Part shown: one piece after another, positions 1 through 53,584 of the stretch
How positions within the stretch are numbered: the stretch's first letter is position 1
How the letters are laid out: the number at the start of each line of letters is the position of its first letter
Assembly (NCBI GenBank): GCA_021730945.1
Contig: JAKFYH010000039.1
Location: 1 to 53,584 of the forward strand
Direction: 5' to 3'
DNA from: Acidobacteriota bacterium
Lineage (GTDB): Bacteria; Acidobacteriota; Vicinamibacteria; Vicinamibacterales; UBA2999
Length of the DNA stretch: 53,584 bases
Notes under the pieces: model-generated
Database searches by the model: none
What the model saw: only the letters and a program-made list of their open reading frames with translations
Told to the model about the DNA's origin: nothing
Program-made: the position numbers and the translations under genes

Positions 1-104
1 GGATCCGGGGTCCGGGGTCCGGGATCCGGGGGCCGGCTGCGGGTCGCGGCGGTAAAAGGTCATCGGGGATCCGCCGACTCCCGACTCCCGACTCCCGACT
101 CCCG
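1..104. repeat. Short tandem repeats inside the rimO coding frame
   Basis: Bases 75-104 hold about four copies of a 7-base unit (CGACTCC on the plus strand). Bases 1-30 hold GGATCC/GGGGTCC-type repeats. Both lie within the open rimO frame, at the position of the linker between the UPF0004 and radical SAM domains. The same CGACTCC motif reappears in the mreB-mreC gap near 49190. Confidence 0.75.
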
Positions 105-441
105 CCATGAACTGCGACAGCCCTTCGACTTCGCCGGTCCCGTAGATCGCGTCGATCTCCGGAATCTCTTTCTTCAGCTCCTCGCGATATCGCTCGGCCA
201 TGCAGCCCGTAACCACGAGGCGCCGCCCGGCCGCCTGCTTCTTGAGCTCGGCCATCTCCAGGATGGTGTCGATCGACTCCTGCTTGGCGCGGTCGATGAA
301 GGCGCAGGTGTTCACCACCAGCACGTCGGCTTGCGACGCATCGGCGGTAATCTCGTGCCCGTCCTGCTCGGCCATGCCGAGCATGACCTCGGAATCGACG
401 AGATTCTTGGGGCACCCCAAGGAGACAAACCCTATCTTCAT
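1..441 (-). CDS. rimO: Ribosomal protein S12 methylthiotransferase RimO, N-terminal part (runs off the window)
   Basis: Radical SAM methylthiotransferase that modifies an aspartate of ribosomal protein S12. Only the first 147 codons are present, ending open at base 1. The N-terminus reads MKIGFVSLGCPKNLVDSEVM, which is the RimO signature rather than MiaB. The three UPF0004-domain cysteines that bind the auxiliary cluster are visible at C10, C46 (VNTCAFID) and C80 (VVTGCMAER). The radical SAM CxxxCxxC domain would lie beyond the window. From about residue 113 the frame is encoded by short tandem repeats (GGGAGTC units, then GGATCC/GGGTCC-like units), giving a Gly/Ser/Pro-rich stretch where family members have a variable interdomain linker. 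The frame stays open through the repeats. Starts 27 bases beyond the asnS stop, same strand. Confidence 0.88.
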   Translation of the reverse strand, partial: MKIGFVSLGCPKNLVDSEVMLGMAEQDGHEITADASQADVLVVNTCAFIDRAKQESIDTILEMAELKKQAAGRRLVVTGCMAERYREELKKEIPEIDAIYGTGEVEGLSQFMAGVGSRESGVGGSPMTFYRRDPQPAPGSRTPDPGS

Positions 442-468
442 CGCAACTTCCCAGTGTAGCAGATGAGG

Positions 469-1761
469 CTACGGGTAGATCCGGTAGAGCATGCGCGGAT
501 AGGGAATAGTCTCGCGGACGTGCTCGAGGCCGCAGATCCAGCTGACGCAGCGCTCGATGCCCATGCCGAAACCGCCGTGCGGCACCGAACCGTAGCGGCG
601 CAGGTCGAGATACCACTCGAACGCCTCCTGCGGCAGGTCGTGGTCCTTGATCCGCTGCAACAGCAGATCGAAGTCGTCCAGGCGCTGGCCGCCGCCGATG
701 ATCTCGCCGTAGCCTTCCGGCGCGAGCACGTCGACGCACAACGCCTTGTCCATCTCGTTCGGATCCGGCTTCATGTAGAACGCCTTGATCGCCGCGGGGT
801 AGTGCGTGACGCACACCGGCCGGTCGAACTGCTCCGACAACACCGTCTCGTCGGTGCCACCAAGATCGCCACCCACCTGGAAGGGCAGCCCCTTGTCGAT
901 CAGGATCTTCGCCGCCTCGTCGTAGTGCAGTCGCGGGAACGGCGCCTTCACCGCCTCCAGCTTGCTGGTGTTGCGCTCAAGGGTCTTCAGTTCCTTCTGG
1001 CGGCGATCGAGCACGCGGGCCACGACCGAGGTGATGAGTCCCTCGGCCAGCGTGATCACGTCGTTGAGATCGGCGTATGCCATCTCGGGCTCCACCATCC
1101 AGAACTCAGTCAGGTGGCGGCGGGTCTTGCTCTTCTCCGCGCGAAAGGTCGGGCCGAAGGCATAGACCTTGCCGAGCGCCATCGCGTTGGCCTCGTTGTA
1201 GAGCTGTCCGCTCTGCGTGAGGTAGGCCTTCTCGTGCTCGAAGTACTCCACGGGAAAGAGCGTCGTCGTGCCCTCACACGCGGCGGGCGTGAAGATGGGC
1301 GTGTCGGCGAGGATGAAGCCCTGGTCGTTGAAGAAGTCGCGCACGGCGTTGATGATCTCGTGCCGCACGCGCAAGATCGCGGTCTGCCGTTCGGCGCGGA
1401 TCCAGAGGTGCCGGCGATCCATCAGGTAGTCGACGCCGTGTTCCTTTGGGGTGATCGGATAATCGTGCGCCGCGTTCACGACTTCGAGGGCGCTGGCGAT
1501 CAGCTCGTAGCCGCCCGCCGCGCGTTCGTCCGCGCGCACCACGCCGGTCACAATGATCGCGCTTTCCTGGCTGAGATGGTCGGCGGTGGCAAAGGTCGCC
1601 TCGTCCACGTCCTTCTTGCCCATGACCACCTGCAAGAAGCCGGTGCCGTCTCGAATGACCAGGAAGTGAATCTTGCCACTCGACCGGCGGTTATGCAGCC
1701 AGCCCTTGATGGTGACTGACGCGCCAACGTGTTCGCCGATCTTGTTGATATAGGTCTGCAT
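469..1761 (-). CDS. asnS: Asparaginyl-tRNA synthetase
   Basis: Class IIb aminoacyl-tRNA synthetase that charges tRNA-Asn in the cytoplasm; 430 aa from the chosen start. The N-terminal OB-fold anticodon-binding domain is visible ([20 protein letters not shown]). Class II motif 2 is [21 protein letters not shown] and motif 3 is [20 protein letters not shown]. The [14 protein letters not shown] and [11 protein letters not shown] wording favours AsnRS over AspRS. The frame stays open 36 codons further upstream, but that stretch is encoded by a 27-base tandem repeat. I therefore start at ATG 1761 ([13 protein letters not shown]), where the OB-fold begins. Having AsnRS suggests direct charging of Asn-tRNA. 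Part of a minus-strand run that continues into rimO. Confidence 0.9.
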
Positions 1762-1827
1762 AATCTGCGTCTGTCTGAATCTGCGTCGAATCGGCGGCTG
1801 TCTGAATCTACGTCTAATCGGCGGCTG
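1762..1827. repeat. 27-base tandem repeat between asnS and the isomerase gene
   Basis: Two near-identical 27-base units occupy 1774-1800 and 1801-1827 (TCTGAATCTGCGTCGAATCG followed by GCGGCTG, two mismatches), with a partial copy from 1762. The array fills the gap upstream of asnS and includes the last codons and stop of the isomerase gene (to 1814). Confidence 0.85.
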
Positions 1828-2680
1828 GCCCAATCGGTGGCTCGGTGCTGAGGCTGAGCAGCGACTCAAAGCGTTCCCGCGCCTTCACGGCGAGCTCCAG
1901 CACGGGCCGCCGCTCGGCGGCCACGGCCAGCTCGAACATCCAGGCGCCGTCGTAGCCGACCTTCTGGAAGGCCAGGACGGTGGCATCCCAGTCGACCACG
2001 CCCTGGCCAGGGACGAGGTGATCGTCGCTGCGGCCGCGATTATCGTGCAGGTGCGTCGTGGCCAGGTGGCCGGAGCAGGATTCGATGGCGTCGACCACGT
2101 CGCCCATCAGCCGGGCATGGCCGACATCCAGGCAGATGCCCAGGTCGCCGGCCTCGATCTCGCTTTCGAGCAAGGCCACGAGTGACGGCGCCGTCGACAG
2201 CGCGTTCGGAATCACCTCGACCGCCAGCCTAACGCCAACCCTGGCCGCGGTCGGCGCCAGTTCCTCAAGACTGCGAATCAGCGATGGCAGGTGGTTGTCG
2301 CCGGTCTGGGCGTACGGCACCGGTACCCCGCCGTGCACCACCAGCACCTGGTATGGCACCAGCGCCGCGACACTGAGCGCGGCCGTCGTCTCGGCGACGG
2401 CCTGCGCGCGCCGCGACTCGTCCGCCGCGGCCAGGGTGTAACCGTCGCGCCAGGCGCCCCGGCTGTAATCGCCCGCAATTGGCGCGTGCAGGGAATGCAG
2501 CGTCAGCCGCGTGTCGGCCAGCCATTCGGCCAGTGCCAGAGCGGCCCGGCGGTCGTGATAGTCGAAGTGGCTGCGGACCGCAAACACCTCGACCGCCTCG
2601 AACCCGTGCGCGGCGATCTCGACCAGGTGGTCGCGATCGAGTCGATCGCTCAAATAAAGGTGCGTGGAAATTCCAAACAC
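1814..2680 (-). CDS. Sugar phosphate isomerase/epimerase family protein (xylose-isomerase-like TIM barrel)
   Basis: 288-aa TIM-barrel protein of the AP-endonuclease-2/xylose isomerase-like superfamily. Metal-site motifs appear in order: [42 protein letters not shown] and a late WMFEL. These histidine, glutamate and aspartate residues typically hold a divalent metal for sugar isomerisation or epimerisation; the substrate cannot be told from sequence. Start taken as GTG 2680, giving [13 protein letters not shown], the usual beginning of this family. An in-frame TTG at 2698 is possible but lies in repeat DNA. The C-terminal codons run into the 27-base repeat. Same strand as the cell-wall-sugar genes upstream, so salvage metabolism is plausible but unproven. 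Confidence 0.75.
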
Positions 2681-2699
2681 GGTGGTTGCTTGCCTCAAG

Positions 2700-2758
2700 A
2701 CTCAAGGCCCAGGACCCAGGACGCAAGACCCAGGTCCTGCGTCCTACGTCCGGGTCCT
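2700..2758. repeat. Short CAGGACC-type repeats in the gap before the isomerase gene
   Basis: The gap between the kinase and the isomerase holds repeated CAGGACC/CAAGACC units, including a GGACGC...GCGTCC inverted pair that could fold. No gene is visible. Confidence 0.6.
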
Positions 2759-2761
2759 ATG

Positions 2762-3742
2762 TTACAGCCACTCATCGAGCAGGTGCCGCAGCCCGGTGAA
2801 CCGCGGATACTTCGCCAGGTTCGCCTTCACGTGGCTGAGCGTGCGCGGGATGTACTGGATGTAGACGGTGTTGTTCCGGGTCGTGGTCATGTAGCCAAAG
2901 GTGCCCAGGGCCTTCAGGTTGCGCTGCAGAGCCATCAGGTCAAACCGCCGGCGGAACTCCGCCTCGTCCTGGCCATCGCCTTTCAGTGCCAGGAAGAACG
3001 CAATCAACTCGTCGACCTGGGCACCAGTCAGATCGACGTAGGAGTCGCGGAGCAGCGACACCAGGTCGTAGGTGTCGGGCCCCATCCGCGCGTCCTGGAA
3101 GTCGATGATGTAGAGCGAGCCTTCGTGCAGCATCAAGTTGCGGCTGTGGTAGTCGCGATGGCACAGCACCCGAGGCTCGCCGGCCAGCTCGGCGACGATC
3201 GCCGACCACTCCGCGCGCAGGGCTTCGCGCTGGACATCGGTCAGCGACGCGCCCTTGTACGCCATCAGGTAGTGCTTGACGAAGAACTCCAGCTCCCAGG
3301 TGAGTTTGTCGACATCAAACGCAATCTGATAGGGCGGATACGCAGGCGATCTCAGCGCCTCGCCGCGCTGCTGCATGCGGGCGATGAACGAGACCGCCTG
3401 TCGGTAAAGCGCGGCATGCTCGGCCGGCGTGGCCGCGCCCAGGTGCGCCTGCAAAGTGACGTCGCCAAGATCCTCAAGGCCCAGCACGCCCAACTCGTCG
3501 GAGTGGTGGAGTATCGCCGGCACCGGCACCGGGATTTGTTGCAGCAAGCGAGCCACGGCGACAAACGGCATGGTCGCAAACTCGATGGCGCCTTGGTGCA
3601 GCGCCAGCACGATGGGCTTGCCGCCCTTCATCAGGGCGCGAAAGTAGCGGCGATCGGAGGCATCGCCGGTCAACGGCATGACGGTGGTCACGCGGGCCGT
3701 CAGGCCGTGCAGGTCGAGGTAGCGTGCTAGTCGTGGGTCCAA
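2762..3742 (-). CDS. amgK: AmgK-like sugar kinase (aminoglycoside phosphotransferase fold)
   Basis: 326-aa APH/choline-kinase-fold protein. The catalytic loop CHRDYHSRNLM (HxDxxxxN) and metal loop IIDFQDARMGPDTYDLVSLL match AmgK, the anomeric MurNAc/GlcNAc kinase of peptidoglycan recycling, better than antibiotic-resistance APH enzymes. AmgK makes sugar-1-phosphates that MurU-type enzymes activate to UDP-sugars, and the gene next door is a sugar-1-phosphate nucleotidyltransferase, as in Pseudomonas amgK-murU. Start: TTG at 3742 (MDPRLARYLDLHG), because upstream codons fall in a microsatellite with no better start. Expected length for the family. A different small-molecule kinase remains possible. 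Confidence 0.72.
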   Translation of the reverse strand: MDPRLARYLDLHGLTARVTTVMPLTGDASDRRYFRALMKGGKPIVLALHQGAIEFATMPFVAVARLLQQIPVPVPAILHHSDELGVLGLEDLGDVTLQAHLGAATPAEHAALYRQAVSFIARMQQRGEALRSPAYPPYQIAFDVDKLTWELEFFVKHYLMAYKGASLTDVQREALRAEWSAIVAELAGEPRVLCHRDYHSRNLMLHEGSLYIIDFQDARMGPDTYDLVSLLRDSYVDLTGAQVDELIAFFLALKGDGQDEAEFRRRFDLMALQRNLKALGTFGYMTTTRNNTVYIQYIPRTLSHVKANLAKYPRFTGLRHLLDEWL

Positions 3743-3754
3743 GGGCGGTGGGAG

Positions 3755-3846
3755 TTGAAAGTTGAAGAGTTGGCAGTTGAAAGTTTCAGTTTCAGTTTCA
3801 GTTTGAGTGTCAGTTTCAGTTTCAGTTTCAGTTTCAGTTTCAGTTC
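3755..3846. repeat. Hexanucleotide CAGTTT microsatellite
   Basis: About ten copies of CAGTTT, broken once near 3806-3812, preceded by related AGTTGAA units from about 3755. The array fills the gap between the kinase and nucleotidyltransferase genes. Its last unit supplies the TGA stop of the nucleotidyltransferase (minus-strand AAC TGA). Confidence 0.92.
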
Positions 3847-4760
3847 TGGAATGGGGCGACGACGAGCCTATTGTCGCGCATTACCAGTGAGCATTCGACA
3901 TGGTGGTCGCCTCGCGGGACGATGACGCCGTCGGCGGCGATGCAGCGGGTGAGCGAGGCGCCGGCGCCGATGCGCACGCCGTTCCACAGCACCGTGTCGA
4001 CCAGTTGTACATCGGGCGCCAACACGCAGTCGCGGCCGCGGTCGGGCGGCCTGCCGGCGCGGGCGGCCAGTGTCAGCGCCGTGCCCAGGTAGTCGCGCGG
4101 CGTGCCGATGTCGAAGAACTCCGCGGTGGTCGCCATCACCCGCACCTGGCCTGGGCGTCGGGCGATCAGGCCTGGATAGACGCCGTGCACACTCTCCGAA
4201 GAGCGATCCGGGTCGACACCGGCAAATGCCGCGGCATTCACCGCCTGCACCCCAATGAAATGGCATGCACCAGGCTCGCGGCCGAATCCGCGGACGATGC
4301 CGGCGTCGTCGGCGAGAATGCCGTTGTACTTGGGGTTGCCGGCCACCGCGGCCATGGTCACGAGCGCATTGGTGTCGACATGCCGGGCGGCCAGAGCGCC
4401 CAGATCGACATCGGCGAGGGTGTCGCCATTGACGATCAGAAAGCGATCGGCCTCCAGCAAGGGCAAGGCACGGGCGGGGCCGCCAGCTGAGCCCAGGACC
4501 GCCGTCTCCCAGGAATAGCGCACCGACAGGCCCAGCGATGAACCGTCGCCGACTTCACGGGTGATCGACTCGGCTCGATGATGCAGATTGACGACGGCCC
4601 TGCGGATTCCGGCGGCGGCCAGTGCGCGCAGGATGCGCACCACCAGCGCCTCGCCGGCCACCGGGAGCGCCGCCTTGGCCCGCACGGTCGACAGCGGCTG
4701 CAGTCGTGTCGCCAGGCCGGCGGCAAGCACCAGCGCCGGCCAGTCGGCCAGGTTAGTCAT
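3840..4760 (-). CDS. Sugar-1-phosphate nucleotidyltransferase (MurU-like, with C-terminal beta-helix)
   Basis: 306-aa NTP_transferase family protein. The N-terminal nucleotide loop is LVLAAGLATRLQPLSTVRAK. FLIVNGDTLADVDL carries the metal-binding aspartate, and EFFDIGTPRDYLGT is the standard end of the catalytic domain (about residues 1-230). The last 60-70 residues look like left-handed beta-helix hexapeptide coils (VLWNGVRIGAGASLTRC), which MurU of Pseudomonas lacks. It joins a sugar-1-phosphate to UDP or another nucleotide; beside the AmgK-like kinase it is a good MurU candidate. Its ATG overlaps the stop of the upstream CYTH gene (ATGA), implying translational coupling. The stop codon lies in the CAGTTT array. 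Confidence 0.8.
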   Translation of the reverse strand: MTNLADWPALVLAAGLATRLQPLSTVRAKAALPVAGEALVVRILRALAAAGIRRAVVNLHHRAESITREVGDGSSLGLSVRYSWETAVLGSAGGPARALPLLEADRFLIVNGDTLADVDLGALAARHVDTNALVTMAAVAGNPKYNGILADDAGIVRGFGREPGACHFIGVQAVNAAAFAGVDPDRSSESVHGVYPGLIARRPGQVRVMATTAEFFDIGTPRDYLGTALTLAARAGRPPDRGRDCVLAPDVQLVDTVLWNGVRIGAGASLTRCIAADGVIVPRGDHHVECSLVMRDNRLVVAPFQN

Positions 4761-5350
4761 TCGCCGGCCCGGCCCGCCCTGGCGCTGGCGGCCTCCGTGG
4801 GCGCGCCGGAAAACACCATGTCGGCTCCCGTCAGGCCGTGGGCGTCGCGATGCTGGAGAAACAGGAAGCGATAGGAATCGGTAATGTAGTCGGCGGTGGT
4901 CCGGCCAAGCGCCCGCGCCGCCGCGTGAATCGCGGCTTCGCCACCCTCGAGCTCGACGAACACGCCCACCGGAGTCTCATCCACCGCCATCACCAGGTCA
5001 TCGGCCTCGAACTCCTCGCGGTACTTCTCGTAGCGGAACCACACGTGGAGGCCGAGGCTCTCGAGAATGATGAGCAGCGCCGCGCCATCGGCCACCACCG
5101 TCTCGTGCTCTTCGCGGATCTTGAGCAGGCCGGGCGCGACCGGTCCCTTGAACGTGAGGAGGCTCTTCCCGCCCTCTGACCGCACCCGCAGTGTCGCGCG
5201 CTGCACGCGCAGGGTTTCGTCCTCGGTATCGAGCAGGGCGTCTTCCTGGAGGCGGCGGCCGTGAAGCGGGGTGGCGCCGAGCGCGAGAATCCTCGCTCGC
5301 GCCTCATCGGCGCTCGCGAAGCGAAGCTTGATCTCGCGCTCGACACCCAT
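4757..5350 (-). CDS. CYTH domain protein (triphosphate-binding, class IV adenylate cyclase/ThTPase fold)
   Basis: 197-aa CYTH protein. The hallmark ExExK motif is at the N-terminus (E4, E6, K8 in MGVEREIKL). Further basic and acidic residues lining the triphosphate tunnel are visible: TLRVRSEGGKSLLTFKGP, REEHETVV, FRYEKYREEF and FVELEGGE. Family members hydrolyse inorganic triphosphate or thiamine triphosphate, or make cAMP; which applies here cannot be read from sequence. It sits 29 bases after htrA and overlaps the nucleotidyltransferase start by four bases, so it belongs to the same minus-strand operon. Confidence 0.85.
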   Translation of the reverse strand: MGVEREIKLRFASADEARARILALGATPLHGRRLQEDALLDTEDETLRVQRATLRVRSEGGKSLLTFKGPVAPGLLKIREEHETVVADGAALLIILESLGLHVWFRYEKYREEFEADDLVMAVDETPVGVFVELEGGEAAIHAAARALGRTTADYITDSYRFLFLQHRDAHGLTGADMVFSGAPTEAASARAGRAGE

Positions 5351-5379
5351 CTGTGCCCAGTCGGCGTCAGCCGGTGGCG

Positions 5380-6942
5380 CTATTCCTTGCGGATGGTGAA
5401 GAACTGCTCCTGGCCACCACGCATGATGAGCAGGAACGCAGTGCCGCCCGAGGAGACCTGCGACAGCGCGCTGCCGGCCTCCTGCGGGGTCCGCACTGGA
5501 CGGCGGTTGACCTGGGTCAGGATGTCGCCGCGCGCAATACCCTGACGGAACGCCGGGCTGCCTGGCTCCACATCGGATACCAGCACACCCTGCGTGTCGG
5601 CCGGTGCCCGCAGGCGGCGTGCCACATCCGAAGTCAGCGCGCCCAGCGTGAGGCCGAAGCCCTGGGAAGACTGCTCCTCCGGCTCGGCTGCGGTCTCGCG
5701 GGTGGCGGCGGCGCGATTGCCTTCGTCAACCAGGTCGAGTTCTCCGACGGTGAGGCTCAGCGTGCGCTCGGCGCGGTCGCGGAGGACCTTGACCGGCACC
5801 GTGGTGCCCGGCCTGGTGCTGACGACGGTGCTGACCAGCTCATCGCGGTTCTTGATCGGCTTGCCGTTGAACTCGATGATCACGTCGCCCGGTTCGACGC
5901 CGGCCTTGGCGGCCGGCTGCCCCCTCGTGACCGTGCTGACCAGCGCGCCGCGGCGTTCCTTGAGGCCGAACTCGGCCAGCGCATCGGTCGGTACCGGCTG
6001 CACCTGCACGCCGATCACGCCTCGTGTGACCTTGCCGGTGCGCAACTGCGGAATCAGCTCGCGGACGCTGTTGATGGGGATGGCGAAGCCGATGCCGATG
6101 TTGCCGGCGGTGCGCGAGTCGGTGTAGATGGCGGTGTTGATGCCGATCACCTCGCCGCGGGCGTTCAACAGCGGCCCGCCCGAATTGCCCGGGTTGATCG
6201 CGGCGTCGGTCTGTAACACGTCGGCAAAACGCTGCTCGGCGATCGGGAACGAACGCGCCGTGGCGCTGATCACGCCGACGCTGACGGTGTGGGCGAGGCC
6301 GAACGGGTTACCGATCGCCATCACCCAATCTCCCGGCTCCATCTTCGATGAGTCGCCGAACTTGACCTCCATCAGGTCCTTCTTCGCCTCGACCAGTTGG
6401 ATCAAGGCGCTGTCGGTCAGCGGATCGCGGCCGACCAGGGTGGCCTCGTGATAGATGTCGCCTTCCTCCCCCAGGAAGTTCACCTCAATCTTGGTGGCGC
6501 CTTCGACGACGTGGTTGTTGGTGAGGATGAAGCCCTCTTTGCTGATCACAAAGCCCGTGCCCGCGGCCTGGGTTTGTTGTTCGCGGGGCTGCTGGCGCGG
6601 CTGTTGACGGCCCTGGCCGCCGCCGAAGAACCGCTCGAGCAGGTCGGGGTCACTGCCGCCGCCGCTCCCGCCACCGCCGAAGAACTCGGTCATCTCCTGT
6701 CCCCGCTGGGTCGAGGTGCTGCGGATATTGACCACCGCCGGGCTCATGGCCTTGGCGATGTTGCGAAAGGTGGAGGCGTCGACCGGGCCGCTGAGCGGTG
6801 CGCTGTTCATGGGCGGCGCCGCGAGGGTCTGCGCCGACGAGGCCGGTGCCAGGTCGAGGCGGGACGCAATCACCATCCCCACCGCCAGCGATGCCACCAT
6901 GATCAGCAACGAATAGAACAGCGTCGTTTTACGGCTCGACAT
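5380..6942 (-). CDS. Do/DegQ-type periplasmic serine protease (HtrA family)
   Basis: 520-aa envelope protease/chaperone. An N-terminal hydrophobic segment (about residues 8-27) acts as signal or anchor. A Gly/Gln-rich linker (about 88-125) precedes a trypsin-like domain with a complete triad: H144 (TNNHVVEG), D177 (DPLTDSAL) and S254 (NPGNSGGPL). Two PDZ domains follow (about 310-400 and 430-515); the first has the GDVIIEFNGKPI loop. It degrades or refolds misfolded envelope proteins. The start is ATG at 6942 with a GGAGG Shine-Dalgarno sequence a few bases upstream, one of the clear SD sites in the window. Ordinary length for the family. Followed by the CYTH gene 29 bases later. Confidence 0.93.
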   Translation of the reverse strand: MSSRKTTLFYSLLIMVASLAVGMVIASRLDLAPASSAQTLAAPPMNSAPLSGPVDASTFRNIAKAMSPAVVNIRSTSTQRGQEMTEFFGGGGSGGGSDPDLLERFFGGGQGRQQPRQQPREQQTQAAGTGFVISKEGFILTNNHVVEGATKIEVNFLGEEGDIYHEATLVGRDPLTDSALIQLVEAKKDLMEVKFGDSSKMEPGDWVMAIGNPFGLAHTVSVGVISATARSFPIAEQRFADVLQTDAAINPGNSGGPLLNARGEVIGINTAIYTDSRTAGNIGIGFAIPINSVRELIPQLRTGKVTRGVIGVQVQPVPTDALAEFGLKERRGALVSTVTRGQPAAKAGVEPGDVIIEFNGKPIKNRDELVSTVVSTRPGTTVPVKVLRDRAERTLSLTVGELDLVDEGNRAAATRETAAEPEEQSSQGFGLTLGALTSDVARRLRAPADTQGVLVSDVEPGSPAFRQGIARGDILTQVNRRPVRTPQEAGSALSQVSSGGTAFLLIMRGGQEQFFTIRKE

Positions 6943-6976
6943 TGACTTCCTCCAACAGACCCGCGAATTTCGTAGC

Positions 6977-6994
6977 GACCCCGGCGCCGGGGTC
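6977..6994. terminator. GC-rich perfect palindrome between the M24 peptidase and htrA
   Basis: GACCCCGGCGCCGGGGTC is an 18-base perfect palindrome in the 63-base gap downstream of the M24 gene. It has no T-tract, so it may be a weak terminator, an mRNA 3'-end stabiliser or a small dispersed palindrome. Confidence 0.45.
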
Positions 6995-7005
6995 GACCGC
7001 TCTGC

Positions 7006-8187
7006 TTACACTAGCGTGACGATGCTTGCTTGGCGAGGGCCAGTCACTTCCGGGCCCTCAGCCGTCCAGACCATGTTGATCTCGGTTCGAACCCCGAAAT
7101 CCTTGAAATACAGGCCTGGTTCAATCGTAAACCCACTTCCCGGCAGCAGGCGCCGTTCATCGTGGGTCTCGTAGTCGTCCAGGTGCGCGCCATTACCATG
7201 GACGTTCTCGCCCAGGCTATGGCCGGTCCGGTGCAGGACGGCGTCAGCGAAGCCGGCGTCGGCCAGCACCTTCCGGGCGGCCCGGTCGGCCTCGAAGCCG
7301 CGCACGTCACGACCCGCCCGCGCGGCCTCCTCGACCGTCGCCACCGCCGCGTCACGCGCGCCGCAAATGGCGGCGAATGCCGCCGTCATGCGGTCCGGCA
7401 CCCGGCTGCCGGCGAAGCCTATCCAGGTAATGTCCGCATAGACCGCGCCCGGTGTCGCCAGCTTGCCCCACAGGTCGAGCAGCACGAGCTCGTCTGGTCG
7501 AATCACCCGATGCGTCGTCGCCGAAGCCAGGTAGTGCGGATTTCCGGCATTCTCCTGGGCCGAGACGCAGGGCGCGGAATCCGCGATCAAGCCCTCGTCG
7601 CCGAACCAGCCGACCATTTGCTGCTGAATGTCGTACTCGGTGGTCGGCACGCCGTCGCGCAGGCGCTGCGCCACCGACTCAAAGGCCTGATCCTTGATGC
7701 GATAGAGCGCCGCCGAGGCGCGGCGATGAGTCGCGATCGCCGCGTCGCTCCAGCGCGACTCGAACTGCTGAATCAGATCGCCAGACGAGGCGACCTCAAC
7801 GCCGAGCCCGCGCACCAGCTCGATGGTTCCGGCATCCACCCGCGAGACGTAGGGAATCGCGCAGTTGGGCGAGTACTCCATGGCGACGCGCGTCATGCCC
7901 GCAAGCAGCGTCCTTAGCCCGTCGGCCAGTTGCTCGCGCCCGGCATACACCGTCTTGGCGCCCGGCAGGTGATCGAGGTTGTAGCGCTCGATGGCGTGAA
8001 CCAGCGCCCGCGGCTCGCCGCTGGCGGGGATCAGGTAGAACCAGCGCCGAGTGGCCAGGTGCCCGGCGGCGCCCATGCCGGCCATGCGATAGGCCACGGG
8101 ATTGGACCCCTGGAAGTCGTACCACAGCCAGCCGTCGAGGCCCTGGGCACGGAGGGCTTGCTGGACGGCGGCCACATTGATTGGCAT
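7006..8187 (-). CDS. M24 family metallopeptidase (Xaa-Pro aminopeptidase-like)
   Basis: 393-aa pita-bread-fold metallopeptidase. The five dimetal ligands of the family are all visible: D238 (LLDLWG), D252 (YADITW), H323 (RTGHSLG), E356 (TIEPGLY) and E369 (RTEINM). The N-terminal half is a creatinase-N-type domain. No signal peptide, so cytoplasmic cleavage of X-Pro dipeptides or peptides is likely. Start ATG 8187 has no Shine-Dalgarno sequence but a perfect TATAAT ends 9 bases before it (8197-8202 on this strand), suggesting a nearly leaderless transcript. Downstream htrA is 63 bases away across a palindrome. Confidence 0.88.
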   Translation of the reverse strand: MPINVAAVQQALRAQGLDGWLWYDFQGSNPVAYRMAGMGAAGHLATRRWFYLIPASGEPRALVHAIERYNLDHLPGAKTVYAGREQLADGLRTLLAGMTRVAMEYSPNCAIPYVSRVDAGTIELVRGLGVEVASSGDLIQQFESRWSDAAIATHRRASAALYRIKDQAFESVAQRLRDGVPTTEYDIQQQMVGWFGDEGLIADSAPCVSAQENAGNPHYLASATTHRVIRPDELVLLDLWGKLATPGAVYADITWIGFAGSRVPDRMTAAFAAICGARDAAVATVEEAARAGRDVRGFEADRAARKVLADAGFADAVLHRTGHSLGENVHGNGAHLDDYETHDERRLLPGSGFTIEPGLYFKDFGVRTEINMVWTAEGPEVTGPRQASIVTLV

Positions 8188-8196
8188 ATTCAGTCG

Positions 8197-8202
8197 ATTA
8201 TA
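8197..8202 (-). promoter_or_regulatory. -10 hexamer TATAAT for the M24 peptidase
   Basis: Perfect TATAAT read on the minus strand, nine bases before the start codon, in an AT-rich spot. Transcription would begin within about two bases of the ATG. No clear -35. Confidence 0.6.
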
Positions 8203-8239
8203 GCGGAGGCTCCGAACCGGCCGGGCCGGCGTGGCGTCC

Positions 8240-8245
8240 TATAAT
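8240..8245 (+). promoter_or_regulatory. -10 hexamer TATAAT for the VWA operon
   Basis: Perfect TATAAT 63 bases before the chosen ATG at 8309. The presumed leader of about 57 bases holds a GGTCC-GCC-GGACC mini-hairpin near 8277-8289. No obvious -35. Confidence 0.55.
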
Positions 8246-8308
8246 TGTGAAGCGCCCGTCGCGACCGGTGCCTGCGGTCCGCCGGACCAGCTTAGAGTTG
8301 ACACGTTT

Positions 8309-10414
8309 ATGACCACACGAACAGTTTTCGGTGTCCTTGCCCTGGCGGCGCTCGCCGCCGGTGGGCCGGTGCAGGGCCAGGCGCCACAGCCGGCCACGCC
8401 GCAACAGCCCCCCATCACGTTCCGCGCCGAGGTGAACTACGTCGAGGTTGACGCCCGCGTGCTCGACGCGCAGGGCAAGTTCATCCCCGGACTCACCGCC
8501 GCCGACTTCCAGGTGCTCGAAGACGGCAAGCCTCAGAAGGTGACGGCGTTCTCGTTCGTCAACATTCCGGTCGAACGCCGCGAGCGTCCGCTGTTTGCCT
8601 CGAAACCGATTGAGCCGGACGTGCGCACCAACCTCGAGGCGGCCGACGGGCGCATCTACCTGATCGTGCTCGATGACCTCCATACCCATCCACTGCGCTC
8701 CACCCGCACCAAGGTGGCGGCGCGCCAGTTCATCGAGAAGTACATCGGCAGCAACGACCTGGCCGCGGTGATTCACACCGGCGGGCGCGTCGACGCCTCG
8801 CAGGATTTCACCACCAACCAGCGGCTGCTTTTGCAGGCGGTCGACAAGTTCATGGGCCGCAAGCTGCGCTCGTCGACCATGAACAAGGTGGACGACTACT
8901 TCCGTAACGCCGGCACGCCCAACGCCGGCGAGAAGCCGATCGACCTGGACGACAAGGAGCGCGGCTACATGGCGCGCAACGCGCTCGATACCATCCGCAA
9001 CCTGTCGCAGTACCTTGGCAACATCCGCGGCCGCCGCAAGGCGCTGGTGCTGTTCAGCGAGGGCATCGACTACGACGTCACCAACGTCTTCGAGAACACC
9101 GAGGCGTCGGTCGTCATGGACGCGACCCGCGACCTGATCGCGGCGGCGACCCGGGCGAACGTGGCGGTCTACGGGGTTGACCCGCGCGGCCTGACCTCCG
9201 GCGGCGACGACCTGATCGATGTCCAGTCGTTCCCCGACGACACCAGCACCGGCCTGGGCACGGGGTCGCTGTTCAACGAAGTGCGCCTGGCCCAGGACAG
9301 CCTCCGCGTGTTGTCGGACGAGACCGGCGGCGTCGCCTCGGTGAATCGTAACGATTTCGCCGGCGCCTTCCAGCGCATTGTCGACGACAACAGCGCCTAC
9401 TACGTCATGGGTTACTACTCGACCAACGATCGGCGCGACGGCCGGTTCCGCAAGATCGAGGTCAAGTTGAACAGCAAGCCCGGGCTGGTGGTCCGCGCGC
9501 GCAAGGGCTATGTGGCCGCCCGCGGCCGCGCGCCCGAGGTCAAGCCGGCCGGCGCCGACGCGGCGTCGGCTGAACTGCGTGAGGCGATCGAGAGCCCGCT
9601 GCCGCTGCCGGGCCTGCCGCTCGGGATGACCGCGGTGGTCTTCAAGGGACCGGCGCCGAAGGGCGCGGTGGTGATTTCGACACTGATCAACGGCAGCACC
9701 CTGCCGTTCGCCGAGAGCGGCGGGATGTTCAAAAACGATCTTGAAGTGATGGCGATGGCCACCGACGAGAAGGGCAAGACCACCTACGGCGACCGCAATT
9801 CCGTGAGCCTGAACATGAAGCCCGACTCGGCCGCGCGCGTCAAGGCCAGCGGTTTCCGCGTAATCCAGTCGATTGACCTTGCGCCCGGTCGCTACCAGTT
9901 GCGCGTGGCCGCCCGCGAGGGCAACACGCTCAAGGCCGGCTCGGTGACGTTCGATCTCGAAGTGCCGGACTTTGCCAAGCGGCCACTGTCGATGAGCAAC
10001 CTCGCGATTACCTCGGCGATGAGCGGGATTGCCCCGACCATTCGCCCCAAGGACCCGCTCGAGAAGCTGCTGCCGGGGCCGCTGTCCAGCTATCGTGAGT
10101 TCACGCCGGACGACGAGTTGGCGTTCTTCGCCGAGGTTTACGACACGATCAAGCAGTCGCACAAGGTGGAGATTGCGGCGACGGTGAAGGCCGAAGGCGG
10201 GCAAACCGTCTTCCAGGCACGGGAAGAGCGCGACAGTTCGGAACGTGGCGGGGGCGCGGGCGGGTATGGCTTCCAGGCCCGCGTGCCGCTCAAGGACATG
10301 GCCCCCGGCCTCTACGTGCTGCGGGTTGAGGCCACGGCTCGTGTCGGCGACCGCGACACCACCGCGCAGGAAGTCGTATTTCGCGTGTTGGCATTGCAAT
10401 CGGGTCCACAATAG
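8309..10414 (+). CDS. Exported VWFA-related domain protein (acidobacterial type)
   Basis: 701-aa secreted protein. Signal peptide MTTRTVFGVLALAALAAGG, cleavage probably after VQGQA. Then a short beta domain (VDARVLDAQGKFIPGLTAADF, VLEDGKPQKVTAFSF) typical of the VWFA-related family found widely in Acidobacteria, followed by the VWA fold (about residues 100-330). The expected DxSxS metal site is replaced by VLDDLHTHPL, as is usual in this subfamily, so classical MIDAS binding is doubtful. The C-terminal half (about 370-700) is beta-rich and unassigned. Start 8309 was chosen because it begins the signal peptide; the frame is open upstream to 8231, but that includes the TATAAT promoter. Role unknown; the stop abuts the ATG of the next gene. 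Confidence 0.85.
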   Translation: MTTRTVFGVLALAALAAGGPVQGQAPQPATPQQPPITFRAEVNYVEVDARVLDAQGKFIPGLTAADFQVLEDGKPQKVTAFSFVNIPVERRERPLFASKPIEPDVRTNLEAADGRIYLIVLDDLHTHPLRSTRTKVAARQFIEKYIGSNDLAAVIHTGGRVDASQDFTTNQRLLLQAVDKFMGRKLRSSTMNKVDDYFRNAGTPNAGEKPIDLDDKERGYMARNALDTIRNLSQYLGNIRGRRKALVLFSEGIDYDVTNVFENTEASVVMDATRDLIAAATRANVAVYGVDPRGLTSGGDDLIDVQSFPDDTSTGLGTGSLFNEVRLAQDSLRVLSDETGGVASVNRNDFAGAFQRIVDDNSAYYVMGYYSTNDRRDGRFRKIEVKLNSKPGLVVRARKGYVAARGRAPEVKPAGADAASAELREAIESPLPLPGLPLGMTAVVFKGPAPKGAVVISTLINGSTLPFAESGGMFKNDLEVMAMATDEKGKTTYGDRNSVSLNMKPDSAARVKASGFRVIQSIDLAPGRYQLRVAAREGNTLKAGSVTFDLEVPDFAKRPLSMSNLAITSAMSGIAPTIRPKDPLEKLLPGPLSSYREFTPDDELAFFAEVYDTIKQSHKVEIAATVKAEGGQTVFQAREERDSSERGGGAGGYGFQARVPLKDMAPGLYVLRVEATARVGDRDTTAQEVVFRVLALQSGPQ

Positions 10415-10828
10415 ATGATGACTATCCTGATGATGTTGCTGGCGGCGGTGCTGCAGACAGCACCCGGTCCCTTGACCACCGTGTCGCGCGACCAGATGAG
10501 CGGCATCGACGAGCCCAGGCAGGTGGTGGCGCGTTCGGCCGAGGAATGGGCGGCGCTGTGGCGTCAACACGCGGGCGACCAGCCGCCGCCGACGATCGAC
10601 TTCGGCACCCGGACGGTGCTGGCGGTGTTCCTCGGCACCCGCATGTCGGCCGGCTACGCGGTCGAGATTGTCGGCACCCGGGTCGAGGGCGCCGACCTGG
10701 TCGTGCAGTGGCGCGAACACAAGCCCGAACGCGGCATGGTCTCGGCCCAGATCATTACCTCGCCCTCCCACATCGTGAGCGTGCCGAAGGTGACAGGCAT
10801 GGTCCGCTTCGAGCAGGACGGTCAGTGA
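10415..10828 (+). CDS. Small exported protein with PrcB-like C-terminal domain
   Basis: 137 aa. A hydrophobic N-terminus (MMTILMMLLAAVLQTAPGP) is a probable signal peptide. The rest resembles the protease-complex-subunit PrcB C-terminal domain: SAEEWAALWRQHAG, then FGTRTVLAVFLGTRMSAGY and a closing beta strand region. In spirochaetes PrcB stabilises a surface protease; a similar role for the adjacent VWA protein is only a guess. Its ATG directly follows the VWA stop codon and its own stop overlaps the next start (GTGA), so all three genes look co-translated. Confidence 0.62.
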   Translation: MMTILMMLLAAVLQTAPGPLTTVSRDQMSGIDEPRQVVARSAEEWAALWRQHAGDQPPPTIDFGTRTVLAVFLGTRMSAGYAVEIVGTRVEGADLVVQWREHKPERGMVSAQIITSPSHIVSVPKVTGMVRFEQDGQ

Positions 10829-11187
10829 CCGAGCCCACCAGCACGGGGGTCGACGCGCGCCTCGCGTCACTCCTGTGCTACGCCGGGTGGTGGGTTACCG
10901 GCATCGTGTTCCTGATCGTCGAACGCCAGCATCGCGGCGTGCGCTTTCACGCGGCGCAGTCGCTGATCATCTTTGGCGCGCTGTCGCTCGTCATGTTTGC
11001 CGCCGGTGGCGCCAGTGCCGTGGCCTTTTTTGTCGCCGGCGCGTCATTCCAGCTCCTGCAGGTGTTCGGCAACGTGGTCTGGCTTGCTGCGGTGGCTTTG
11101 TGGCTGGGGCTGCTGGTCAGGACCTGGCGCGGGGACACCTGGCGCATCCCGTTGGTGGCGCCTCTGGCCGACAAGCTGGCGGGCTAA
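10825..11187 (+). CDS. DUF4870-like small membrane protein
   Basis: 120 aa, starting at a GTG that overlaps the previous stop by four bases (GTGA). The sequence LCYAGWWVTGIVFLIVERQH followed by RGVRFHAAQSLIIFG is the DUF4870 pattern (helix, then a conserved VRFHAxQS turn). Three hydrophobic helices are visible at about 15-32, 45-70 and 78-97, and it ends with a short cytoplasmic tail (PLADKLAG). Function unknown. It closes the VWA/PrcB-like/DUF4870 set and is followed by a hairpin. Confidence 0.78.
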   Translation: MTEPTSTGVDARLASLLCYAGWWVTGIVFLIVERQHRGVRFHAAQSLIIFGALSLVMFAAGGASAVAFFVAGASFQLLQVFGNVVWLAAVALWLGLLVRTWRGDTWRIPLVAPLADKLAG

Positions 11188-11195
11188 GACGACAA

Positions 11196-11234
11196 AGGGC
11201 GGAGCCGCACCCGTGGTGGGAGCGATTCCGCCCT
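11196..11234. terminator. Hairpin between convergent genes
   Basis: AGGGCGGA (11196-11203) pairs with TCCGCCCT (11227-11234) across a 23-base loop, in the gap between the DUF4870-like gene and the convergent 11256 gene. No T-tract, so the terminator call is moderate. Confidence 0.5.
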
Positions 11235-11255
11235 GGTCGTAACTGGTGATCCGAC

Positions 11256-11684
11256 TTAGGTGGTCGGTTCGATCTTCGGCACGTTCTTCGGCTTGACCGT
11301 GCCGTTGGCGTGCGTGAAGTTGTAGCTGTTGCTCGCCATCCGCGTATTCTTCGGCGTGGTGAGGGTGACCGTGATCACCTCGCCGGGCATGAACGGCCTC
11401 GGGTGGCGATAGGTGTCGCCGCCCGACAGTGTCCCGGCCTTGTCAATCCAGCTTTCCTCGAGCTTGAAGCCGGCAATCGGCGCCGAGGACGTGTTCTTGA
11501 CCGTGATCACCGTGACCACGTTGGCTCCCACCACCTTGGTGTTGGGCTTGGTGTACTCCACGGTGGCCTCGCCACGTACGGGCGAAATCAGTTTCCGGGG
11601 CGCCGGTGCCTGGCCCGCGAAAGCTGCCGGGGCGAGTAGCACTCCCAGAGCCGCTGCCACTGCCAACCGCTGTTGCAATTTCAT
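11256..11684 (-). CDS. Small exported beta-rich protein of unknown function
   Basis: 142 aa. Clear Sec signal peptide MKLQQRLAVAAALGVLLAP with cleavage likely after AFA or FAG. The mature part is about 115 residues of predicted beta strands with a central VVTVITVKNTSSAPIAGFKL segment, the kind of wording seen in FxLYD/CARDB-like or Ig-like extracellular domains; I cannot assign a family. The C-terminus is rich in Lys and Pro. It has a good promoter (TATAAT at 11707-11712) and an SD (GGAGGG) about ten bases before ATG, so it is normally led, unlike several neighbours. Single-gene unit. Confidence 0.7.
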   Translation of the reverse strand: MKLQQRLAVAAALGVLLAPAAFAGQAPAPRKLISPVRGEATVEYTKPNTKVVGANVVTVITVKNTSSAPIAGFKLEESWIDKAGTLSGGDTYRHPRPFMPGEVITVTLTTPKNTRMASNSYNFTHANGTVKPKNVPKIEPTT

Positions 11685-11706
11685 ACGATGAACCCTCCGA
11701 GGTCGG

Positions 11707-11712
11707 ATTATA
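11707..11712 (-). promoter_or_regulatory. -10 hexamer TATAAT for the 11256-11684 gene
   Basis: Perfect TATAAT on the minus strand, 22 bases before the ATG, with GGAGGG between them. The leader would be about 15 bases. Confidence 0.62.
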
Positions 11713-11723
11713 TGCTGTCCTGA

Positions 11724-11744
11724 GGCACCCCTGAAAGGGGTGCC
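11724..11744. terminator. Perfect 9-bp hairpin after the zinc-ribbon gene
   Basis: GGCACCCCT and AGGGGTGCC form a perfect stem with a three-base loop, starting immediately after the stop codon of the 11745-12206 gene. No T-tract. Confidence 0.55.
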
Positions 11745-12206
11745 CTACATTTCGCCATTCCAGTCTTCCGGCTCAGCCGCGGTGGACCGAAAGACTTCCA
11801 GGTGCCACTTGCCCCCGCCCCACGGCTCGATCACTTCCGTCGCCACGACGTCGACCAGCAGCTCGGCAAACGTGCGGCCTTCGGGATCGCCCTCGAGGTG
11901 ATAGGCCGGGTCGTCCCACGCGAAATTGGGATAGATCGTCATGGTCAGGAACAGGTCGTAGCCGTCATCGACGACGATGATCTGGCCGATCGGCCGTTTC
12001 TGGGTGGAGTGATAGACGAGATATTTTTCGGCGCTATGGGCGCGAATGTAGCGCTTGAGCGCAAACTCGCGCGCGACGATTTCTTCCACCGCGATCTTCT
12101 TGTCCCAGCAGTCGCGGCAGTAGCGCTCCTCGCCCCGCGGCTCGGAGACTTCCTTGGCCCCGCATAGCGCGCAGCCCTTCTTGTTCCCAATTGACTTGCG
12201 AGACAT
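11745..12206 (-). CDS. Hypothetical protein with N-terminal zinc-ribbon
   Basis: 153 aa from ATG 12206 (MSRKSIGNKKGCALCGAK). Two CxxC pairs (CALC near residue 12 and CRDC near residue 31) form a probable treble-clef zinc ribbon. The remaining 110 residues have no family I recognise; they contain a conserved-looking core (IGQIIVVDDGYDLFLTMTIY) and several tryptophans near the C-terminus. Cytoplasmic, no membrane segment. TACAAT ends nine bases before the ATG and no SD is present, so the mRNA may be almost leaderless. Divergent from the M28 peptidase with 19 bases between starts. Confidence 0.68.
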   Translation of the reverse strand: MSRKSIGNKKGCALCGAKEVSEPRGEERYCRDCWDKKIAVEEIVAREFALKRYIRAHSAEKYLVYHSTQKRPIGQIIVVDDGYDLFLTMTIYPNFAWDDPAYHLEGDPEGRTFAELLVDVVATEVIEPWGGGKWHLEVFRSTAAEPEDWNGEM

Positions 12207-12215
12207 ATCAGGGGA

Positions 12216-12221
12216 ATTGTA
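12216..12221 (-). promoter_or_regulatory. -10-like TACAAT for the zinc-ribbon gene
   Basis: TACAAT on the minus strand nine bases before ATG 12206, the same spacing as for the M24 peptidase. No -35 recognised. Confidence 0.45.
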
Positions 12222-12225
12222 CCCC

Positions 12226-13929
12226 ATGGGGATAAAGGTGCTCGGATGTCCGCCTACGCGGCCGGAGGCCGCTACGGCGAGACCTCGCCGAAGCTCGCGC
12301 GTTGGTTCGCGAGCGGCGGCGGGCGGAGGTGCTCAAGTGCTGGCGTGCGCACTTATGCTCGGCTTGTCGGTGGCGGTGGCGGGCCAGGCTCCGCCGCACC
12401 TGCCACCTCTCGACCGCGCGCTGCCGCCTGTCGCCGAGGGCATCTACACGGCGCTGGCGCCGCGGGTCGACGCCGAAGTCGCCATGGCGACGGTCCGCGT
12501 GATGGCCCCGCTCTGGCGACTGGCCGGCAACCCGGCGTTCGACCAGTCTCAGCAGTACATGTTCGACCGGCTCGCCGCGGCCGGGATGGCGCCGCGCTTT
12601 GAGACCTTCGCCGACTCGAGCCAGGGATGGGAGCAACAGGTGGGGACGCTGCGGCTGGGCGGCCCGGCCGGCGAGGTGCTGCTGTCGCGCGAGACGCACC
12701 GCGTGGCGCTGGCGATCAATTCGTTTGGCACACCACCCGGCGGCAGCTCGTTCCGGCTGGTCGATGTCGGCGCCGGCACCAACGCCGCCGCGTACGAGGG
12801 GAAAGAAGTGAAAGGCGCCGTGGTGCTGGCGTCGGGCTCCCTTGGCGCGGCCTGGCAACAAGCCGTGCGCACTCGTGGCGCGGCCGGCGTCATCTCGACC
12901 GATCTTGCCGCCTACACCAGGCCCACGCAGACGCCGGACGTGTTGCAGTGGGGCGGCATTCCATTCGACGAGTCGCTCAAGTCATTCGGCTTCAAGGCCA
13001 CGCCGCGGGCCGCCAGCCGGTTGCGCGACGAGCTGGCCAAGGGCACGGTCACCGTGCACGTCGAAACCGCGACTGTGTTTCATCGCCGGCCCAACCGAAC
13101 CCTGGTGGTCGAGATTCCGGGCCGCGCCAAGGCCGCCGAACGGGTGATGCTGGTCGCGCATGTCCAGGAACCCGGCGCCAACGACAACGCCAGCGGTTGC
13201 GGGACGCTGCTGGCCGCGGCCCTTGCCATGCACGACGCTGTCCGGCGGGGCGCCGTCCCCGCGCCCGAGCGCACCATCACATTTCTCTGGGTCGACGAGA
13301 TCCGCGGCAGCCGGCAGTGGATCACGGATCATCCCGGCGCGGCCAGCCAGGTCCTGGCGATGCTGTCGCTCGACATGACCGGCGAGGATACGGTCCAGAC
13401 CGGCGGCACGTTTCTGATTGAGAAAAGTCCTGATCCGTCGGCACTCTGGGAGCGGCCGTCGGACCCGCATTCCGAATGGGGGGCCAGCAAGGTGGATCCG
13501 GCGCTGGTGCGGGGGAGTTTCCTGAACGACCTGCACCTGGCCGTCAGCCTGCGCCGCGCGCGCGATACCGGCTGGGTGGTGCGCACAAATCCCTACGAGG
13601 GCGGCAGCGATCACACCGTGTTCATGACCGCCGGCGTGCCCGCCCTGCTCAACTGGCATTTCACCGACCGCTACTACCACACCAACCTGGACACGGTGGA
13701 GAAGACGAGCCCGGCAGAAATGCAGCATGTCGGCATCGCCGTGGCGACGACGGCGCTGTACCTGGCGATGGCAGGAGCGGCGGAGGTGCCGCCGATGACG
13801 CGGCTGCTGGCCGCTGCGCGCGATGCACGAATGGCCACCGAGCAGCAGAACCGGGCCACGCCGGAGATTCTCGATGCGTGGCGCAAATGGTACGCCGAGG
13901 CGATTGAAAGCGCTAACCGCCTCCGCTGA
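12226..13929 (+). CDS. Secreted M28 family zinc metallopeptidase
   Basis: 567 aa from ATG 12226. The hydrophobic signal core is LACALMLGLSVAVAG, preceded by an Arg-rich stretch. M28 metal-site motifs: LVAHVQEPGANDNASG (His and Asp ligands), WVDEIRGS (catalytic/ligand Glu), LSLDMTGED (Asp) and EGGSDHTVF (His). A PA-type insert precedes the catalytic part (about residues 140-290). It probably cleaves N-terminal residues from peptides outside the cytoplasm. Oddity: bases 12244-12326, at the very 5' end, look like a small inserted element flanked by 8-base direct repeats. The original start may have been GTG 12337 or ATG 12355, which lie after it. The start is therefore uncertain; the rest is not. 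Confidence 0.83.
   Translation: MGIKVLGCPPTRPEAATARPRRSSRVGSRAAAGGGAQVLACALMLGLSVAVAGQAPPHLPPLDRALPPVAEGIYTALAPRVDAEVAMATVRVMAPLWRLAGNPAFDQSQQYMFDRLAAAGMAPRFETFADSSQGWEQQVGTLRLGGPAGEVLLSRETHRVALAINSFGTPPGGSSFRLVDVGAGTNAAAYEGKEVKGAVVLASGSLGAAWQQAVRTRGAAGVISTDLAAYTRPTQTPDVLQWGGIPFDESLKSFGFKATPRAASRLRDELAKGTVTVHVETATVFHRRPNRTLVVEIPGRAKAAERVMLVAHVQEPGANDNASGCGTLLAAALAMHDAVRRGAVPAPERTITFLWVDEIRGSRQWITDHPGAASQVLAMLSLDMTGEDTVQTGGTFLIEKSPDPSALWERPSDPHSEWGASKVDPALVRGSFLNDLHLAVSLRRARDTGWVVRTNPYEGGSDHTVFMTAGVPALLNWHFTDRYYHTNLDTVEKTSPAEMQHVGIAVATTALYLAMAGAAEVPPMTRLLAAARDARMATEQQNRATPEILDAWRKWYAEAIESANRLR
12236..12334. mobile_element. MITE-like element with short terminal inverted repeats and 8-base direct repeats
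   Basis: An 83-base segment begins near TCCGCC (12249-12254) and ends with GGCGGA (12322-12327). It contains three consecutive stem-loops: 12258-12272 (GCGGCC/GGCCGC), 12275-12290 (CGGCGA/TCGCCG) and 12294-12313 (CTCGCG/CGCGAG). It is bounded by direct repeats AGGTGCTC at 12236-12243 and 12327-12334, consistent with target-site duplication. No coding capacity of its own. It forms the 5' codons of the M28 peptidase gene. Confidence 0.6.
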
Positions 13930-13949
13930 AATGACGGGAGGCGACGAGG

Positions 13950-16106
13950 TCAGGGCTCCTGTTGCCCCTTTGCGGCAGGTGCATACATCTCGGTGAAGTA
14001 CTGCTTCACCATGCGCCGCGTCGAGAATCTGGGCACGTTGGACCGCATGGCTTCGCGGACGACCTGGATCCAGCGGCGTGGCAGGCCGCGATGGTCACGG
14101 TCGTAGAACAGCGGCACGATTTCATTCTCGAGCAGGCTGTACAGCGACTCGGCGTCGGCCACGTCGGTGGCATCTTGATCGTCGGGATTGGCCTGGCTTT
14201 CAATCAGCCAGCCGTTCTGTCCGTTGTAGCCTTCCGCCCACCAGCCGTCGCCGATGCTGAGGTGGGGGACGCCGTTCAAGGCGGCCTTCATCCCGCTGGT
14301 GCCGCTCGCCTCGAGCGGCTTGCGCGGGTTGTTCAGCCACACGTCGCACCCGTGCACCAGGTAGTGGGCCAGGTGCATGTCGTAGTCGTCGATGAACGCG
14401 AGGCGGCCGCCGAACTTGGGATCGAGAGCGTGCCGGAAGACGCGCTGCAAGTGGTGCTTGGCCGGTTCGTCGGCGGGGTGCGCCTTGCCGGCAAACACGA
14501 TCTGGACCGGCCGGTCGATGGCGGTGAGGATGCGGGCCAGGCGATCCGGGTCGTGGAAGATGAGTTCCGGCCGCTTGTAGGCGGTGAAGCGGCGCGCGTA
14601 GCCGATCGTAATGGCGGCAGGATCCAGCATGCTGCCGGCCGCCACCACCCGCGACGGCGAGACATGCTCGTCGGACCACCGTGAGCGCATGCGTTCGCGG
14701 ATGAAGTGAAAGAGGTCGGTGCGCATCTCGCCGCGCATGGTCCAGATGTCGGCGTCAGGGATGTCGAGCAGCCGTTCCCACAGCGCCGGGTCATCGACTT
14801 GATCGAGCCAGCCCGGACCGAAGTGCTTGTCGAGCAGGTCGAACACCGATCCGGCCATCCAGGTCGGCACGTGCACGCCGTTGGTGATGCTGCGGACCGG
14901 GATCCGATCGGCGGGCAAGTCGGGCCACATCGGCCGCCACATCGTGCGTGTGACCTCGCCGTGCAGCGCGCTGACCCCGTTGACGTGCGAGGAGGTGCGC
15001 AGGGCCAGCGCGGTCATGTTGAACTGCGAGCCGTGGCCGCTGCCGTTGTCGTAGCTGCCCAGGGCCAGGAAGTTCTGGCGGTGGTCGCCAATCTCGCCCC
15101 ACGACCCGGCCAGGTGCTTCTCGACCAGGTGGAACGGGAAGGCATCGTGACCCGCAGGTACCGGGGTGTGGGTCGTGAACACGGTCGAGCGGCGCACGGC
15201 CTCCAGCGCCTGATCGAACGACTGGCCCTGCTCGATGCCCTCGCGGATGCGCTGCAGCGCGACAAACGCCGCGTGGCCCTCGTTGAGGTGCCACACGGCG
15301 GGGGTGACGCCGAGCGCGCGCAAGGCGCGGACGCCGCCAATGCCGAGGATGATCTCCTGCTGGATGCGGGTCTCCTGGTTGCCGCCGTAGAGGCGTGCCG
15401 ACAATTCCCGATCCCATGGCGCGTTCTCCGCCAGATCGGTGTCGAGCAGGAAGAGCCGGACCTTGCCGAGGCGCACCCGCCACACCGCGGCCAGCACCGT
15501 CCGGTCGCCCAGCGGAATTGCGGTGATGCACGGCTTGCCTTCCGGCGTGAGCGCGGCCTCGATCGGCGCCTCGGTCCAGCTGATGCGCTGGTAGCGCTCC
15601 TCCTGCCAGCCTTCGTTGCTCATGCGCTGCAGGAAGTAGCCCTGCGGATACATGAAGCCCACGCCGACCAGCGGCAGGCCGAGGTCAGCCGCCTCCTTGC
15701 AATGGTCGCCGGCGAGCACGCCCAGGCCGCCGGCGTAGATCGGCAGTGACTGATGGAGGGCAAACTCGGCCGAGAAATAGGCGATGCTGCCGCCGTTCAT
15801 GAGCGCGGCGCGTTGCTTCATCCACGGATGCGCCTGCGTCCGCTCTGCGTCGAGGCCGAACATCGCCTGGTCATAGGCCTTCAGGAAGGTCTCGTCGCCC
15901 GCCGCCCTGGCCAACTGCTCCGCGCTGATGCTTTGCAGCATGCGCACCGGATTGTGATCGGTCTGGCGCCACAACTCGTAGTCAAGGCGGCGGAACACCT
16001 GGCGGGCGCGCTTGTCCCAACTCCACCACAGGTCGAGCGCGAGTTCGTGGAGGCGGTGAATGCGGGTCGGCAGCGCCGCCGCGGATGCGAATCGTTCTTC
16101 ACTCAT
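13950..16106 (-). CDS. glgP: Alpha-glucan (glycogen) phosphorylase
   Basis: 718 aa GT35 enzyme that releases glucose-1-phosphate from glycogen or maltodextrin. It has the DUF3417 N-terminal region typical of the short bacterial alpha-glucan phosphorylases (LHELALDLWWSWDKRARQVF), the VWHLNEGHAAFVALQRI segment and the PLP region EASGTSGMKAALNG, whose lysine should hold the cofactor. FAGKAHPADEPAK and YDMHLAHYLVHGCDVWLNNP are further family landmarks. Shorter than animal or MalP enzymes, as expected for this subgroup. The start lies 15 bases after the stop of the dehydratase-like gene, so the two may be co-transcribed despite unrelated chemistry. Confidence 0.93.
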   Translation of the reverse strand: MSEERFASAAALPTRIHRLHELALDLWWSWDKRARQVFRRLDYELWRQTDHNPVRMLQSISAEQLARAAGDETFLKAYDQAMFGLDAERTQAHPWMKQRAALMNGGSIAYFSAEFALHQSLPIYAGGLGVLAGDHCKEAADLGLPLVGVGFMYPQGYFLQRMSNEGWQEERYQRISWTEAPIEAALTPEGKPCITAIPLGDRTVLAAVWRVRLGKVRLFLLDTDLAENAPWDRELSARLYGGNQETRIQQEIILGIGGVRALRALGVTPAVWHLNEGHAAFVALQRIREGIEQGQSFDQALEAVRRSTVFTTHTPVPAGHDAFPFHLVEKHLAGSWGEIGDHRQNFLALGSYDNGSGHGSQFNMTALALRTSSHVNGVSALHGEVTRTMWRPMWPDLPADRIPVRSITNGVHVPTWMAGSVFDLLDKHFGPGWLDQVDDPALWERLLDIPDADIWTMRGEMRTDLFHFIRERMRSRWSDEHVSPSRVVAAGSMLDPAAITIGYARRFTAYKRPELIFHDPDRLARILTAIDRPVQIVFAGKAHPADEPAKHHLQRVFRHALDPKFGGRLAFIDDYDMHLAHYLVHGCDVWLNNPRKPLEASGTSGMKAALNGVPHLSIGDGWWAEGYNGQNGWLIESQANPDDQDATDVADAESLYSLLENEIVPLFYDRDHRGLPRRWIQVVREAMRSNVPRFSTRRMVKQYFTEMYAPAAKGQQEP

Positions 16107-16121
16107 TCGGAAACGTTGTCC

Positions 16122-17090
16122 TCATGCGCCGGCGCCAACCAGCGCGGCAAACCTGACCAGGTCGATGTTGCCACCCGAAACCACCGCGACCACCTTGCCG
16201 GTGCCGGCCTGGCCGCTCATGGCCGCGGCGATCGCGCAGCCGCCGGCGCCCTCGGCGACCACGTGCACGCGGTCGGCGGCGTAGCGCATGGCCGCGGCAA
16301 TGGCGTCAAGCTCCATCACAATCGAGCCGTCGACCAGCTCCCGCAGCAGGGGCCACATGGTCTCCAGCACCGACTTGCCGCCCGCCCCATCGACAAACGA
16401 CGGTGTCCACGCGTCGAAGTAGCACGCCTTGCCCTGCGCCAGCGAGACCGCCAGCGGCGAGGCGGTGGCCGGTTCGGCGGCATACACCTTCACGGACGGT
16501 TTTCGTGCGCGCATCACCGCGCCAATGCCCGAGAGCAGCCCGCCGCCGCCGAGCGAGGCGACCACGGCATCGACCTCAGGTAGATCGGCCAGGATCTCAA
16601 GGCCGGCGGTCGCATTGCCGGCAATAAAGTCGTCATCGTCGAACGGATGCACGAAGTGGCCGCGCATGCGCGGCGAGGCGTGCGCGATCACGGTCTGCCA
16701 GCACTCGTCGTAACTGGCCTTGACGATGGTGGCGCCGAGACGTTCGATCGATCGCAGCTTGGTGTCCGGTGCAGTGTCCATCACCATCACCGAGCACGAG
16801 ACCCCGGCGCGGCGCGCCGCAAACGCCACGCCCTGGGCCGCATTGCCGGCGCTCACCGTCCACACCCCGTCGCGCAGTTGATCGCCGCTCAACTTGCGGA
16901 CCGCGTTCCACGCGCCCCGAATCTTGAACGAGCCGATCGGCTGGAGCGATTCAAGCTTCAGATAGATCTCGGGCCGCGGCGGGCCGTCGCCGTCGAACGG
17001 CAGGTCAAGCTTGATGAGCGGCGTGCGAACCGCCGCCTCGTAGACGTGCCGCGCGGCATCGTCGATGGCTTCAATGGGGATTTGCCGCAT
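16122..17090 (-). CDS. Threonine dehydratase-like PLP enzyme (IlvA/serine racemase fold)
   Basis: 322-aa fold-type II PLP enzyme. The PLP lysine is in PIGSFKIRGAWNAVR. The phosphate-binding glycine loop is SLGGGGLLSGIGAVM, and SAGNAAQGVAFAAR is the substrate loop (usually SxGNHxQ; here Ala replaces His). There is no C-terminal ACT regulatory domain, so it is like catabolic TdcB or serine/threonine racemases rather than biosynthetic IlvA. It could supply 2-oxobutyrate for isoleucine to the ilv genes 2 kb downstream, but substrate is not certain. TACGAT lies about 14 bases before the ATG; no SD seen. Confidence 0.8.
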   Translation of the reverse strand: MRQIPIEAIDDAARHVYEAAVRTPLIKLDLPFDGDGPPRPEIYLKLESLQPIGSFKIRGAWNAVRKLSGDQLRDGVWTVSAGNAAQGVAFAARRAGVSCSVMVMDTAPDTKLRSIERLGATIVKASYDECWQTVIAHASPRMRGHFVHPFDDDDFIAGNATAGLEILADLPEVDAVVASLGGGGLLSGIGAVMRARKPSVKVYAAEPATASPLAVSLAQGKACYFDAWTPSFVDGAGGKSVLETMWPLLRELVDGSIVMELDAIAAAMRYAADRVHVVAEGAGGCAIAAAMSGQAGTGKVVAVVSGGNIDLVRFAALVGAGA

Positions 17091-17126
17091 GCGACCGGGA
17101 AAATCGTATCATCAAAAACTAGCGTG

Positions 17127-17172
17127 CTAGGGTGCGTACGGTGCCTAGGGTGCGTACGGTGCCTAGGGTGCC
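17127..17172. repeat. 18-base tandem repeat before the P1 peptidase
   Basis: CTAGGGTGCGTACGGTGC is repeated at 17127-17144 and 17145-17162, with a half copy from 17163. It fills most of the gap between the divergent dehydratase and peptidase genes. Confidence 0.9.
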
Positions 17173-17189
17173 AAGGGGGTTAGTGCCGA

Positions 17190-18335
17190 ATGAGAATAAC
17201 GAGAGCGACGTGCTGCGTGCTTGTGCTGACCGGTTGTGCCGTTGGACTTGCCGCTCAGGACGCGGCGCGGCCGCGCGCGCGGGATCTCGGCCTGGCGCCT
17301 GGGGTGTTTGCGCCCGGCCCGTTCAACGCCATCACCGACGTGGCCGGCGTCACCGTCGGGCATGCCACCCTGATCGAGGGCGACAGCGTCCGCACCGGCG
17401 TCACGGTGGTGGTGCCACACGCCGGCAACGTGTTTCAGGACAAGGTGCCCGGCGCGGTGTTTGTCGGCAACGCGTTTGGCAAGCTCGCCGGCTCCACGCA
17501 GGTCGAGGAACTGGGCACGATCGAGACGCCGATTGCGCTCACCAATACCCTGGGCGTGGGCGCCGCCATGGATGGCCTGGTCCGCTGGACACTCGATCAG
17601 CCCGGCAACCAGAACGTGCGCTCCGTGAACGCATTGGTCGGGGAGACCAACGACGGCGGCCTCAATGACATTCGCGGGCAGCACGTGCGGCCGCAACATG
17701 TGCTGGCCGCACTCAAGACCGCAGCTGCCGGCGCGGTCGCCGAGGGCAGCGTCGGTGCGGGCACCGGGACCCAGGCGTTTGGTTGGAAGGGCGGCATCGG
17801 CACGGCGTCGCGCCGGCTCACCCCCGGCCAGGGCGGCTACACCGTGGGCGTGCTGGTCCAGTCCAACTTCGGCGGCGTCCTGACCATGGGCGGCGCGCCA
17901 GTGGGGCAGTTGCTCGGGCGATATGCGTATCAGCCCCGGCCTGAGAAGCCGGAGTTTGGCGACGGCTCCTGCATGATCGTGGTGGCGACCGACGCGCCGA
18001 TCGATGCCCGCGACCTCGGGCGCCTGGCGGCGCGCGCGGTGTTCGGCCTGGCGCGCACGGGGTCCTCCTACAGCAACGGCAGTGGCGACTTTGCAATCGC
18101 GTTCTCGACGGCCACGGACCTGCGGACGCGCTTTGGCGCGGCCGCGCCTCAGGCCCGCACGCTCTTGCCCACCGATGGCGTTTCCCCCCTGTTCCAGGCT
18201 GCCCTGGAGGCCACGGAAGAGGCGGTCTACAACTCGCTCTTGAAGGCGACCTCGGTCAAGAGCCGGTGGGGCGAGGCGGAGGCGCTGCCGATCGAGCGCG
18301 TGCGTGAGATCCTGGCTCGCTACCCGCGCCCATAA
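17190..18335 (+). CDS. P1 family peptidase (DmpA / L-aminopeptidase-esterase type), exported
   Basis: 381 aa Ntn-hydrolase-like, self-processing aminopeptidase. The N-terminus has a hydrophobic signal ending in LTGC, a plausible lipobox, so it may be a lipoprotein. Family landmarks: GPFNAITDVAGVTVGHATLI, LTNTLGVGAAMDGLV, VGETNDGGLND and GSVGAGTGTQAFGWKGGIG. The cleavage/nucleophile site is the Ser of DGSCMIVVATDAP, which would become the N-terminal residue of the beta chain. Typical length. Such enzymes remove N-terminal D- or L-amino acids or beta-amino acids; specificity cannot be told. No clear SD; the start follows the tandem repeat. Confidence 0.88.
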   Translation: MRITRATCCVLVLTGCAVGLAAQDAARPRARDLGLAPGVFAPGPFNAITDVAGVTVGHATLIEGDSVRTGVTVVVPHAGNVFQDKVPGAVFVGNAFGKLAGSTQVEELGTIETPIALTNTLGVGAAMDGLVRWTLDQPGNQNVRSVNALVGETNDGGLNDIRGQHVRPQHVLAALKTAAAGAVAEGSVGAGTGTQAFGWKGGIGTASRRLTPGQGGYTVGVLVQSNFGGVLTMGGAPVGQLLGRYAYQPRPEKPEFGDGSCMIVVATDAPIDARDLGRLAARAVFGLARTGSSYSNGSGDFAIAFSTATDLRTRFGAAAPQARTLLPTDGVSPLFQAALEATEEAVYNSLLKATSVKSRWGEAEALPIERVREILARYPRP

Positions 18336-18340
18336 GGCAC

Positions 18341-18368
18341 TTGACCGCCGCCGGGCCAACTCGATAAG
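18341..18368 (+). promoter_or_regulatory. Promoter for the 57-residue membrane protein
   Basis: TTGACC at 18341-18346 and GATAAG at 18363-18368, spaced by 16 bases. This is one of the few places where both boxes are recognisable. It lies 12 bases before the ATG at 18381. Confidence 0.5.
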
Positions 18369-18380
18369 CTCTACTTACAC

Positions 18381-18554
18381 ATGAAGGTCGCCACGATCGC
18401 CGTTCGCCGCTCCCAGCTGGGCCTGCCCAGCTCGGTCGTGGTGCGCGCGGGCGTGGCGCTGGGCCATGCACTCGTCGTGTTGACCGGTGTCGGTTTGGGG
18501 CTCTGGCTGCTGATTAGCCTTTTTGCCCTTCGACCCACCGTCGTCAGCGGATGA
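18381..18554 (+). CDS. Small single-span membrane protein (57 aa)
   Basis: A short frame from ATG to TGA encodes MKVATIAVRRSQLGLPSSVV, then a hydrophobic segment (about residues 31-50, HALVVLTGVGLGLWLLISLF) and a short tail. One transmembrane helix with a basic N-terminal side is likely. Support: its own recognisable promoter just upstream and a strong bidirectional terminator 25 bases after the stop. No known family recognised. Confidence 0.5.
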   Translation: MKVATIAVRRSQLGLPSSVVVRAGVALGHALVVLTGVGLGLWLLISLFALRPTVVSG

Positions 18555-18578
18555 TGTAGCCTAGGCAGAGCGAAGTTC

Positions 18579-18614
18579 AAAAAGGCCATCACCCGCAGGG
18601 GTGGTGGCCTTTTT
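18579..18614. terminator. Strong bidirectional intrinsic terminator
   Basis: AAAAAGGCCA and TCACCC pair with GGGGTGG and TGGCCTTTTT around a short loop. The T-run at 18610-18614 serves the plus strand and the A-run at 18579-18583 serves the minus strand. Confidence 0.85.
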
Positions 18615-18616
18615 CA

Positions 18617-18652
18617 TTTGGCGATGTGGTGATTTGGCGATGTGGTGATTTG
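18617..18652. repeat. 16-base tandem repeat after the terminator
   Basis: TTTGGCGATGTGGTGA at 18617-18632 and 18633-18648 followed by a partial TTTG. Located between the terminator and the 18696 gene. Confidence 0.88.
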
Positions 18653-18695
18653 CAGGATATTGATTTGACCGTTGAGCCGATAAAGGGAGAAGACG

Positions 18696-18962
18696 ATGGA
18701 CGGTAGCAGTAGCACGAAAGTGTGGATGGACGGGCGGTTGCAGGCCCCGGATCGCGGCGATGCCGCGCTGGCCTCGCTCTGCCAGGCCGTGGAGCGTGCG
18801 GTTCGCGCGCATCAGACGGCCGGCGTTCGTGCCGTGATCCTGATGGTGGAACCACCGGCGCCCCGCGTGCCGGCCGAGCCCGCGGTGACGCCGATGCCGG
18901 TGTATGTCGATGTGTTCGACTCGGGCTTCGGTCACGACTCCGGCTACGGCCACGGGATCTAG
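18696..18962 (+). CDS. Hypothetical small protein (88 aa)
   Basis: ATG 18696 is preceded by GGGAGA at good SD distance. The protein has a short N-terminal Ser-rich part, an amphipathic helix (about 24-45, ALASLCQAVERAVRAHQTAG), a beta strand (AVILMVEPP), a Pro-rich linker and a Gly/His/Asp-rich tail (DSGFGHDSGYGHGI) that could bind metal. No family recognised and no membrane segment. It faces the end of ilvC convergently across a large inverted repeat. It may not be expressed, but the RBS and codon choice favour a real gene. Confidence 0.5.
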   Translation: MDGSSSTKVWMDGRLQAPDRGDAALASLCQAVERAVRAHQTAGVRAVILMVEPPAPRVPAEPAVTPMPVYVDVFDSGFGHDSGYGHGI

Positions 18963-18975
18963 CCCACGAATAGGC

Positions 18976-19035
18976 AGGAGTTCAAGAGTTCAGGAGTAAC
19001 TCTTGGAAGGTCGGCTCCTGAGCTCTTGATCTCCT
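18976..19035. terminator. Long inverted repeat between convergent genes (end of ilv operon)
   Basis: Two 21-base arms, 18976-18996 and 19015-19035, are complementary with two mismatches and an 18-base loop. The arms are themselves built of AGGAG/AAGAG short repeats. Lies just after the ilvC stop and probably ends the BCAA operon transcript; no T-tract. Confidence 0.6.
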
Positions 19036-19045
19036 GTTTGGCCGA

Positions 19046-20068
19046 CTAGGCCTTGAGCGCCGGTTCCGGTTCCGGCGCCGCGGCCGGCTCCAGGAACGGC
19101 ATGCGCGCGCGCAGCCTGGCGCCCACCTGCTCGATCTGGTGTTCGCGGTTCTTCTCGCGTTCGGAGCCGAACCAGCCGCTCTTGGTGTCGCGCGCGAGTT
19201 TCTCGGCGTAGGCACCCGAGCGGATCTCCGCCAGCATCTTTCGCATTTCCTGCTTGGTCTGCTCGGTGACCAGGCGCGGACCACCGGTGTAGTCGCCGTG
19301 TTCGGCCGTGTCGCTCACCGAGTAGCGCATGAAGCCCAGGCCGCCGCGATACATCAGGTCGACGATCAGCTTCAGTTCGTGCAGGCACTCGAAGTAGGCA
19401 ATCTCCGGCTGATAGCCGGCTTCCACCAGTGTCTCGAAGCCCGCGGTGACCAGCGCGCTGACGCCGCCGCACAAGACCGCTTGCTCGCCGAACAGATCGG
19501 TCTCCGTCTCTTCCGAAAAAGTGGTTTCGATGACGCCGGCGCGGGTGCAGCCAATTCCCTTGGCGTAGGCGAGTGTGGCCGCGCGCGCCGTGCCGGTGGC
19601 GTCCTTGTGAATCGCCATCAGGCCGGGGACGCCCGCGCCCTCGGTGAACACCTCGCGAACCCGGTGCCCCGGCGCCTTGGGCGCCACCATCGAGACATCG
19701 ACGCCCTCAGGCGGCGTGATCCAGTTGAAACGGATCGCGAAGCCGTGCGCGAACATCAGCATCTTGCCTGGCGTGAGGTGCGGCTCGATGTCGGTCTTGA
19801 ACAGGCCGGGCTGCACCAGATCGGGCACCAGCATCATGATGACGTCGCCCCAGGCGGCGGCGGCGGCCGGCGCCATCGGCGCAAAGCCTGCCGCTTCGGC
19901 GGCGCGCCAGCCGCGGCTGCCGGGCCGCACACCGACGCGCACGTCGGCACCGCTGTCGCGCAGGTTCATGGCGTGGGCATGGCCTTGCGAGCCGAAGCCC
20001 ATGACCGCGACCTTGCGTCCCAGGATTGGGGCTACCTCAACATCCGCATCGTGAATCATCGTCGCCAT
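19046..20068 (-). CDS. ilvC: Ketol-acid reductoisomerase (class I)
   Basis: 340 aa, the short class I form. Converts acetolactate or acetohydroxybutyrate to dihydroxy acids with NAD(P)H in valine/isoleucine synthesis. The Rossmann loop is [20 protein letters not shown]. The knotted C-terminal domain carries metal and substrate residues in [32 protein letters not shown] and [16 protein letters not shown]. The last 15 residues are a Pro/Ala-Glu tail not needed by the fold. Last gene of the leuABCD-ilvBNC operon, 10 bases after ilvN. ilvD and ilvE are not in the window. Confidence 0.96.
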
Positions 20069-20078
20069 AATCGGTCCC

Positions 20079-20354
20079 TTACTCCTCTAACGGACTGGCC
20101 ATGGAAGTCCAGTCCTCGACTGCGAGCACCCCGACCTGACGCCCCAGCAACGCGACAATGCGCGCGGCGGTCTTGTCGGAACTGTCAAACATGATCGTCG
20201 CCTGCACGGTGGCCCGGTCGTGCGACGCCACCGCGGTGAATGCTTCGGCGCGCACCCGCTGCCGGCGCAGGATTGACGCCACGCGGTCCAGCGCATCGAT
20301 TTCGTGCTCGTAGCGGACCACGATGGTCCGCGGCTTGGCCAGGTCGGTGATCAT
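20079..20354 (-). CDS. ilvN: Acetolactate synthase small (regulatory) subunit
   Basis: 91 aa, a single ACT domain ([20 protein letters not shown], then a beta strand pair to VGVLAVEDW). This is the short IlvN/IlvM type rather than the 160-aa IlvH type with a second domain. It should bind the IlvB catalytic subunit and mediate valine-type feedback. Its ATG overlaps the ilvB stop (ATGA), as expected for a coupled subunit pair. Confidence 0.9.
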
Positions 20355-22096
20355 GCGTCGGCTCCGGTCTCGACCAACGATGGCGAGCCAGGCCGTCGAA
20401 TCATGTCGTTGAGCGCGGCGCCGGGCGACACCATGGGATAGACGGTGTCTTCCTGGATGACGCGGAAGTCCATGACTACCGCGCCGGCCGAGGCGCGGGC
20501 GTGGCGCAAGGCATCGTTCATGTCGGCGCGCCTGGTCACGCGAATGCCGGGCAGCCCGTGGGCGTCGGCCAGCTTCACGTAGTCGGGCGACGTCATCGGC
20601 GTGGACGAGTAGCGGCGATCGTGGAAGAACTGCTGCCACTGCCGCACCATGCCGAGGTAGCCGTTGTTGATGATCGCGACGTTGACCTTGACGTTCTCCT
20701 GGACCATGGTCTGCAACTCGGCCTGCGTCATCTGGAAGCCGCCGTCGCCGACGATCGCCCACACTTCCTTGTCGGGCCGCGCCATCTTGGCGCCGATCGC
20801 CGCCGGCAGGCCGAAGCCCATCGTGCCGAGGCCGCCGGAGGTGATGAAGGTGCCGGGTTCGTGCACCTTGTAGTACTGCGCCGCCCACATCTGGTGCTGG
20901 CCGACGTCGGTCACGATGATCGCCTTGCCCTCGGTCGCCTTCCAGATGTCGTGGATCACGTGGGCCGCGCACAACTGGCCATCGTCCGGCAGTTCCTCGA
21001 TGCCGCGCACGGTCGGACCGCAGGCGAGATCGCCGATGCGGCTGATCCACTCGTCGTGGCGCTTGGCTTCGATCTGCGGCAACCACTCCTGCAGCACCGT
21101 CTTGAGGTCGCCCTGGATCGGGACGTCGGCGCGGACGTTCTTGTGCAGTTCCGACGGGTCGATGTCGATATGGATCTTCCGGGCATTCTGCGCATACGAG
21201 GCAAGCTTGCCGGTGACGCGATCGTCGAAGCGCATGCCGAAGGCGAGCAGCAGGTCGGCCTCCTGGATGGCGTCGTTGACCCACGCTTCGCCGTGCATGC
21301 CCATCATGCCGAGGTTCAAGGGGTGGTGGGCCGGCACGCTGCCGATGCCAAGCAGCGTCATCGCCACCGGGATGTGCGCGCGTTCGGCCAGCGTGAGCAC
21401 TTCCGCCATCGCGCCGCTCTTGAGAATGCCGTGGCCGGCCAGGATCACCGGCCGCTTTGCCGAGGCCAGCAGGGCGGTGGCATGCTCCAGAGACGTTCGG
21501 AGAGCGCCCGCTTTAACGGTCGCGATGTCGCCATCGGCGCGGCGAGGTCTGAAGCCCTCGCCCTCCGAACGAGAGGAAAGCGGCTCCCAGTCGGTTTCGT
21601 CCTGCTGCGCGTTCTTCGTGATGTCAACCAGCACCGGTCCCGGCCGTCCCGAGGTGGCCAGGCGGAAGGCTTCGCGCAGGGTCGGCGCGATGTCGGCCGC
21701 CCGGGTCACCAGGTAGTTGTGCTTGGTGATCGGCAGCGTGATGCCGGTGATGTCGGTCTCCTGGAAGGCGTCCGAGCCAAGCAGCGCCTCGGGCACCTGC
21801 CCCGTGATGCAGACCAGCGGAATCGAGTCCATCATCGCGGTGGCGATGCCGGTCACCAGGTTGGTGGCGCCGGGCCCGGAGGTGGCAAGAGCCACGCCGA
21901 CCCGGCCGCTGGCGCGGGCATAGCCATCGGCCATGTGCGTGGCTCCCTGCTCGTGGCGGACCAGCACGTGGCGAATCGGGTGGTCGAGCAAGGCATCGTA
22001 CGCGGGCAGAATCGCGCCGCCGGGATAGCCGAAGACCGTGTCCACGCCTTGTTCGACCAGGCACGACCAGATGATGTGAGCGCCACGCTGTTTCAT
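20351..22096 (-). CDS. ilvB: Acetolactate synthase large (catalytic) subunit
   Basis: 581 aa ThDP enzyme that condenses pyruvate with pyruvate or 2-oxobutyrate. The catalytic glutamate is E49 in LVRHEQGATHMADGYARASG. The FAD/central domain is present, and the ThDP/Mg motif is WAIVGDGGFQMTQ with NVAIINNGYLGMVRQWQ following. Length is normal. The ATG overlaps the leuD stop by four bases, and the stop overlaps the ilvN start by four bases. Cytoplasmic. Confidence 0.96.
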   Translation of the reverse strand: MKQRGAHIIWSCLVEQGVDTVFGYPGGAILPAYDALLDHPIRHVLVRHEQGATHMADGYARASGRVGVALATSGPGATNLVTGIATAMMDSIPLVCITGQVPEALLGSDAFQETDITGITLPITKHNYLVTRAADIAPTLREAFRLATSGRPGPVLVDITKNAQQDETDWEPLSSRSEGEGFRPRRADGDIATVKAGALRTSLEHATALLASAKRPVILAGHGILKSGAMAEVLTLAERAHIPVAMTLLGIGSVPAHHPLNLGMMGMHGEAWVNDAIQEADLLLAFGMRFDDRVTGKLASYAQNARKIHIDIDPSELHKNVRADVPIQGDLKTVLQEWLPQIEAKRHDEWISRIGDLACGPTVRGIEELPDDGQLCAAHVIHDIWKATEGKAIIVTDVGQHQMWAAQYYKVHEPGTFITSGGLGTMGFGLPAAIGAKMARPDKEVWAIVGDGGFQMTQAELQTMVQENVKVNVAIINNGYLGMVRQWQQFFHDRRYSSTPMTSPDYVKLADAHGLPGIRVTRRADMNDALRHARASAGAVVMDFRVIQEDTVYPMVSPGAALNDMIRRPGSPSLVETGADA

Positions 22097-22722
22097 AAAT
22101 GTGTCCCGTCGGTCCGCCGCCGCTCGAAGGCCGAGATCTCGGCCTCGTTCGCCAGAATCAAGTCGATTTCGTCCAGGCCAGCGAGCAGTCGCTGCCGCGA
22201 GGCCTCGTCGAAGGTGAAGCGCTCGTGTAACCCGCGGCCATCGCGCACTTCACAGTGTTCGAGGTCGATCGTCACCGAGTAGCCGGTGCCGGTCTCGGCA
22301 CGGTCGAGAATGGTGTTCACGGCGGCTTCGCCAATCGCCACCGGCACCAGGCCGTTGCCGACCGCGTTGTTGCGGAAGATGTCGGCAAACGACGGCGCCA
22401 GCACGACCCGGAACCCGGCATCCATCAGCGCCCACGCTGCGTGTTCGCGCGAGGAGCCGCAGCCGAAGTTCGGCCCGGCGGCGAGAATCGTGGCGCCGGC
22501 AAATGCCGGCTGGTTGAGCGGGAACCCCGGGTCGAGGTCGCCGCCGGCCGTGCGCCGCCAGTCGTGAAACAGGAACGGACCAAACCCGGTACGCTCAATG
22601 CGCTTCAGGAAGTTCTTCGGGATGATCTGGTCAGTGTCGACGTGGCTGCGGCGCAGCGGCGCGACACGGCCCTCGTGAACCCGAAACGGTTGCCGGCCGG
22701 TCGTGAGCGGCGTGGCCGGCAT
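22093..22722 (-). CDS. leuD: 3-isopropylmalate dehydratase small subunit
   Basis: 209 aa aconitase swivel domain; with LeuC it isomerises 2- to 3-isopropylmalate. Landmarks: RRSHVDTDQIIPKNFLKRI, FGCGSSREHAAWALMDAGF and VLAPSFADIFRNNAVGNGLV. Start ATG 22722 overlaps the leuC stop by one base (TAATG); upstream extension of the frame is inside leuC and is not coding. Confidence 0.95.
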   Translation of the reverse strand: MPATPLTTGRQPFRVHEGRVAPLRRSHVDTDQIIPKNFLKRIERTGFGPFLFHDWRRTAGGDLDPGFPLNQPAFAGATILAAGPNFGCGSSREHAAWALMDAGFRVVLAPSFADIFRNNAVGNGLVPVAIGEAAVNTILDRAETGTGYSVTIDLEHCEVRDGRGLHERFTFDEASRQRLLAGLDEIDLILANEAEISAFERRRTDGTHL

Positions 22723-24176
22723 TATCGGTACTCCCACTGACGCACGTCGGTGAAGTGACCATTGATCGCCGCCGCGGCCGCCATCACCGGGCTCACCAGA
22801 TGGGTACGCCCGCCACGGCCCTGGCGGCCTTCGAAGTTGCGGTTGCTGGTCGACGCGCACCGCTCGCCGTCGCCCAGGACATCGTCATTCATGCCCAGGC
22901 ACATCGAGCACCCGGGTTCGCGCCATTCGAAGCCGGCGTCGGCGAAGATGCGGTCGAGCCCTTCGCGTTCGGCGTCGGCCTTGACCTGCTGTGAGCCCGG
23001 CACGACCAGCGCTCGCACACCGGCGTGGACGTGGTGTCCGCGGACGACCCTCGCGGCGTCCTGCAGGTCGGCCAGCCGCGCATTCGTGCACGAGCCGATG
23101 AACACACGGTCGACCGGCAAGGACGCGATCGGCGTGCCCGCGGTCAGTCCCATGTAGTGCAGGGCCCGCTCCATCGCCTTGGCATCACCTTCCGAGGTGG
23201 CAGTCTTGGGGTCGGGGACCTGCCCGGTCACCGGCAGCGACATGTCGGGACGCGTGCCCCAGGTCACCAGCGGCGCGAGCGCCGAGACGTCGATGGTGAC
23301 CTCGGCATCAAACCGGGCGCCCTCGTCACTGCGCAGGGCGGCCCAGTCAGTGACGGCGGCATCCCAGGCGGCGCCGGCGGGAGCATGCGGCCGGCCCTTG
23401 AGAAACGCGAATGTCGTTTCGTCCGGCGCCACCAGCGCGCTGCGCGCGCCGGCTTCAATACTCATGTTGCAGAGCGTCATGCGCTCGTCCATCGACAAGG
23501 CCGCGACCAGGGGGCCGGCCAGTTCGAGGGCGTAGCCGGTGCCGCCGCTGAAGCCCAGCTGCGCGACGAGCGCCAGCGCCACGTCCTTGGCGGTCACACC
23601 CGCCATCAGCGCGCCGGTGAACCACACGCGCATGGCTTTCGGTTTCTGCTGCACCAGGCACTGCGTCGCGAGCACGTGTTCGACCTCGCTGGTACCGATG
23701 CCGAACGCCAGCGCGCCAAAGGCGCCATGGGTGCTGGTGTGGCTATCGCCACAGACGACGGTGGTGCCGGGAAGTGTGAGACCGAGTTCGGGGCCAATCA
23801 CATGGACGATGCCCTGGCGACCGCTGTCGAAATCAAACAGCGGGACGCCAAACGCCGGCGCGTTGGCGCGTAGCGCCTCGACTTGCGCGCGGGCGAGCGG
23901 ATCGGCAATCGGCAGGTGACGACCGGCGGTCGGCACATTGTGATCGACGGTGGCAAAAGTCAGGTCGGGCCGCCGCACGGGCCGTCCGGCCAGACGCAGG
24001 CCTTCGAACGCCTGTGGCGATGTCACCTCGTGCACCAGGTGCCGGTCGATGTAGAGCAGCGTTCGTCCGTCGTCGAGCATCCGCACGACGTGCGCATCCC
24101 AGACCTTGTCCAGCAATGTGCTGGGGTGCTTGGGTGCTGGGGTGCTGGGGTGCTGTGAGTGCGAATCAGACGGCAT
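22722..24176 (-). CDS. leuC: 3-isopropylmalate dehydratase large subunit
   Basis: 484 aa from ATG 24176. [4Fe-4S] ligands are visible in [15 protein letters not shown] and in [10 protein letters not shown] (C and CxxC). Also [20 protein letters not shown] and [14 protein letters not shown]. The first 20 residues ([12 protein letters not shown]) are encoded by a GGGGTGCT tandem repeat and are not part of the family; the conserved part begins at [11 protein letters not shown], where TTG could be an alternative start. With ATG 24176 it overlaps the leuB stop by 11 bases. Otherwise intact and of normal length. Confidence 0.94.
24118..24155. repeat. GTGCTGGG tandem repeat in the 5' codons of leuC
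   Basis: About four to five imperfect copies of GGGGTGCT/TGGGTGCT. Read on the minus strand they encode the non-conserved [12 protein letters not shown] start of LeuC. Confidence 0.85.
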
Positions 24177-25266
24177 GATACGAATGCCGCCTGTCTCGGA
24201 CCTCGGTGAGGGCCTCTTCAACGGCGTGCCCCATCTCCTGCGTCGACATCACGCGCTCGCCGGGACCGGCCAAATCGCGGGTGCGGGCGCCAGCCGCGAG
24301 CGCCTCGTCGATTGCGTGGTCGACCTCCGCTGCCTCTTTCTCCATCTTCGCCGTGAAGCGCAGCAACATGGCGGCGCTGGCAATCGCGCCGATTGGGTTC
24401 GCCCAGCCCTTGCCGGCAATGTCGGGCGCCGAGCCATGCACCGGCTCGTAGAGGTCGACCCTGCCCCCGAGCGTCGCCGACGGCAGCACGCCCAGTGAGC
24501 CGGCAATCGAGGCCGCCTGGTCGCTCAGGATGTCGCCAAACAGGTTGTCGCACAGCATCACGTCAAAGCTGGTGGGCGACGTCGCCAGCCGCATGGCGGC
24601 GGTGTCGACGTAGACGTGTTCGAGCGCGATGTCGGGGTACTCCCTGGCGACTTCAGTGACGACCGTGCGCCACAGCCGCGAGGTCTCGAGCACGTTGGCC
24701 TTGTCGATCGACGCCACCCGGCCGCGGCGTTCGCGCGCGCGTTCGAAGGCGACCCGCGCCACCCGCTCGATCTCGTGGCGCGAATAGATCAGGGTGTTGA
24801 AGGCGGTGTTGCCCGAGGCCTCAAAGCCGCGCGGCTCGCCGTAGTAGAGGCCGCCCAGCAGCTCGCGAATGATCAGCAAGTCGGCCCCGCGGACCTTGTC
24901 GGGCTGGAAGGCGGTCCGCTTGGCCAACGGGGCATGGCAGATGGCCGGGCGCAGGTTGGCGTAGCCGCCGAGGGCCTGGCGTAACGCCAGCAGGGCCGCT
25001 TCCGGACGCTCCGACGGCAGCCGGCCGTCGAACTTGGGGTGGCCGACCGCGCCGAGCAGCACTGCGTCGGCGCCGAGGCACGCCTCGAGCGTGCTCTCGG
25101 GCAGCCCGGTGCCGTCCTGATCGATGGCCACGCCGCCGATGTTGTGGGTGCTGAACGTGAACGACCGGCCCGCGTGTTCGGCGACCGTCTTCAGGACGCG
25201 AACCGCCGCGGCCGTCACCTCCGGACCAATCCCGTCGCCGGGCAGCAGGGCGATCTTCAGCGGCAT
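24166..25266 (-). CDS. leuB: 3-isopropylmalate dehydrogenase
   Basis: 366 aa isocitrate/isopropylmalate dehydrogenase fold; NAD-dependent oxidative decarboxylation in leucine synthesis. Landmarks: [38 protein letters not shown], the catalytic [14 protein letters not shown] lysine, [13 protein letters not shown] with metal-binding aspartates, and [21 protein letters not shown] overlaps the end of leuA by 10 bases. Confidence 0.96.
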
Positions 25267-26468
25267 GCGGCGTCTCCCCTGCGCGAACCGGCCGCGGCGC
25301 CCACGGCCATGGGGGCCGCCATCTCCTCGCGAATAATCGCCGCCAACTGGTCGTCGTCCACTGACTTGGTCCGGTCGGCCAGGGCGGTGACCTTGATGTA
25401 GAGACGCTCGAGTTCGGGCTGGCGCAGGCGGTGGCCCAGTGCCCGGCAGCGGGCGTCGAGGCCGCGCATGCCCGAGTGCTTGCCGAGCACCAGCCGCGTG
25501 CCGGGTGCGCCCACGGTCTCGGGGCGCATGATTTCGTACGTCAGTTCGTGTTTGAGCATGCCGTCCTGGTGAATGCCTGCCTCATGCGCGAACGCATTGG
25601 CGCCGACGATGGCCTTGTTCGGCGGCACCGAGACGCCGACAATGGCTGAGAGCGTGTTGCTGGCGGGCACCAGGCCCCGCGTGTGGATGCCCGTCTGGTA
25701 CGGCAGGGCATCGGCCCGCACTTCGAGGGTCATGACGATTTCTTCGAGCGAGGCGTTGCCGGCGCGTTCGCCGATGCCGTTGATCGTGCACTCGACCTGG
25801 CGGGCGCCGGCCTGCACCGCCGTAATCGAGTTGGCCACCGCCATCCCGAGGTCGTTGTGGCAATGCGCCGAGAGGATGGCGCGGTCGCCGATCAGTGTGC
25901 CGACTGTCGAGAACATGCGGTAGATGTCGGCCGGCAGCGCGTAGCCCACGGTGTCGGGCAGGTTGATGGTGGTCGCGCCGGCCTCGACGGCCGCAACCGC
26001 CACCTCGCACAGGAACGCCAGGTCGCTTCGAGTCGCGTCCTCGGCCGAGAACTCGACATCGGGGCACAGGGCCCGGGCATGCGCCACGGCACTGGTGATC
26101 TGCGCCAGGCACTGCTCGCGGGTGATGCGCAGTTTGTGTTCGAGGTGGATGTCGGAGGTAGCCAGGAACACATGGATACGCGGGCGGGCTGCGCCCGACA
26201 GGGCCGCCCAGGCCCGGTCGATGTCGGCGGGAATGGCCCGTGCCAGCCCGGCGATAATCGGCCGCCGCACGGCGCCGGCAATGGTCTTCACCGCCTCGAA
26301 GTCGCCGTCGGACGAAATCGGGAATCCGGCCTCGATGATGTCGACACCGAGGCGATCGAGTTGCTGGGCCAGACGCAGTTTCTCCAGCGGCGTCATGCTG
26401 AAGCCGGGCGCCTGCTCACCGTCTCGGAGCGTCGTGTCGAACACGTGAATGCGGGATCTGTTGGCCAT
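25257..26468 (-). CDS. leuA: 2-isopropylmalate synthase, short form without the leucine-binding domain
   Basis: 403 aa from ATG 26468 (MANRSRIHVFDTTLRDGEQA). DRE-TIM aldolase: FDTTLRDGEQAPGFSM, LSAHCHNDLGMAVANS (metal HxH region), AFAHEAGIHQDGMLKH. First committed step of leucine synthesis. The usual C-terminal LeuA dimerisation/regulatory domain (about 120 residues, takes leucine) is missing: the protein ends soon after the subdomain II region. So feedback by leucine is either absent or done otherwise. Homocitrate or citramalate synthase is possible on length alone, but the leuBCD context supports LeuA. An upstream in-frame TTG (26519) is less likely. Head of the operon. Confidence 0.9.
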   Translation of the reverse strand: MANRSRIHVFDTTLRDGEQAPGFSMTPLEKLRLAQQLDRLGVDIIEAGFPISSDGDFEAVKTIAGAVRRPIIAGLARAIPADIDRAWAALSGAARPRIHVFLATSDIHLEHKLRITREQCLAQITSAVAHARALCPDVEFSAEDATRSDLAFLCEVAVAAVEAGATTINLPDTVGYALPADIYRMFSTVGTLIGDRAILSAHCHNDLGMAVANSITAVQAGARQVECTINGIGERAGNASLEEIVMTLEVRADALPYQTGIHTRGLVPASNTLSAIVGVSVPPNKAIVGANAFAHEAGIHQDGMLKHELTYEIMRPETVGAPGTRLVLGKHSGMRGLDARCRALGHRLRQPELERLYIKVTALADRTKSVDDDQLAAIIREEMAAPMAVGAAAGSRRGDAACR

Positions 26469-26569
26469 GGTGTCCAAGCTCTGCCAAACAGTCTCGGGCG
26501 TGCGACCAAAATAAGTCAAAGTAATAATATCTATAGACTAATGGGTCATTGCTTATACTATGACTCGCG
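26469..26569. promoter_or_regulatory. AT-rich divergent control region between leuA and the LysR gene
   Basis: 101 bases with a sharp AT-rich core (26505-26560) in an otherwise GC-rich window. It contains CTATAG flanked by imperfect arms (TAATAT and ACTAAT), fitting the T-N11-A style of LysR operators. On the minus strand TATTAT near 26521-26526 could be the leuA -10. TATACT at 26554-26559 could be the LysR-gene -10, 10 bases before its ATG. No leucine-rich leader peptide or attenuator is visible. Confidence 0.6.
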
Positions 26570-27487
26570 ATGGAACTGTTCCAATTGGAAGCCTTTCTGG
26601 CCGTTGTCCGTGAAGGAAGCTTTTCGGCCGCCGCCAAAGCCCTCTATCGAACCCAGCCGGCGATCAGCCAGACCATCAAGAAGCTCGAGGACGAAATCGG
26701 CCGTCCGTTGTTCGATCGGTCGAGCCGCCGGGGCGTGTTAACCGATGCCGGGCGGGTGCTGGCCGACCACGCCGAGCGGCTGGTCAACCTGCGCCAGCGC
26801 ACCATGTCGGCGCTCGATGACGTCCGGCAATTGCGCACCGGCCGGCTGACGGTGGCGGCCAACGAACTGACCTGTCTGTATCTGCTGCCGATCCTGCATG
26901 AATACCGGCGGCTGTACCCCGACGTCCACATCACCGTGCAGCGCGCGCTCGGCAGCCGTGTGCCGGCCCAGGTGCTCGACTACGGCGCCGATTTCGGTGT
27001 GGTCACGTTCCGGCCCGACACCGACGCCCTCCACTCGACCGTGGTCTATCACGACGAACTCGCGTTCGTGGTGCCGCCGACCCATCCGTTGGCGCGACGG
27101 GCCAAGGTCTCGATTGCCGAACTGGCCCACGAGTCGTTCGTCGCGCACCACGTGTCGTCGCCCTATCGCCAGAAGGTGATTGACACCTTCCGCAAGCGGC
27201 GCGTCGAGCTGCGCATGCCGGTGGAGATGCCGACCATTGATGCCATCAAGAAGTTCGTGGCCATGGGCAATGGCGTTGCCTTGCTGCCGGCGATCACGGT
27301 GGAACAGGAAGTGGCGCACAAGCAGTTGGTGCGGGTCCAGGTGCCGGAACTGGCGTTCGACCGCAAGTTGCGCCTGATCCATCGCCGCGAGGGCACGCTC
27401 TCGCACGCGGCCGAGGCGATGATGACGGTGGTCGAAGCGCAAAGCGCGCTCAAGAAGGGAAGGTTTGCGTTCGCGCCGGAGCGCTAG
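26570..27487 (+). CDS. LysR family transcriptional regulator
   Basis: 305 aa. Winged helix-turn-helix at residues 1-60 (MELFQLEAFLAVVREGSFSA, then RTQPAISQTIKKLEDEIG), followed by a LysR substrate-binding domain (about 90-290). Transcribed away from leuA from a shared 101-base AT-rich gap, so it very probably controls the leu-ilv operon, perhaps in response to a pathway intermediate as LysR regulators often do; the effector is unknown. Normal length. Start ATG 26570 has no SD and a TATACT just upstream. Confidence 0.93.
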   Translation: MELFQLEAFLAVVREGSFSAAAKALYRTQPAISQTIKKLEDEIGRPLFDRSSRRGVLTDAGRVLADHAERLVNLRQRTMSALDDVRQLRTGRLTVAANELTCLYLLPILHEYRRLYPDVHITVQRALGSRVPAQVLDYGADFGVVTFRPDTDALHSTVVYHDELAFVVPPTHPLARRAKVSIAELAHESFVAHHVSSPYRQKVIDTFRKRRVELRMPVEMPTIDAIKKFVAMGNGVALLPAITVEQEVAHKQLVRVQVPELAFDRKLRLIHRREGTLSHAAEAMMTVVEAQSALKKGRFAFAPER

Positions 27488-27508
27488 CCCTTCGATTCGC
27501 CGTCGCCA

Positions 27509-27616
27509 CGCCTGTCGGCGTGTCGACGACTCACTCAGGGCATTCGACTTGAATGGGTTGGCTCGCCATGAGCGAACCTTCGGTCCGCCGGAGGCGGGCC
27601 GACAGGTGAGTCGAAT
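27509..27616. repeat. Nested inverted repeats between the LysR gene and tRNA-Leu
   Basis: CCTGTCGGC (27509-27517) pairs with GCCGACAGG (27598-27606), and CGACTCAC (27526-27533) with GTGAGTCG (27607-27614). ATTCGACT (27542-27549) is an alternative partner for AGTCGAAT (27609-27616). A CCGCC-GGA-GGCGG hairpin lies inside. The structure ends exactly at the tRNA 3' CCA. It may be a terminator for the LysR gene or for the tRNA, or a small dispersed element. No coding potential. Confidence 0.5.
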
Positions 27617-27702
27617 GGTGCGGAAGAGAGGACTCGAACCTCCACCCGGTTGCCCGGACTAGCTCCTGAGGCTAGCGCGTCTGCCAATTCCGCCACTCCC
27701 GC
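27616..27702 (-). tRNA. tRNA-Leu (anticodon CAG)
   Basis: 87 bases including an encoded 3' CCA. Acceptor GCGGGAG pairs with CTTCCGC (one G-T). The D-loop has GGCGGAATTGGCAGACGCGC. Anticodon stem GCTAG.. with loop CTCAGGA gives CAG. A long class II variable arm (TCCGGGCAACCGGGT) and T-loop GGTTCGAGTCC are present. The long variable arm and A discriminator confirm leucine. Confidence 0.96.
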
Positions 27703-27772
27703 ACACGGAGCGCATTTCTACCAGGCAGTAAGCATCACAGTATACCCGGTGCGGCCCGGCAAGCCAAGCACA

Positions 27773-29266
27773 TCACACTTGCTCCTGGACGAAGGATGCC
27801 ATGGCCTCCAGGATGCGGCCCGCCCACGGGCGGCGTCGCCACTGCTGCGCGGTGACCGGCTGGCACATGGCCGCGTCCGCTTCAAACATCACCGTGAGCT
27901 GGCGCGAGAGTTCCACATCGCACAGGCAGACGTTGGTCTCCTCGTTGTGCACGAACGATCGACTGTCGAAATTCGACGTGCCCACCGTTGCCCACTGGCC
28001 GTCGACCACCATCGTCTTGTGGTGCAGCATCGTGCGGTTGTACTCGAGGATCTCCACCCCGGCGTCGAGCAGGGCGCCGTAGAGCCTGATGCTGTTGAGC
28101 CGCGCAATCGTGTTGTCGTTCGAGGTGCCCGCCACCATGATTCGCACGCGCACGCCGCGGGTCACGGCCTCGCGAAACAGGTCGATCGCGAGATGATCGG
28201 GGACGAAATACGGATTGGCGATCTCGATCGACCGGCGGGCGGCCGAGATCGCCAGGCAGTACATGACGCGCACCGTCGAGGTCCCGGTTTCGGGCGAACT
28301 CATCAGGGTTTGCAGCGCGACCGGCCCCGCCGCGGTGGGCGCCGGATAGAAGTCCGGCCCGGTCACCAGTTCGCCCGTGCACTCGAGCCAGTTCTGGGCG
28401 AACCCGGTTTGCAGCGGCTGCACGGCGGGGCCTTCCATGCGGAGCATCAGGTCACGCCAGTGGCGGCCGTCCTGCGCGTCGCCGGTCCAGTGGTCGGCAA
28501 TGCCGGCCCCGCCCGTGAAGCCGATCTGGCCGTCGACGATGAGCGACTTGCGATGGGTGCGGTTGTTCAGCCGGCGCAGCTTGTTCCAGCGCAGGGGGTT
28601 GTACCACGCGACGTGGCAGCCGCCCGCGCGCAGGATGTCCAGGATTTCGTTGCCCACGTCCGACGCGCCGACGGCGTCGAGCATCACCTTGACCTTGATG
28701 CCCCTCGCCGCCCGTTCGGCCAGCGCGCGCGCAAAGGTCACCCCGATGTCGCCGGCCCAGTAGATGTACGCCTCGATCGTAATCGAACGTCGGGCCCCGC
28801 CGATGGCCGCCAGCATCGACGGGTAGAACCGGTCGCCGTTGTTCAGGAACTCGAGGCGGTTGCCCGGCGCAAAGGGGACGCCGGCCGCGCCCACCATGGT
28901 GTTCACGAACTCGGCCGAGCCGACGGCCAGTCCGTGATCAAACCCGAATCGGGGCGGCGCTTCCGCCGGCCGCGACAGCGAGCACACCGCCGACCAGGCC
29001 GCGGCCGCCAGTGCCAGCCACCACCAGTCCTGGCTGACGAAGTACACCGCCAGGACGGTCCATGGAAATGGCGACCAGATCACCCGGCGGATCCGGGTCC
29101 ACGCCGTCGAGATGCCCTTGGGCGTGGTGGTGCGCGGGTCGGGCGCCGGCTTGTAGCTGAGCCGAGCGGTCCGCGGCGGATGCCGGAACGGCGACGGCTC
29201 GCTGCGCGGGGATGGTTTGGACAGGCTCACGGGGACTGCGGCAAGGATGGCACAAACCAAGTCCAT
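27773..29266 (-). CDS. Cardiolipin synthase / phospholipase D family protein
   Basis: 497 aa with two HKD motifs: H238/K240/D245 (THRKSLIVDG) and H415/K417/D422 (LHHKTMVVDG, then WATVGTSNFDSRS). One or two hydrophobic segments near residues 62-95 anchor it in the inner membrane. It transfers a phosphatidyl group between phosphatidylglycerols to make cardiolipin. The first 60 residues are Pro/Arg-rich and not conserved, so the true start may be internal. Divergent from udk with 15 bases between starts. Confidence 0.85.
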   Translation of the reverse strand: MDLVCAILAAVPVSLSKPSPRSEPSPFRHPPRTARLSYKPAPDPRTTTPKGISTAWTRIRRVIWSPFPWTVLAVYFVSQDWWWLALAAAAWSAVCSLSRPAEAPPRFGFDHGLAVGSAEFVNTMVGAAGVPFAPGNRLEFLNNGDRFYPSMLAAIGGARRSITIEAYIYWAGDIGVTFARALAERAARGIKVKVMLDAVGASDVGNEILDILRAGGCHVAWYNPLRWNKLRRLNNRTHRKSLIVDGQIGFTGGAGIADHWTGDAQDGRHWRDLMLRMEGPAVQPLQTGFAQNWLECTGELVTGPDFYPAPTAAGPVALQTLMSSPETGTSTVRVMYCLAISAARRSIEIANPYFVPDHLAIDLFREAVTRGVRVRIMVAGTSNDNTIARLNSIRLYGALLDAGVEILEYNRTMLHHKTMVVDGQWATVGTSNFDSRSFVHNEETNVCLCDVELSRQLTVMFEADAAMCQPVTAQQWRRRPWAGRILEAMASFVQEQV

Positions 29267-29281
29267 ATATGATCGCCTGGC

Positions 29282-29899
29282 ATGTCGTCCTTTGTGATCG
29301 GGGTGGCCGGGGGATCCGGCTCAGGCAAGACCACGGTAGTGCGGCGGATCGTTGATAGCCTGGGGCCCGATCAGGTGACCCTGCTGGACCACGATCGCTA
29401 CTACCGCGACCGCAACGACCTGCGGCTGGAAGAGCGCGCGGCGCTCAACTACGATCATCCCGACGCGCTCGAGACCGACTTGATGGTGGCGCACGTGCGC
29501 GCGCTCAAGGCCGGGCAACCCGTGGAGGCGCCGCTCTACGACTTCACCCGCCACGCCAGGCTGGCCGAGACCCACACCTTTCAGCCGCGACGGGCGCTGA
29601 TTGTCGAGGGCATTCTTGTCTTCACTGATGCCGCGCTGCGCGACCTGATGGACATCAAGGTGTTTGTCGACACCGACTCCGACACGCGGTTCATCCGCCG
29701 CCTGCAGCGCGATGTGGCTGAACGCGGCCGGACCATGGAGTCGGTGATCGATCAGTACCAGAACACGGTCAAGCCCATGCACCTGGAGTTCGTGGAGCCG
29801 AGCAAGCGCTACGCCGACGTCATCATCCCGCTCGGCGGACACAACACCGTGGCGGTCGACTTGCTGCTGACGATGTTGCGCAGCGTGGCCGGGCGGTAG
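29282..29899 (+). CDS. udk: Uridine kinase
   Basis: 205 aa P-loop kinase. Walker A is GGSGSGKT (residues 10-17). DHDRYYRDRNDL is the nucleoside-binding region, and NYDHPDALETDLMVAHVRAL and VEGILVF are further udk landmarks; RFIRRLQRDVAERGR is the lid with catalytic arginines. Phosphorylates uridine or cytidine in salvage. Normal length. No SD; TATATG sits about ten bases before the ATG. Confidence 0.93.
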   Translation: MSSFVIGVAGGSGSGKTTVVRRIVDSLGPDQVTLLDHDRYYRDRNDLRLEERAALNYDHPDALETDLMVAHVRALKAGQPVEAPLYDFTRHARLAETHTFQPRRALIVEGILVFTDAALRDLMDIKVFVDTDSDTRFIRRLQRDVAERGRTMESVIDQYQNTVKPMHLEFVEPSKRYADVIIPLGGHNTVAVDLLLTMLRSVAGR

Positions 29900-29920
29900 C
29901 CGGCCACCCCGCGGCGACGG

Positions 29921-30154
29921 TCAGCCCTGCCGGTTGCGGTTGAAGAGGTAGGCGCCGAAGGCGGCCAGGCCGCCCAGCAGGATGATGTCGCGGATCAACT
30001 TGAACAGGTTGATCACCCAGGCGATCCCCAGGCCGAACGCCACCCATAGGACCCACCACTCGCCGGGTGAAGTCATTACGTTGATCACCAGGCAGAGCAG
30101 CACGATCAGCGGGGCGGTCACAAGGAACTTCACGCGGCGCAGGGGTCGGAACAC
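29921..30154 (-). CDS. Small two-helix membrane protein (2TM-domain-like)
   Basis: 77 aa from GTG 30154, which has AAAGGAG at good distance. Two hydrophobic helices (about 10-26 and 33-50), with a third weaker one at 56-70; the arrangement TSPGEWWVLWVAFGLGIAWV resembles the 2TM domain. Function unknown. Convergent with udk. Confidence 0.65.
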   Translation of the reverse strand: MFRPLRRVKFLVTAPLIVLLCLVINVMTSPGEWWVLWVAFGLGIAWVINLFKLIRDIILLGGLAAFGAYLFNRNRQG

Positions 30155-30258
30155 GGCAGGCTCCTTTGCTTAATCATACGACGCCGGCCCGGGAAGGTTC
30201 GCCCGCCGCTCCGCCACCCGCGCGCCCGGGAGGTTTCTGGTTTGCCGGGACTCCGGGG

Positions 30259-30264
30259 TAGAAT
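30259..30264 (+). promoter_or_regulatory. -10-like TAGAAT for the HisC-like gene
   Basis: TAGAAT about 34 bases before the ATG at 30298, with GGAGG just before the start. No convincing -35. Confidence 0.4.
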
Positions 30265-30297
30265 TCCCTCCATTCTTTGTCCATTTCTGGAGGCTAC

Positions 30298-31467
30298 ATG
30301 AAGGTCAGACCGTTTTCTCGGCGTCAGTTTGTGGGAGGCGTGGCCGCGACCATCGGCGCTCTCAGCCTTCGGCGCGACGCTGAACTCCTGGCGCAGGGGC
30401 AGACCGCCCAGTTCACCGGCGGCGAGGCCGAGTACGACGCCTTCGTCAAGCTGGCCAGCAACGAGAACAACTATGGGCCTCCGCCGTCGGTCATGAAGGC
30501 CATGAACGACGCCTGGAAGTACGCCAACCGGTATGGCTACCCGGATGGCAACGTGATCCAGGTGATTGCCGATCACCACGGCGTCAAGCGCGAGAACGTC
30601 CTGCTGACGGCCGGCTCCGGCGAGGGCCTCAACGTGATGGCCACCACCTACCTCGGGCCGGGGAAGAAAGTGCTGGGCGTCAGCCCGTCCTACGCCAGCG
30701 TCTTCCAGCAGGCCGCCAACGTGAAGGCCGGCTCGATTCAACTGCCGCTGACCAAGGACTACCGGCAGAACATCAGCGCGATGATCGAGGCCACCAACCG
30801 CAATGCCCGCGACATCGGCTTCGTCTACATGTGCAACCCGAACAACCCGACCGGTGCGGTGGTGACGGCCAAGGAAATCAAGGACCTCCTCGACAACATC
30901 CCGAAAGACATGCCGGTGTTGATCGACGAGGCCTACCACCACTTCGTAGACGATCCGGCGTACGGCACGGCGATTCCGTTCGTGCTCGAAGGGCGTCCGG
31001 TCGTGGTGGCCCGCACCTTCTCCAAGATTGCGGCGTTGGCCGCGATGCGCATCGGTTATTCGATCGCGCCGGCCGAGATGATCCGCGACATGCGCATCTA
31101 CGCCTCCAACAGCGTCAACGTGCTGGCCAAGTGGGGCGCGGTGGCGTCGCTGAAGGACAAGGCCGCCGAGGCCGACGTCAAGGCCAAGATCGTCGACATG
31201 CGCAACAAGACCACGAAGGTCCTCGAGTCGTGGGGCTACCCGGTGATTCCATCGCAGGCCAACTTCTTCATGGTCAGCCTGGGCGAGCGCCAGGTGCAGG
31301 GCGTGATCGAGGAGTTCCGCAAGAAGGGCATTCTCGTCGGCCGTCCGTTCCCGCCCATGCTCAACCACCTGCGGGTGTCGGTCGGCACGGCGGAGGACAT
31401 GGAAGCCTTCATGAAGGCCTTCAAGGAGATCTTCCCGCAGAAGGCGGCAACCGCCGCGCGCGGCTAG
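30298..31467 (+). CDS. Tat-exported HisC-like class I/II aminotransferase
   Basis: 389 aa. The N-terminus MKVRPFSRRQFVGGVAATIG has a twin-arginine motif (SRRQF) and hydrophobic stretch, so the folded PLP enzyme is probably exported by Tat. The enzyme body matches histidinol-phosphate aminotransferase-like proteins: LASNENNYGPPPSVMKAM, YMCNPNNPTGAVV, VLIDEAYHHFVDD and the PLP lysine in ARTFSKIAALAAMRIGYS. Natural substrate unknown; HisC itself is cytoplasmic, so this is unlikely to be the histidine-pathway enzyme. Start ATG 30298 has a GGAGG SD. Convergent with the S9 peptidase gene. Confidence 0.85.
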   Translation: MKVRPFSRRQFVGGVAATIGALSLRRDAELLAQGQTAQFTGGEAEYDAFVKLASNENNYGPPPSVMKAMNDAWKYANRYGYPDGNVIQVIADHHGVKRENVLLTAGSGEGLNVMATTYLGPGKKVLGVSPSYASVFQQAANVKAGSIQLPLTKDYRQNISAMIEATNRNARDIGFVYMCNPNNPTGAVVTAKEIKDLLDNIPKDMPVLIDEAYHHFVDDPAYGTAIPFVLEGRPVVVARTFSKIAALAAMRIGYSIAPAEMIRDMRIYASNSVNVLAKWGAVASLKDKAAEADVKAKIVDMRNKTTKVLESWGYPVIPSQANFFMVSLGERQVQGVIEEFRKKGILVGRPFPPMLNHLRVSVGTAEDMEAFMKAFKEIFPQKAATAARG

Positions 31468-31485
31468 CCGCGTCCTTCCGCAGCC

Positions 31486-33813
31486 TTACGGGGTCGCCGG
31501 TGGCGTTACCGGCGGCCCCTTTATTTCGTACGGTGGTGGCTCGGTGCCGAGCAGGTGCTTGACGAAATAATCCCACCGCCGTCTCACCATGTAGGGCTCG
31601 TTGCCGAAGCCGTGGCCGCGATTCGGGAAGATGATCAGGTCGAAATCCTTGTTGAACCGGATCAATTCGTTGACCACCAGCAGGGTGCTGTAGAACGGCA
31701 CGTTGGCGTCCATCGAGCCGTGCGCCAGCAGGAGCTTGCCCTTCAAATTCCTGGCGAAGTTCTGGTTCGCCTGGCTGTCGTAGTTGGTGGTGCCGTCAGG
31801 ATTCTTCTGCAGCAGCCCCTGCCACTTCTCGGCCCAGTCGTCTTCGTAAACCCGGTTGTCGTGGTTACCGGCCTGTGACACGCCGACCTTGAAGAAGTCC
31901 GGATACTTGAACATGGCCGCCGCGGTGGCGAACCCGCCGCCCGAATGGCCGTAGATCCCGGCGCGCTCGATGTCGATCCACGGGAACCTGGCCGCCAGCT
32001 CCTTCATGCCGGCCACCTGATCGGGCAGCGTGTTGTCGCCCATGTCGCCGTAGTAGGCGGCGTGGAAGCGTTTCGACCGCCACGGCGTGCCCATGCCGTC
32101 AATCTGCACGACGATGAAGCCCAGTTCGGCAATGGCCTGCGCGTCGCCGCGCGCGGCCGAGAAGCTGCGGCTGCCAACACTGCCGGTCTGCGGCCCAGGG
32201 TAGATATTGTTGATGATGGGGTACTTCTTCGCCGGGTCGAAGTTGGTGGGACGGAACATCAAGCCGTAGAGGTCGCCGACGCCGCCGCGATCCTTCACGG
32301 TGATCGGCATCGGCGGCTTCCAGCCGGTGGCCACCAGCCGCGAAATGTCGGCCTTCTCAAGCGGCAGGATCACTTTGCCGGTAGCGTCGCGCAGGACCGA
32401 TGTCGAGGCGACATCGGGCTTCGAATAGTTGTCGACGAAGTACTTCCCTGACGGCGACAGCGACACCGCGTGGTCGGCGTCTTCCGGCGTCAGCAGTTGC
32501 GGGTTGGCGCCGTCCATGCCGATGCGATAGAAGTGGCGGAAGTACGGGTCGCGGCCTGGCTCACGGCCGACCCCCTGGAAGAAGAGCACGCGGTTGGCGG
32601 CGTCGACGTAGGTCAGTTGCGTAACGTTGCCCTCGCCGCGGGTGATCGGGTACTTCTGCTTGCCGGTCTGCAGGTCGTGCATGTAGAGGTGGCCCCAGTT
32701 GTCGCGCTGCGAGAACCAGATGGCCTCGTTCGACCCGGGCAGGTACCTCCAGTTGACCTTGCCGTTGCCCGACTCGAGAAAAGTCTCGCCTTTCTCCTCC
32801 AGGACTTCGCGAATGGCGCCGGTCGCGACGTCGGCGACGCGCAGGTTGGCCTGCTGGTGGTTGCGCGAGGTCGAGACGAACGAGACCTGGCTGCTGTCGG
32901 GATTCCACTGCACGTCCACCCACTCACCGCCGCACTTCACATCGTCACATAGCGACGACCGGTGCTGGTCGGGTCCCATTTTCAGCCGCGTGACCTTCGG
33001 GCCGGCCACCTCAATGACCACTCGCTCGATCATGGTCACGAACTCGTCACCCGGCAGGGGATACTTCCAGGCCGACAGCGTTGGATGACCCGCCACCGTA
33101 TTCACCAGGTACATCTCGCCGGATTTGCGTTGGTCCTGTTGGAAGGTGGCAATCTTCTGCGAGTCGGGCGACCAGACCAGCACCGGGTTGTCGCTGCGAA
33201 TCCAGCCGGCGTTGTCGGTGGCGTAGCCGTAGTCCTTGACGCCGTCGGTGGTCAATTGAGTATCAGCGCCGGTGACGGTGTTGCGGACCCACAGGTTGTA
33301 GTCGCGGATGAAGGCGGCGAGCTTGCCGTCGGGCGACAGGATGCTGTTGGCCACGCGAGCCGGGCGGTCGGCGCTCGAGCAGGCCGCACCCTTGATGTCG
33401 CAGGTCCACCGCTTGCCTTCGCTGTCGAATGAGAACCCCTGCCCGTCGGCGGCGACGGTGATCTGGGTAAACGGCAGCCGCGCCGGCGCGACCGGCTTGC
33501 CCATGGCCGCGGTCAACCGGGCCGCCACTGCCGCGTGGTCGAACGCCGGCGCCTTCGCCGCGCGCGTGGCATCGACCAGGATGAACTCGCTGCCGGCGGC
33601 CGTCACGCTGCGGTACCAGAAGCGATCATCCGGTAACCAGTTGGCCTGCACTGGCCCGTTCGACACCAACGGCGTGGTGTTGTAGCCGAGGAACTGCTCG
33701 GCCCGCGCGTAGTCGGCGGCCGTCAGTGCGGCGGGTGATTGCGCTGCGCCGGGCAGGGCCATGGCCGCGATCAGGGCGAGGGTGGTCAGGGTGAGAAGGG
33801 TGAGCTTGCGCAT
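31486..33813 (-). CDS. Secreted DPP-IV-type S9 prolyl oligopeptidase
   Basis: 775 aa from ATG 33813 (MRKLTLLTLTTLALIAAMAL signal peptide). An N-terminal beta-propeller (about 50-500) is followed by an alpha/beta hydrolase domain. The catalytic serine is in IYGHSGGGFAT, the aspartate in HGSMDANVPF and the histidine in FPNRGHGFG, all intact. It should remove X-Pro or X-Ala dipeptides from peptide N-termini in the periplasm. No SD: GATACT ends 7 bases before the ATG, so a leaderless mRNA is likely. Divergent from the BNR-repeat gene with 35 bases between the starts. Confidence 0.9.
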   Translation of the reverse strand: MRKLTLLTLTTLALIAAMALPGAAQSPAALTAADYARAEQFLGYNTTPLVSNGPVQANWLPDDRFWYRSVTAAGSEFILVDATRAAKAPAFDHAAVAARLTAAMGKPVAPARLPFTQITVAADGQGFSFDSEGKRWTCDIKGAACSSADRPARVANSILSPDGKLAAFIRDYNLWVRNTVTGADTQLTTDGVKDYGYATDNAGWIRSDNPVLVWSPDSQKIATFQQDQRKSGEMYLVNTVAGHPTLSAWKYPLPGDEFVTMIERVVIEVAGPKVTRLKMGPDQHRSSLCDDVKCGGEWVDVQWNPDSSQVSFVSTSRNHQQANLRVADVATGAIREVLEEKGETFLESGNGKVNWRYLPGSNEAIWFSQRDNWGHLYMHDLQTGKQKYPITRGEGNVTQLTYVDAANRVLFFQGVGREPGRDPYFRHFYRIGMDGANPQLLTPEDADHAVSLSPSGKYFVDNYSKPDVASTSVLRDATGKVILPLEKADISRLVATGWKPPMPITVKDRGGVGDLYGLMFRPTNFDPAKKYPIINNIYPGPQTGSVGSRSFSAARGDAQAIAELGFIVVQIDGMGTPWRSKRFHAAYYGDMGDNTLPDQVAGMKELAARFPWIDIERAGIYGHSGGGFATAAAMFKYPDFFKVGVSQAGNHDNRVYEDDWAEKWQGLLQKNPDGTTNYDSQANQNFARNLKGKLLLAHGSMDANVPFYSTLLVVNELIRFNKDFDLIIFPNRGHGFGNEPYMVRRRWDYFVKHLLGTEPPPYEIKGPPVTPPATP

Positions 33814-33820
33814 GGGCAAA

Positions 33821-33826
33821 AGTATC
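33821..33826 (-). promoter_or_regulatory. -10-like GATACT for the S9 peptidase
   Basis: GATACT on the minus strand with exactly 7 bases to ATG 33813. Transcription would start at or beside the A of the ATG. Confidence 0.45.
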
Positions 33827-33835
33827 GCATGGAGA

Positions 33836-33841
33836 GATAAT
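33836..33841 (+). promoter_or_regulatory. -10-like GATAAT for the BNR-repeat gene
   Basis: GATAAT with exactly 7 bases to ATG 33849; no SD between them. Mirrors the arrangement of the divergent gene. Confidence 0.5.
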
Positions 33842-33848
33842 TCCCCAC

Positions 33849-36839
33849 ATGCGATCAGCACTGACACTGGCGGCGGTGGTTCTTGCGACGTCGATGGGAT
33901 GGCCGGCCGCGCAGGCCCAGGGGCCGGCGGCCTTCGACCCGGGACTGTTTCGCGAGCTGGAGTGGCGAAACATCGGCCCGCATCGGGCCAGTCGCACCAA
34001 GGCGCTCGACGGCGTGCCGAGCCAGCCGCACACCTTCTACATCGGTGTCGTCAATGGCGGCGTCTGGAAGACCACCGATGCCGGCCGGACCTGGCAGCCG
34101 ATTTTCGACTCGGCGCCCACCGGCGCGATTGGCGCACTGGCGGTGGCGCCCTCGGATCCCGACGTGATCTATGTCGGCACCGGCGAGGCACAACAGCGAC
34201 CCGATCTGTCGACTGGCGACGGCATGTACCGGTCGAGCGATGCCGGCAAGACCTGGACGCACCTTGGGCTGCGCGACACGCAGCAGATCGCCCAGGTCGT
34301 GGTCGACCCCGCCAATGCCGACCGCTTGTTCGTGGCGGCGCTAGGCCACCCGTACGGACCCAATACTGAACGCGGCATCTTTCGCTCCGTTGACGGTGGC
34401 AAGACCTTTGAACGAGTGCTCTACAAGGACGAGAATACCGGCGGCGTTGACGTCCAGATCGATCCGTCAAATCCCGACGTCGTCTACGCGTCGCTGTGGC
34501 AGGCACGGCAAGGCCCATGGGAGAACGGCGATTTCCGCGGGCCCAATAGCGGACTGTTCAAGTCGGCCGATGGTGGCACGACCTGGCGGCAGTTGACTCG
34601 CGGCTTGCCGACCTGGGACGCCGACCGCATCGGCCGTATCGGCATCGGCATTGCGCCAAGCCGTCCCTCGCGTCTCTTCGCCGTCGTCGAAGCCCGGAAC
34701 CCTGGCCTGTTCCGGTCGGACGATTCCGGCGAGACCTGGACCCGGGTGAACAGCGACCCTCGCGTGCTGGCCCGGCCATCGGACGCCAGCGATGTCCGCG
34801 TGCACCCGACCAATCCCGACATCGTGATCGTGCCGACCATCGTCACTTGGAAATCCACCGATGGCGGCCGCAGCTTCACCGCCATTCGCGGCGCACCTGG
34901 TGGTGACGACTACCAGAAGGCCTGGTTTAATCCCGACCGCCCGGACATTCTGGCTCTGACCTCGGACCAGGGCGCCGTCATTACGCTCAATGGCGGCGAT
35001 TCGTGGAGCAGTTGGTACAACCAGCCCACTGCGGCGTTCTACCACGTGACCACCGACAACGCCTTTCCCTATCGCGTGTGCAGCGGCCAGCAGGAGAGCG
35101 GGTCGGCCTGCGTGCAAAGCCGCGGCGATCATGGGCAGATTACTTTTCGTGAATGGTCGCCGGTCGGCGTGGAAGAGTACGGCTATGTGGCGCCCGACCC
35201 GCTCGACCCCGACATTGTCTATGGCGGCAAGGTGTCGCGTTGGGATCGCCGGACCGGACAGGTACAGCAGGTCGGCCCGAAGTTCGGCCGCGACGCCGGC
35301 TACCGCGTCGTGCGCACCATGCCGGTACTGTTCTCCCCGGTGAATCCGCGCAAGCTCTATTTCTCATCGAACGTGCTCTGGCAGACGGTCAATGGCGGCC
35401 AGTCGTGGGATCAGATCAGCCCCGACCTCACGCGTGCGACCTGGCCGATTCCCGCCAACGTCGGTGTCTACCGAACCGCGCCTGAGGCACAACCCACCCA
35501 GCGCGGCGTGATCTACACCATCGCGCCGTCATACACGGACGAGCGCACAATCTGGGTGGGAACCGACGATGGCCTGATCCACGTGACCCGCGACGGTGGC
35601 AAGAACTGGCACGACGTGACGCCGGCCGGCCTGGCGCCGTGGTCGAAGATTTCGATCATGGACGCCTCGCACTTCGACGTCAACACGGCGTACGCGGCGG
35701 TCAATACCTTCCGCCTCGACGATCTGCGGCCGCACATCTATCGCACCCGCGATGGCGGCAAGTCGTGGACCCACATTACAACCGGCATTCCCGACGGGGG
35801 CATCATCAATGTCGTCCGTGAAGATCCGAAGCGGCGCGGCCTGTTGTTTGCCGGATCCGAGCAGGCCGTCTACGTGTCGTTCGACGATGGCGGGCACTGG
35901 CAGTCGCTGCGGAACAACATGCCGGCGACATCGATTCGCGATTTGGTGATCAAGGGCGACGATCTGGTGGTGGGTACCCACGGCCGCTCGTTCTACATTC
36001 TCGATGACATCACGCCCTTGCGTCAGGCGGCGGATCTGTCGGCGGCACCGGCCGTGCACCTGTTGGCCCCGCAGGAGGCGTGGCGCTTCCGATGGAACAA
36101 GAATACCGACACCCCGTTGCCACCGGATGAACCTGCCGGCCAGAATCCGCCCGATGGCGCCGTGCTGCACTACTACTTGAAGGCGGCGGCCACCTCGCCG
36201 CTGGTCTTGGAAATTCTCGACGCACAGGGGAGTGTCGTCCGGCGCTATTCAAGTACCGATCCGGTCGTCGAGCCAGTGGCCGGGCGCAACACGCCCGATT
36301 ACTGGTTACGGCCGCCCCAGCGCTTGGCGACGACGGCCGGATTGCATCGCTTTGTCTGGGATGTGCATCACGAGCCCCCTGCGACCGGCGGCTTCAGCTA
36401 TCCGATTGCGGCGATCCTGATGAATACGCCTCGCACACCCATGGGGTCCTGGGCCCAGCCGGGCCGATACACCGTGAAGCTGACCGTCGATGGCCAGACG
36501 CGGAGTCAGCCGCTGACCGTCAAGATGGATCCGCGGGTGAAGGCCAGTGCCGCCGACATCAAGATGCAGTACGACATGTCGCGGGCGATTGACGGGTTGT
36601 GGCGGACAAGCGCCGCGGCGTTAGGCGAGATGCGTGCGGCGGCAACCAAGACCCCGGCCCTCACCGACCTTGAACAGCGACTCGCCAGGGCCAGCGCGCC
36701 ATTGGGCCAGTTGTTTGGCGCGGTCGAATTGGCTGATGCGGCGCCGATGTCGGTCGTGCGCGAGGCCTTCAAGGCGGTCGCGTCCGCGGTGAACGCAGCG
36801 ATGGGCGAGTGGGAAAAAATGAAGGCCGGGCTACGGTAG
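33849..36839 (+). CDS. Exported BNR/VPS10-like beta-propeller protein
   Basis: 996 aa. Signal peptide MRSALTLAAVVLATSMGWPA with cleavage near AQA. The body holds about eleven Asp-box/BNR motifs (SxDxGxTW type): TTDAGRTW, SSDAGKTW, SVDGGKTF, SADGGTTW, SDDSGETW, STDGGRSF, NGGDSW, NGGQSW, RDGGKNW, RDGGKSW and FDDGGHW. These form one or two sortilin-like propellers (residues 40-720). The C-terminal 250 residues are beta-rich and end in an alpha-helical segment. Such proteins are frequent in Acidobacteria and of unknown function; glycosidase activity is not shown by sequence. Its last codons overlap a hairpin that ends the opposite operon. Confidence 0.82.
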   Translation: MRSALTLAAVVLATSMGWPAAQAQGPAAFDPGLFRELEWRNIGPHRASRTKALDGVPSQPHTFYIGVVNGGVWKTTDAGRTWQPIFDSAPTGAIGALAVAPSDPDVIYVGTGEAQQRPDLSTGDGMYRSSDAGKTWTHLGLRDTQQIAQVVVDPANADRLFVAALGHPYGPNTERGIFRSVDGGKTFERVLYKDENTGGVDVQIDPSNPDVVYASLWQARQGPWENGDFRGPNSGLFKSADGGTTWRQLTRGLPTWDADRIGRIGIGIAPSRPSRLFAVVEARNPGLFRSDDSGETWTRVNSDPRVLARPSDASDVRVHPTNPDIVIVPTIVTWKSTDGGRSFTAIRGAPGGDDYQKAWFNPDRPDILALTSDQGAVITLNGGDSWSSWYNQPTAAFYHVTTDNAFPYRVCSGQQESGSACVQSRGDHGQITFREWSPVGVEEYGYVAPDPLDPDIVYGGKVSRWDRRTGQVQQVGPKFGRDAGYRVVRTMPVLFSPVNPRKLYFSSNVLWQTVNGGQSWDQISPDLTRATWPIPANVGVYRTAPEAQPTQRGVIYTIAPSYTDERTIWVGTDDGLIHVTRDGGKNWHDVTPAGLAPWSKISIMDASHFDVNTAYAAVNTFRLDDLRPHIYRTRDGGKSWTHITTGIPDGGIINVVREDPKRRGLLFAGSEQAVYVSFDDGGHWQSLRNNMPATSIRDLVIKGDDLVVGTHGRSFYILDDITPLRQAADLSAAPAVHLLAPQEAWRFRWNKNTDTPLPPDEPAGQNPPDGAVLHYYLKAAATSPLVLEILDAQGSVVRRYSSTDPVVEPVAGRNTPDYWLRPPQRLATTAGLHRFVWDVHHEPPATGGFSYPIAAILMNTPRTPMGSWAQPGRYTVKLTVDGQTRSQPLTVKMDPRVKASAADIKMQYDMSRAIDGLWRTSAAALGEMRAAATKTPALTDLEQRLARASAPLGQLFGAVELADAAPMSVVREAFKAVASAVNAAMGEWEKMKAGLR

Positions 36840-36849
36840 CCCGGCCTTC
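36814..36849 (-). terminator. Intrinsic terminator of the sigma/CHAT operon, inside the end of the BNR gene
   Basis: GAAGGCCGGGCTA and TAGCCCGGCCTTC form a perfect 13-bp stem with a three-base loop. On the minus strand it is followed by A then TTTTTT (36814-36819), a textbook T-tract. It lies 21 bases after the stop of the 36870 gene and within the last codons of the plus-strand gene. Confidence 0.88.
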
Positions 36850-36869
36850 CACGGGGGAGAACCAGGCGC

Positions 36870-37808
36870 CTAGCGCTTCGCGGTGCCGAAGCCGAAGTAC
36901 GCCATCCAGCAGAGCCAGCTGTCTGGTGGGGCCATGCTGGACGCGACGATGCCCATGCTGGCGCTGGTCGGACCGACGAAGGGCACCTCAGTCGGCGGCA
37001 CCGTCCGTCCCGTCGCGTTCTGGCACTCGGCCACCACCGTCTTGGCATCCACCAGATAGTCGAACACCAGGTCGCTGTGTTCGATGCGGGTCGGGCTGCC
37101 GCCGCGGGCTTCAAGCGCAGCCGCGCTGAAGATCCACAGGTCTTCCTGCTCGCCGTCGCGGACCACATGCGCCTGCGCATCGCGGGCACTGGTCAGGCGG
37201 ACGGAGGTGGCGGCGCCGCTTTCGCTCTTGTAGTTCACGGCATCGGTCAGCCGCTGGGTGTAATCGCCGAACGTCCACACCCGGCCCGCGTCGGGATGCG
37301 CGGCCGAGTTCTCGAGCCGGCCGCCGCGCAGCGAGATGGTGGAGGTCGCCCACTTCTCGACGTTGCCGCGGACCCGCTTGCCTGGGGCGATGCGGTCCAT
37401 CTGGGCCAGCTGCGTGGCGTCGTTGGTCACCGCTTCGCGGCTGCCCGACACGACGTCGAGCGAGGTATTGCTGAGCGAGCGGAAGACGAAGTCTTCCGGC
37501 CGCGTGCCGATCAGGGCGGTGTCGAACGCCTCGGGAATGACGCCGGGAACCGGCGCGAAGTTCAGCGCCCTGGCGATGGGGGAACCCGCTCGCGCCATCA
37601 GGAACGGCACGTGGGTCATGTGGTGGTGCTGGCCCGGTGTCGCCACCAGGTAGGAATGGTCCTGACGCTCAATGAAGCCCATCATGCCGACAAAGCGCAG
37701 GGTGACCTGGCCGGTGGACGGGGCGGCGTTTGCCAAGGAGGGACGGGCGACGGTACAGGCGGCGGCGGCGCCGAGTGAGACTCGGCTGACAAACTGACGG
37801 CGATTCAT
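36870..37808 (-). CDS. Tat-exported protein of unknown function in the sigma/CHAT operon
   Basis: 312 aa from ATG 37808, with AGGAGT as SD. N-terminus MNRRQFVSRVSLGAAAACTV has a Tat-type twin arginine. The mature part matches no family I know; it has a His-rich patch (H61, H62, H63, H66 in GQHHHMTHV) that could bind metal, and ends with a Trp/Gly-rich segment (WLCWMAYFGFGTA). It follows the CHAT gene by 23 bases and is followed by a strong terminator, so it is almost surely the third gene of the operon and a possible effector or sensed partner. Confidence 0.72.
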   Translation of the reverse strand: MNRRQFVSRVSLGAAAACTVARPSLANAAPSTGQVTLRFVGMMGFIERQDHSYLVATPGQHHHMTHVPFLMARAGSPIARALNFAPVPGVIPEAFDTALIGTRPEDFVFRSLSNTSLDVVSGSREAVTNDATQLAQMDRIAPGKRVRGNVEKWATSTISLRGGRLENSAAHPDAGRVWTFGDYTQRLTDAVNYKSESGAATSVRLTSARDAQAHVVRDGEQEDLWIFSAAALEARGGSPTRIEHSDLVFDYLVDAKTVVAECQNATGRTVPPTEVPFVGPTSASMGIVASSMAPPDSWLCWMAYFGFGTAKR

Positions 37809-37831
37809 ATCTGACTCCTGACGTTGGGGGG

Positions 37832-40800
37832 CTATCGATCGGAGCCGTAAAGCACCAACGCACACCAAGCGCCGAGTCGACGGCCGTTGCTCTGCAGTAC
37901 GTTGCGTTGGAGAGTGTTGAGGGCGTCATCAGCCGGGATGCCCGTGGACATCAACCGGTGGAAGCCCACCATGAGTTGGCGAGTGGCCGTCTCGTCGGCG
38001 CCGGGCAGCGTGCCCACCACGGCCGGCACTCCCGCGGCCACGAATCCGCGGGCCACACCGAGCGAACCTTCGCCAGTCAGAGATTGGTCGGCCGTGACGT
38101 GGTCGATCACCACCAGCCGTGTGCGCGGCATGGACTGGGCCGCGAGGTCGCGGCCCAGCAGGGCGCCGGAGTAACGCCGACCGGGTTCGTCGGACAGCAT
38201 GACCCGGGACAACAGCGGATAAGCCTCATTGGGATGGGTTTGCGCCGACACATGAATGATCGAGCGCGACAGCGCCTCGGCGATGAAGCGCGAGCGGGTG
38301 GCCGACGGGCCGGTCAGCACCGCGGCCTGGCGGTAAGTGGCGGCGACCGCCAGCGCTTCGCCAGACGCCACCGCGCCCGGGCCGCCGAAGATCAGCGAGT
38401 CGGTTGGCTCGGGCACTCGGCGGGGTCCTGCACGGCGTTCAGCAGCGCCGCCGATACTGGTTGCGGTCGTCACAACGACTTCTTCAGCAAGAAATCGGCC
38501 TTTCGACGAGTCCCACAATGCGGCAAAACTGGCGTCCTGAAAGACGGCGTCCGGCACCACGGCCAAGCGGGTCACGCCGGCCAGTTCGCGCGCGAGTGGA
38601 CGCAGGATCTCCCGATACAAATCGGCACCGGCATGCGGCACGCTGGCCTCGTGGCGGATCTCGTCGGCCTGCCGGGCCACCAGCCGCCGGGCATCAAGCC
38701 GGCTCAGTGGCCGAACCACGACCTGGGTGTGGCCTTGCCTGATGAGCCACACCGCCAGCTCGTTGTCGAGCTGGTTCAGGGCGACCACAGCCTCACCAGG
38801 CAGCAGGCTCTGCTCGACATCCGCCAGTGTGCGTCCAGGGGTCGCGCGATTCTTTTCGGCCAGCGTGCGGGCGCGACCGTGCTCGGACAGCGCAAATGCT
38901 CGTGGGTAGTCCTGCTTCCGGATCGCCAGTTGCACGGCGGTGTCGAAGAGTTGCCACGACTCGTCGAGAGTCGAGACCCGACCCTCGTCTGAGAGCGACG
39001 ATCGTTCGCCGTCGAAGGCCTGGATACCGCGCGACAGGGCGGCGTCGGCTTCGACCATGCGGCCCCAGGCGATGTTGGCCTTGGCCAGACGCAACGAGAG
39101 TTGCGCTATGCGCAGCCGGTCACCGCGCTGGCTGATGCGTTCGAGCGCCGCTTCCGCCGCGGCCACCGCCCGAGGCGGGTCGGTGGTCACAAAGACATCG
39201 CTCTCGGCCGCCAGCAGCGGCTCTTCCATTCGCGAAGCGATGGCGTTGGCCGGTTCCTGCCCCAGGGCCGCACGCGCGCCGGAAATGTCGGCCTGGGCAT
39301 CCTGGTCGCGGCCCAGGCTCGCCAGCAGTGCGGCCCGCTGGCTCAACGATTCAATAATGACGGCCGGACGCCCGATCCGGCTCGCGCTCTCGACGACCGC
39401 ATCCTGGAACAGGAGGCTGGTTTCAGGGTCTTGCCGCCGAACGGCGGCCGCCGTCGTCGCGAGGAGCAGGTAGCGAAGTCGATCCGAGCGGGTCGCGGCC
39501 AGCACGGCCAGTGCGGACTCACGATGGCGCCACGCCTCAGGCTCGTCGCCCAAGTAGCCATGCAGGGCTGCCAGCAGGTTGTGGGCAGCGGCGGCCTGCT
39601 CGACATCGCCCATCTGCTCAAACGCGGCCAACGTCGCTTCGTAACGCACGCGGACCTCGTCGAGGCGGCCGCGGCCAAACGCGGCCAGGCCCAGGAACCA
39701 CGTGGTGCGAGCCTCGGCGAAGCTATAGCCGCGGCTGCGGGCCTCGGCCAGTCCTTCGTCAAGCAACGCGGTGGCGCCGCTGCCGTCGCCCGTGATGTGC
39801 GCGATTCCGCCGAGCTCAATCACGGCCCGAACGGCGAACGGCGACCGTGTGGCCTGCAGGAGCTGTCGCGCGATTTCGAAGCCGGTCTTGGCGTCGGCAA
39901 ACCGGTCGTCCCCGAACGCGCGCGCGGCGTCGGCGTAGTGACGATGCGCGGTGGCGAGCGCCAGCAGGGCCGGCGGGCCTTGTGAATGGGCGCGTTCAAT
40001 TGCCGCGACCGTGTCGCGGTAGTTCGGATCTCCGGCGACTTGGGCGAATGCGCCGGCCATGGCGTCCAGGCGCGCCAGTGCCGCGGTGCTGTCCTGCCCG
40101 GACTCCACCGCTGCCGCCCAGAGAGGCAGCAGGTCCTTCTCCACAAAGTTGCGGGCTTCCGTCGTGTGCGTGCGGACGGCTGCAGTGGCCAGCGCGGCAT
40201 CGATCGGACCACGCAGGCGCGGTTCAAGGTTGAGCCAGGCGGTGGCGGCGGTCGGCTTCGACAAGTCCGCCAGCCGGCTGCGCGCTTCGTCAGCCCACGC
40301 CGATGAGGCGTCGCGGGCAAGGTACTCGGTCCAGGCGGCCTTGGCCTGGTCGCGGAGCGACAGCGCGGTGATCGCCAGCGCGCGATTGAACCACGCTTCC
40401 GTCAGTGATGGATCAAGCCGGCGCGCCCGCTCGGCGGAGGCCAGCGCTCGCGGCAGATCATCAGGCCGCAGGCCCGACCGCGCCCGCTCCAGTTGTGCGG
40501 TGGCCAAGTCATTCAAGTAGCGCGCATTGGCGGGCTGCTCCCGCGATGCCGCGAGCAAGGCCTGCGCCGCATCGTCGTAGCGCCCGGCCAGCAGTTGCGC
40601 CACCCCCAGGTCATGCAAGCGTGACGGGGTTTCACGTTCGCCGAACGACTCGCGAATCTTGGCAGCAGTCAGGAGAATGCGATCAGACTCGGCGGCTCGG
40701 CCACCTTGCCCCCCAGCAGATGGCACACCCAGTGGGGCATGCGGGAACCCCCCGGTCAGCCGGCCGAGAACTGATCGTTGCTCACTAACGCCGACAAGAT

Positions 40801-41125
40801 TCACGAGCCCCGTGTCGCGATCCTGCCACGACCTCACGAGTGAAGGCGTGAACACGACTACAAACACGGCAGCCGCGGCTGCCAGCACACCCACCAGGGT
40901 TCGTCGAGTGACTGCGCGTGAAGCGATCTTCACCGCAGGCCCGGCGTGGGGCATGGACTCCAGCACGTCCGCGACCGTTCGCACGACCCCGGCCACGAGT
41001 GCAATGCACTGCGGGCACGAGGCAAGATGACCCTCCACTCGCGATCGCTCGGCCAGACTCAGGCCCCGGTCGATGTACGCCGCCAGAACCTCCGGCTCCG
41101 GGCAACGTGCGGATGAATCAACCAT
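37832..41125 (-). CDS. Zinc-finger anti-sigma / TM / TPR / CHAT-domain fusion protein
   Basis: 1097 aa in four parts. (1) Anti-sigma zinc finger with HxxxCxxC at H33, C37, C40. (2) One transmembrane helix at about 77-94. (3) A long TPR-like alpha-helical region, clear near 160-300 (LHDLGVAQLLAGRYDDAAQA) and again about 440-760. (4) C-terminal CHAT (caspase-like) domain, about 790-1095, recognisable from the IIHVSAQTH...PLLS strand and the closing AWCALVLYG. The usual nucleophile segment LVVLSACETG is here LVVIDHVTAD (1004-1013), so the catalytic cysteine is replaced and protease activity is unlikely. Overlaps the sigma stop by 8 bases. Topology: zinc finger inside, TPR-CHAT outside, assuming one TM. 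Confidence 0.82.
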   Translation of the reverse strand: MVDSSARCPEPEVLAAYIDRGLSLAERSRVEGHLASCPQCIALVAGVVRTVADVLESMPHAGPAVKIASRAVTRRTLVGVLAAAAAVFVVVFTPSLVRSWQDRDTGLVNLVGVSEQRSVLGRLTGGFPHAPLGVPSAGGQGGRAAESDRILLTAAKIRESFGERETPSRLHDLGVAQLLAGRYDDAAQALLAASREQPANARYLNDLATAQLERARSGLRPDDLPRALASAERARRLDPSLTEAWFNRALAITALSLRDQAKAAWTEYLARDASSAWADEARSRLADLSKPTAATAWLNLEPRLRGPIDAALATAAVRTHTTEARNFVEKDLLPLWAAAVESGQDSTAALARLDAMAGAFAQVAGDPNYRDTVAAIERAHSQGPPALLALATAHRHYADAARAFGDDRFADAKTGFEIARQLLQATRSPFAVRAVIELGGIAHITGDGSGATALLDEGLAEARSRGYSFAEARTTWFLGLAAFGRGRLDEVRVRYEATLAAFEQMGDVEQAAAAHNLLAALHGYLGDEPEAWRHRESALAVLAATRSDRLRYLLLATTAAAVRRQDPETSLLFQDAVVESASRIGRPAVIIESLSQRAALLASLGRDQDAQADISGARAALGQEPANAIASRMEEPLLAAESDVFVTTDPPRAVAAAEAALERISQRGDRLRIAQLSLRLAKANIAWGRMVEADAALSRGIQAFDGERSSLSDEGRVSTLDESWQLFDTAVQLAIRKQDYPRAFALSEHGRARTLAEKNRATPGRTLADVEQSLLPGEAVVALNQLDNELAVWLIRQGHTQVVVRPLSRLDARRLVARQADEIRHEASVPHAGADLYREILRPLARELAGVTRLAVVPDAVFQDASFAALWDSSKGRFLAEEVVVTTATSIGGAAERRAGPRRVPEPTDSLIFGGPGAVASGEALAVAATYRQAAVLTGPSATRSRFIAEALSRSIIHVSAQTHPNEAYPLLSRVMLSDEPGRRYSGALLGRDLAAQSMPRTRLVVIDHVTADQSLTGEGSLGVARGFVAAGVPAVVGTLPGADETATRQLMVGFHRLMSTGIPADDALNTLQRNVLQSNGRRLGAWCALVLYGSDR

Positions 41126-42002
41126 CTTGCTTAGTTAGACGGACAGGCCACGGATATCTCTCAACCTCGGCGCGCAACAGCGGCGACAACGTGATCGCGG
41201 CATGGCCGATCAGCGCCGCCACCTCGTCACGACCGAAGCCCAAAGTGGACAGGGTGTGTTTCAGCGCGGCGGTTGAGCGTTCGACGCGGCGGTGGAGCGT
41301 CGCCACTGACGCGCCGGTCAGGACGGCAATTTGTGCAATGGACAGGTCCTGGTCGAATCGCAATGCCAGAAGCACCCGGTCTTGATCGGGCAAGGCCGTG
41401 AAGGCCGCCAGCAGTGCGCGGTCCAGTCGGGTGATGTTCGCCTGGTGCTCCGCATCGGCGATGTTGCTCTCAGACGTCTGGTCGGAACTGACCCCTGCCG
41501 CCGCCTCTTCACCGACCTGGGTGGTCCTGGTTCGGACCGGAAGTTGGGCCCACAGGTCCCGGAGCTGGCGTTCGCTCTCAAGCACCGCGTGATTGGTGTG
41601 AGCCATCTCCATGGCTTCTTCGAGCGAGTGCCCGTCGCGCGTGACCAGGCGCTCCAGCAGCACGGCGACCGGTCCCAGCCGGTCGGCCACCGCGGACGGC
41701 CGCCACCGGCCCCATTGCTGCACGCAAAAATCAAGGGACTGCCGTTCGATTACCGACGCCAGGTAGGTCCGTAACGAACTGCGGTGCTGGAACTTACGGA
41801 GGACCGCGTAGTCGTCTTCAATGAACTTCAGCCGCACCGCACCGGCGAAATCCTCCTGCTCGGACGCGGACAGGTGGCGACGCCGACCGGTCGTTTGCAC
41901 GATGTGATCGATGACGTCAAGATGGTCAAGCAGCAGCCGTTGATAGTCCACGCGGATTGTGAAGGAAACGTCACGATTATCGGTACGCAGCGTCGTCAAC
42001 AC
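41118..42002 (-). CDS. ECF-type RNA polymerase sigma factor
   Basis: 294 aa from GTG 42002. Region 2 spans about 20-100 (SASEQEDFAGAVRLKFIEDD, then SSLRTYLASVIERQSLDF) and region 4 about 205-260 (LPDQDRVLLALRFDQDLSIA, HRRVERSTAALKHTL). It has a 100-residue insert/linker between them, longer than classical ECF sigmas, and a C-terminal extension of about 30 residues. It should direct RNA polymerase to its own regulon and be held by the zinc-finger domain of the overlapping downstream gene. No SD is obvious at the GTG. Confidence 0.82.
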   Translation of the reverse strand: MLTTLRTDNRDVSFTIRVDYQRLLLDHLDVIDHIVQTTGRRRHLSASEQEDFAGAVRLKFIEDDYAVLRKFQHRSSLRTYLASVIERQSLDFCVQQWGRWRPSAVADRLGPVAVLLERLVTRDGHSLEEAMEMAHTNHAVLESERQLRDLWAQLPVRTRTTQVGEEAAAGVSSDQTSESNIADAEHQANITRLDRALLAAFTALPDQDRVLLALRFDQDLSIAQIAVLTGASVATLHRRVERSTAALKHTLSTLGFGRDEVAALIGHAAITLSPLLRAEVERYPWPVRLTKQDG

Positions 42003-42347
42003 AAGGAACTAACGTCCGGCCGACGAATATTGTGAGCAGACGGGCGGTGAGAGAATTGCCGGGCTTGGCCGTCTATCTCAATGAGACGTCATGACGACCG
42101 ACCATCCTGCGGCCCTGTTGGCACGAGTCCTGAACTACCGAGGGGTAGGGGAGGCTCGAGGACAATGGCAACGCGCGCAAACTGGCCTGATTTCACCAAT
42201 TCGCTCGGGGAGAGCGCACAGTTCGATGCGTGCGCGCCCATGTGCGGCCCTGTGCGACCAGGGGAACCGAAGCAGGATAGTATGGCTGTAGGCTTTTTTG
42301 GCGGACTCGACGGCGCTGGCGCCAAAGTCTGGTCGGCAGGCAGAACC
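42003..42347. other. 345-base divergent gap between the sigma factor and response regulator
   Basis: No gene I can support. A frame stays open upstream of the response regulator start (from 42081), but its third codon positions are not GC-rich as in the surrounding genes, so it looks non-coding. TAGTAT at 42278-42283 may be a -10 for the regulator. Autoregulatory promoters of the sigma operon are expected near 42003-42080 but cannot be named. Confidence 0.5.
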
Positions 42348-43124
42348 GTGACGGATCAGCAGGATCAAGAACAACTACGCGCTCGCATTCGTGAGCTGGA
42401 GTCCCTCTGCACCGACGTGCTCGTCGCTGGTGTGGACATCGGCCTGCCACAGCGGCTGCTCAACCAGCTCTGGGGAGCGGTCGGGCACGGCGAACTGCCG
42501 CACGCCTACAACGTCGACCTGCCACCGGCTCCGCCCCGCCCCGTTACCGTTCAGCCCGGGGCCGGCGATGGCGCCACGGTGACGGTTATGGCCCCGAGGG
42601 CCGCCGACGCCGGTTCTACGGTGGCCCCGCCTTCGCGCCCGGCGCTTGAAATTCCCGACATCCCGCTCACCTCGAATCCGCTCACGATGGCCGCCGAGGA
42701 GGGCCGGGCCAAACCGCCGCAGGCTGAATTGAAGCCGCTCGGCATCAAGAAAACGGTCGTTGTCGTCGATGACGACCCGATGATGCTGGACGTTCTTTCG
42801 CGTATTCTGCAGCGCGAAAACTTCGAACTGCTCATGGCCGGCGGCGGGCCGGAGATTATCGAGAAGCTCAGCGATCACGCCGGCCAGGTCGATCTGCTGG
42901 TCACCGACTACGCGATGCCCGACATGCAGGGACGCGAATTGGCCGACCACGTCCGCGAACGGTTCCCCGAGATCAAGGTGCTCTACCAGACCGGTTTCAG
43001 CGACATGCTGTTCGAAAACCGCGTGGAACTCGAGGATGGCGCTGCCTTCATCGAGAAGCCCTTCACCGCCCGCGGCCTTCGCGAGGCCGCCCGGCTGGTG
43101 CTGTTCGGCTCGATCAACCCGTAG
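42348..43124 (+). CDS. Response regulator (REC) protein
   Basis: 258 aa from GTG 42348 (VTDQQDQEQLRARIRELESL). An N-terminal coiled helix is followed by a Pro/Ala-rich linker and a C-terminal receiver domain: TVVVVDDDPMMLDV (acidic pocket), phospho-aspartate in LLVTDYAMPDMQG, Thr in YQTGFSD and Lys in FIEKPFTARGL. No output domain, so it likely acts by protein contact. The earlier ATG starts (42081, 42165, 42285) are poorly supported by codon use. Divergent from the sigma operon and 39 bases before sppA, same strand. Confidence 0.8.
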   Translation: MTDQQDQEQLRARIRELESLCTDVLVAGVDIGLPQRLLNQLWGAVGHGELPHAYNVDLPPAPPRPVTVQPGAGDGATVTVMAPRAADAGSTVAPPSRPALEIPDIPLTSNPLTMAAEEGRAKPPQAELKPLGIKKTVVVVDDDPMMLDVLSRILQRENFELLMAGGGPEIIEKLSDHAGQVDLLVTDYAMPDMQGRELADHVRERFPEIKVLYQTGFSDMLFENRVELEDGAAFIEKPFTARGLREAARLVLFGSINP

Positions 43125-43151
43125 CCACCGGCTGCCGGAAGTGGGCGGGTC

Positions 43152-43157
43152 TATACT
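43152..43157 (+). promoter_or_regulatory. -10 hexamer TATACT for sppA
   Basis: TATACT with six bases to the GTG start at 43164, and no SD. Transcript should begin at or near the start codon. Confidence 0.5.
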
Positions 43158-43163
43158 GATCGG

Positions 43164-44918
43164 GTGAAACGCGCGGTCCGCTTCGTATTCGCCTTCTTGC
43201 TGGCCGCCAGCCTGGCCTCCGTTGTGGCCATGGTGGCGCTGTACATCCTGGTAGGCCAGGAGCCGTCAGTGCCGGCGCGCGCGACCCTGGTGCTGACTCC
43301 GAGCGGCGACCTGCCCGAGGCGCTGCCCGACGTGGTATTCGGAGCGGGCGAACTCACGGTCCGGGGCTACCTTGACCTGATTCGCAAGGCGAAGACCGAC
43401 CCGCGCATCACCGGCATCCTCCTCCGCCCCGGCAGCTTGAACTCGCCGTTCTGGGCCAAGATCCAGGAAGTCCGCGACGCCCTGGCCGACTTTCGCACCA
43501 GCGGCAAGTACGTCCACGCCTGGCTGGAGTATGCCGGCGACCGCGAATACTTTCTGGCTTCGGCCGCCGATCGCGTCTACCTGCTGCCGTCGGCGACCCT
43601 CGACCTGACCGGTATTGCCAGTTACGAGTTGTTCCTGCGCGGCGCCTTCGACTGGATCGGCACCTTTCCCGACTTTCTGCACGTCGGCGACTACAAGAGC
43701 GCGGTCAATACCTACCTGGAAAAGTCGTACACGCCTGCCCATCGCGAGATGGCCGATTCGCTCAACCGCAGTCAATACGACCAGTTGGTGCGCGGGATCG
43801 CCGACGCGCGCCGCAAGCCGGAGGACGAAGTCCGGGCCTTGATTGACCAGGGGCCATTCCTGCCGGCTGACGCCTTGAGGCTCGGCTTGATCGACGAGGT
43901 TGCCTACGAGGACGAACTCGACGACCTCAACGACGATCTGCGCCATGCCGAGTTCATCGATGCCGCGCACTACGCCCTGGTCTCGTCGACCGCGACCGGC
44001 GGCGGGCGCCGCTCCCGCGTCGCCGTCATCAACGCCGTTGGCGTGATCAATTCGGGGCGCAGCGGCTACGACCCTCTCAACGGCGCCGTGGTGGGGTCCG
44101 ACTCATTGGTGGAGTACATCCGAGAGGCGCGCGCCGACCGTTCGATCCGCGCGATCGTCCTGCGTGTCGACAGTCCCGGCGGATCGTCGACCGCCTCCGA
44201 CGTCATCTGGCGCGAGTTGTCGATCTCGCGCGAGCGGTCACGCCCGCTGATCGTCTCGATGTCGGACCTGGCGGCGTCAGGCGGGTACTACATCGCGCTC
44301 GCTGGTGATGCCATCGTCGCCCAGCCTGGCACGCTCACCGGCTCGATCGGTGTCTACACCGGCAAGTTTGTCACGACCGGCAGCCTGGAAAAGCTTGGGG
44401 CCAACGTCGAGTCGATTAGCCGCGGCAAGCAGGCGGAAATCTATTCACCGGATCGCCGTTTCACGGCCGACGAGCGCAAGAAGATCACCGAGTCGATGCA
44501 GTCGGTGTACGACCAGTTCGTCGAGCGCACCGCCGCCGCCCGCCAGATGCCGCCCGAGAAGGTCGACGAGGTGGCGCAGGGGCGGGTGTGGACCGGCGAG
44601 CAGGCCCGCCAACTGGGCCTGGTCGATGAACTGGGTGGCCTGTACACGGCGATTGGCCTGGCCAAGCAGCGCGCCCACATCCCGTTAGATGAGGAAGTCG
44701 AATTGGTGGTGTATCCGCCGCGGCGCAGCGTCTACGAGGTGCTGGCCGACCAGTTGCAGTCGCCGCTGGGCCGCATGCAGGAGCAGCGCTCCGGCGACGC
44801 GCTAATCCAGTTGCTGGGGCCGCGTGAGCGCAAGGCGCTCTCGGCCTTGCTGGCGCCGGCCCGCCTGTTCCGCTCAGGGCAGGTGCTGGCGCACATGCCG
44901 TATGTGTTTGTGAGGTAG
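43164..44918 (+). CDS. sppA: Signal peptide peptidase SppA (long, tandem-domain type)
   Basis: 584 aa membrane-bound serine protease that digests cleaved signal peptides. N-terminal anchor at about 8-30. The Lys/Ser dyad is split between two homologous halves: K178 (HVGDYKSAVNTYLEKS) and S372 (DLAASGGYYIALA). RVDSPGGSSTASD and GTLTGSIGVYTGKF are further landmarks. Same arrangement as E. coli SppA. Start GTG 43164. Ends at a strong terminator shared with ppiD. Confidence 0.93.
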   Translation: MKRAVRFVFAFLLAASLASVVAMVALYILVGQEPSVPARATLVLTPSGDLPEALPDVVFGAGELTVRGYLDLIRKAKTDPRITGILLRPGSLNSPFWAKIQEVRDALADFRTSGKYVHAWLEYAGDREYFLASAADRVYLLPSATLDLTGIASYELFLRGAFDWIGTFPDFLHVGDYKSAVNTYLEKSYTPAHREMADSLNRSQYDQLVRGIADARRKPEDEVRALIDQGPFLPADALRLGLIDEVAYEDELDDLNDDLRHAEFIDAAHYALVSSTATGGGRRSRVAVINAVGVINSGRSGYDPLNGAVVGSDSLVEYIREARADRSIRAIVLRVDSPGGSSTASDVIWRELSISRERSRPLIVSMSDLAASGGYYIALAGDAIVAQPGTLTGSIGVYTGKFVTTGSLEKLGANVESISRGKQAEIYSPDRRFTADERKKITESMQSVYDQFVERTAAARQMPPEKVDEVAQGRVWTGEQARQLGLVDELGGLYTAIGLAKQRAHIPLDEEVELVVYPPRRSVYEVLADQLQSPLGRMQEQRSGDALIQLLGPRERKALSALLAPARLFRSGQVLAHMPYVFVR

Positions 44919-44945
44919 GGAAGAACGACGTTCGTCGTTCTTCCC
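44918..44945. terminator. Perfect palindromic terminator between sppA and ppiD
   Basis: GGGAAGAACGACG and its perfect complement CGTCGTTCTTCCC meet at a TT centre (28 bases). Begins at the last base of the sppA stop. Both genes end here convergently. Confidence 0.75.
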
Positions 44946-44953
44946 GGATGGCG

Positions 44954-46879
44954 CTAGATGCCGCCGACGACACGCGTCAGCGTGTCCTGGTGGATGTTGA
45001 TCTTCAGGTTGCCCTTGGCCTTCTGCATGTAGGCCCCGAAGAACTTGTCGCGGCGGACGTTGACCAGTTCATCGCGCAAGACATCCATCCCCGAGGCCAG
45101 TTCGGCGTCGGTGACGCCGACCTTTTCGACCACCCGGATCACCGCGGTGCCCGTCGGTGTCGAGATGGCGTCGCTGATGCCACCCTCGGGGAGGGCGAAG
45201 GCGGCTTCATCGACCGCTTCACTGATCCCGAGATCGGGAATGGCTGACCCGCGGGCCACCAGTTCCGTGGTCTTCACCTCGAGGCCGGCGCGCTTGGCTG
45301 CCGCGGCGAAATCCTTCGCCGTCTTCAGCGTGGTGGCGATGGCGGCGGCGCGCTGCTTGGCGAGTTCGGCCGCCTTTTCCTGGCGCAGGTCGTCACTGAC
45401 GCGGGCTTTGACCTCGTCCAGTTTCGGCACGTACGAGTCCTGGCGGCCAGTCACCGTGGCAAACACCCAGCCGGTGGCGACCCGCATGGCCGGGGTCACG
45501 CCGCCCTCGGCCAGCGCGAAGACCCCAGCCGAGAGTTCCGGTTGTGAGCCAAGGCCCTCAATGGGCTCGTCGGATCCGACCAGGCCGGTCTCGACGATGG
45601 CCAGGCTGTTTTCCCTGGCGATCTTGTCCAGGTCGGCCGCGGTCTTGGTGGTGGCTTCGAGCGACTTGGCAATGCGCTCGGCCTCGGCCTGGGCCTTCTG
45701 CCATTTCAGCTGGTCCTCGAGTTCGCTCCGGACCTCGGCGAGGGGCCGCGTCTGTTCAGGTTGATTGTCGACCACCTTGATGATGTGGATGCCAAACGCC
45801 GTCCGTACGAGGCCGCTGATTTCGCCGGCCTTCATCCCAAAGGCCGCCTGTTCAAACTCGGCCACCATGCGGCCGCGGCCGAAGTAGTCGAGATCGCCGC
45901 CGTTCATGTTGTTGGTGTCGTCTTCCGAGTATTGCTGGGCCAGCGCCGCGAAATCAGCGCCGGGGGCCTTGGCCTTCTTGAGGACATCCTCGGCGAGGGC
46001 GGTGACCACCTTCTCGTCCTTGCCCTCGAGCTTGAGCAGGATGTGGCTGGCGCGCACCTGGGCGGGACTCTGGTATTGCGCCAGGTTCTGCTGGTAGAAC
46101 GCGGCAATCTCCGTGTCGGGCACCGTGATCGCCTGGCGCACCTGATCGACATTGACCTGGGCGTACTTGATCTTGCGTTTCTCGCCGATGCGGTACTTGT
46201 CCTTGGCCGCTTCGAAGTACGGCGCCAGTTCGGCGTCGCTGACCCGGACCTGATCGAGGAACGCCGCGGCCGTTACCGGTACGACGTCGAGCTTGACCTT
46301 CTCATTGCGCCGCTTGAATTCGGCCGCCACGTCGCTGTCGCTCACCGACATCCAGCCGGTCAGCGCGGTGCGCAGTTTCTCGATCAGCAGCGCGCGGCGC
46401 AGGCTGTTCTCGAATTCGGCAGTCGACAGCGGCGGGTTCTGAATCTGCAGAATCTGCCGGTAGCGCTGTTCGCCGACGAACTTGCCGTTTTCCTGGAAGC
46501 CGGGCAGCGCCAGGATCCGCTCGCGAATCTCGACGTCGTTGATGGAGAGGCCCTGCTTGCGCGATTCGGCGACCATGGCTTCTTCGTCGATCAGCTGTTG
46601 CAGGATCTGCCGATCGATGCCGAGTTGCTTCAGCAGCTGGTCGTTCATCTGCCCGCCGTAGGCGTTGCGGTAGGCCTGCACCTGCGCGTTGTAGCGGCGG
46701 GTGAAGCTGCCCACCGTCACCGTCTCGCCTTCGACCTCGGCCAGGACCTCGTTTGGCGCGGCGCCGGTCGGCTGGGTCAGGAAATCAGGGATGTAAAAGA
46801 CCACGAAGGTCAGGACGACCAACGCCAGGCTCCATTTGAGCCAGCCCTTGTGTCGCCGCATCCGGTCGAGCATCGTCAT
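44954..46879 (-). CDS. PpiD-like periplasmic chaperone with PpiC rotamase domain
   Basis: 641 aa. Single N-terminal anchor at about 14-30 (LKWSLALVVLTFVVFYIP), then a SurA_N-like chaperone region (50-200), a PpiC rotamase domain at about 275-375 (ASHILLKLEGKDEKVV, EDDTNNMNGGDLDYFGRGRM, AFGIHIIKV) and a second rotamase-like half. It assists folding of outer-membrane and periplasmic proteins. AGAGGA SD before ATG 46879. Expected length for PpiD. Confidence 0.88.
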   Translation of the reverse strand: MTMLDRMRRHKGWLKWSLALVVLTFVVFYIPDFLTQPTGAAPNEVLAEVEGETVTVGSFTRRYNAQVQAYRNAYGGQMNDQLLKQLGIDRQILQQLIDEEAMVAESRKQGLSINDVEIRERILALPGFQENGKFVGEQRYRQILQIQNPPLSTAEFENSLRRALLIEKLRTALTGWMSVSDSDVAAEFKRRNEKVKLDVVPVTAAAFLDQVRVSDAELAPYFEAAKDKYRIGEKRKIKYAQVNVDQVRQAITVPDTEIAAFYQQNLAQYQSPAQVRASHILLKLEGKDEKVVTALAEDVLKKAKAPGADFAALAQQYSEDDTNNMNGGDLDYFGRGRMVAEFEQAAFGMKAGEISGLVRTAFGIHIIKVVDNQPEQTRPLAEVRSELEDQLKWQKAQAEAERIAKSLEATTKTAADLDKIARENSLAIVETGLVGSDEPIEGLGSQPELSAGVFALAEGGVTPAMRVATGWVFATVTGRQDSYVPKLDEVKARVSDDLRQEKAAELAKQRAAAIATTLKTAKDFAAAAKRAGLEVKTTELVARGSAIPDLGISEAVDEAAFALPEGGISDAISTPTGTAVIRVVEKVGVTDAELASGMDVLRDELVNVRRDKFFGAYMQKAKGNLKINIHQDTLTRVVGGI

Positions 46880-46920
46880 CGGTCAGAATCCTCTGGGAAA
46901 CAAGAATCGTAACACGGAGG

Positions 46921-46994
46921 CTCGTGTTTGAACCCCCGTGTTTGAACCCTGCGCCGAACCCTCGTGTTTGAACCCCCGAGGTTGAACCCTCGTG
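46921..46994. repeat. Short tandem repeats before the diguanylate cyclase
   Basis: Three CGTGTTTGAACCC units plus variants (GAGGTTGAACCCTCGTG) between the divergent ppiD and GGDEF genes. No coding potential. Confidence 0.85.
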
Positions 46995-46995
46995 A

Positions 46996-47001
46996 TATAT
47001 T
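46996..47001 (+). promoter_or_regulatory. -10-like TATATT for the GGDEF gene
   Basis: TATATT 11 bases before ATG 47013 with no SD; a leader of only a few bases is implied. Confidence 0.45.
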
Positions 47002-47012
47002 CAGTCAGTTGA

Positions 47013-48065
47013 ATGACTTACGGCGGTTCTCGCCGACCGGATCTGGCCGCGCGACTGCGTCGCGGTCAACGCGTGCTCAAGGGCCGTCTCGAGCGGACGG
47101 AGTCGGTTCTGGCCCTGTTGCGCGCGGCCCACGATTCGCTTGATCCCGAGAGCATCGGCCGGCTGGTCGTGGCCCGCGCGGATGAATGGTTCAAGGCACC
47201 GGCCTGCGGGGTGTTTGCCGCCGACCTCGACGGACAGGTCGTGGGCCTGTCGACCAAGGGCATGGGGCCCGCGCTCACGCCGGCGGCGATTGGCGCGGCC
47301 CGGTGGGTGTTGGCCCACGGACGTGAGATGGCGTCGGCCGACCTCCGGAAGGACGGGCGGGCGGCGGGCGCGGCCGGGGCGGTACTGGCCTGGCCGCTGC
47401 GCTGCCGGGCGCAAGTCGTTGCGGTGTTAGTGGTGGTGGAACGTCAGGCCGCCACCGCCGTGCCGCATTTGACTCCAGCCGTGGGGCAGTTGTTGGGCGC
47501 GATGCTGGAAGGCCCGGCGCAGGCGCTCGACAACGCGTTGCGGCTGCGACGGTCGGAAGCGCTCTCGGTCACTGACGATCTGACGCAGCTCTACAACTCG
47601 CGCTACCTCAACCAGGTGCTGCGGCGCGAGGCGAAGCGGGCGTCGCGTTCAGGCCGGCCGTTGTCCTTGCTGTTCCTTGATCTCGATGGGTTCAAGGAAG
47701 TGAACGATAACCACGGGCACCAGGCCGGGAGCACGGCTCTGGTCGAGGCGGCGGCGGTGATCCGGCGGTGCGCCCGCGAGACCGACATGGTGGCGCGGTT
47801 TGGCGGCGATGAATTTGCCATCATCCTCCCCGACACCGGGTCGGAAGGAGCGGCGGCGGTAGGCGATCGTGTCCGGGAGCGGCTGGCGGCTCACCCGTTT
47901 CTCGCTGGGAACGGGCTGAATCTCCGGCTCACCGCCTCGGTGGGCGTGGCAACGCTGCCCGACGTCGCGGCATCGGCTGAAGAATTGGTGCGTGCGGCCG
48001 ATATGGCGATGTACCAGGTAAAAGATTCGGGTAAAAACGGGGTTCGCATCGCCGAAGCTGAATAG
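47013..48065 (+). CDS. GAF-GGDEF diguanylate cyclase
   Basis: 350 aa, no membrane segment. GAF-like sensor about 30-165, then a GGDEF domain with intact GGDEF at 264-268 (ARFGGDEFAI) and the inhibitory I-site RxxD (R255-D258), five residues before it. It should make c-di-GMP with product inhibition. It lies 29 bases before mreB on the same strand, so it may be co-transcribed with the shape genes. Confidence 0.9.
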   Translation: MTYGGSRRPDLAARLRRGQRVLKGRLERTESVLALLRAAHDSLDPESIGRLVVARADEWFKAPACGVFAADLDGQVVGLSTKGMGPALTPAAIGAARWVLAHGREMASADLRKDGRAAGAAGAVLAWPLRCRAQVVAVLVVVERQAATAVPHLTPAVGQLLGAMLEGPAQALDNALRLRRSEALSVTDDLTQLYNSRYLNQVLRREAKRASRSGRPLSLLFLDLDGFKEVNDNHGHQAGSTALVEAAAVIRRCARETDMVARFGGDEFAIILPDTGSEGAAAVGDRVRERLAAHPFLAGNGLNLRLTASVGVATLPDVAASAEELVRAADMAMYQVKDSGKNGVRIAEAE

Positions 48066-48094
48066 GCCGGCGAGATTGCACGGTTCTGCACACA

Positions 48095-49120
48095 ATGGGT
48101 CTTGGTTCGTTTCTCTCGTTTCTCTCCACCGACTTAGCCATCGATCTTGGGACGGCTAATACCTGCGTGTACGCCAAGGGGCGTGGCATCGTCGTCAACG
48201 AGCCCTCCATGGTGGCGGTCAACAAGGTCACCGGCCGCGTCGAAGCCGTCGGCACCGGCGCCAAGGAAATGCTTGGGCGCACGCCCGGCAACATCGTCGC
48301 CATCAAACCGATGAAGGACGGCGTGATCGCCGACTTTGACGTGACCGAGAAGATGCTGACCTACTTCATCAAGAAGGCGCACAACGGCAACGTCTGGGTG
48401 CGGCCGCGCATCATCATCGGGGTCCCGTCCGAGATCACCCAGGTTGAAAAGCGCGCGGTCAAGGACTCGGCCTATCGCGCCAAGGCCAGCGAAGTGCACC
48501 TGATCGAGGAGGCCATGGCGGCCGCGATCGGCGCGGGCCTGCCGATTACCGAGCCGGCCGGCAGCATGATTGTCGACATCGGCGGCGGCACCACCGACAT
48601 CGCGGTGATTTCGCTGGCCGGGATTGTCTACAGCAAGGCCGTCCGGGTCGCCGGCAACGAAATGGATGAGGCGATCATCCAGTACATCAAGAAGACCTAC
48701 AACCTGCTGATCGGTGAGCGGACCTCGGAACAGATCAAGATGGAACTGGGCTCGGCCTATCCGCTCGAGGAGCGGATGACGATGGAGATCAAGGGCCGGC
48801 ACTTGATCGAGGGCGTGCCCAAGACCATCACCATCACTGACGAGGAGATCCGCGAGGCGCTCGCCGAAACCGTCAACGTCATTGTTGACGCCGTGCGCAT
48901 TGCGCTCGAGCGCACGCCCCCCGAACTGTCGGCCGATATCGTCGATCGCGGGATCGTGATTACCGGCGGCGGGTCGCTGCTCAAGAACCTCGACAAGCGC
49001 CTGCGCGAGGAGACCGGCCTGCCGGTGTCGAGCGCGGAAGATCCGCTGTCATCGGTCGTGCTCGGCGCCGGCAAGATGCTGGGCGAGTTCGACCTCCTGC
49101 GCAAGATCGCGATCGATTAG
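48095..49120 (+). CDS. mreB: Rod shape-determining actin homologue MreB
   Basis: 341 aa. Actin-fold ATPase that guides lateral wall synthesis. LAIDLGTANTCVYAKGRGIV is phosphate 1, MIVDIGGGTTDIAVISLAG is phosphate 2, GNEMDEAIIQYIKK the connect region, and ITGGGSLLKNLDKRLREETG the adenosine motif. N-terminal amphipathic residues (MGLGSFLSFLS) can bind membrane. Start of mreBCD-mrdA-rodA. Confidence 0.97.
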   Translation: MGLGSFLSFLSTDLAIDLGTANTCVYAKGRGIVVNEPSMVAVNKVTGRVEAVGTGAKEMLGRTPGNIVAIKPMKDGVIADFDVTEKMLTYFIKKAHNGNVWVRPRIIIGVPSEITQVEKRAVKDSAYRAKASEVHLIEEAMAAAIGAGLPITEPAGSMIVDIGGGTTDIAVISLAGIVYSKAVRVAGNEMDEAIIQYIKKTYNLLIGERTSEQIKMELGSAYPLEERMTMEIKGRHLIEGVPKTITITDEEIREALAETVNVIVDAVRIALERTPPELSADIVDRGIVITGGGSLLKNLDKRLREETGLPVSSAEDPLSSVVLGAGKMLGEFDLLRKIAID

Positions 49121-49126
49121 CGCCAT

Positions 49127-49205
49127 GTCGGGAGTCGGCAGCCGGGAAGCGGGAGTCGGAGTGCCAAGCGCCACGACTCCCGACTCCCGTTTCCCGTCTC
49201 CCGGC
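49127..49205. repeat. GGGAGTC-type repeats between mreB and mreC
   Basis: GGGAGTCGGCAGCCGGGA and related units in one direction, and GACTCCCGACTCCCG in the other, give an imperfect inverted array. Same 7-base motif as in the rimO linker (75-104). No gene. Confidence 0.85.
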
Positions 49206-49220
49206 CCGCGATAGAACCCT

Positions 49221-50063
49221 ATGGCTCTGGCCGACATCCGCCAACGCCCCGGCGTGCTCCTGACCGCCGCGATCCTGCTGCACGTGATCCTGATTTCGGC
49301 CCAGGTCAATTCGGCGTCGGGTCTGCCGGTCCTGCAGGTCGTGACCTTCGGGTCGTTTGCCGAAGTGCAGCGGGGCACCATGGCGGTGGTCAACGGGGTC
49401 GGCGATTTGTGGGCCGGCTACATCGGCCTCCAGGGCGTGCACGAGGAGAACGACGCGCTCAAACAGGAATTGCGCGCCCTCCAGGTGCGTTTGCAACAGG
49501 AGCGCGCGGAAGCGCAACGCACTGACAACCTGCGCCAGTTGCTCGAGCTGCGCGAGCGCGCCAACCTCGACACCACCGCGGCCGAAGTGATTGCCGCCGC
49601 CGCCTCGCCGGAATTCCGCACCGTCACGATTGACAAGGGGACGGGCGAAGGCCTCAAGGCCGACATGGCCGTGATTTCCCCGGCAGGTGTGGTGGGCCGG
49701 GTGATCCTGCCCAGCGGGCGGGCGTCCAAGGTGCAACTGCTGATCGATCGCAACGCGGCGGCGGGCGCCTTGATCGAACGTACCCGGGTCCAGGGCGTGG
49801 TCGAGGGGTTTGGCGATGGGTCGCTGCGCCTGGCGTACGTGCCCGGCACCGCTGATGTGCGGCCGGGGGACCTGGTGGTGACCTCGGGCATTGACGGCAT
49901 CTACCCGAAGGGCTTTGTCATCGGCACGATTGACCACGTCGACCGTGGCAACGGCGGGTATCACGTGATTACGGTCCGGCCGGCCGTGGATTTTACGCGG
50001 CTGGAGGAAGTGCTGGTGGTGCGGGCGCCGGCGTCGCGCGAGGTGCCTGAGGGTGACTCGTGA
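49221..50063 (+). CDS. mreC: Cell shape protein MreC
   Basis: 280 aa. N-terminal hydrophobic anchor (about 12-32), a coiled coil (about 70-110, ENDALKQELRALQVRLQQER) and a beta-barrel domain (120-265) with VIDRNAAAG-like loops. It bridges MreB/MreD to PBP2 in the periplasm. Overlaps mreD by four bases (GTGA). Confidence 0.94.
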   Translation: MALADIRQRPGVLLTAAILLHVILISAQVNSASGLPVLQVVTFGSFAEVQRGTMAVVNGVGDLWAGYIGLQGVHEENDALKQELRALQVRLQQERAEAQRTDNLRQLLELRERANLDTTAAEVIAAAASPEFRTVTIDKGTGEGLKADMAVISPAGVVGRVILPSGRASKVQLLIDRNAAAGALIERTRVQGVVEGFGDGSLRLAYVPGTADVRPGDLVVTSGIDGIYPKGFVIGTIDHVDRGNGGYHVITVRPAVDFTRLEEVLVVRAPASREVPEGDS

Positions 50064-50566
50064 AGATCGCCGCGGCGGCGGCAGCGATCCTGGCCGCCCT
50101 GGCCCTGCAGACCACCCTGGCCGGCCTGGTGATTCGCGGCACGGCAGCCATCGACCTGGTCCTGATCGTCGTGGTCTACCTGGCCCTCAAGTCGGGACCG
50201 GTCACTGGCCTGGTGGCGGGAACGGTAGCCGGTCTGATCCAGGACTCGCTATCCAATCCCATCCTGGGGATTGGCGGCCTGGCCAAGACCATGGTCGGCT
50301 TCCTCGCCGGGGTGCTGGCCACCCAGTTCATCCTTACCGGGCCGCTGCCGAGGTTCGTGCTGCTGGTGTTGGCCACGTTTCTGCACGCCGGCATCTTCAT
50401 CGGACTCTATGTCCTGCTGGACCTGCGGCAGTTTCCGGACCCGGTGCCGGCCGTGATCGGACAGGCGCTGGGCAATGGGTTTGTCGGCGTTGTCGGCTTC
50501 CAGCTGGTCGAGTGGCTCCCCGGATTCGTCGACCGGCGTCGCGCCGGACGGTTTTTGAAGCGATAA
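50060..50566 (+). CDS. mreD: Rod shape protein MreD
   Basis: 168 aa, five or more hydrophobic helices, starting at GTG 50060 inside the mreC stop. GLIQDSLSNPILGIGGLAKT is the conserved MreD loop. Inner-membrane part of the elongasome. Confidence 0.9.
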   Translation: MKIAAAAAAILAALALQTTLAGLVIRGTAAIDLVLIVVVYLALKSGPVTGLVAGTVAGLIQDSLSNPILGIGGLAKTMVGFLAGVLATQFILTGPLPRFVLLVLATFLHAGIFIGLYVLLDLRQFPDPVPAVIGQALGNGFVGVVGFQLVEWLPGFVDRRRAGRFLKR

Positions 50567-50578
50567 TTACAGGATCGT

Positions 50579-52483
50579 ATGGCCATCGCTGAAGACAGGC
50601 GGCGCCTCACTTACCGGCTCACCGTGCTACGGGTGTCGGCGGCGGTCGCGTTCGGCCTGCTGGCTTTCGGCTTCTGGTTCTTCCAGGTGGTGCAACACGC
50701 CAAGTTCAGGGAAATGGCGGAGAACAACCACCAGCGCACGCTGACCTTGCGCGCGCCGCGCGGGATCATCTTCGACCGCACGGGCCGGTTGCTGGTCGAG
50801 AACCGCAACTCCTTCAATATTTCGATCGTCCGCGAGCACACCAAGGATCTCGACCGCACCATTCGCACGCTGGCTGCGGTCACCGGAGTGGCCGAAAAGA
50901 CCGTGCGCGAGATCGTCGAACGCCAGCGGCGAGAACCGACCTATCGCCCGATCGTGATCATCCAGGATGCGACGCTGGCGCAAGTGGCCGCGGTCACGGC
51001 GCGGCGGCTTGATTTCGAGTTGCCGGACGTGCTGGTCCAGGAAGTGCCGACCCGCGAGTATCCGGATCGGGCGATGGCGGCCCACCTGATTGGCTATGTC
51101 GGCGAGGCGAGCGAAGACCAGGTGGCCAGCGATCACATGGCCAGTGGATCGATCGTCGGCCAGTTCGGCATCGAGCGTGTCTATAACAAGCTGCTGATGG
51201 GCGAGGACGGCGCGCGGCGCGTAGTGGTCAACAGCGTCGGCCGCGAAATCCGGACGCTCGAGGAACTGCCTCCCGTGCAGGGCCGTCGCGTGCAGTTGTC
51301 GATCGACTCCGCCATGCAAAAGGCCGCCGAGGACGCCTTCCGGGCCTTCGGTTACTGGGGGTCGGCGGTCGTCCTTGAACCCAAGAGCGGCGATGTGCTG
51401 ACCCTGACCAGCATGCCGGCGTTTGACCCCAACGCCTTTGCCACCGGCATCGACCGGGCGACGTGGAGCCAACTGAACGGTGACGCCTTGCGGCCGCTGC
51501 AGAACCGCGCCATCCAGGGCCGCTATTCGCCGGGGTCGACCTTCAAGATCCTGGTCGCCACCGCAGCCCTCGAGGAAGGCGTGATCACGCCGGAGCGGCA
51601 AATCTATTGCCCGGGCGGCGGCACCTTCTACGGCCGATTCTTTCAGTGCAGCTCCAAGGCCGGCCACGGCTACATGGACATGCGCCATGCGCTGGAGAAG
51701 TCGTGCAACACCTACTTCTACACCGTCGGCGACATGCTGGGTATCGATCGCATCCACAAGTGGGGCGAGCGGTTGGGCCTGGCCGGCAAGAGCGGCATCG
51801 ATCTGCCGAATGAGGTCGAGAGCATCGTTCCGTCGCAGGAGTGGAAGCGCAAGCGGTTCAACGAGCGGTGGTACGCGGGCGACACCATTTCAGTGTCGAT
51901 CGGGCAGGGCATGGTCGACGTGACGCCGATGTCCCTGGCCGTGATGATGGCGACGGTGGCCACCGGCACGCGGGTGGTTCCCCGGCTGGTTACCGCTTTT
52001 GACGAGGGTGACGGCTGGCGGCCGGTCCCGGTGCCGCCGTCCCCATTCGTGCCGTTCCTGTTGAGACCGGAGACCGTCGCGGCCGTGCACGATGGGCTGT
52101 GGCTGGCGGTGAATGGGGCGGGCACCGCGGTGCGCGGGAAGATCGTCGGCCGCGATGTCGCCGGCAAGACCGGCACCGCGCAGGTCATCTCCAACGAGGG
52201 CAAGAAGCGCGCCCGTGGCAGCGAACGCGACCTGCGCGACCATGGCTGGTTCGTGTTCATGACGCCCAAGGACAACCCGGAACTGGCGGGTGTCGTGTTC
52301 GCCGAACACGGCGAGCACGGCTCCAATGCCGCGCCGATTGCCAAGCACATTATCGAGACCTATTACGCCCAACGCGACGGCCTGCCGCTGCCGCTGCCAC
52401 CGGTGCCACCGGTGCCGCCGCCGGCCGTGCCGGTGCCCGTCCGTACCGTGGCCACCGTGGGCCCGGGTGGAGGCACACCCTAG
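50579..52483 (+). CDS. mrdA: Penicillin-binding protein 2 (elongation transpeptidase)
   Basis: 634 aa class B PBP. N-terminal anchor about 20-38, pedestal/dimerisation region, then the transpeptidase domain with nucleophile S320 (SPGSTFKIL), S375-C-N377 (EKSCNTYF) and K530-T-G (AGKTGTAQV). C344 and C357 lie in the PBP2-specific CPGGGTFYGRFFQCSSKAGHG-like loop. Pro-rich tail at the C-terminus. Its stop (TAG) overlaps the rodA GTG by one base. Confidence 0.95.
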   Translation: MAIAEDRRRLTYRLTVLRVSAAVAFGLLAFGFWFFQVVQHAKFREMAENNHQRTLTLRAPRGIIFDRTGRLLVENRNSFNISIVREHTKDLDRTIRTLAAVTGVAEKTVREIVERQRREPTYRPIVIIQDATLAQVAAVTARRLDFELPDVLVQEVPTREYPDRAMAAHLIGYVGEASEDQVASDHMASGSIVGQFGIERVYNKLLMGEDGARRVVVNSVGREIRTLEELPPVQGRRVQLSIDSAMQKAAEDAFRAFGYWGSAVVLEPKSGDVLTLTSMPAFDPNAFATGIDRATWSQLNGDALRPLQNRAIQGRYSPGSTFKILVATAALEEGVITPERQIYCPGGGTFYGRFFQCSSKAGHGYMDMRHALEKSCNTYFYTVGDMLGIDRIHKWGERLGLAGKSGIDLPNEVESIVPSQEWKRKRFNERWYAGDTISVSIGQGMVDVTPMSLAVMMATVATGTRVVPRLVTAFDEGDGWRPVPVPPSPFVPFLLRPETVAAVHDGLWLAVNGAGTAVRGKIVGRDVAGKTGTAQVISNEGKKRARGSERDLRDHGWFVFMTPKDNPELAGVVFAEHGEHGSNAAPIAKHIIETYYAQRDGLPLPLPPVPPVPPPAVPVPVRTVATVGPGGGTP

Positions 52484-53568
52484 TGTTTGAGCGCCGGCTG
52501 TATCACCACGTCGACTGGCTGCTGATTGGCGCCGTCCTCGCGATTTGCGCGATTGGCCTCGCCATGATCTACAGCACGACCGGCGGCGCCGGTCCGGTCT
52601 ACTGGACCCAGGTGTATGCGCTCGGCCTCGGCTCGGTGGCGATGCTGCTGTGCCTGACGTTCGACTACCGCTCGCTGGCCGACAAGTCGCACTGGTTCTA
52701 CCTGGCGATGATTGTGGCGTTGATTGCGGTGCTGTTTGTGGGGTCGGTGCGGGGCGGGTCGCGCCGCTGGCTGGATCTGGGTGTCTTCAACTTGCAGCCG
52801 TCCGAGTTTGCCAAGGCGACCCTGGCGCTGATGCTGGCCAAGATGCTCGGCGAAGAGCGGCGTTCGGCTCTCACGAATACCGACCTGGCGCTGGCAATCG
52901 CCCTGACCGCCGTGCCCTTTGTCGCTATCGCGCGCCAACCCGACCTGGGCACGGCGATCACGCTATTGCCGGTCCTGCTGGTGGTCGCCTTCGTCGCCGG
53001 CATGCCGATGAAGTACGTCTACGTGCTGGTGCTGGTCGGGACGCTGGCGGCGCCGGTGGCCTACAAGTTCGGCCTGCAGGACTACCAGCGGGAGCGCATC
53101 TCCACCTTTCTCGACCCGGCGCAGGATCCGCGCGGTGCCGGCTACCAGCAGATCCAGGCGCGGATCACCGTGGGATCGGGCGGCGTGTGGGGCAAGGGCT
53201 ACATGGAAGGCACCCAGGGACAGCTGCGGTTCCTGCCGGTGGCGCACAACGACTTCATCTTCTCGGTGCTGGCCGAGGAGCAGGGCCTGGTCGGCGTGCT
53301 CGTCGCGCTCGGGCTGTATTTCTTCGTGATCTCGCGGGCGCTCGACGCCGCCCGCCTGGCCAAGGATCGCCTCGGCTCCTATCTCGTCCTGGGCGTACTC
53401 GCGTCGTTTACGTTCCAGGTTGTCTACAACATCACCATGTCGGCGGGTCTGGCGCCGGTCAAGGGGCTGACGCTGCCGCTGATGAGTTACGGCGGATCCT
53501 CGATGATCGCGACGCTCGCCGGGTTCGGACTGATCCTCAACGTTAGGATGCGTAGGTTTACGAATTAG
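52483..53568 (+). CDS. rodA: Peptidoglycan polymerase RodA (SEDS family)
   Basis: 361 aa from GTG 52483, overlapping the mrdA stop by one base. About ten membrane helices. GSRRWLDLGVFNLQPSEFAK and RQPDLGTAITLLPVLLVV are SEDS landmarks with the catalytic aspartate in the latter region; LPLMSYGGSSMIATLAGFGL is the C-terminal signature. Polymerises glycan strands with PBP2. Last gene in the window. Confidence 0.95.
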   Translation: MFERRLYHHVDWLLIGAVLAICAIGLAMIYSTTGGAGPVYWTQVYALGLGSVAMLLCLTFDYRSLADKSHWFYLAMIVALIAVLFVGSVRGGSRRWLDLGVFNLQPSEFAKATLALMLAKMLGEERRSALTNTDLALAIALTAVPFVAIARQPDLGTAITLLPVLLVVAFVAGMPMKYVYVLVLVGTLAAPVAYKFGLQDYQRERISTFLDPAQDPRGAGYQQIQARITVGSGGVWGKGYMEGTQGQLRFLPVAHNDFIFSVLAEEQGLVGVLVALGLYFFVISRALDAARLAKDRLGSYLVLGVLASFTFQVVYNITMSAGLAPVKGLTLPLMSYGGSSMIATLAGFGLILNVRMRRFTN

Positions 53569-53584
53569 GCGGATAGGGCGGGTC

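Follow-up and report, generated by a model that had tools for sequence, protein, structure and literature searches.

Positions 12249-12323 of the window, the 53,584-nucleotide stretch of acidobacterial DNA analyzed here, very likely are a dispersed, non-autonomous palindromic element nested in an 8-bp minisatellite upstream of a gene for an M28-family peptidase (Table 1). The 75-bp palindrome would be able to form a DNA (or RNA) cloverleaf, and it would have entered, without evident target-site duplication, a minisatellite that already existed in the intergenic region between two divergent genes. The event may have been a duplication-free recombination or transposition, probably on the folded strand, with the activity supplied in trans. 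At the peptidase gene, the element would lie in the promoter/5'-UTR region, where it could modulate expression, and most likely it provides no start codon.

Table 1. Features around the element copy and the peptidase gene (positions in the window)
Feature	Position	Strand	Remarks
Cloverleaf repeat element, type A copy	12249..12323	+	75 bp, TCCGCC...GGCGGG
Stems of this copy			outer stem, hp1 (GCGGCC/GGCCGC), hp2, hp3 (GCTCGC/GCGAGC); hp3 loop hypervariable
hp3 loop region, as sliced for comparison	12299..12308	+	GCGTTGGTTC
Left part of host 8-bp array at the insertion	12237..12248	+	GGTGCTCG GATG, from sequence
Right part of host 8-bp array	12324..12343	+	CGGA GGTGCTCA AGTGCTGG, from sequence
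Putative Shine-Dalgarno-like GGAGG	12325..12329	+	7 nt before GTG 12337; from sequence
M28-family peptidase gene (GTG 12337 as most likely start)	12337..13929	+	Pfam PF04389, E 5.1e-20; start of G005 orthologue
Divergent neighbor gene	11745..12206	-	N-terminus MSRKSIGNKKG kept in relatives; synteny mark

A multicopy element with defined ends

A preliminary description of this locus had proposed a MITE-like insertion of 83 bases (12244-12326), with TCCGCC and GGCGGA ends and three stem-loops, bounded by a duplication of the 8-base target AGGTGCTC. Both copies of AGGTGCTC are present (12236-12243 and 12327-12334, 91 bases apart), as are inverted repeats between them. The block did turn out to be a repeat unit, but with the narrower limits given in Table 1, which were set by the alignment of 130 full copies and by filled and empty host repeats in a relative (G013). 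The three stem-loops were retained, a closing stem CCGCC/GGCGG was added to them, resulting in a cloverleaf fold, and the end GGCGGA was corrected to GGCGGG.

The block matched at least 27 places, itself included, in the window's own genome (G000, 4.73 Mb in 67 contigs) when 40 of 69 first-look candidates were scored. Seventeen of the own-genome copies were aligned to build a covariance model with the four-stem structure, R1, which recognized the window copy at 12247-12325 with 85.7 bits. With 150 of 10,378 first-look candidates scored and strand duplicates merged, R1 found at least 30 distinct places in the genome at E <= 0.01, of which 20 scored 71 bits or above. These results support the insertion of a short repeat of the mobile type here. 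The outcome against which the preliminary description had set its proposal, a single-copy block conserved in relatives as ordinary coding DNA, is contradicted both by this copy number and by three relatives (G001, G004 and G013) in which the syntenic intergenic region lacks the element.

The family extends beyond this genome. Among the 40 genomes searched, the own genome counted, 27 contained an R1 match at E <= 0.001. With at most 118 candidates scored per genome and both strands counted, there were 47 strand-hits in the own genome, 39 to 75 in G001, G002, G005, G007 and G013, 31 in G020, 18 in G006 and at most 16 in each of the remaining genomes. An exact core pattern, which misses diverged relatives in other organisms, occurred in 27 stretches among 84,980 species genomes, all within six acidobacterial MAGs titled Acidobacteria, Acidobacteriota, Acidobacterium, Vicinamibacterales or Candidatus Sulfopaludibacter; the same exact pattern had no match in viral contigs. 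Note that CAMBHC01 (L089, L091, L094, L095, L101, L103 and L107), titled Candidatus Sulfopaludibacter, carries the element at the same coordinates as G007; this title looks wrong, since our search placed G007 in the window's genus.

Full copies begin with TCCGCC (type A) or CCCGCC (type B) and end with GGCGGG or GGCGGA; 70 of the 130 are of the T..G kind and 48 of the C..A kind. Most measure 75 (59 copies), 76 (30), 78 (21) or 77 bp (10), with a few other lengths. Partial copies comprising the hp2-hp3 half were seen in L024, L025 and L026 (own contigs C2, C6 and C7); those of L026 adjoin, by eye, fragments of serine/threonine kinase N-termini, and similar flanking DNA is found in L024 and L025. 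G005 and G001 each contain a shorter relative of the element, about 64 bp long, upstream of the peptidase at a distance of about 600 nt (L067:3720-3783 and L068:869-933); the window has no such match.

The direct repeats and the host array

The AGGTGCTC 8-mers do not abut the element: they lie 5 nt (left) and 3 nt (right) off its ends and look like array units. Removal of the element from the window leaves four 8-mers, GGTGCTCG, GATG^CGGA (GATGCGGA), GGTGCTCA and AGTGCTGG, the second of which is a poor unit. On this comparison, we read the AGGTGCTC repeats as units of an 8-bp tandem array that appears to host the element. The element sits among four such units, hence the spacing of 91, which equals 75 + 2 x 8; the earlier argument that an insertion of 91 bp would have shifted the reading frame is not supported, the actual insertion being of 75 bp, or 25 codons.

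The five peptidase loci compared have the divergent neighbor in common. The element is found in G000 and, at the same place, in G005, where it is followed by AAGGTGCCT units. The three loci without it show short GGTGC- or GTGC-type arrays (G001 and G013) or a short GGTGC-containing stretch (G004).

Exact matches between abutting flanks of k = 4 to 10 nt were found in 1, 0, 0, 2, 1, 2 and 0 of the 130 copies, respectively, and a permutation test for target-site duplication on these copies gave no fixed-length signal. The matches at k = 7 and k = 8 (two copies and one) are more than shuffling gives (means 0.11 and 0.04); by eye, the 7-mers correspond to period-7 arrays. A filter on periodicity within the flanks, with a 62% threshold, proved overly stringent (4 of 130 copies) and was replaced by junction tests. 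A classical MITE flanked by an 8-bp target-site duplication, which the two identical 8-mers close to the element had brought to mind, is therefore almost certainly the wrong description: the 8-mers are set off from the ends that the family defines, abutting duplications are rare among the copies, syntenic relatives have GGTGC-type repeats without the element, and the filled and empty repeats of G013, described below, differ by no duplication.

The junction tests pointed to a preferred target. When type A and B copies of the genus are read from the TCC end to the GGG end, GGYR^CC falls exactly at the junction in 20 of 89 (38 of 89 with at most one mismatch), and at the other shifts from -12 to +12 it is found exactly 0-2 times, except at -9 (7), +9 (9) and -6 (5). 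The exact junctions separate by type, with GGTGCC in 11 of 11 for type A and GGCACC in 9 of 9 for type B. The commonest 4-mers upstream of the TCC end include GGTG in type A (14 of 41) and GGCA in type B (11 of 48). A GGTGC-type array spans the junction in 21 of the 89 copies (A, 11 of 41; B, 10 of 48), compared with 27 of 16,134 random 28-mers from the same loci. The excess over shuffled pairings of the flanks is small (A, 11 versus a mean of 9.0 and a maximum of 12; B, 10 versus 5.3 and 10), since the copies have one array type in common. Because 68 of the 89 genus copies lie outside a recognizable GGTGC array, this target rule does not hold throughout the family.

Period-9 arrays of triple GGTGC are common in most members of the genus (81 in G000, 150 in G001, 295 in G005 and 129 in G008, but 0 in G004) and in G013 (967), with at most 5 matches to the reversed pattern in those genomes. 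Arrays alone are insufficient, since G008 has many of them and few elements. The window itself contains, at 17131-17171, a period-9 GGTGCGTAC/GGTGCCTAG array without a cloverleaf element, which holds four of the six GGTGCNNNNGGTGC matches of the window (0.46 expected).

Filled and empty sites

In G013, where the target is a dispersed host repeat other than the GGTGC arrays, this repeat occurs both empty and filled at the identical nucleotide, without duplication. The pattern used for this repeat, which misses empty repeats lacking the terminal CC, has 148 occurrences; a hand count of the 100 places listed gave 24 filled and 76 empty ones, and four of the 24 (C40 and C50) are two close inverted pairs too short for a full element. 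Among these 100 places, the filled ones continue into TCCGCC or TCTGCC, and 71 of the 76 empty ones have AAGGCC. The G013 loci that were examined, mostly chosen for carrying the element, comprised 17 filled, 19 empty and 2 unclassed repeats (18 filled and 19 empty with a slightly wider pattern). The junction is CACG^AAGG in G013 and GGTG^CC or GG^TGCC in the window's genus.

Orthologous genes provide further pairs of sites. The linker of the sucB product (E2) is filled in G000 and empty in all eight other genus members aligned: the G006 orthologue has ctgaggtg followed directly by cctatgggtgac, and G000 has ctgaggtg, 75 bp and then tcaaagggtgat. This insertion lies inside an in-frame 9-bp array encoding V-P-x units. 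As the left part of the array has lost or never had several of the units present in G006, the right side alone aligns surely in G000. In a quinoprotein gene, G000, G005, G006 and the first of two G002 homologues carry the element, and the site is empty in G001, G003, G004, G008, G013 and the second G002 homologue. In XseA, the element is present in G000 and G003 and absent in G001, G002, G004 and G008; the G005 gene may hold a decayed copy, and the G006 contig ends there. The DnaE2 gene carries the element in G000 and G005; a regular expression located the region in 5 of 14 loci, namely in G000, with the element, and in G002, G003, G013 and G025, which lack it and have other linkers. For at least two lineages, these comparisons support a fixed point of entry into short host repeats, a filled site being equal to an empty one once the element is subtracted.

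Fold and covariation

The outer stem encloses hp1, hp2 and hp3, that is, a four-stem cloverleaf. In an alignment of 108 copies (107 distinct rows) that was fitted to this structure and hence biased towards it, standard pairs occupy 93.3% of the cells, versus 37.5-48.8% when the partners are slid. Among the 107 distinct rows, changes on both sides were seen in 12 of 29 pairs (shuffled mean 4.4, reached in 0 of 500 shuffles) and further pair types numbered 38 (29.3 in shuffles, 0 of 500), while the count of double-change cells was unexceptional, 59 of 500 shuffles reaching it. The five CCGCC/GGCGG pairs are formed in 105-107 of the 107 rows and the outermost pair in 63. The 17 own copies taken alone show five pairs with double changes (2.7 in shuffles, 5 of 500), their covariation being otherwise unremarkable (double-change cells, 213 of 500; covariation score, 170 of 500; further pair types, 496 of 500). 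As a single strand, the window copy folds modestly (z -1.88, 12 of 200 shuffles being equally good); a second own-genome copy folds at z -3.51.

When types A and B are both written with hp1 first, the terminal pair (T..G versus C..A) and the hp2 loop (AC versus GT) are both inverted: the loop is AC in 65 of 70 T..G copies and GT in 38 of 48 C..A copies, as if alternate stems had been flipped.

A cloverleaf with double changes would also be expected of a structured RNA gene or a riboswitch-like leader that is not mobile. This explanation is very unlikely, as copies lie inside unrelated genes in both orientations, and no Rfam model matched the window element at gathering score (of three weak hits with E values up to 10, none came close to its cut-off). 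Within the whole window, a single Rfam match attained the gathering score, a tRNA at 27619-27702 on the minus strand.

Conserved stems and a variable loop

In 18 orthologous pairs, which overlap (six derive from four quinoprotein copies), identity amounts to 1098/1170 (93.8%) in the 65-nt core, 133/188 (70.7%) in the hp3 loop region and 4241/5087 (83.4%) in 300 nt of flank. The core is more conserved than the flanks in 16 of these pairs, with the proviso that the copies were found by family similarity and the best-scoring ones taken, so that decayed copies are under-represented and conserved ones favored. In the two pairs involving L055, the core (56/65) is not above the flanks. A 14-pair subset reaches 96.3% in the core, the four remaining pairs being less conserved. 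Core identity within genomes is 79-95%.

Within genomes, type-A loops are barely more similar than shuffled ones (0.29-0.33 versus 0.24-0.27), and the 37 compared across the genus, four of 41 copies being excluded as shorter than 70 bp, all differ from one another; type-B loops are somewhat above shuffled values (0.34-0.50 versus 0.27-0.33). The G013 loops keep a consensus (0.58 versus 0.30 when shuffled), with 0.968 for the core (25 copies) and 0.760 for the loop (20 copies). The divergence of the G013 flanks provides no clock for the element, because these flanks are pre-existing host repeats. As between stems that are constrained or homogenized and a loop that is unusually mutable, the orthologue data favor the former, as far as aligned sequences can tell.

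Copies in frame within protein genes

A codon model trained on 56 long ORFs, which gives crude frame calls, called both flanks coding in 33 of 127 copies and left the other 94 without coding calls on both sides; of the 33, 21 are in frame, 7 shifted and 5 have their flanks on opposite strands. One of the 21 calls, L115, was rejected as false since this copy contains stops. All 21 use one of two frames, reading SAxA... from the TCC end or PPx... from the CCC end, and the length is divisible by three in 20 of them versus 59 of the 106 other copies (57 of 77 within the genus). A length of 75 or 78 bp and suitable open frames, which most copies have, allow many of them to persist in housekeeping genes as in-frame linkers of some 25 codons. 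Such cassettes are found in sucB, xseA, dnaE2, the quinoprotein gene and others. The hosts supported by Pfam are a 2-oxoacid dehydrogenase E2, the large subunit of exonuclease VII, a PQQ-repeat protein, a DUF4175-type protein and a DnaE-type polymerase, with a beta-lactamase-family protein in a relative; the Pfam match of an ImuB-like host is below its cut-off.

On own contig C41, adjacent ORFs for the DnaE-type polymerase and the ImuB-like protein each contain a copy (L011:2637-2712 and L011:7010-7087), both in open frames on the minus strand. In G007, two in-frame copies (L101:1735-1813 and L101:2629-2707) lie in a single ORF of 744 codons, by eye between domains.

The start of the peptidase gene

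In the preliminary description, ATG 12226 would be a start codon gained by way of the element. The peptidase could indeed start there (or at GTG 12238), the element then encoding an arginine-rich N-terminus: the frame is open through the element, and with a start at GTG 12337 the N-terminus resembles a signal peptide that lacks basic residues ahead of its hydrophobic core. This start is nonetheless unlikely. The G005 orthologue, which is 82% identical and carries the element, has an in-frame TAA directly before an ATG at the position of GTG 12337. The GGAGG motif precedes GTG 12337 by 7 nt, none of the 21 in-frame copies uses this frame from the TCC end, and a start at ATG 12226 would leave about 20 bp to the start of the divergent gene for two promoters. 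The latter gene is listed as an ORF at 11745-12227, from ATG 12227; its start at 12206 is suggested by conservation.

The codon model gave -21.3 for 12226-12336 in the peptidase frame and +3.4, +12.7 and +10.5 for the next three blocks, the element alone accounting for -12.0. An argument for GTG 12337 based on these scores was dropped, because true in-frame copies in other genes range from -13.7 to +6.0, so that the scores do not discriminate and are compatible with ATG 12226 as well. From the comparison with the orthologue, GTG 12337 is most likely the peptidase start. The element would then precede the gene, in the promoter or leader region, and not make up its beginning; a scan of 12100-12420 found no promoter and no terminator.

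Possible routes of movement

HUH/Y1 transposases act on hairpins in single-stranded DNA and leave no target duplication. Mobilization in trans by such a host enzyme (RAYT/TIRYT or IS200/IS605-like) is possible, if doubtful. It would fit the fixed junctions without evident duplication and the hairpin architecture. GTAG, which tags one class of REPs, stands before hp3 in 42 of the 130 copies; the complement, CTAC, stands after hp1 in 62, and 18 copies have both. Y1_Tnp matches occur in 31 of 40 genomes (five in the own genome), and acidobacterial TIRYTs, one with a dispersed TIR family, have been described (PMC3733652). However, inspection of 24 Y1_Tnp loci revealed neither a mobilizing enzyme nor a related autonomous insertion sequence. 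The element is found at none of the five own Y1 loci; 2 of the 24 have any match at E <= 1, and one of these is below 1e-3 (L294, G027, 1.7e-5). Y1 and element numbers are uncoupled as well, with one Y1 match for 65 strand-hits in G002 and 13 for 6 in G008. Thirteen Y1 (HUH) genes have flanking inverted repeats of their own, in a TIRYT-like arrangement (L029, L030, L033, L278, L280-L283, L285-L288 and L291), and these repeats are, by eye, unrelated to the element. In the own genome, tandem units of about 37 bp extend over some 600 bp beside a Y1 transposase match (L031:797-1392).

A route without transposase, i.e. ectopic recombination or template switching with short host repeats as homology arms, is a tentative alternative that we rate equally, the remainder being left to other enzymes beyond Y1. 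By eye, the short arrays that contain copies are of several unit types, and the separation of exact junctions by type would be accounted for; on the other side, most genus copies are outside recognizable arrays. In G013, moreover, a variable dinucleotide located 5-6 nt away from the junction is no less mixed in 18 filled repeats (GA 5, GT 4, AT 2, AA 2, CA 2, GC 2, CT 1) than in 19 empty ones (GT 8, GA 7, CA 2, AA 1, GC 1), so that conversion tracts would need to end within a few nucleotides.

Taken jointly, these data would allow a speculative reading, which as a whole has the odds against it. The cloverleaf would not be decaying transposon debris: its stems would be kept after insertion while each locus has a loop of its own, and its insertion would retarget to whatever short repeat abounds in the host, such as GGTGCC arrays in the one genus and CACGAAGG repeats in the other. 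Nesting in repeats and inserting without duplication, the element would either serve a host function or depend on an unrecognized mobilization system. If so, the element would build linkers of about 25 codons into housekeeping proteins.

Comparison with known elements

None of the curated Rfam covariance models matches the window element at gathering score, and the literature searches made here brought up no paper describing it. It is a short, non-autonomous, multicopy sequence with terminal inverted repeats, as are the bacterial MITEs (ERIC, RUP, Correia and others), which are dispersed, have imperfect terminal inverted repeats and in some cases give in-frame fusions (PMC10969869, PMC2229807). 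It differs from them in having no evident target-site duplication. The two array units that mimicked such a duplication here call for caution when target-site duplications are deduced from a single sequence in which a repeat is nested in another.

GTAG/CGTC REPs with their RAYTs, and TIRYT/TIRtrons, are palindromic dispersed repeats, some of them within other repeats or genes (PMC3733652). The element resembles REPs by the internal GTAG next to hp3, found in a subset of copies only. Unlike them, it is larger and four-stemmed, and GTAG and CGTC are not among the eight commonest 4-mers upstream of its TCC end. Unlike in a REPtron, the Y1 genes inspected are not flanked by the element, apart from one match (L294).

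A close likeness is with the Rickettsia palindromic elements (RPEs), which are short, palindromic and multicopy, lie in intergenic regions as well as in frame within conserved protein genes, and whose way of moving is described as unresolved (PMC10969869, PMC2229807). In-frame presence inside conserved protein genes was likewise found here. RPEs measure 105-146 or about 150 bp (PMC10969869, PMC2229807), as against 75 bp for this GC-rich four-stem cloverleaf, which in addition differs from them, as far as they are described there, by its Acidobacteriota host, its nesting in short host repeats at a fixed junction and its hypervariable hp3 loop. By analogy, the element thus appears to work like an RPE while being, by description, a separate family. 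Rickettsia is described as the best-known case of palindromic elements colonizing coding genes in frame (PMC10969869). With a second lineage, outside Rickettsia, that offers dozens of copies, a fixed junction and both filled and empty sites within a genome, the movement of such elements and their tolerance by proteins become directly testable.
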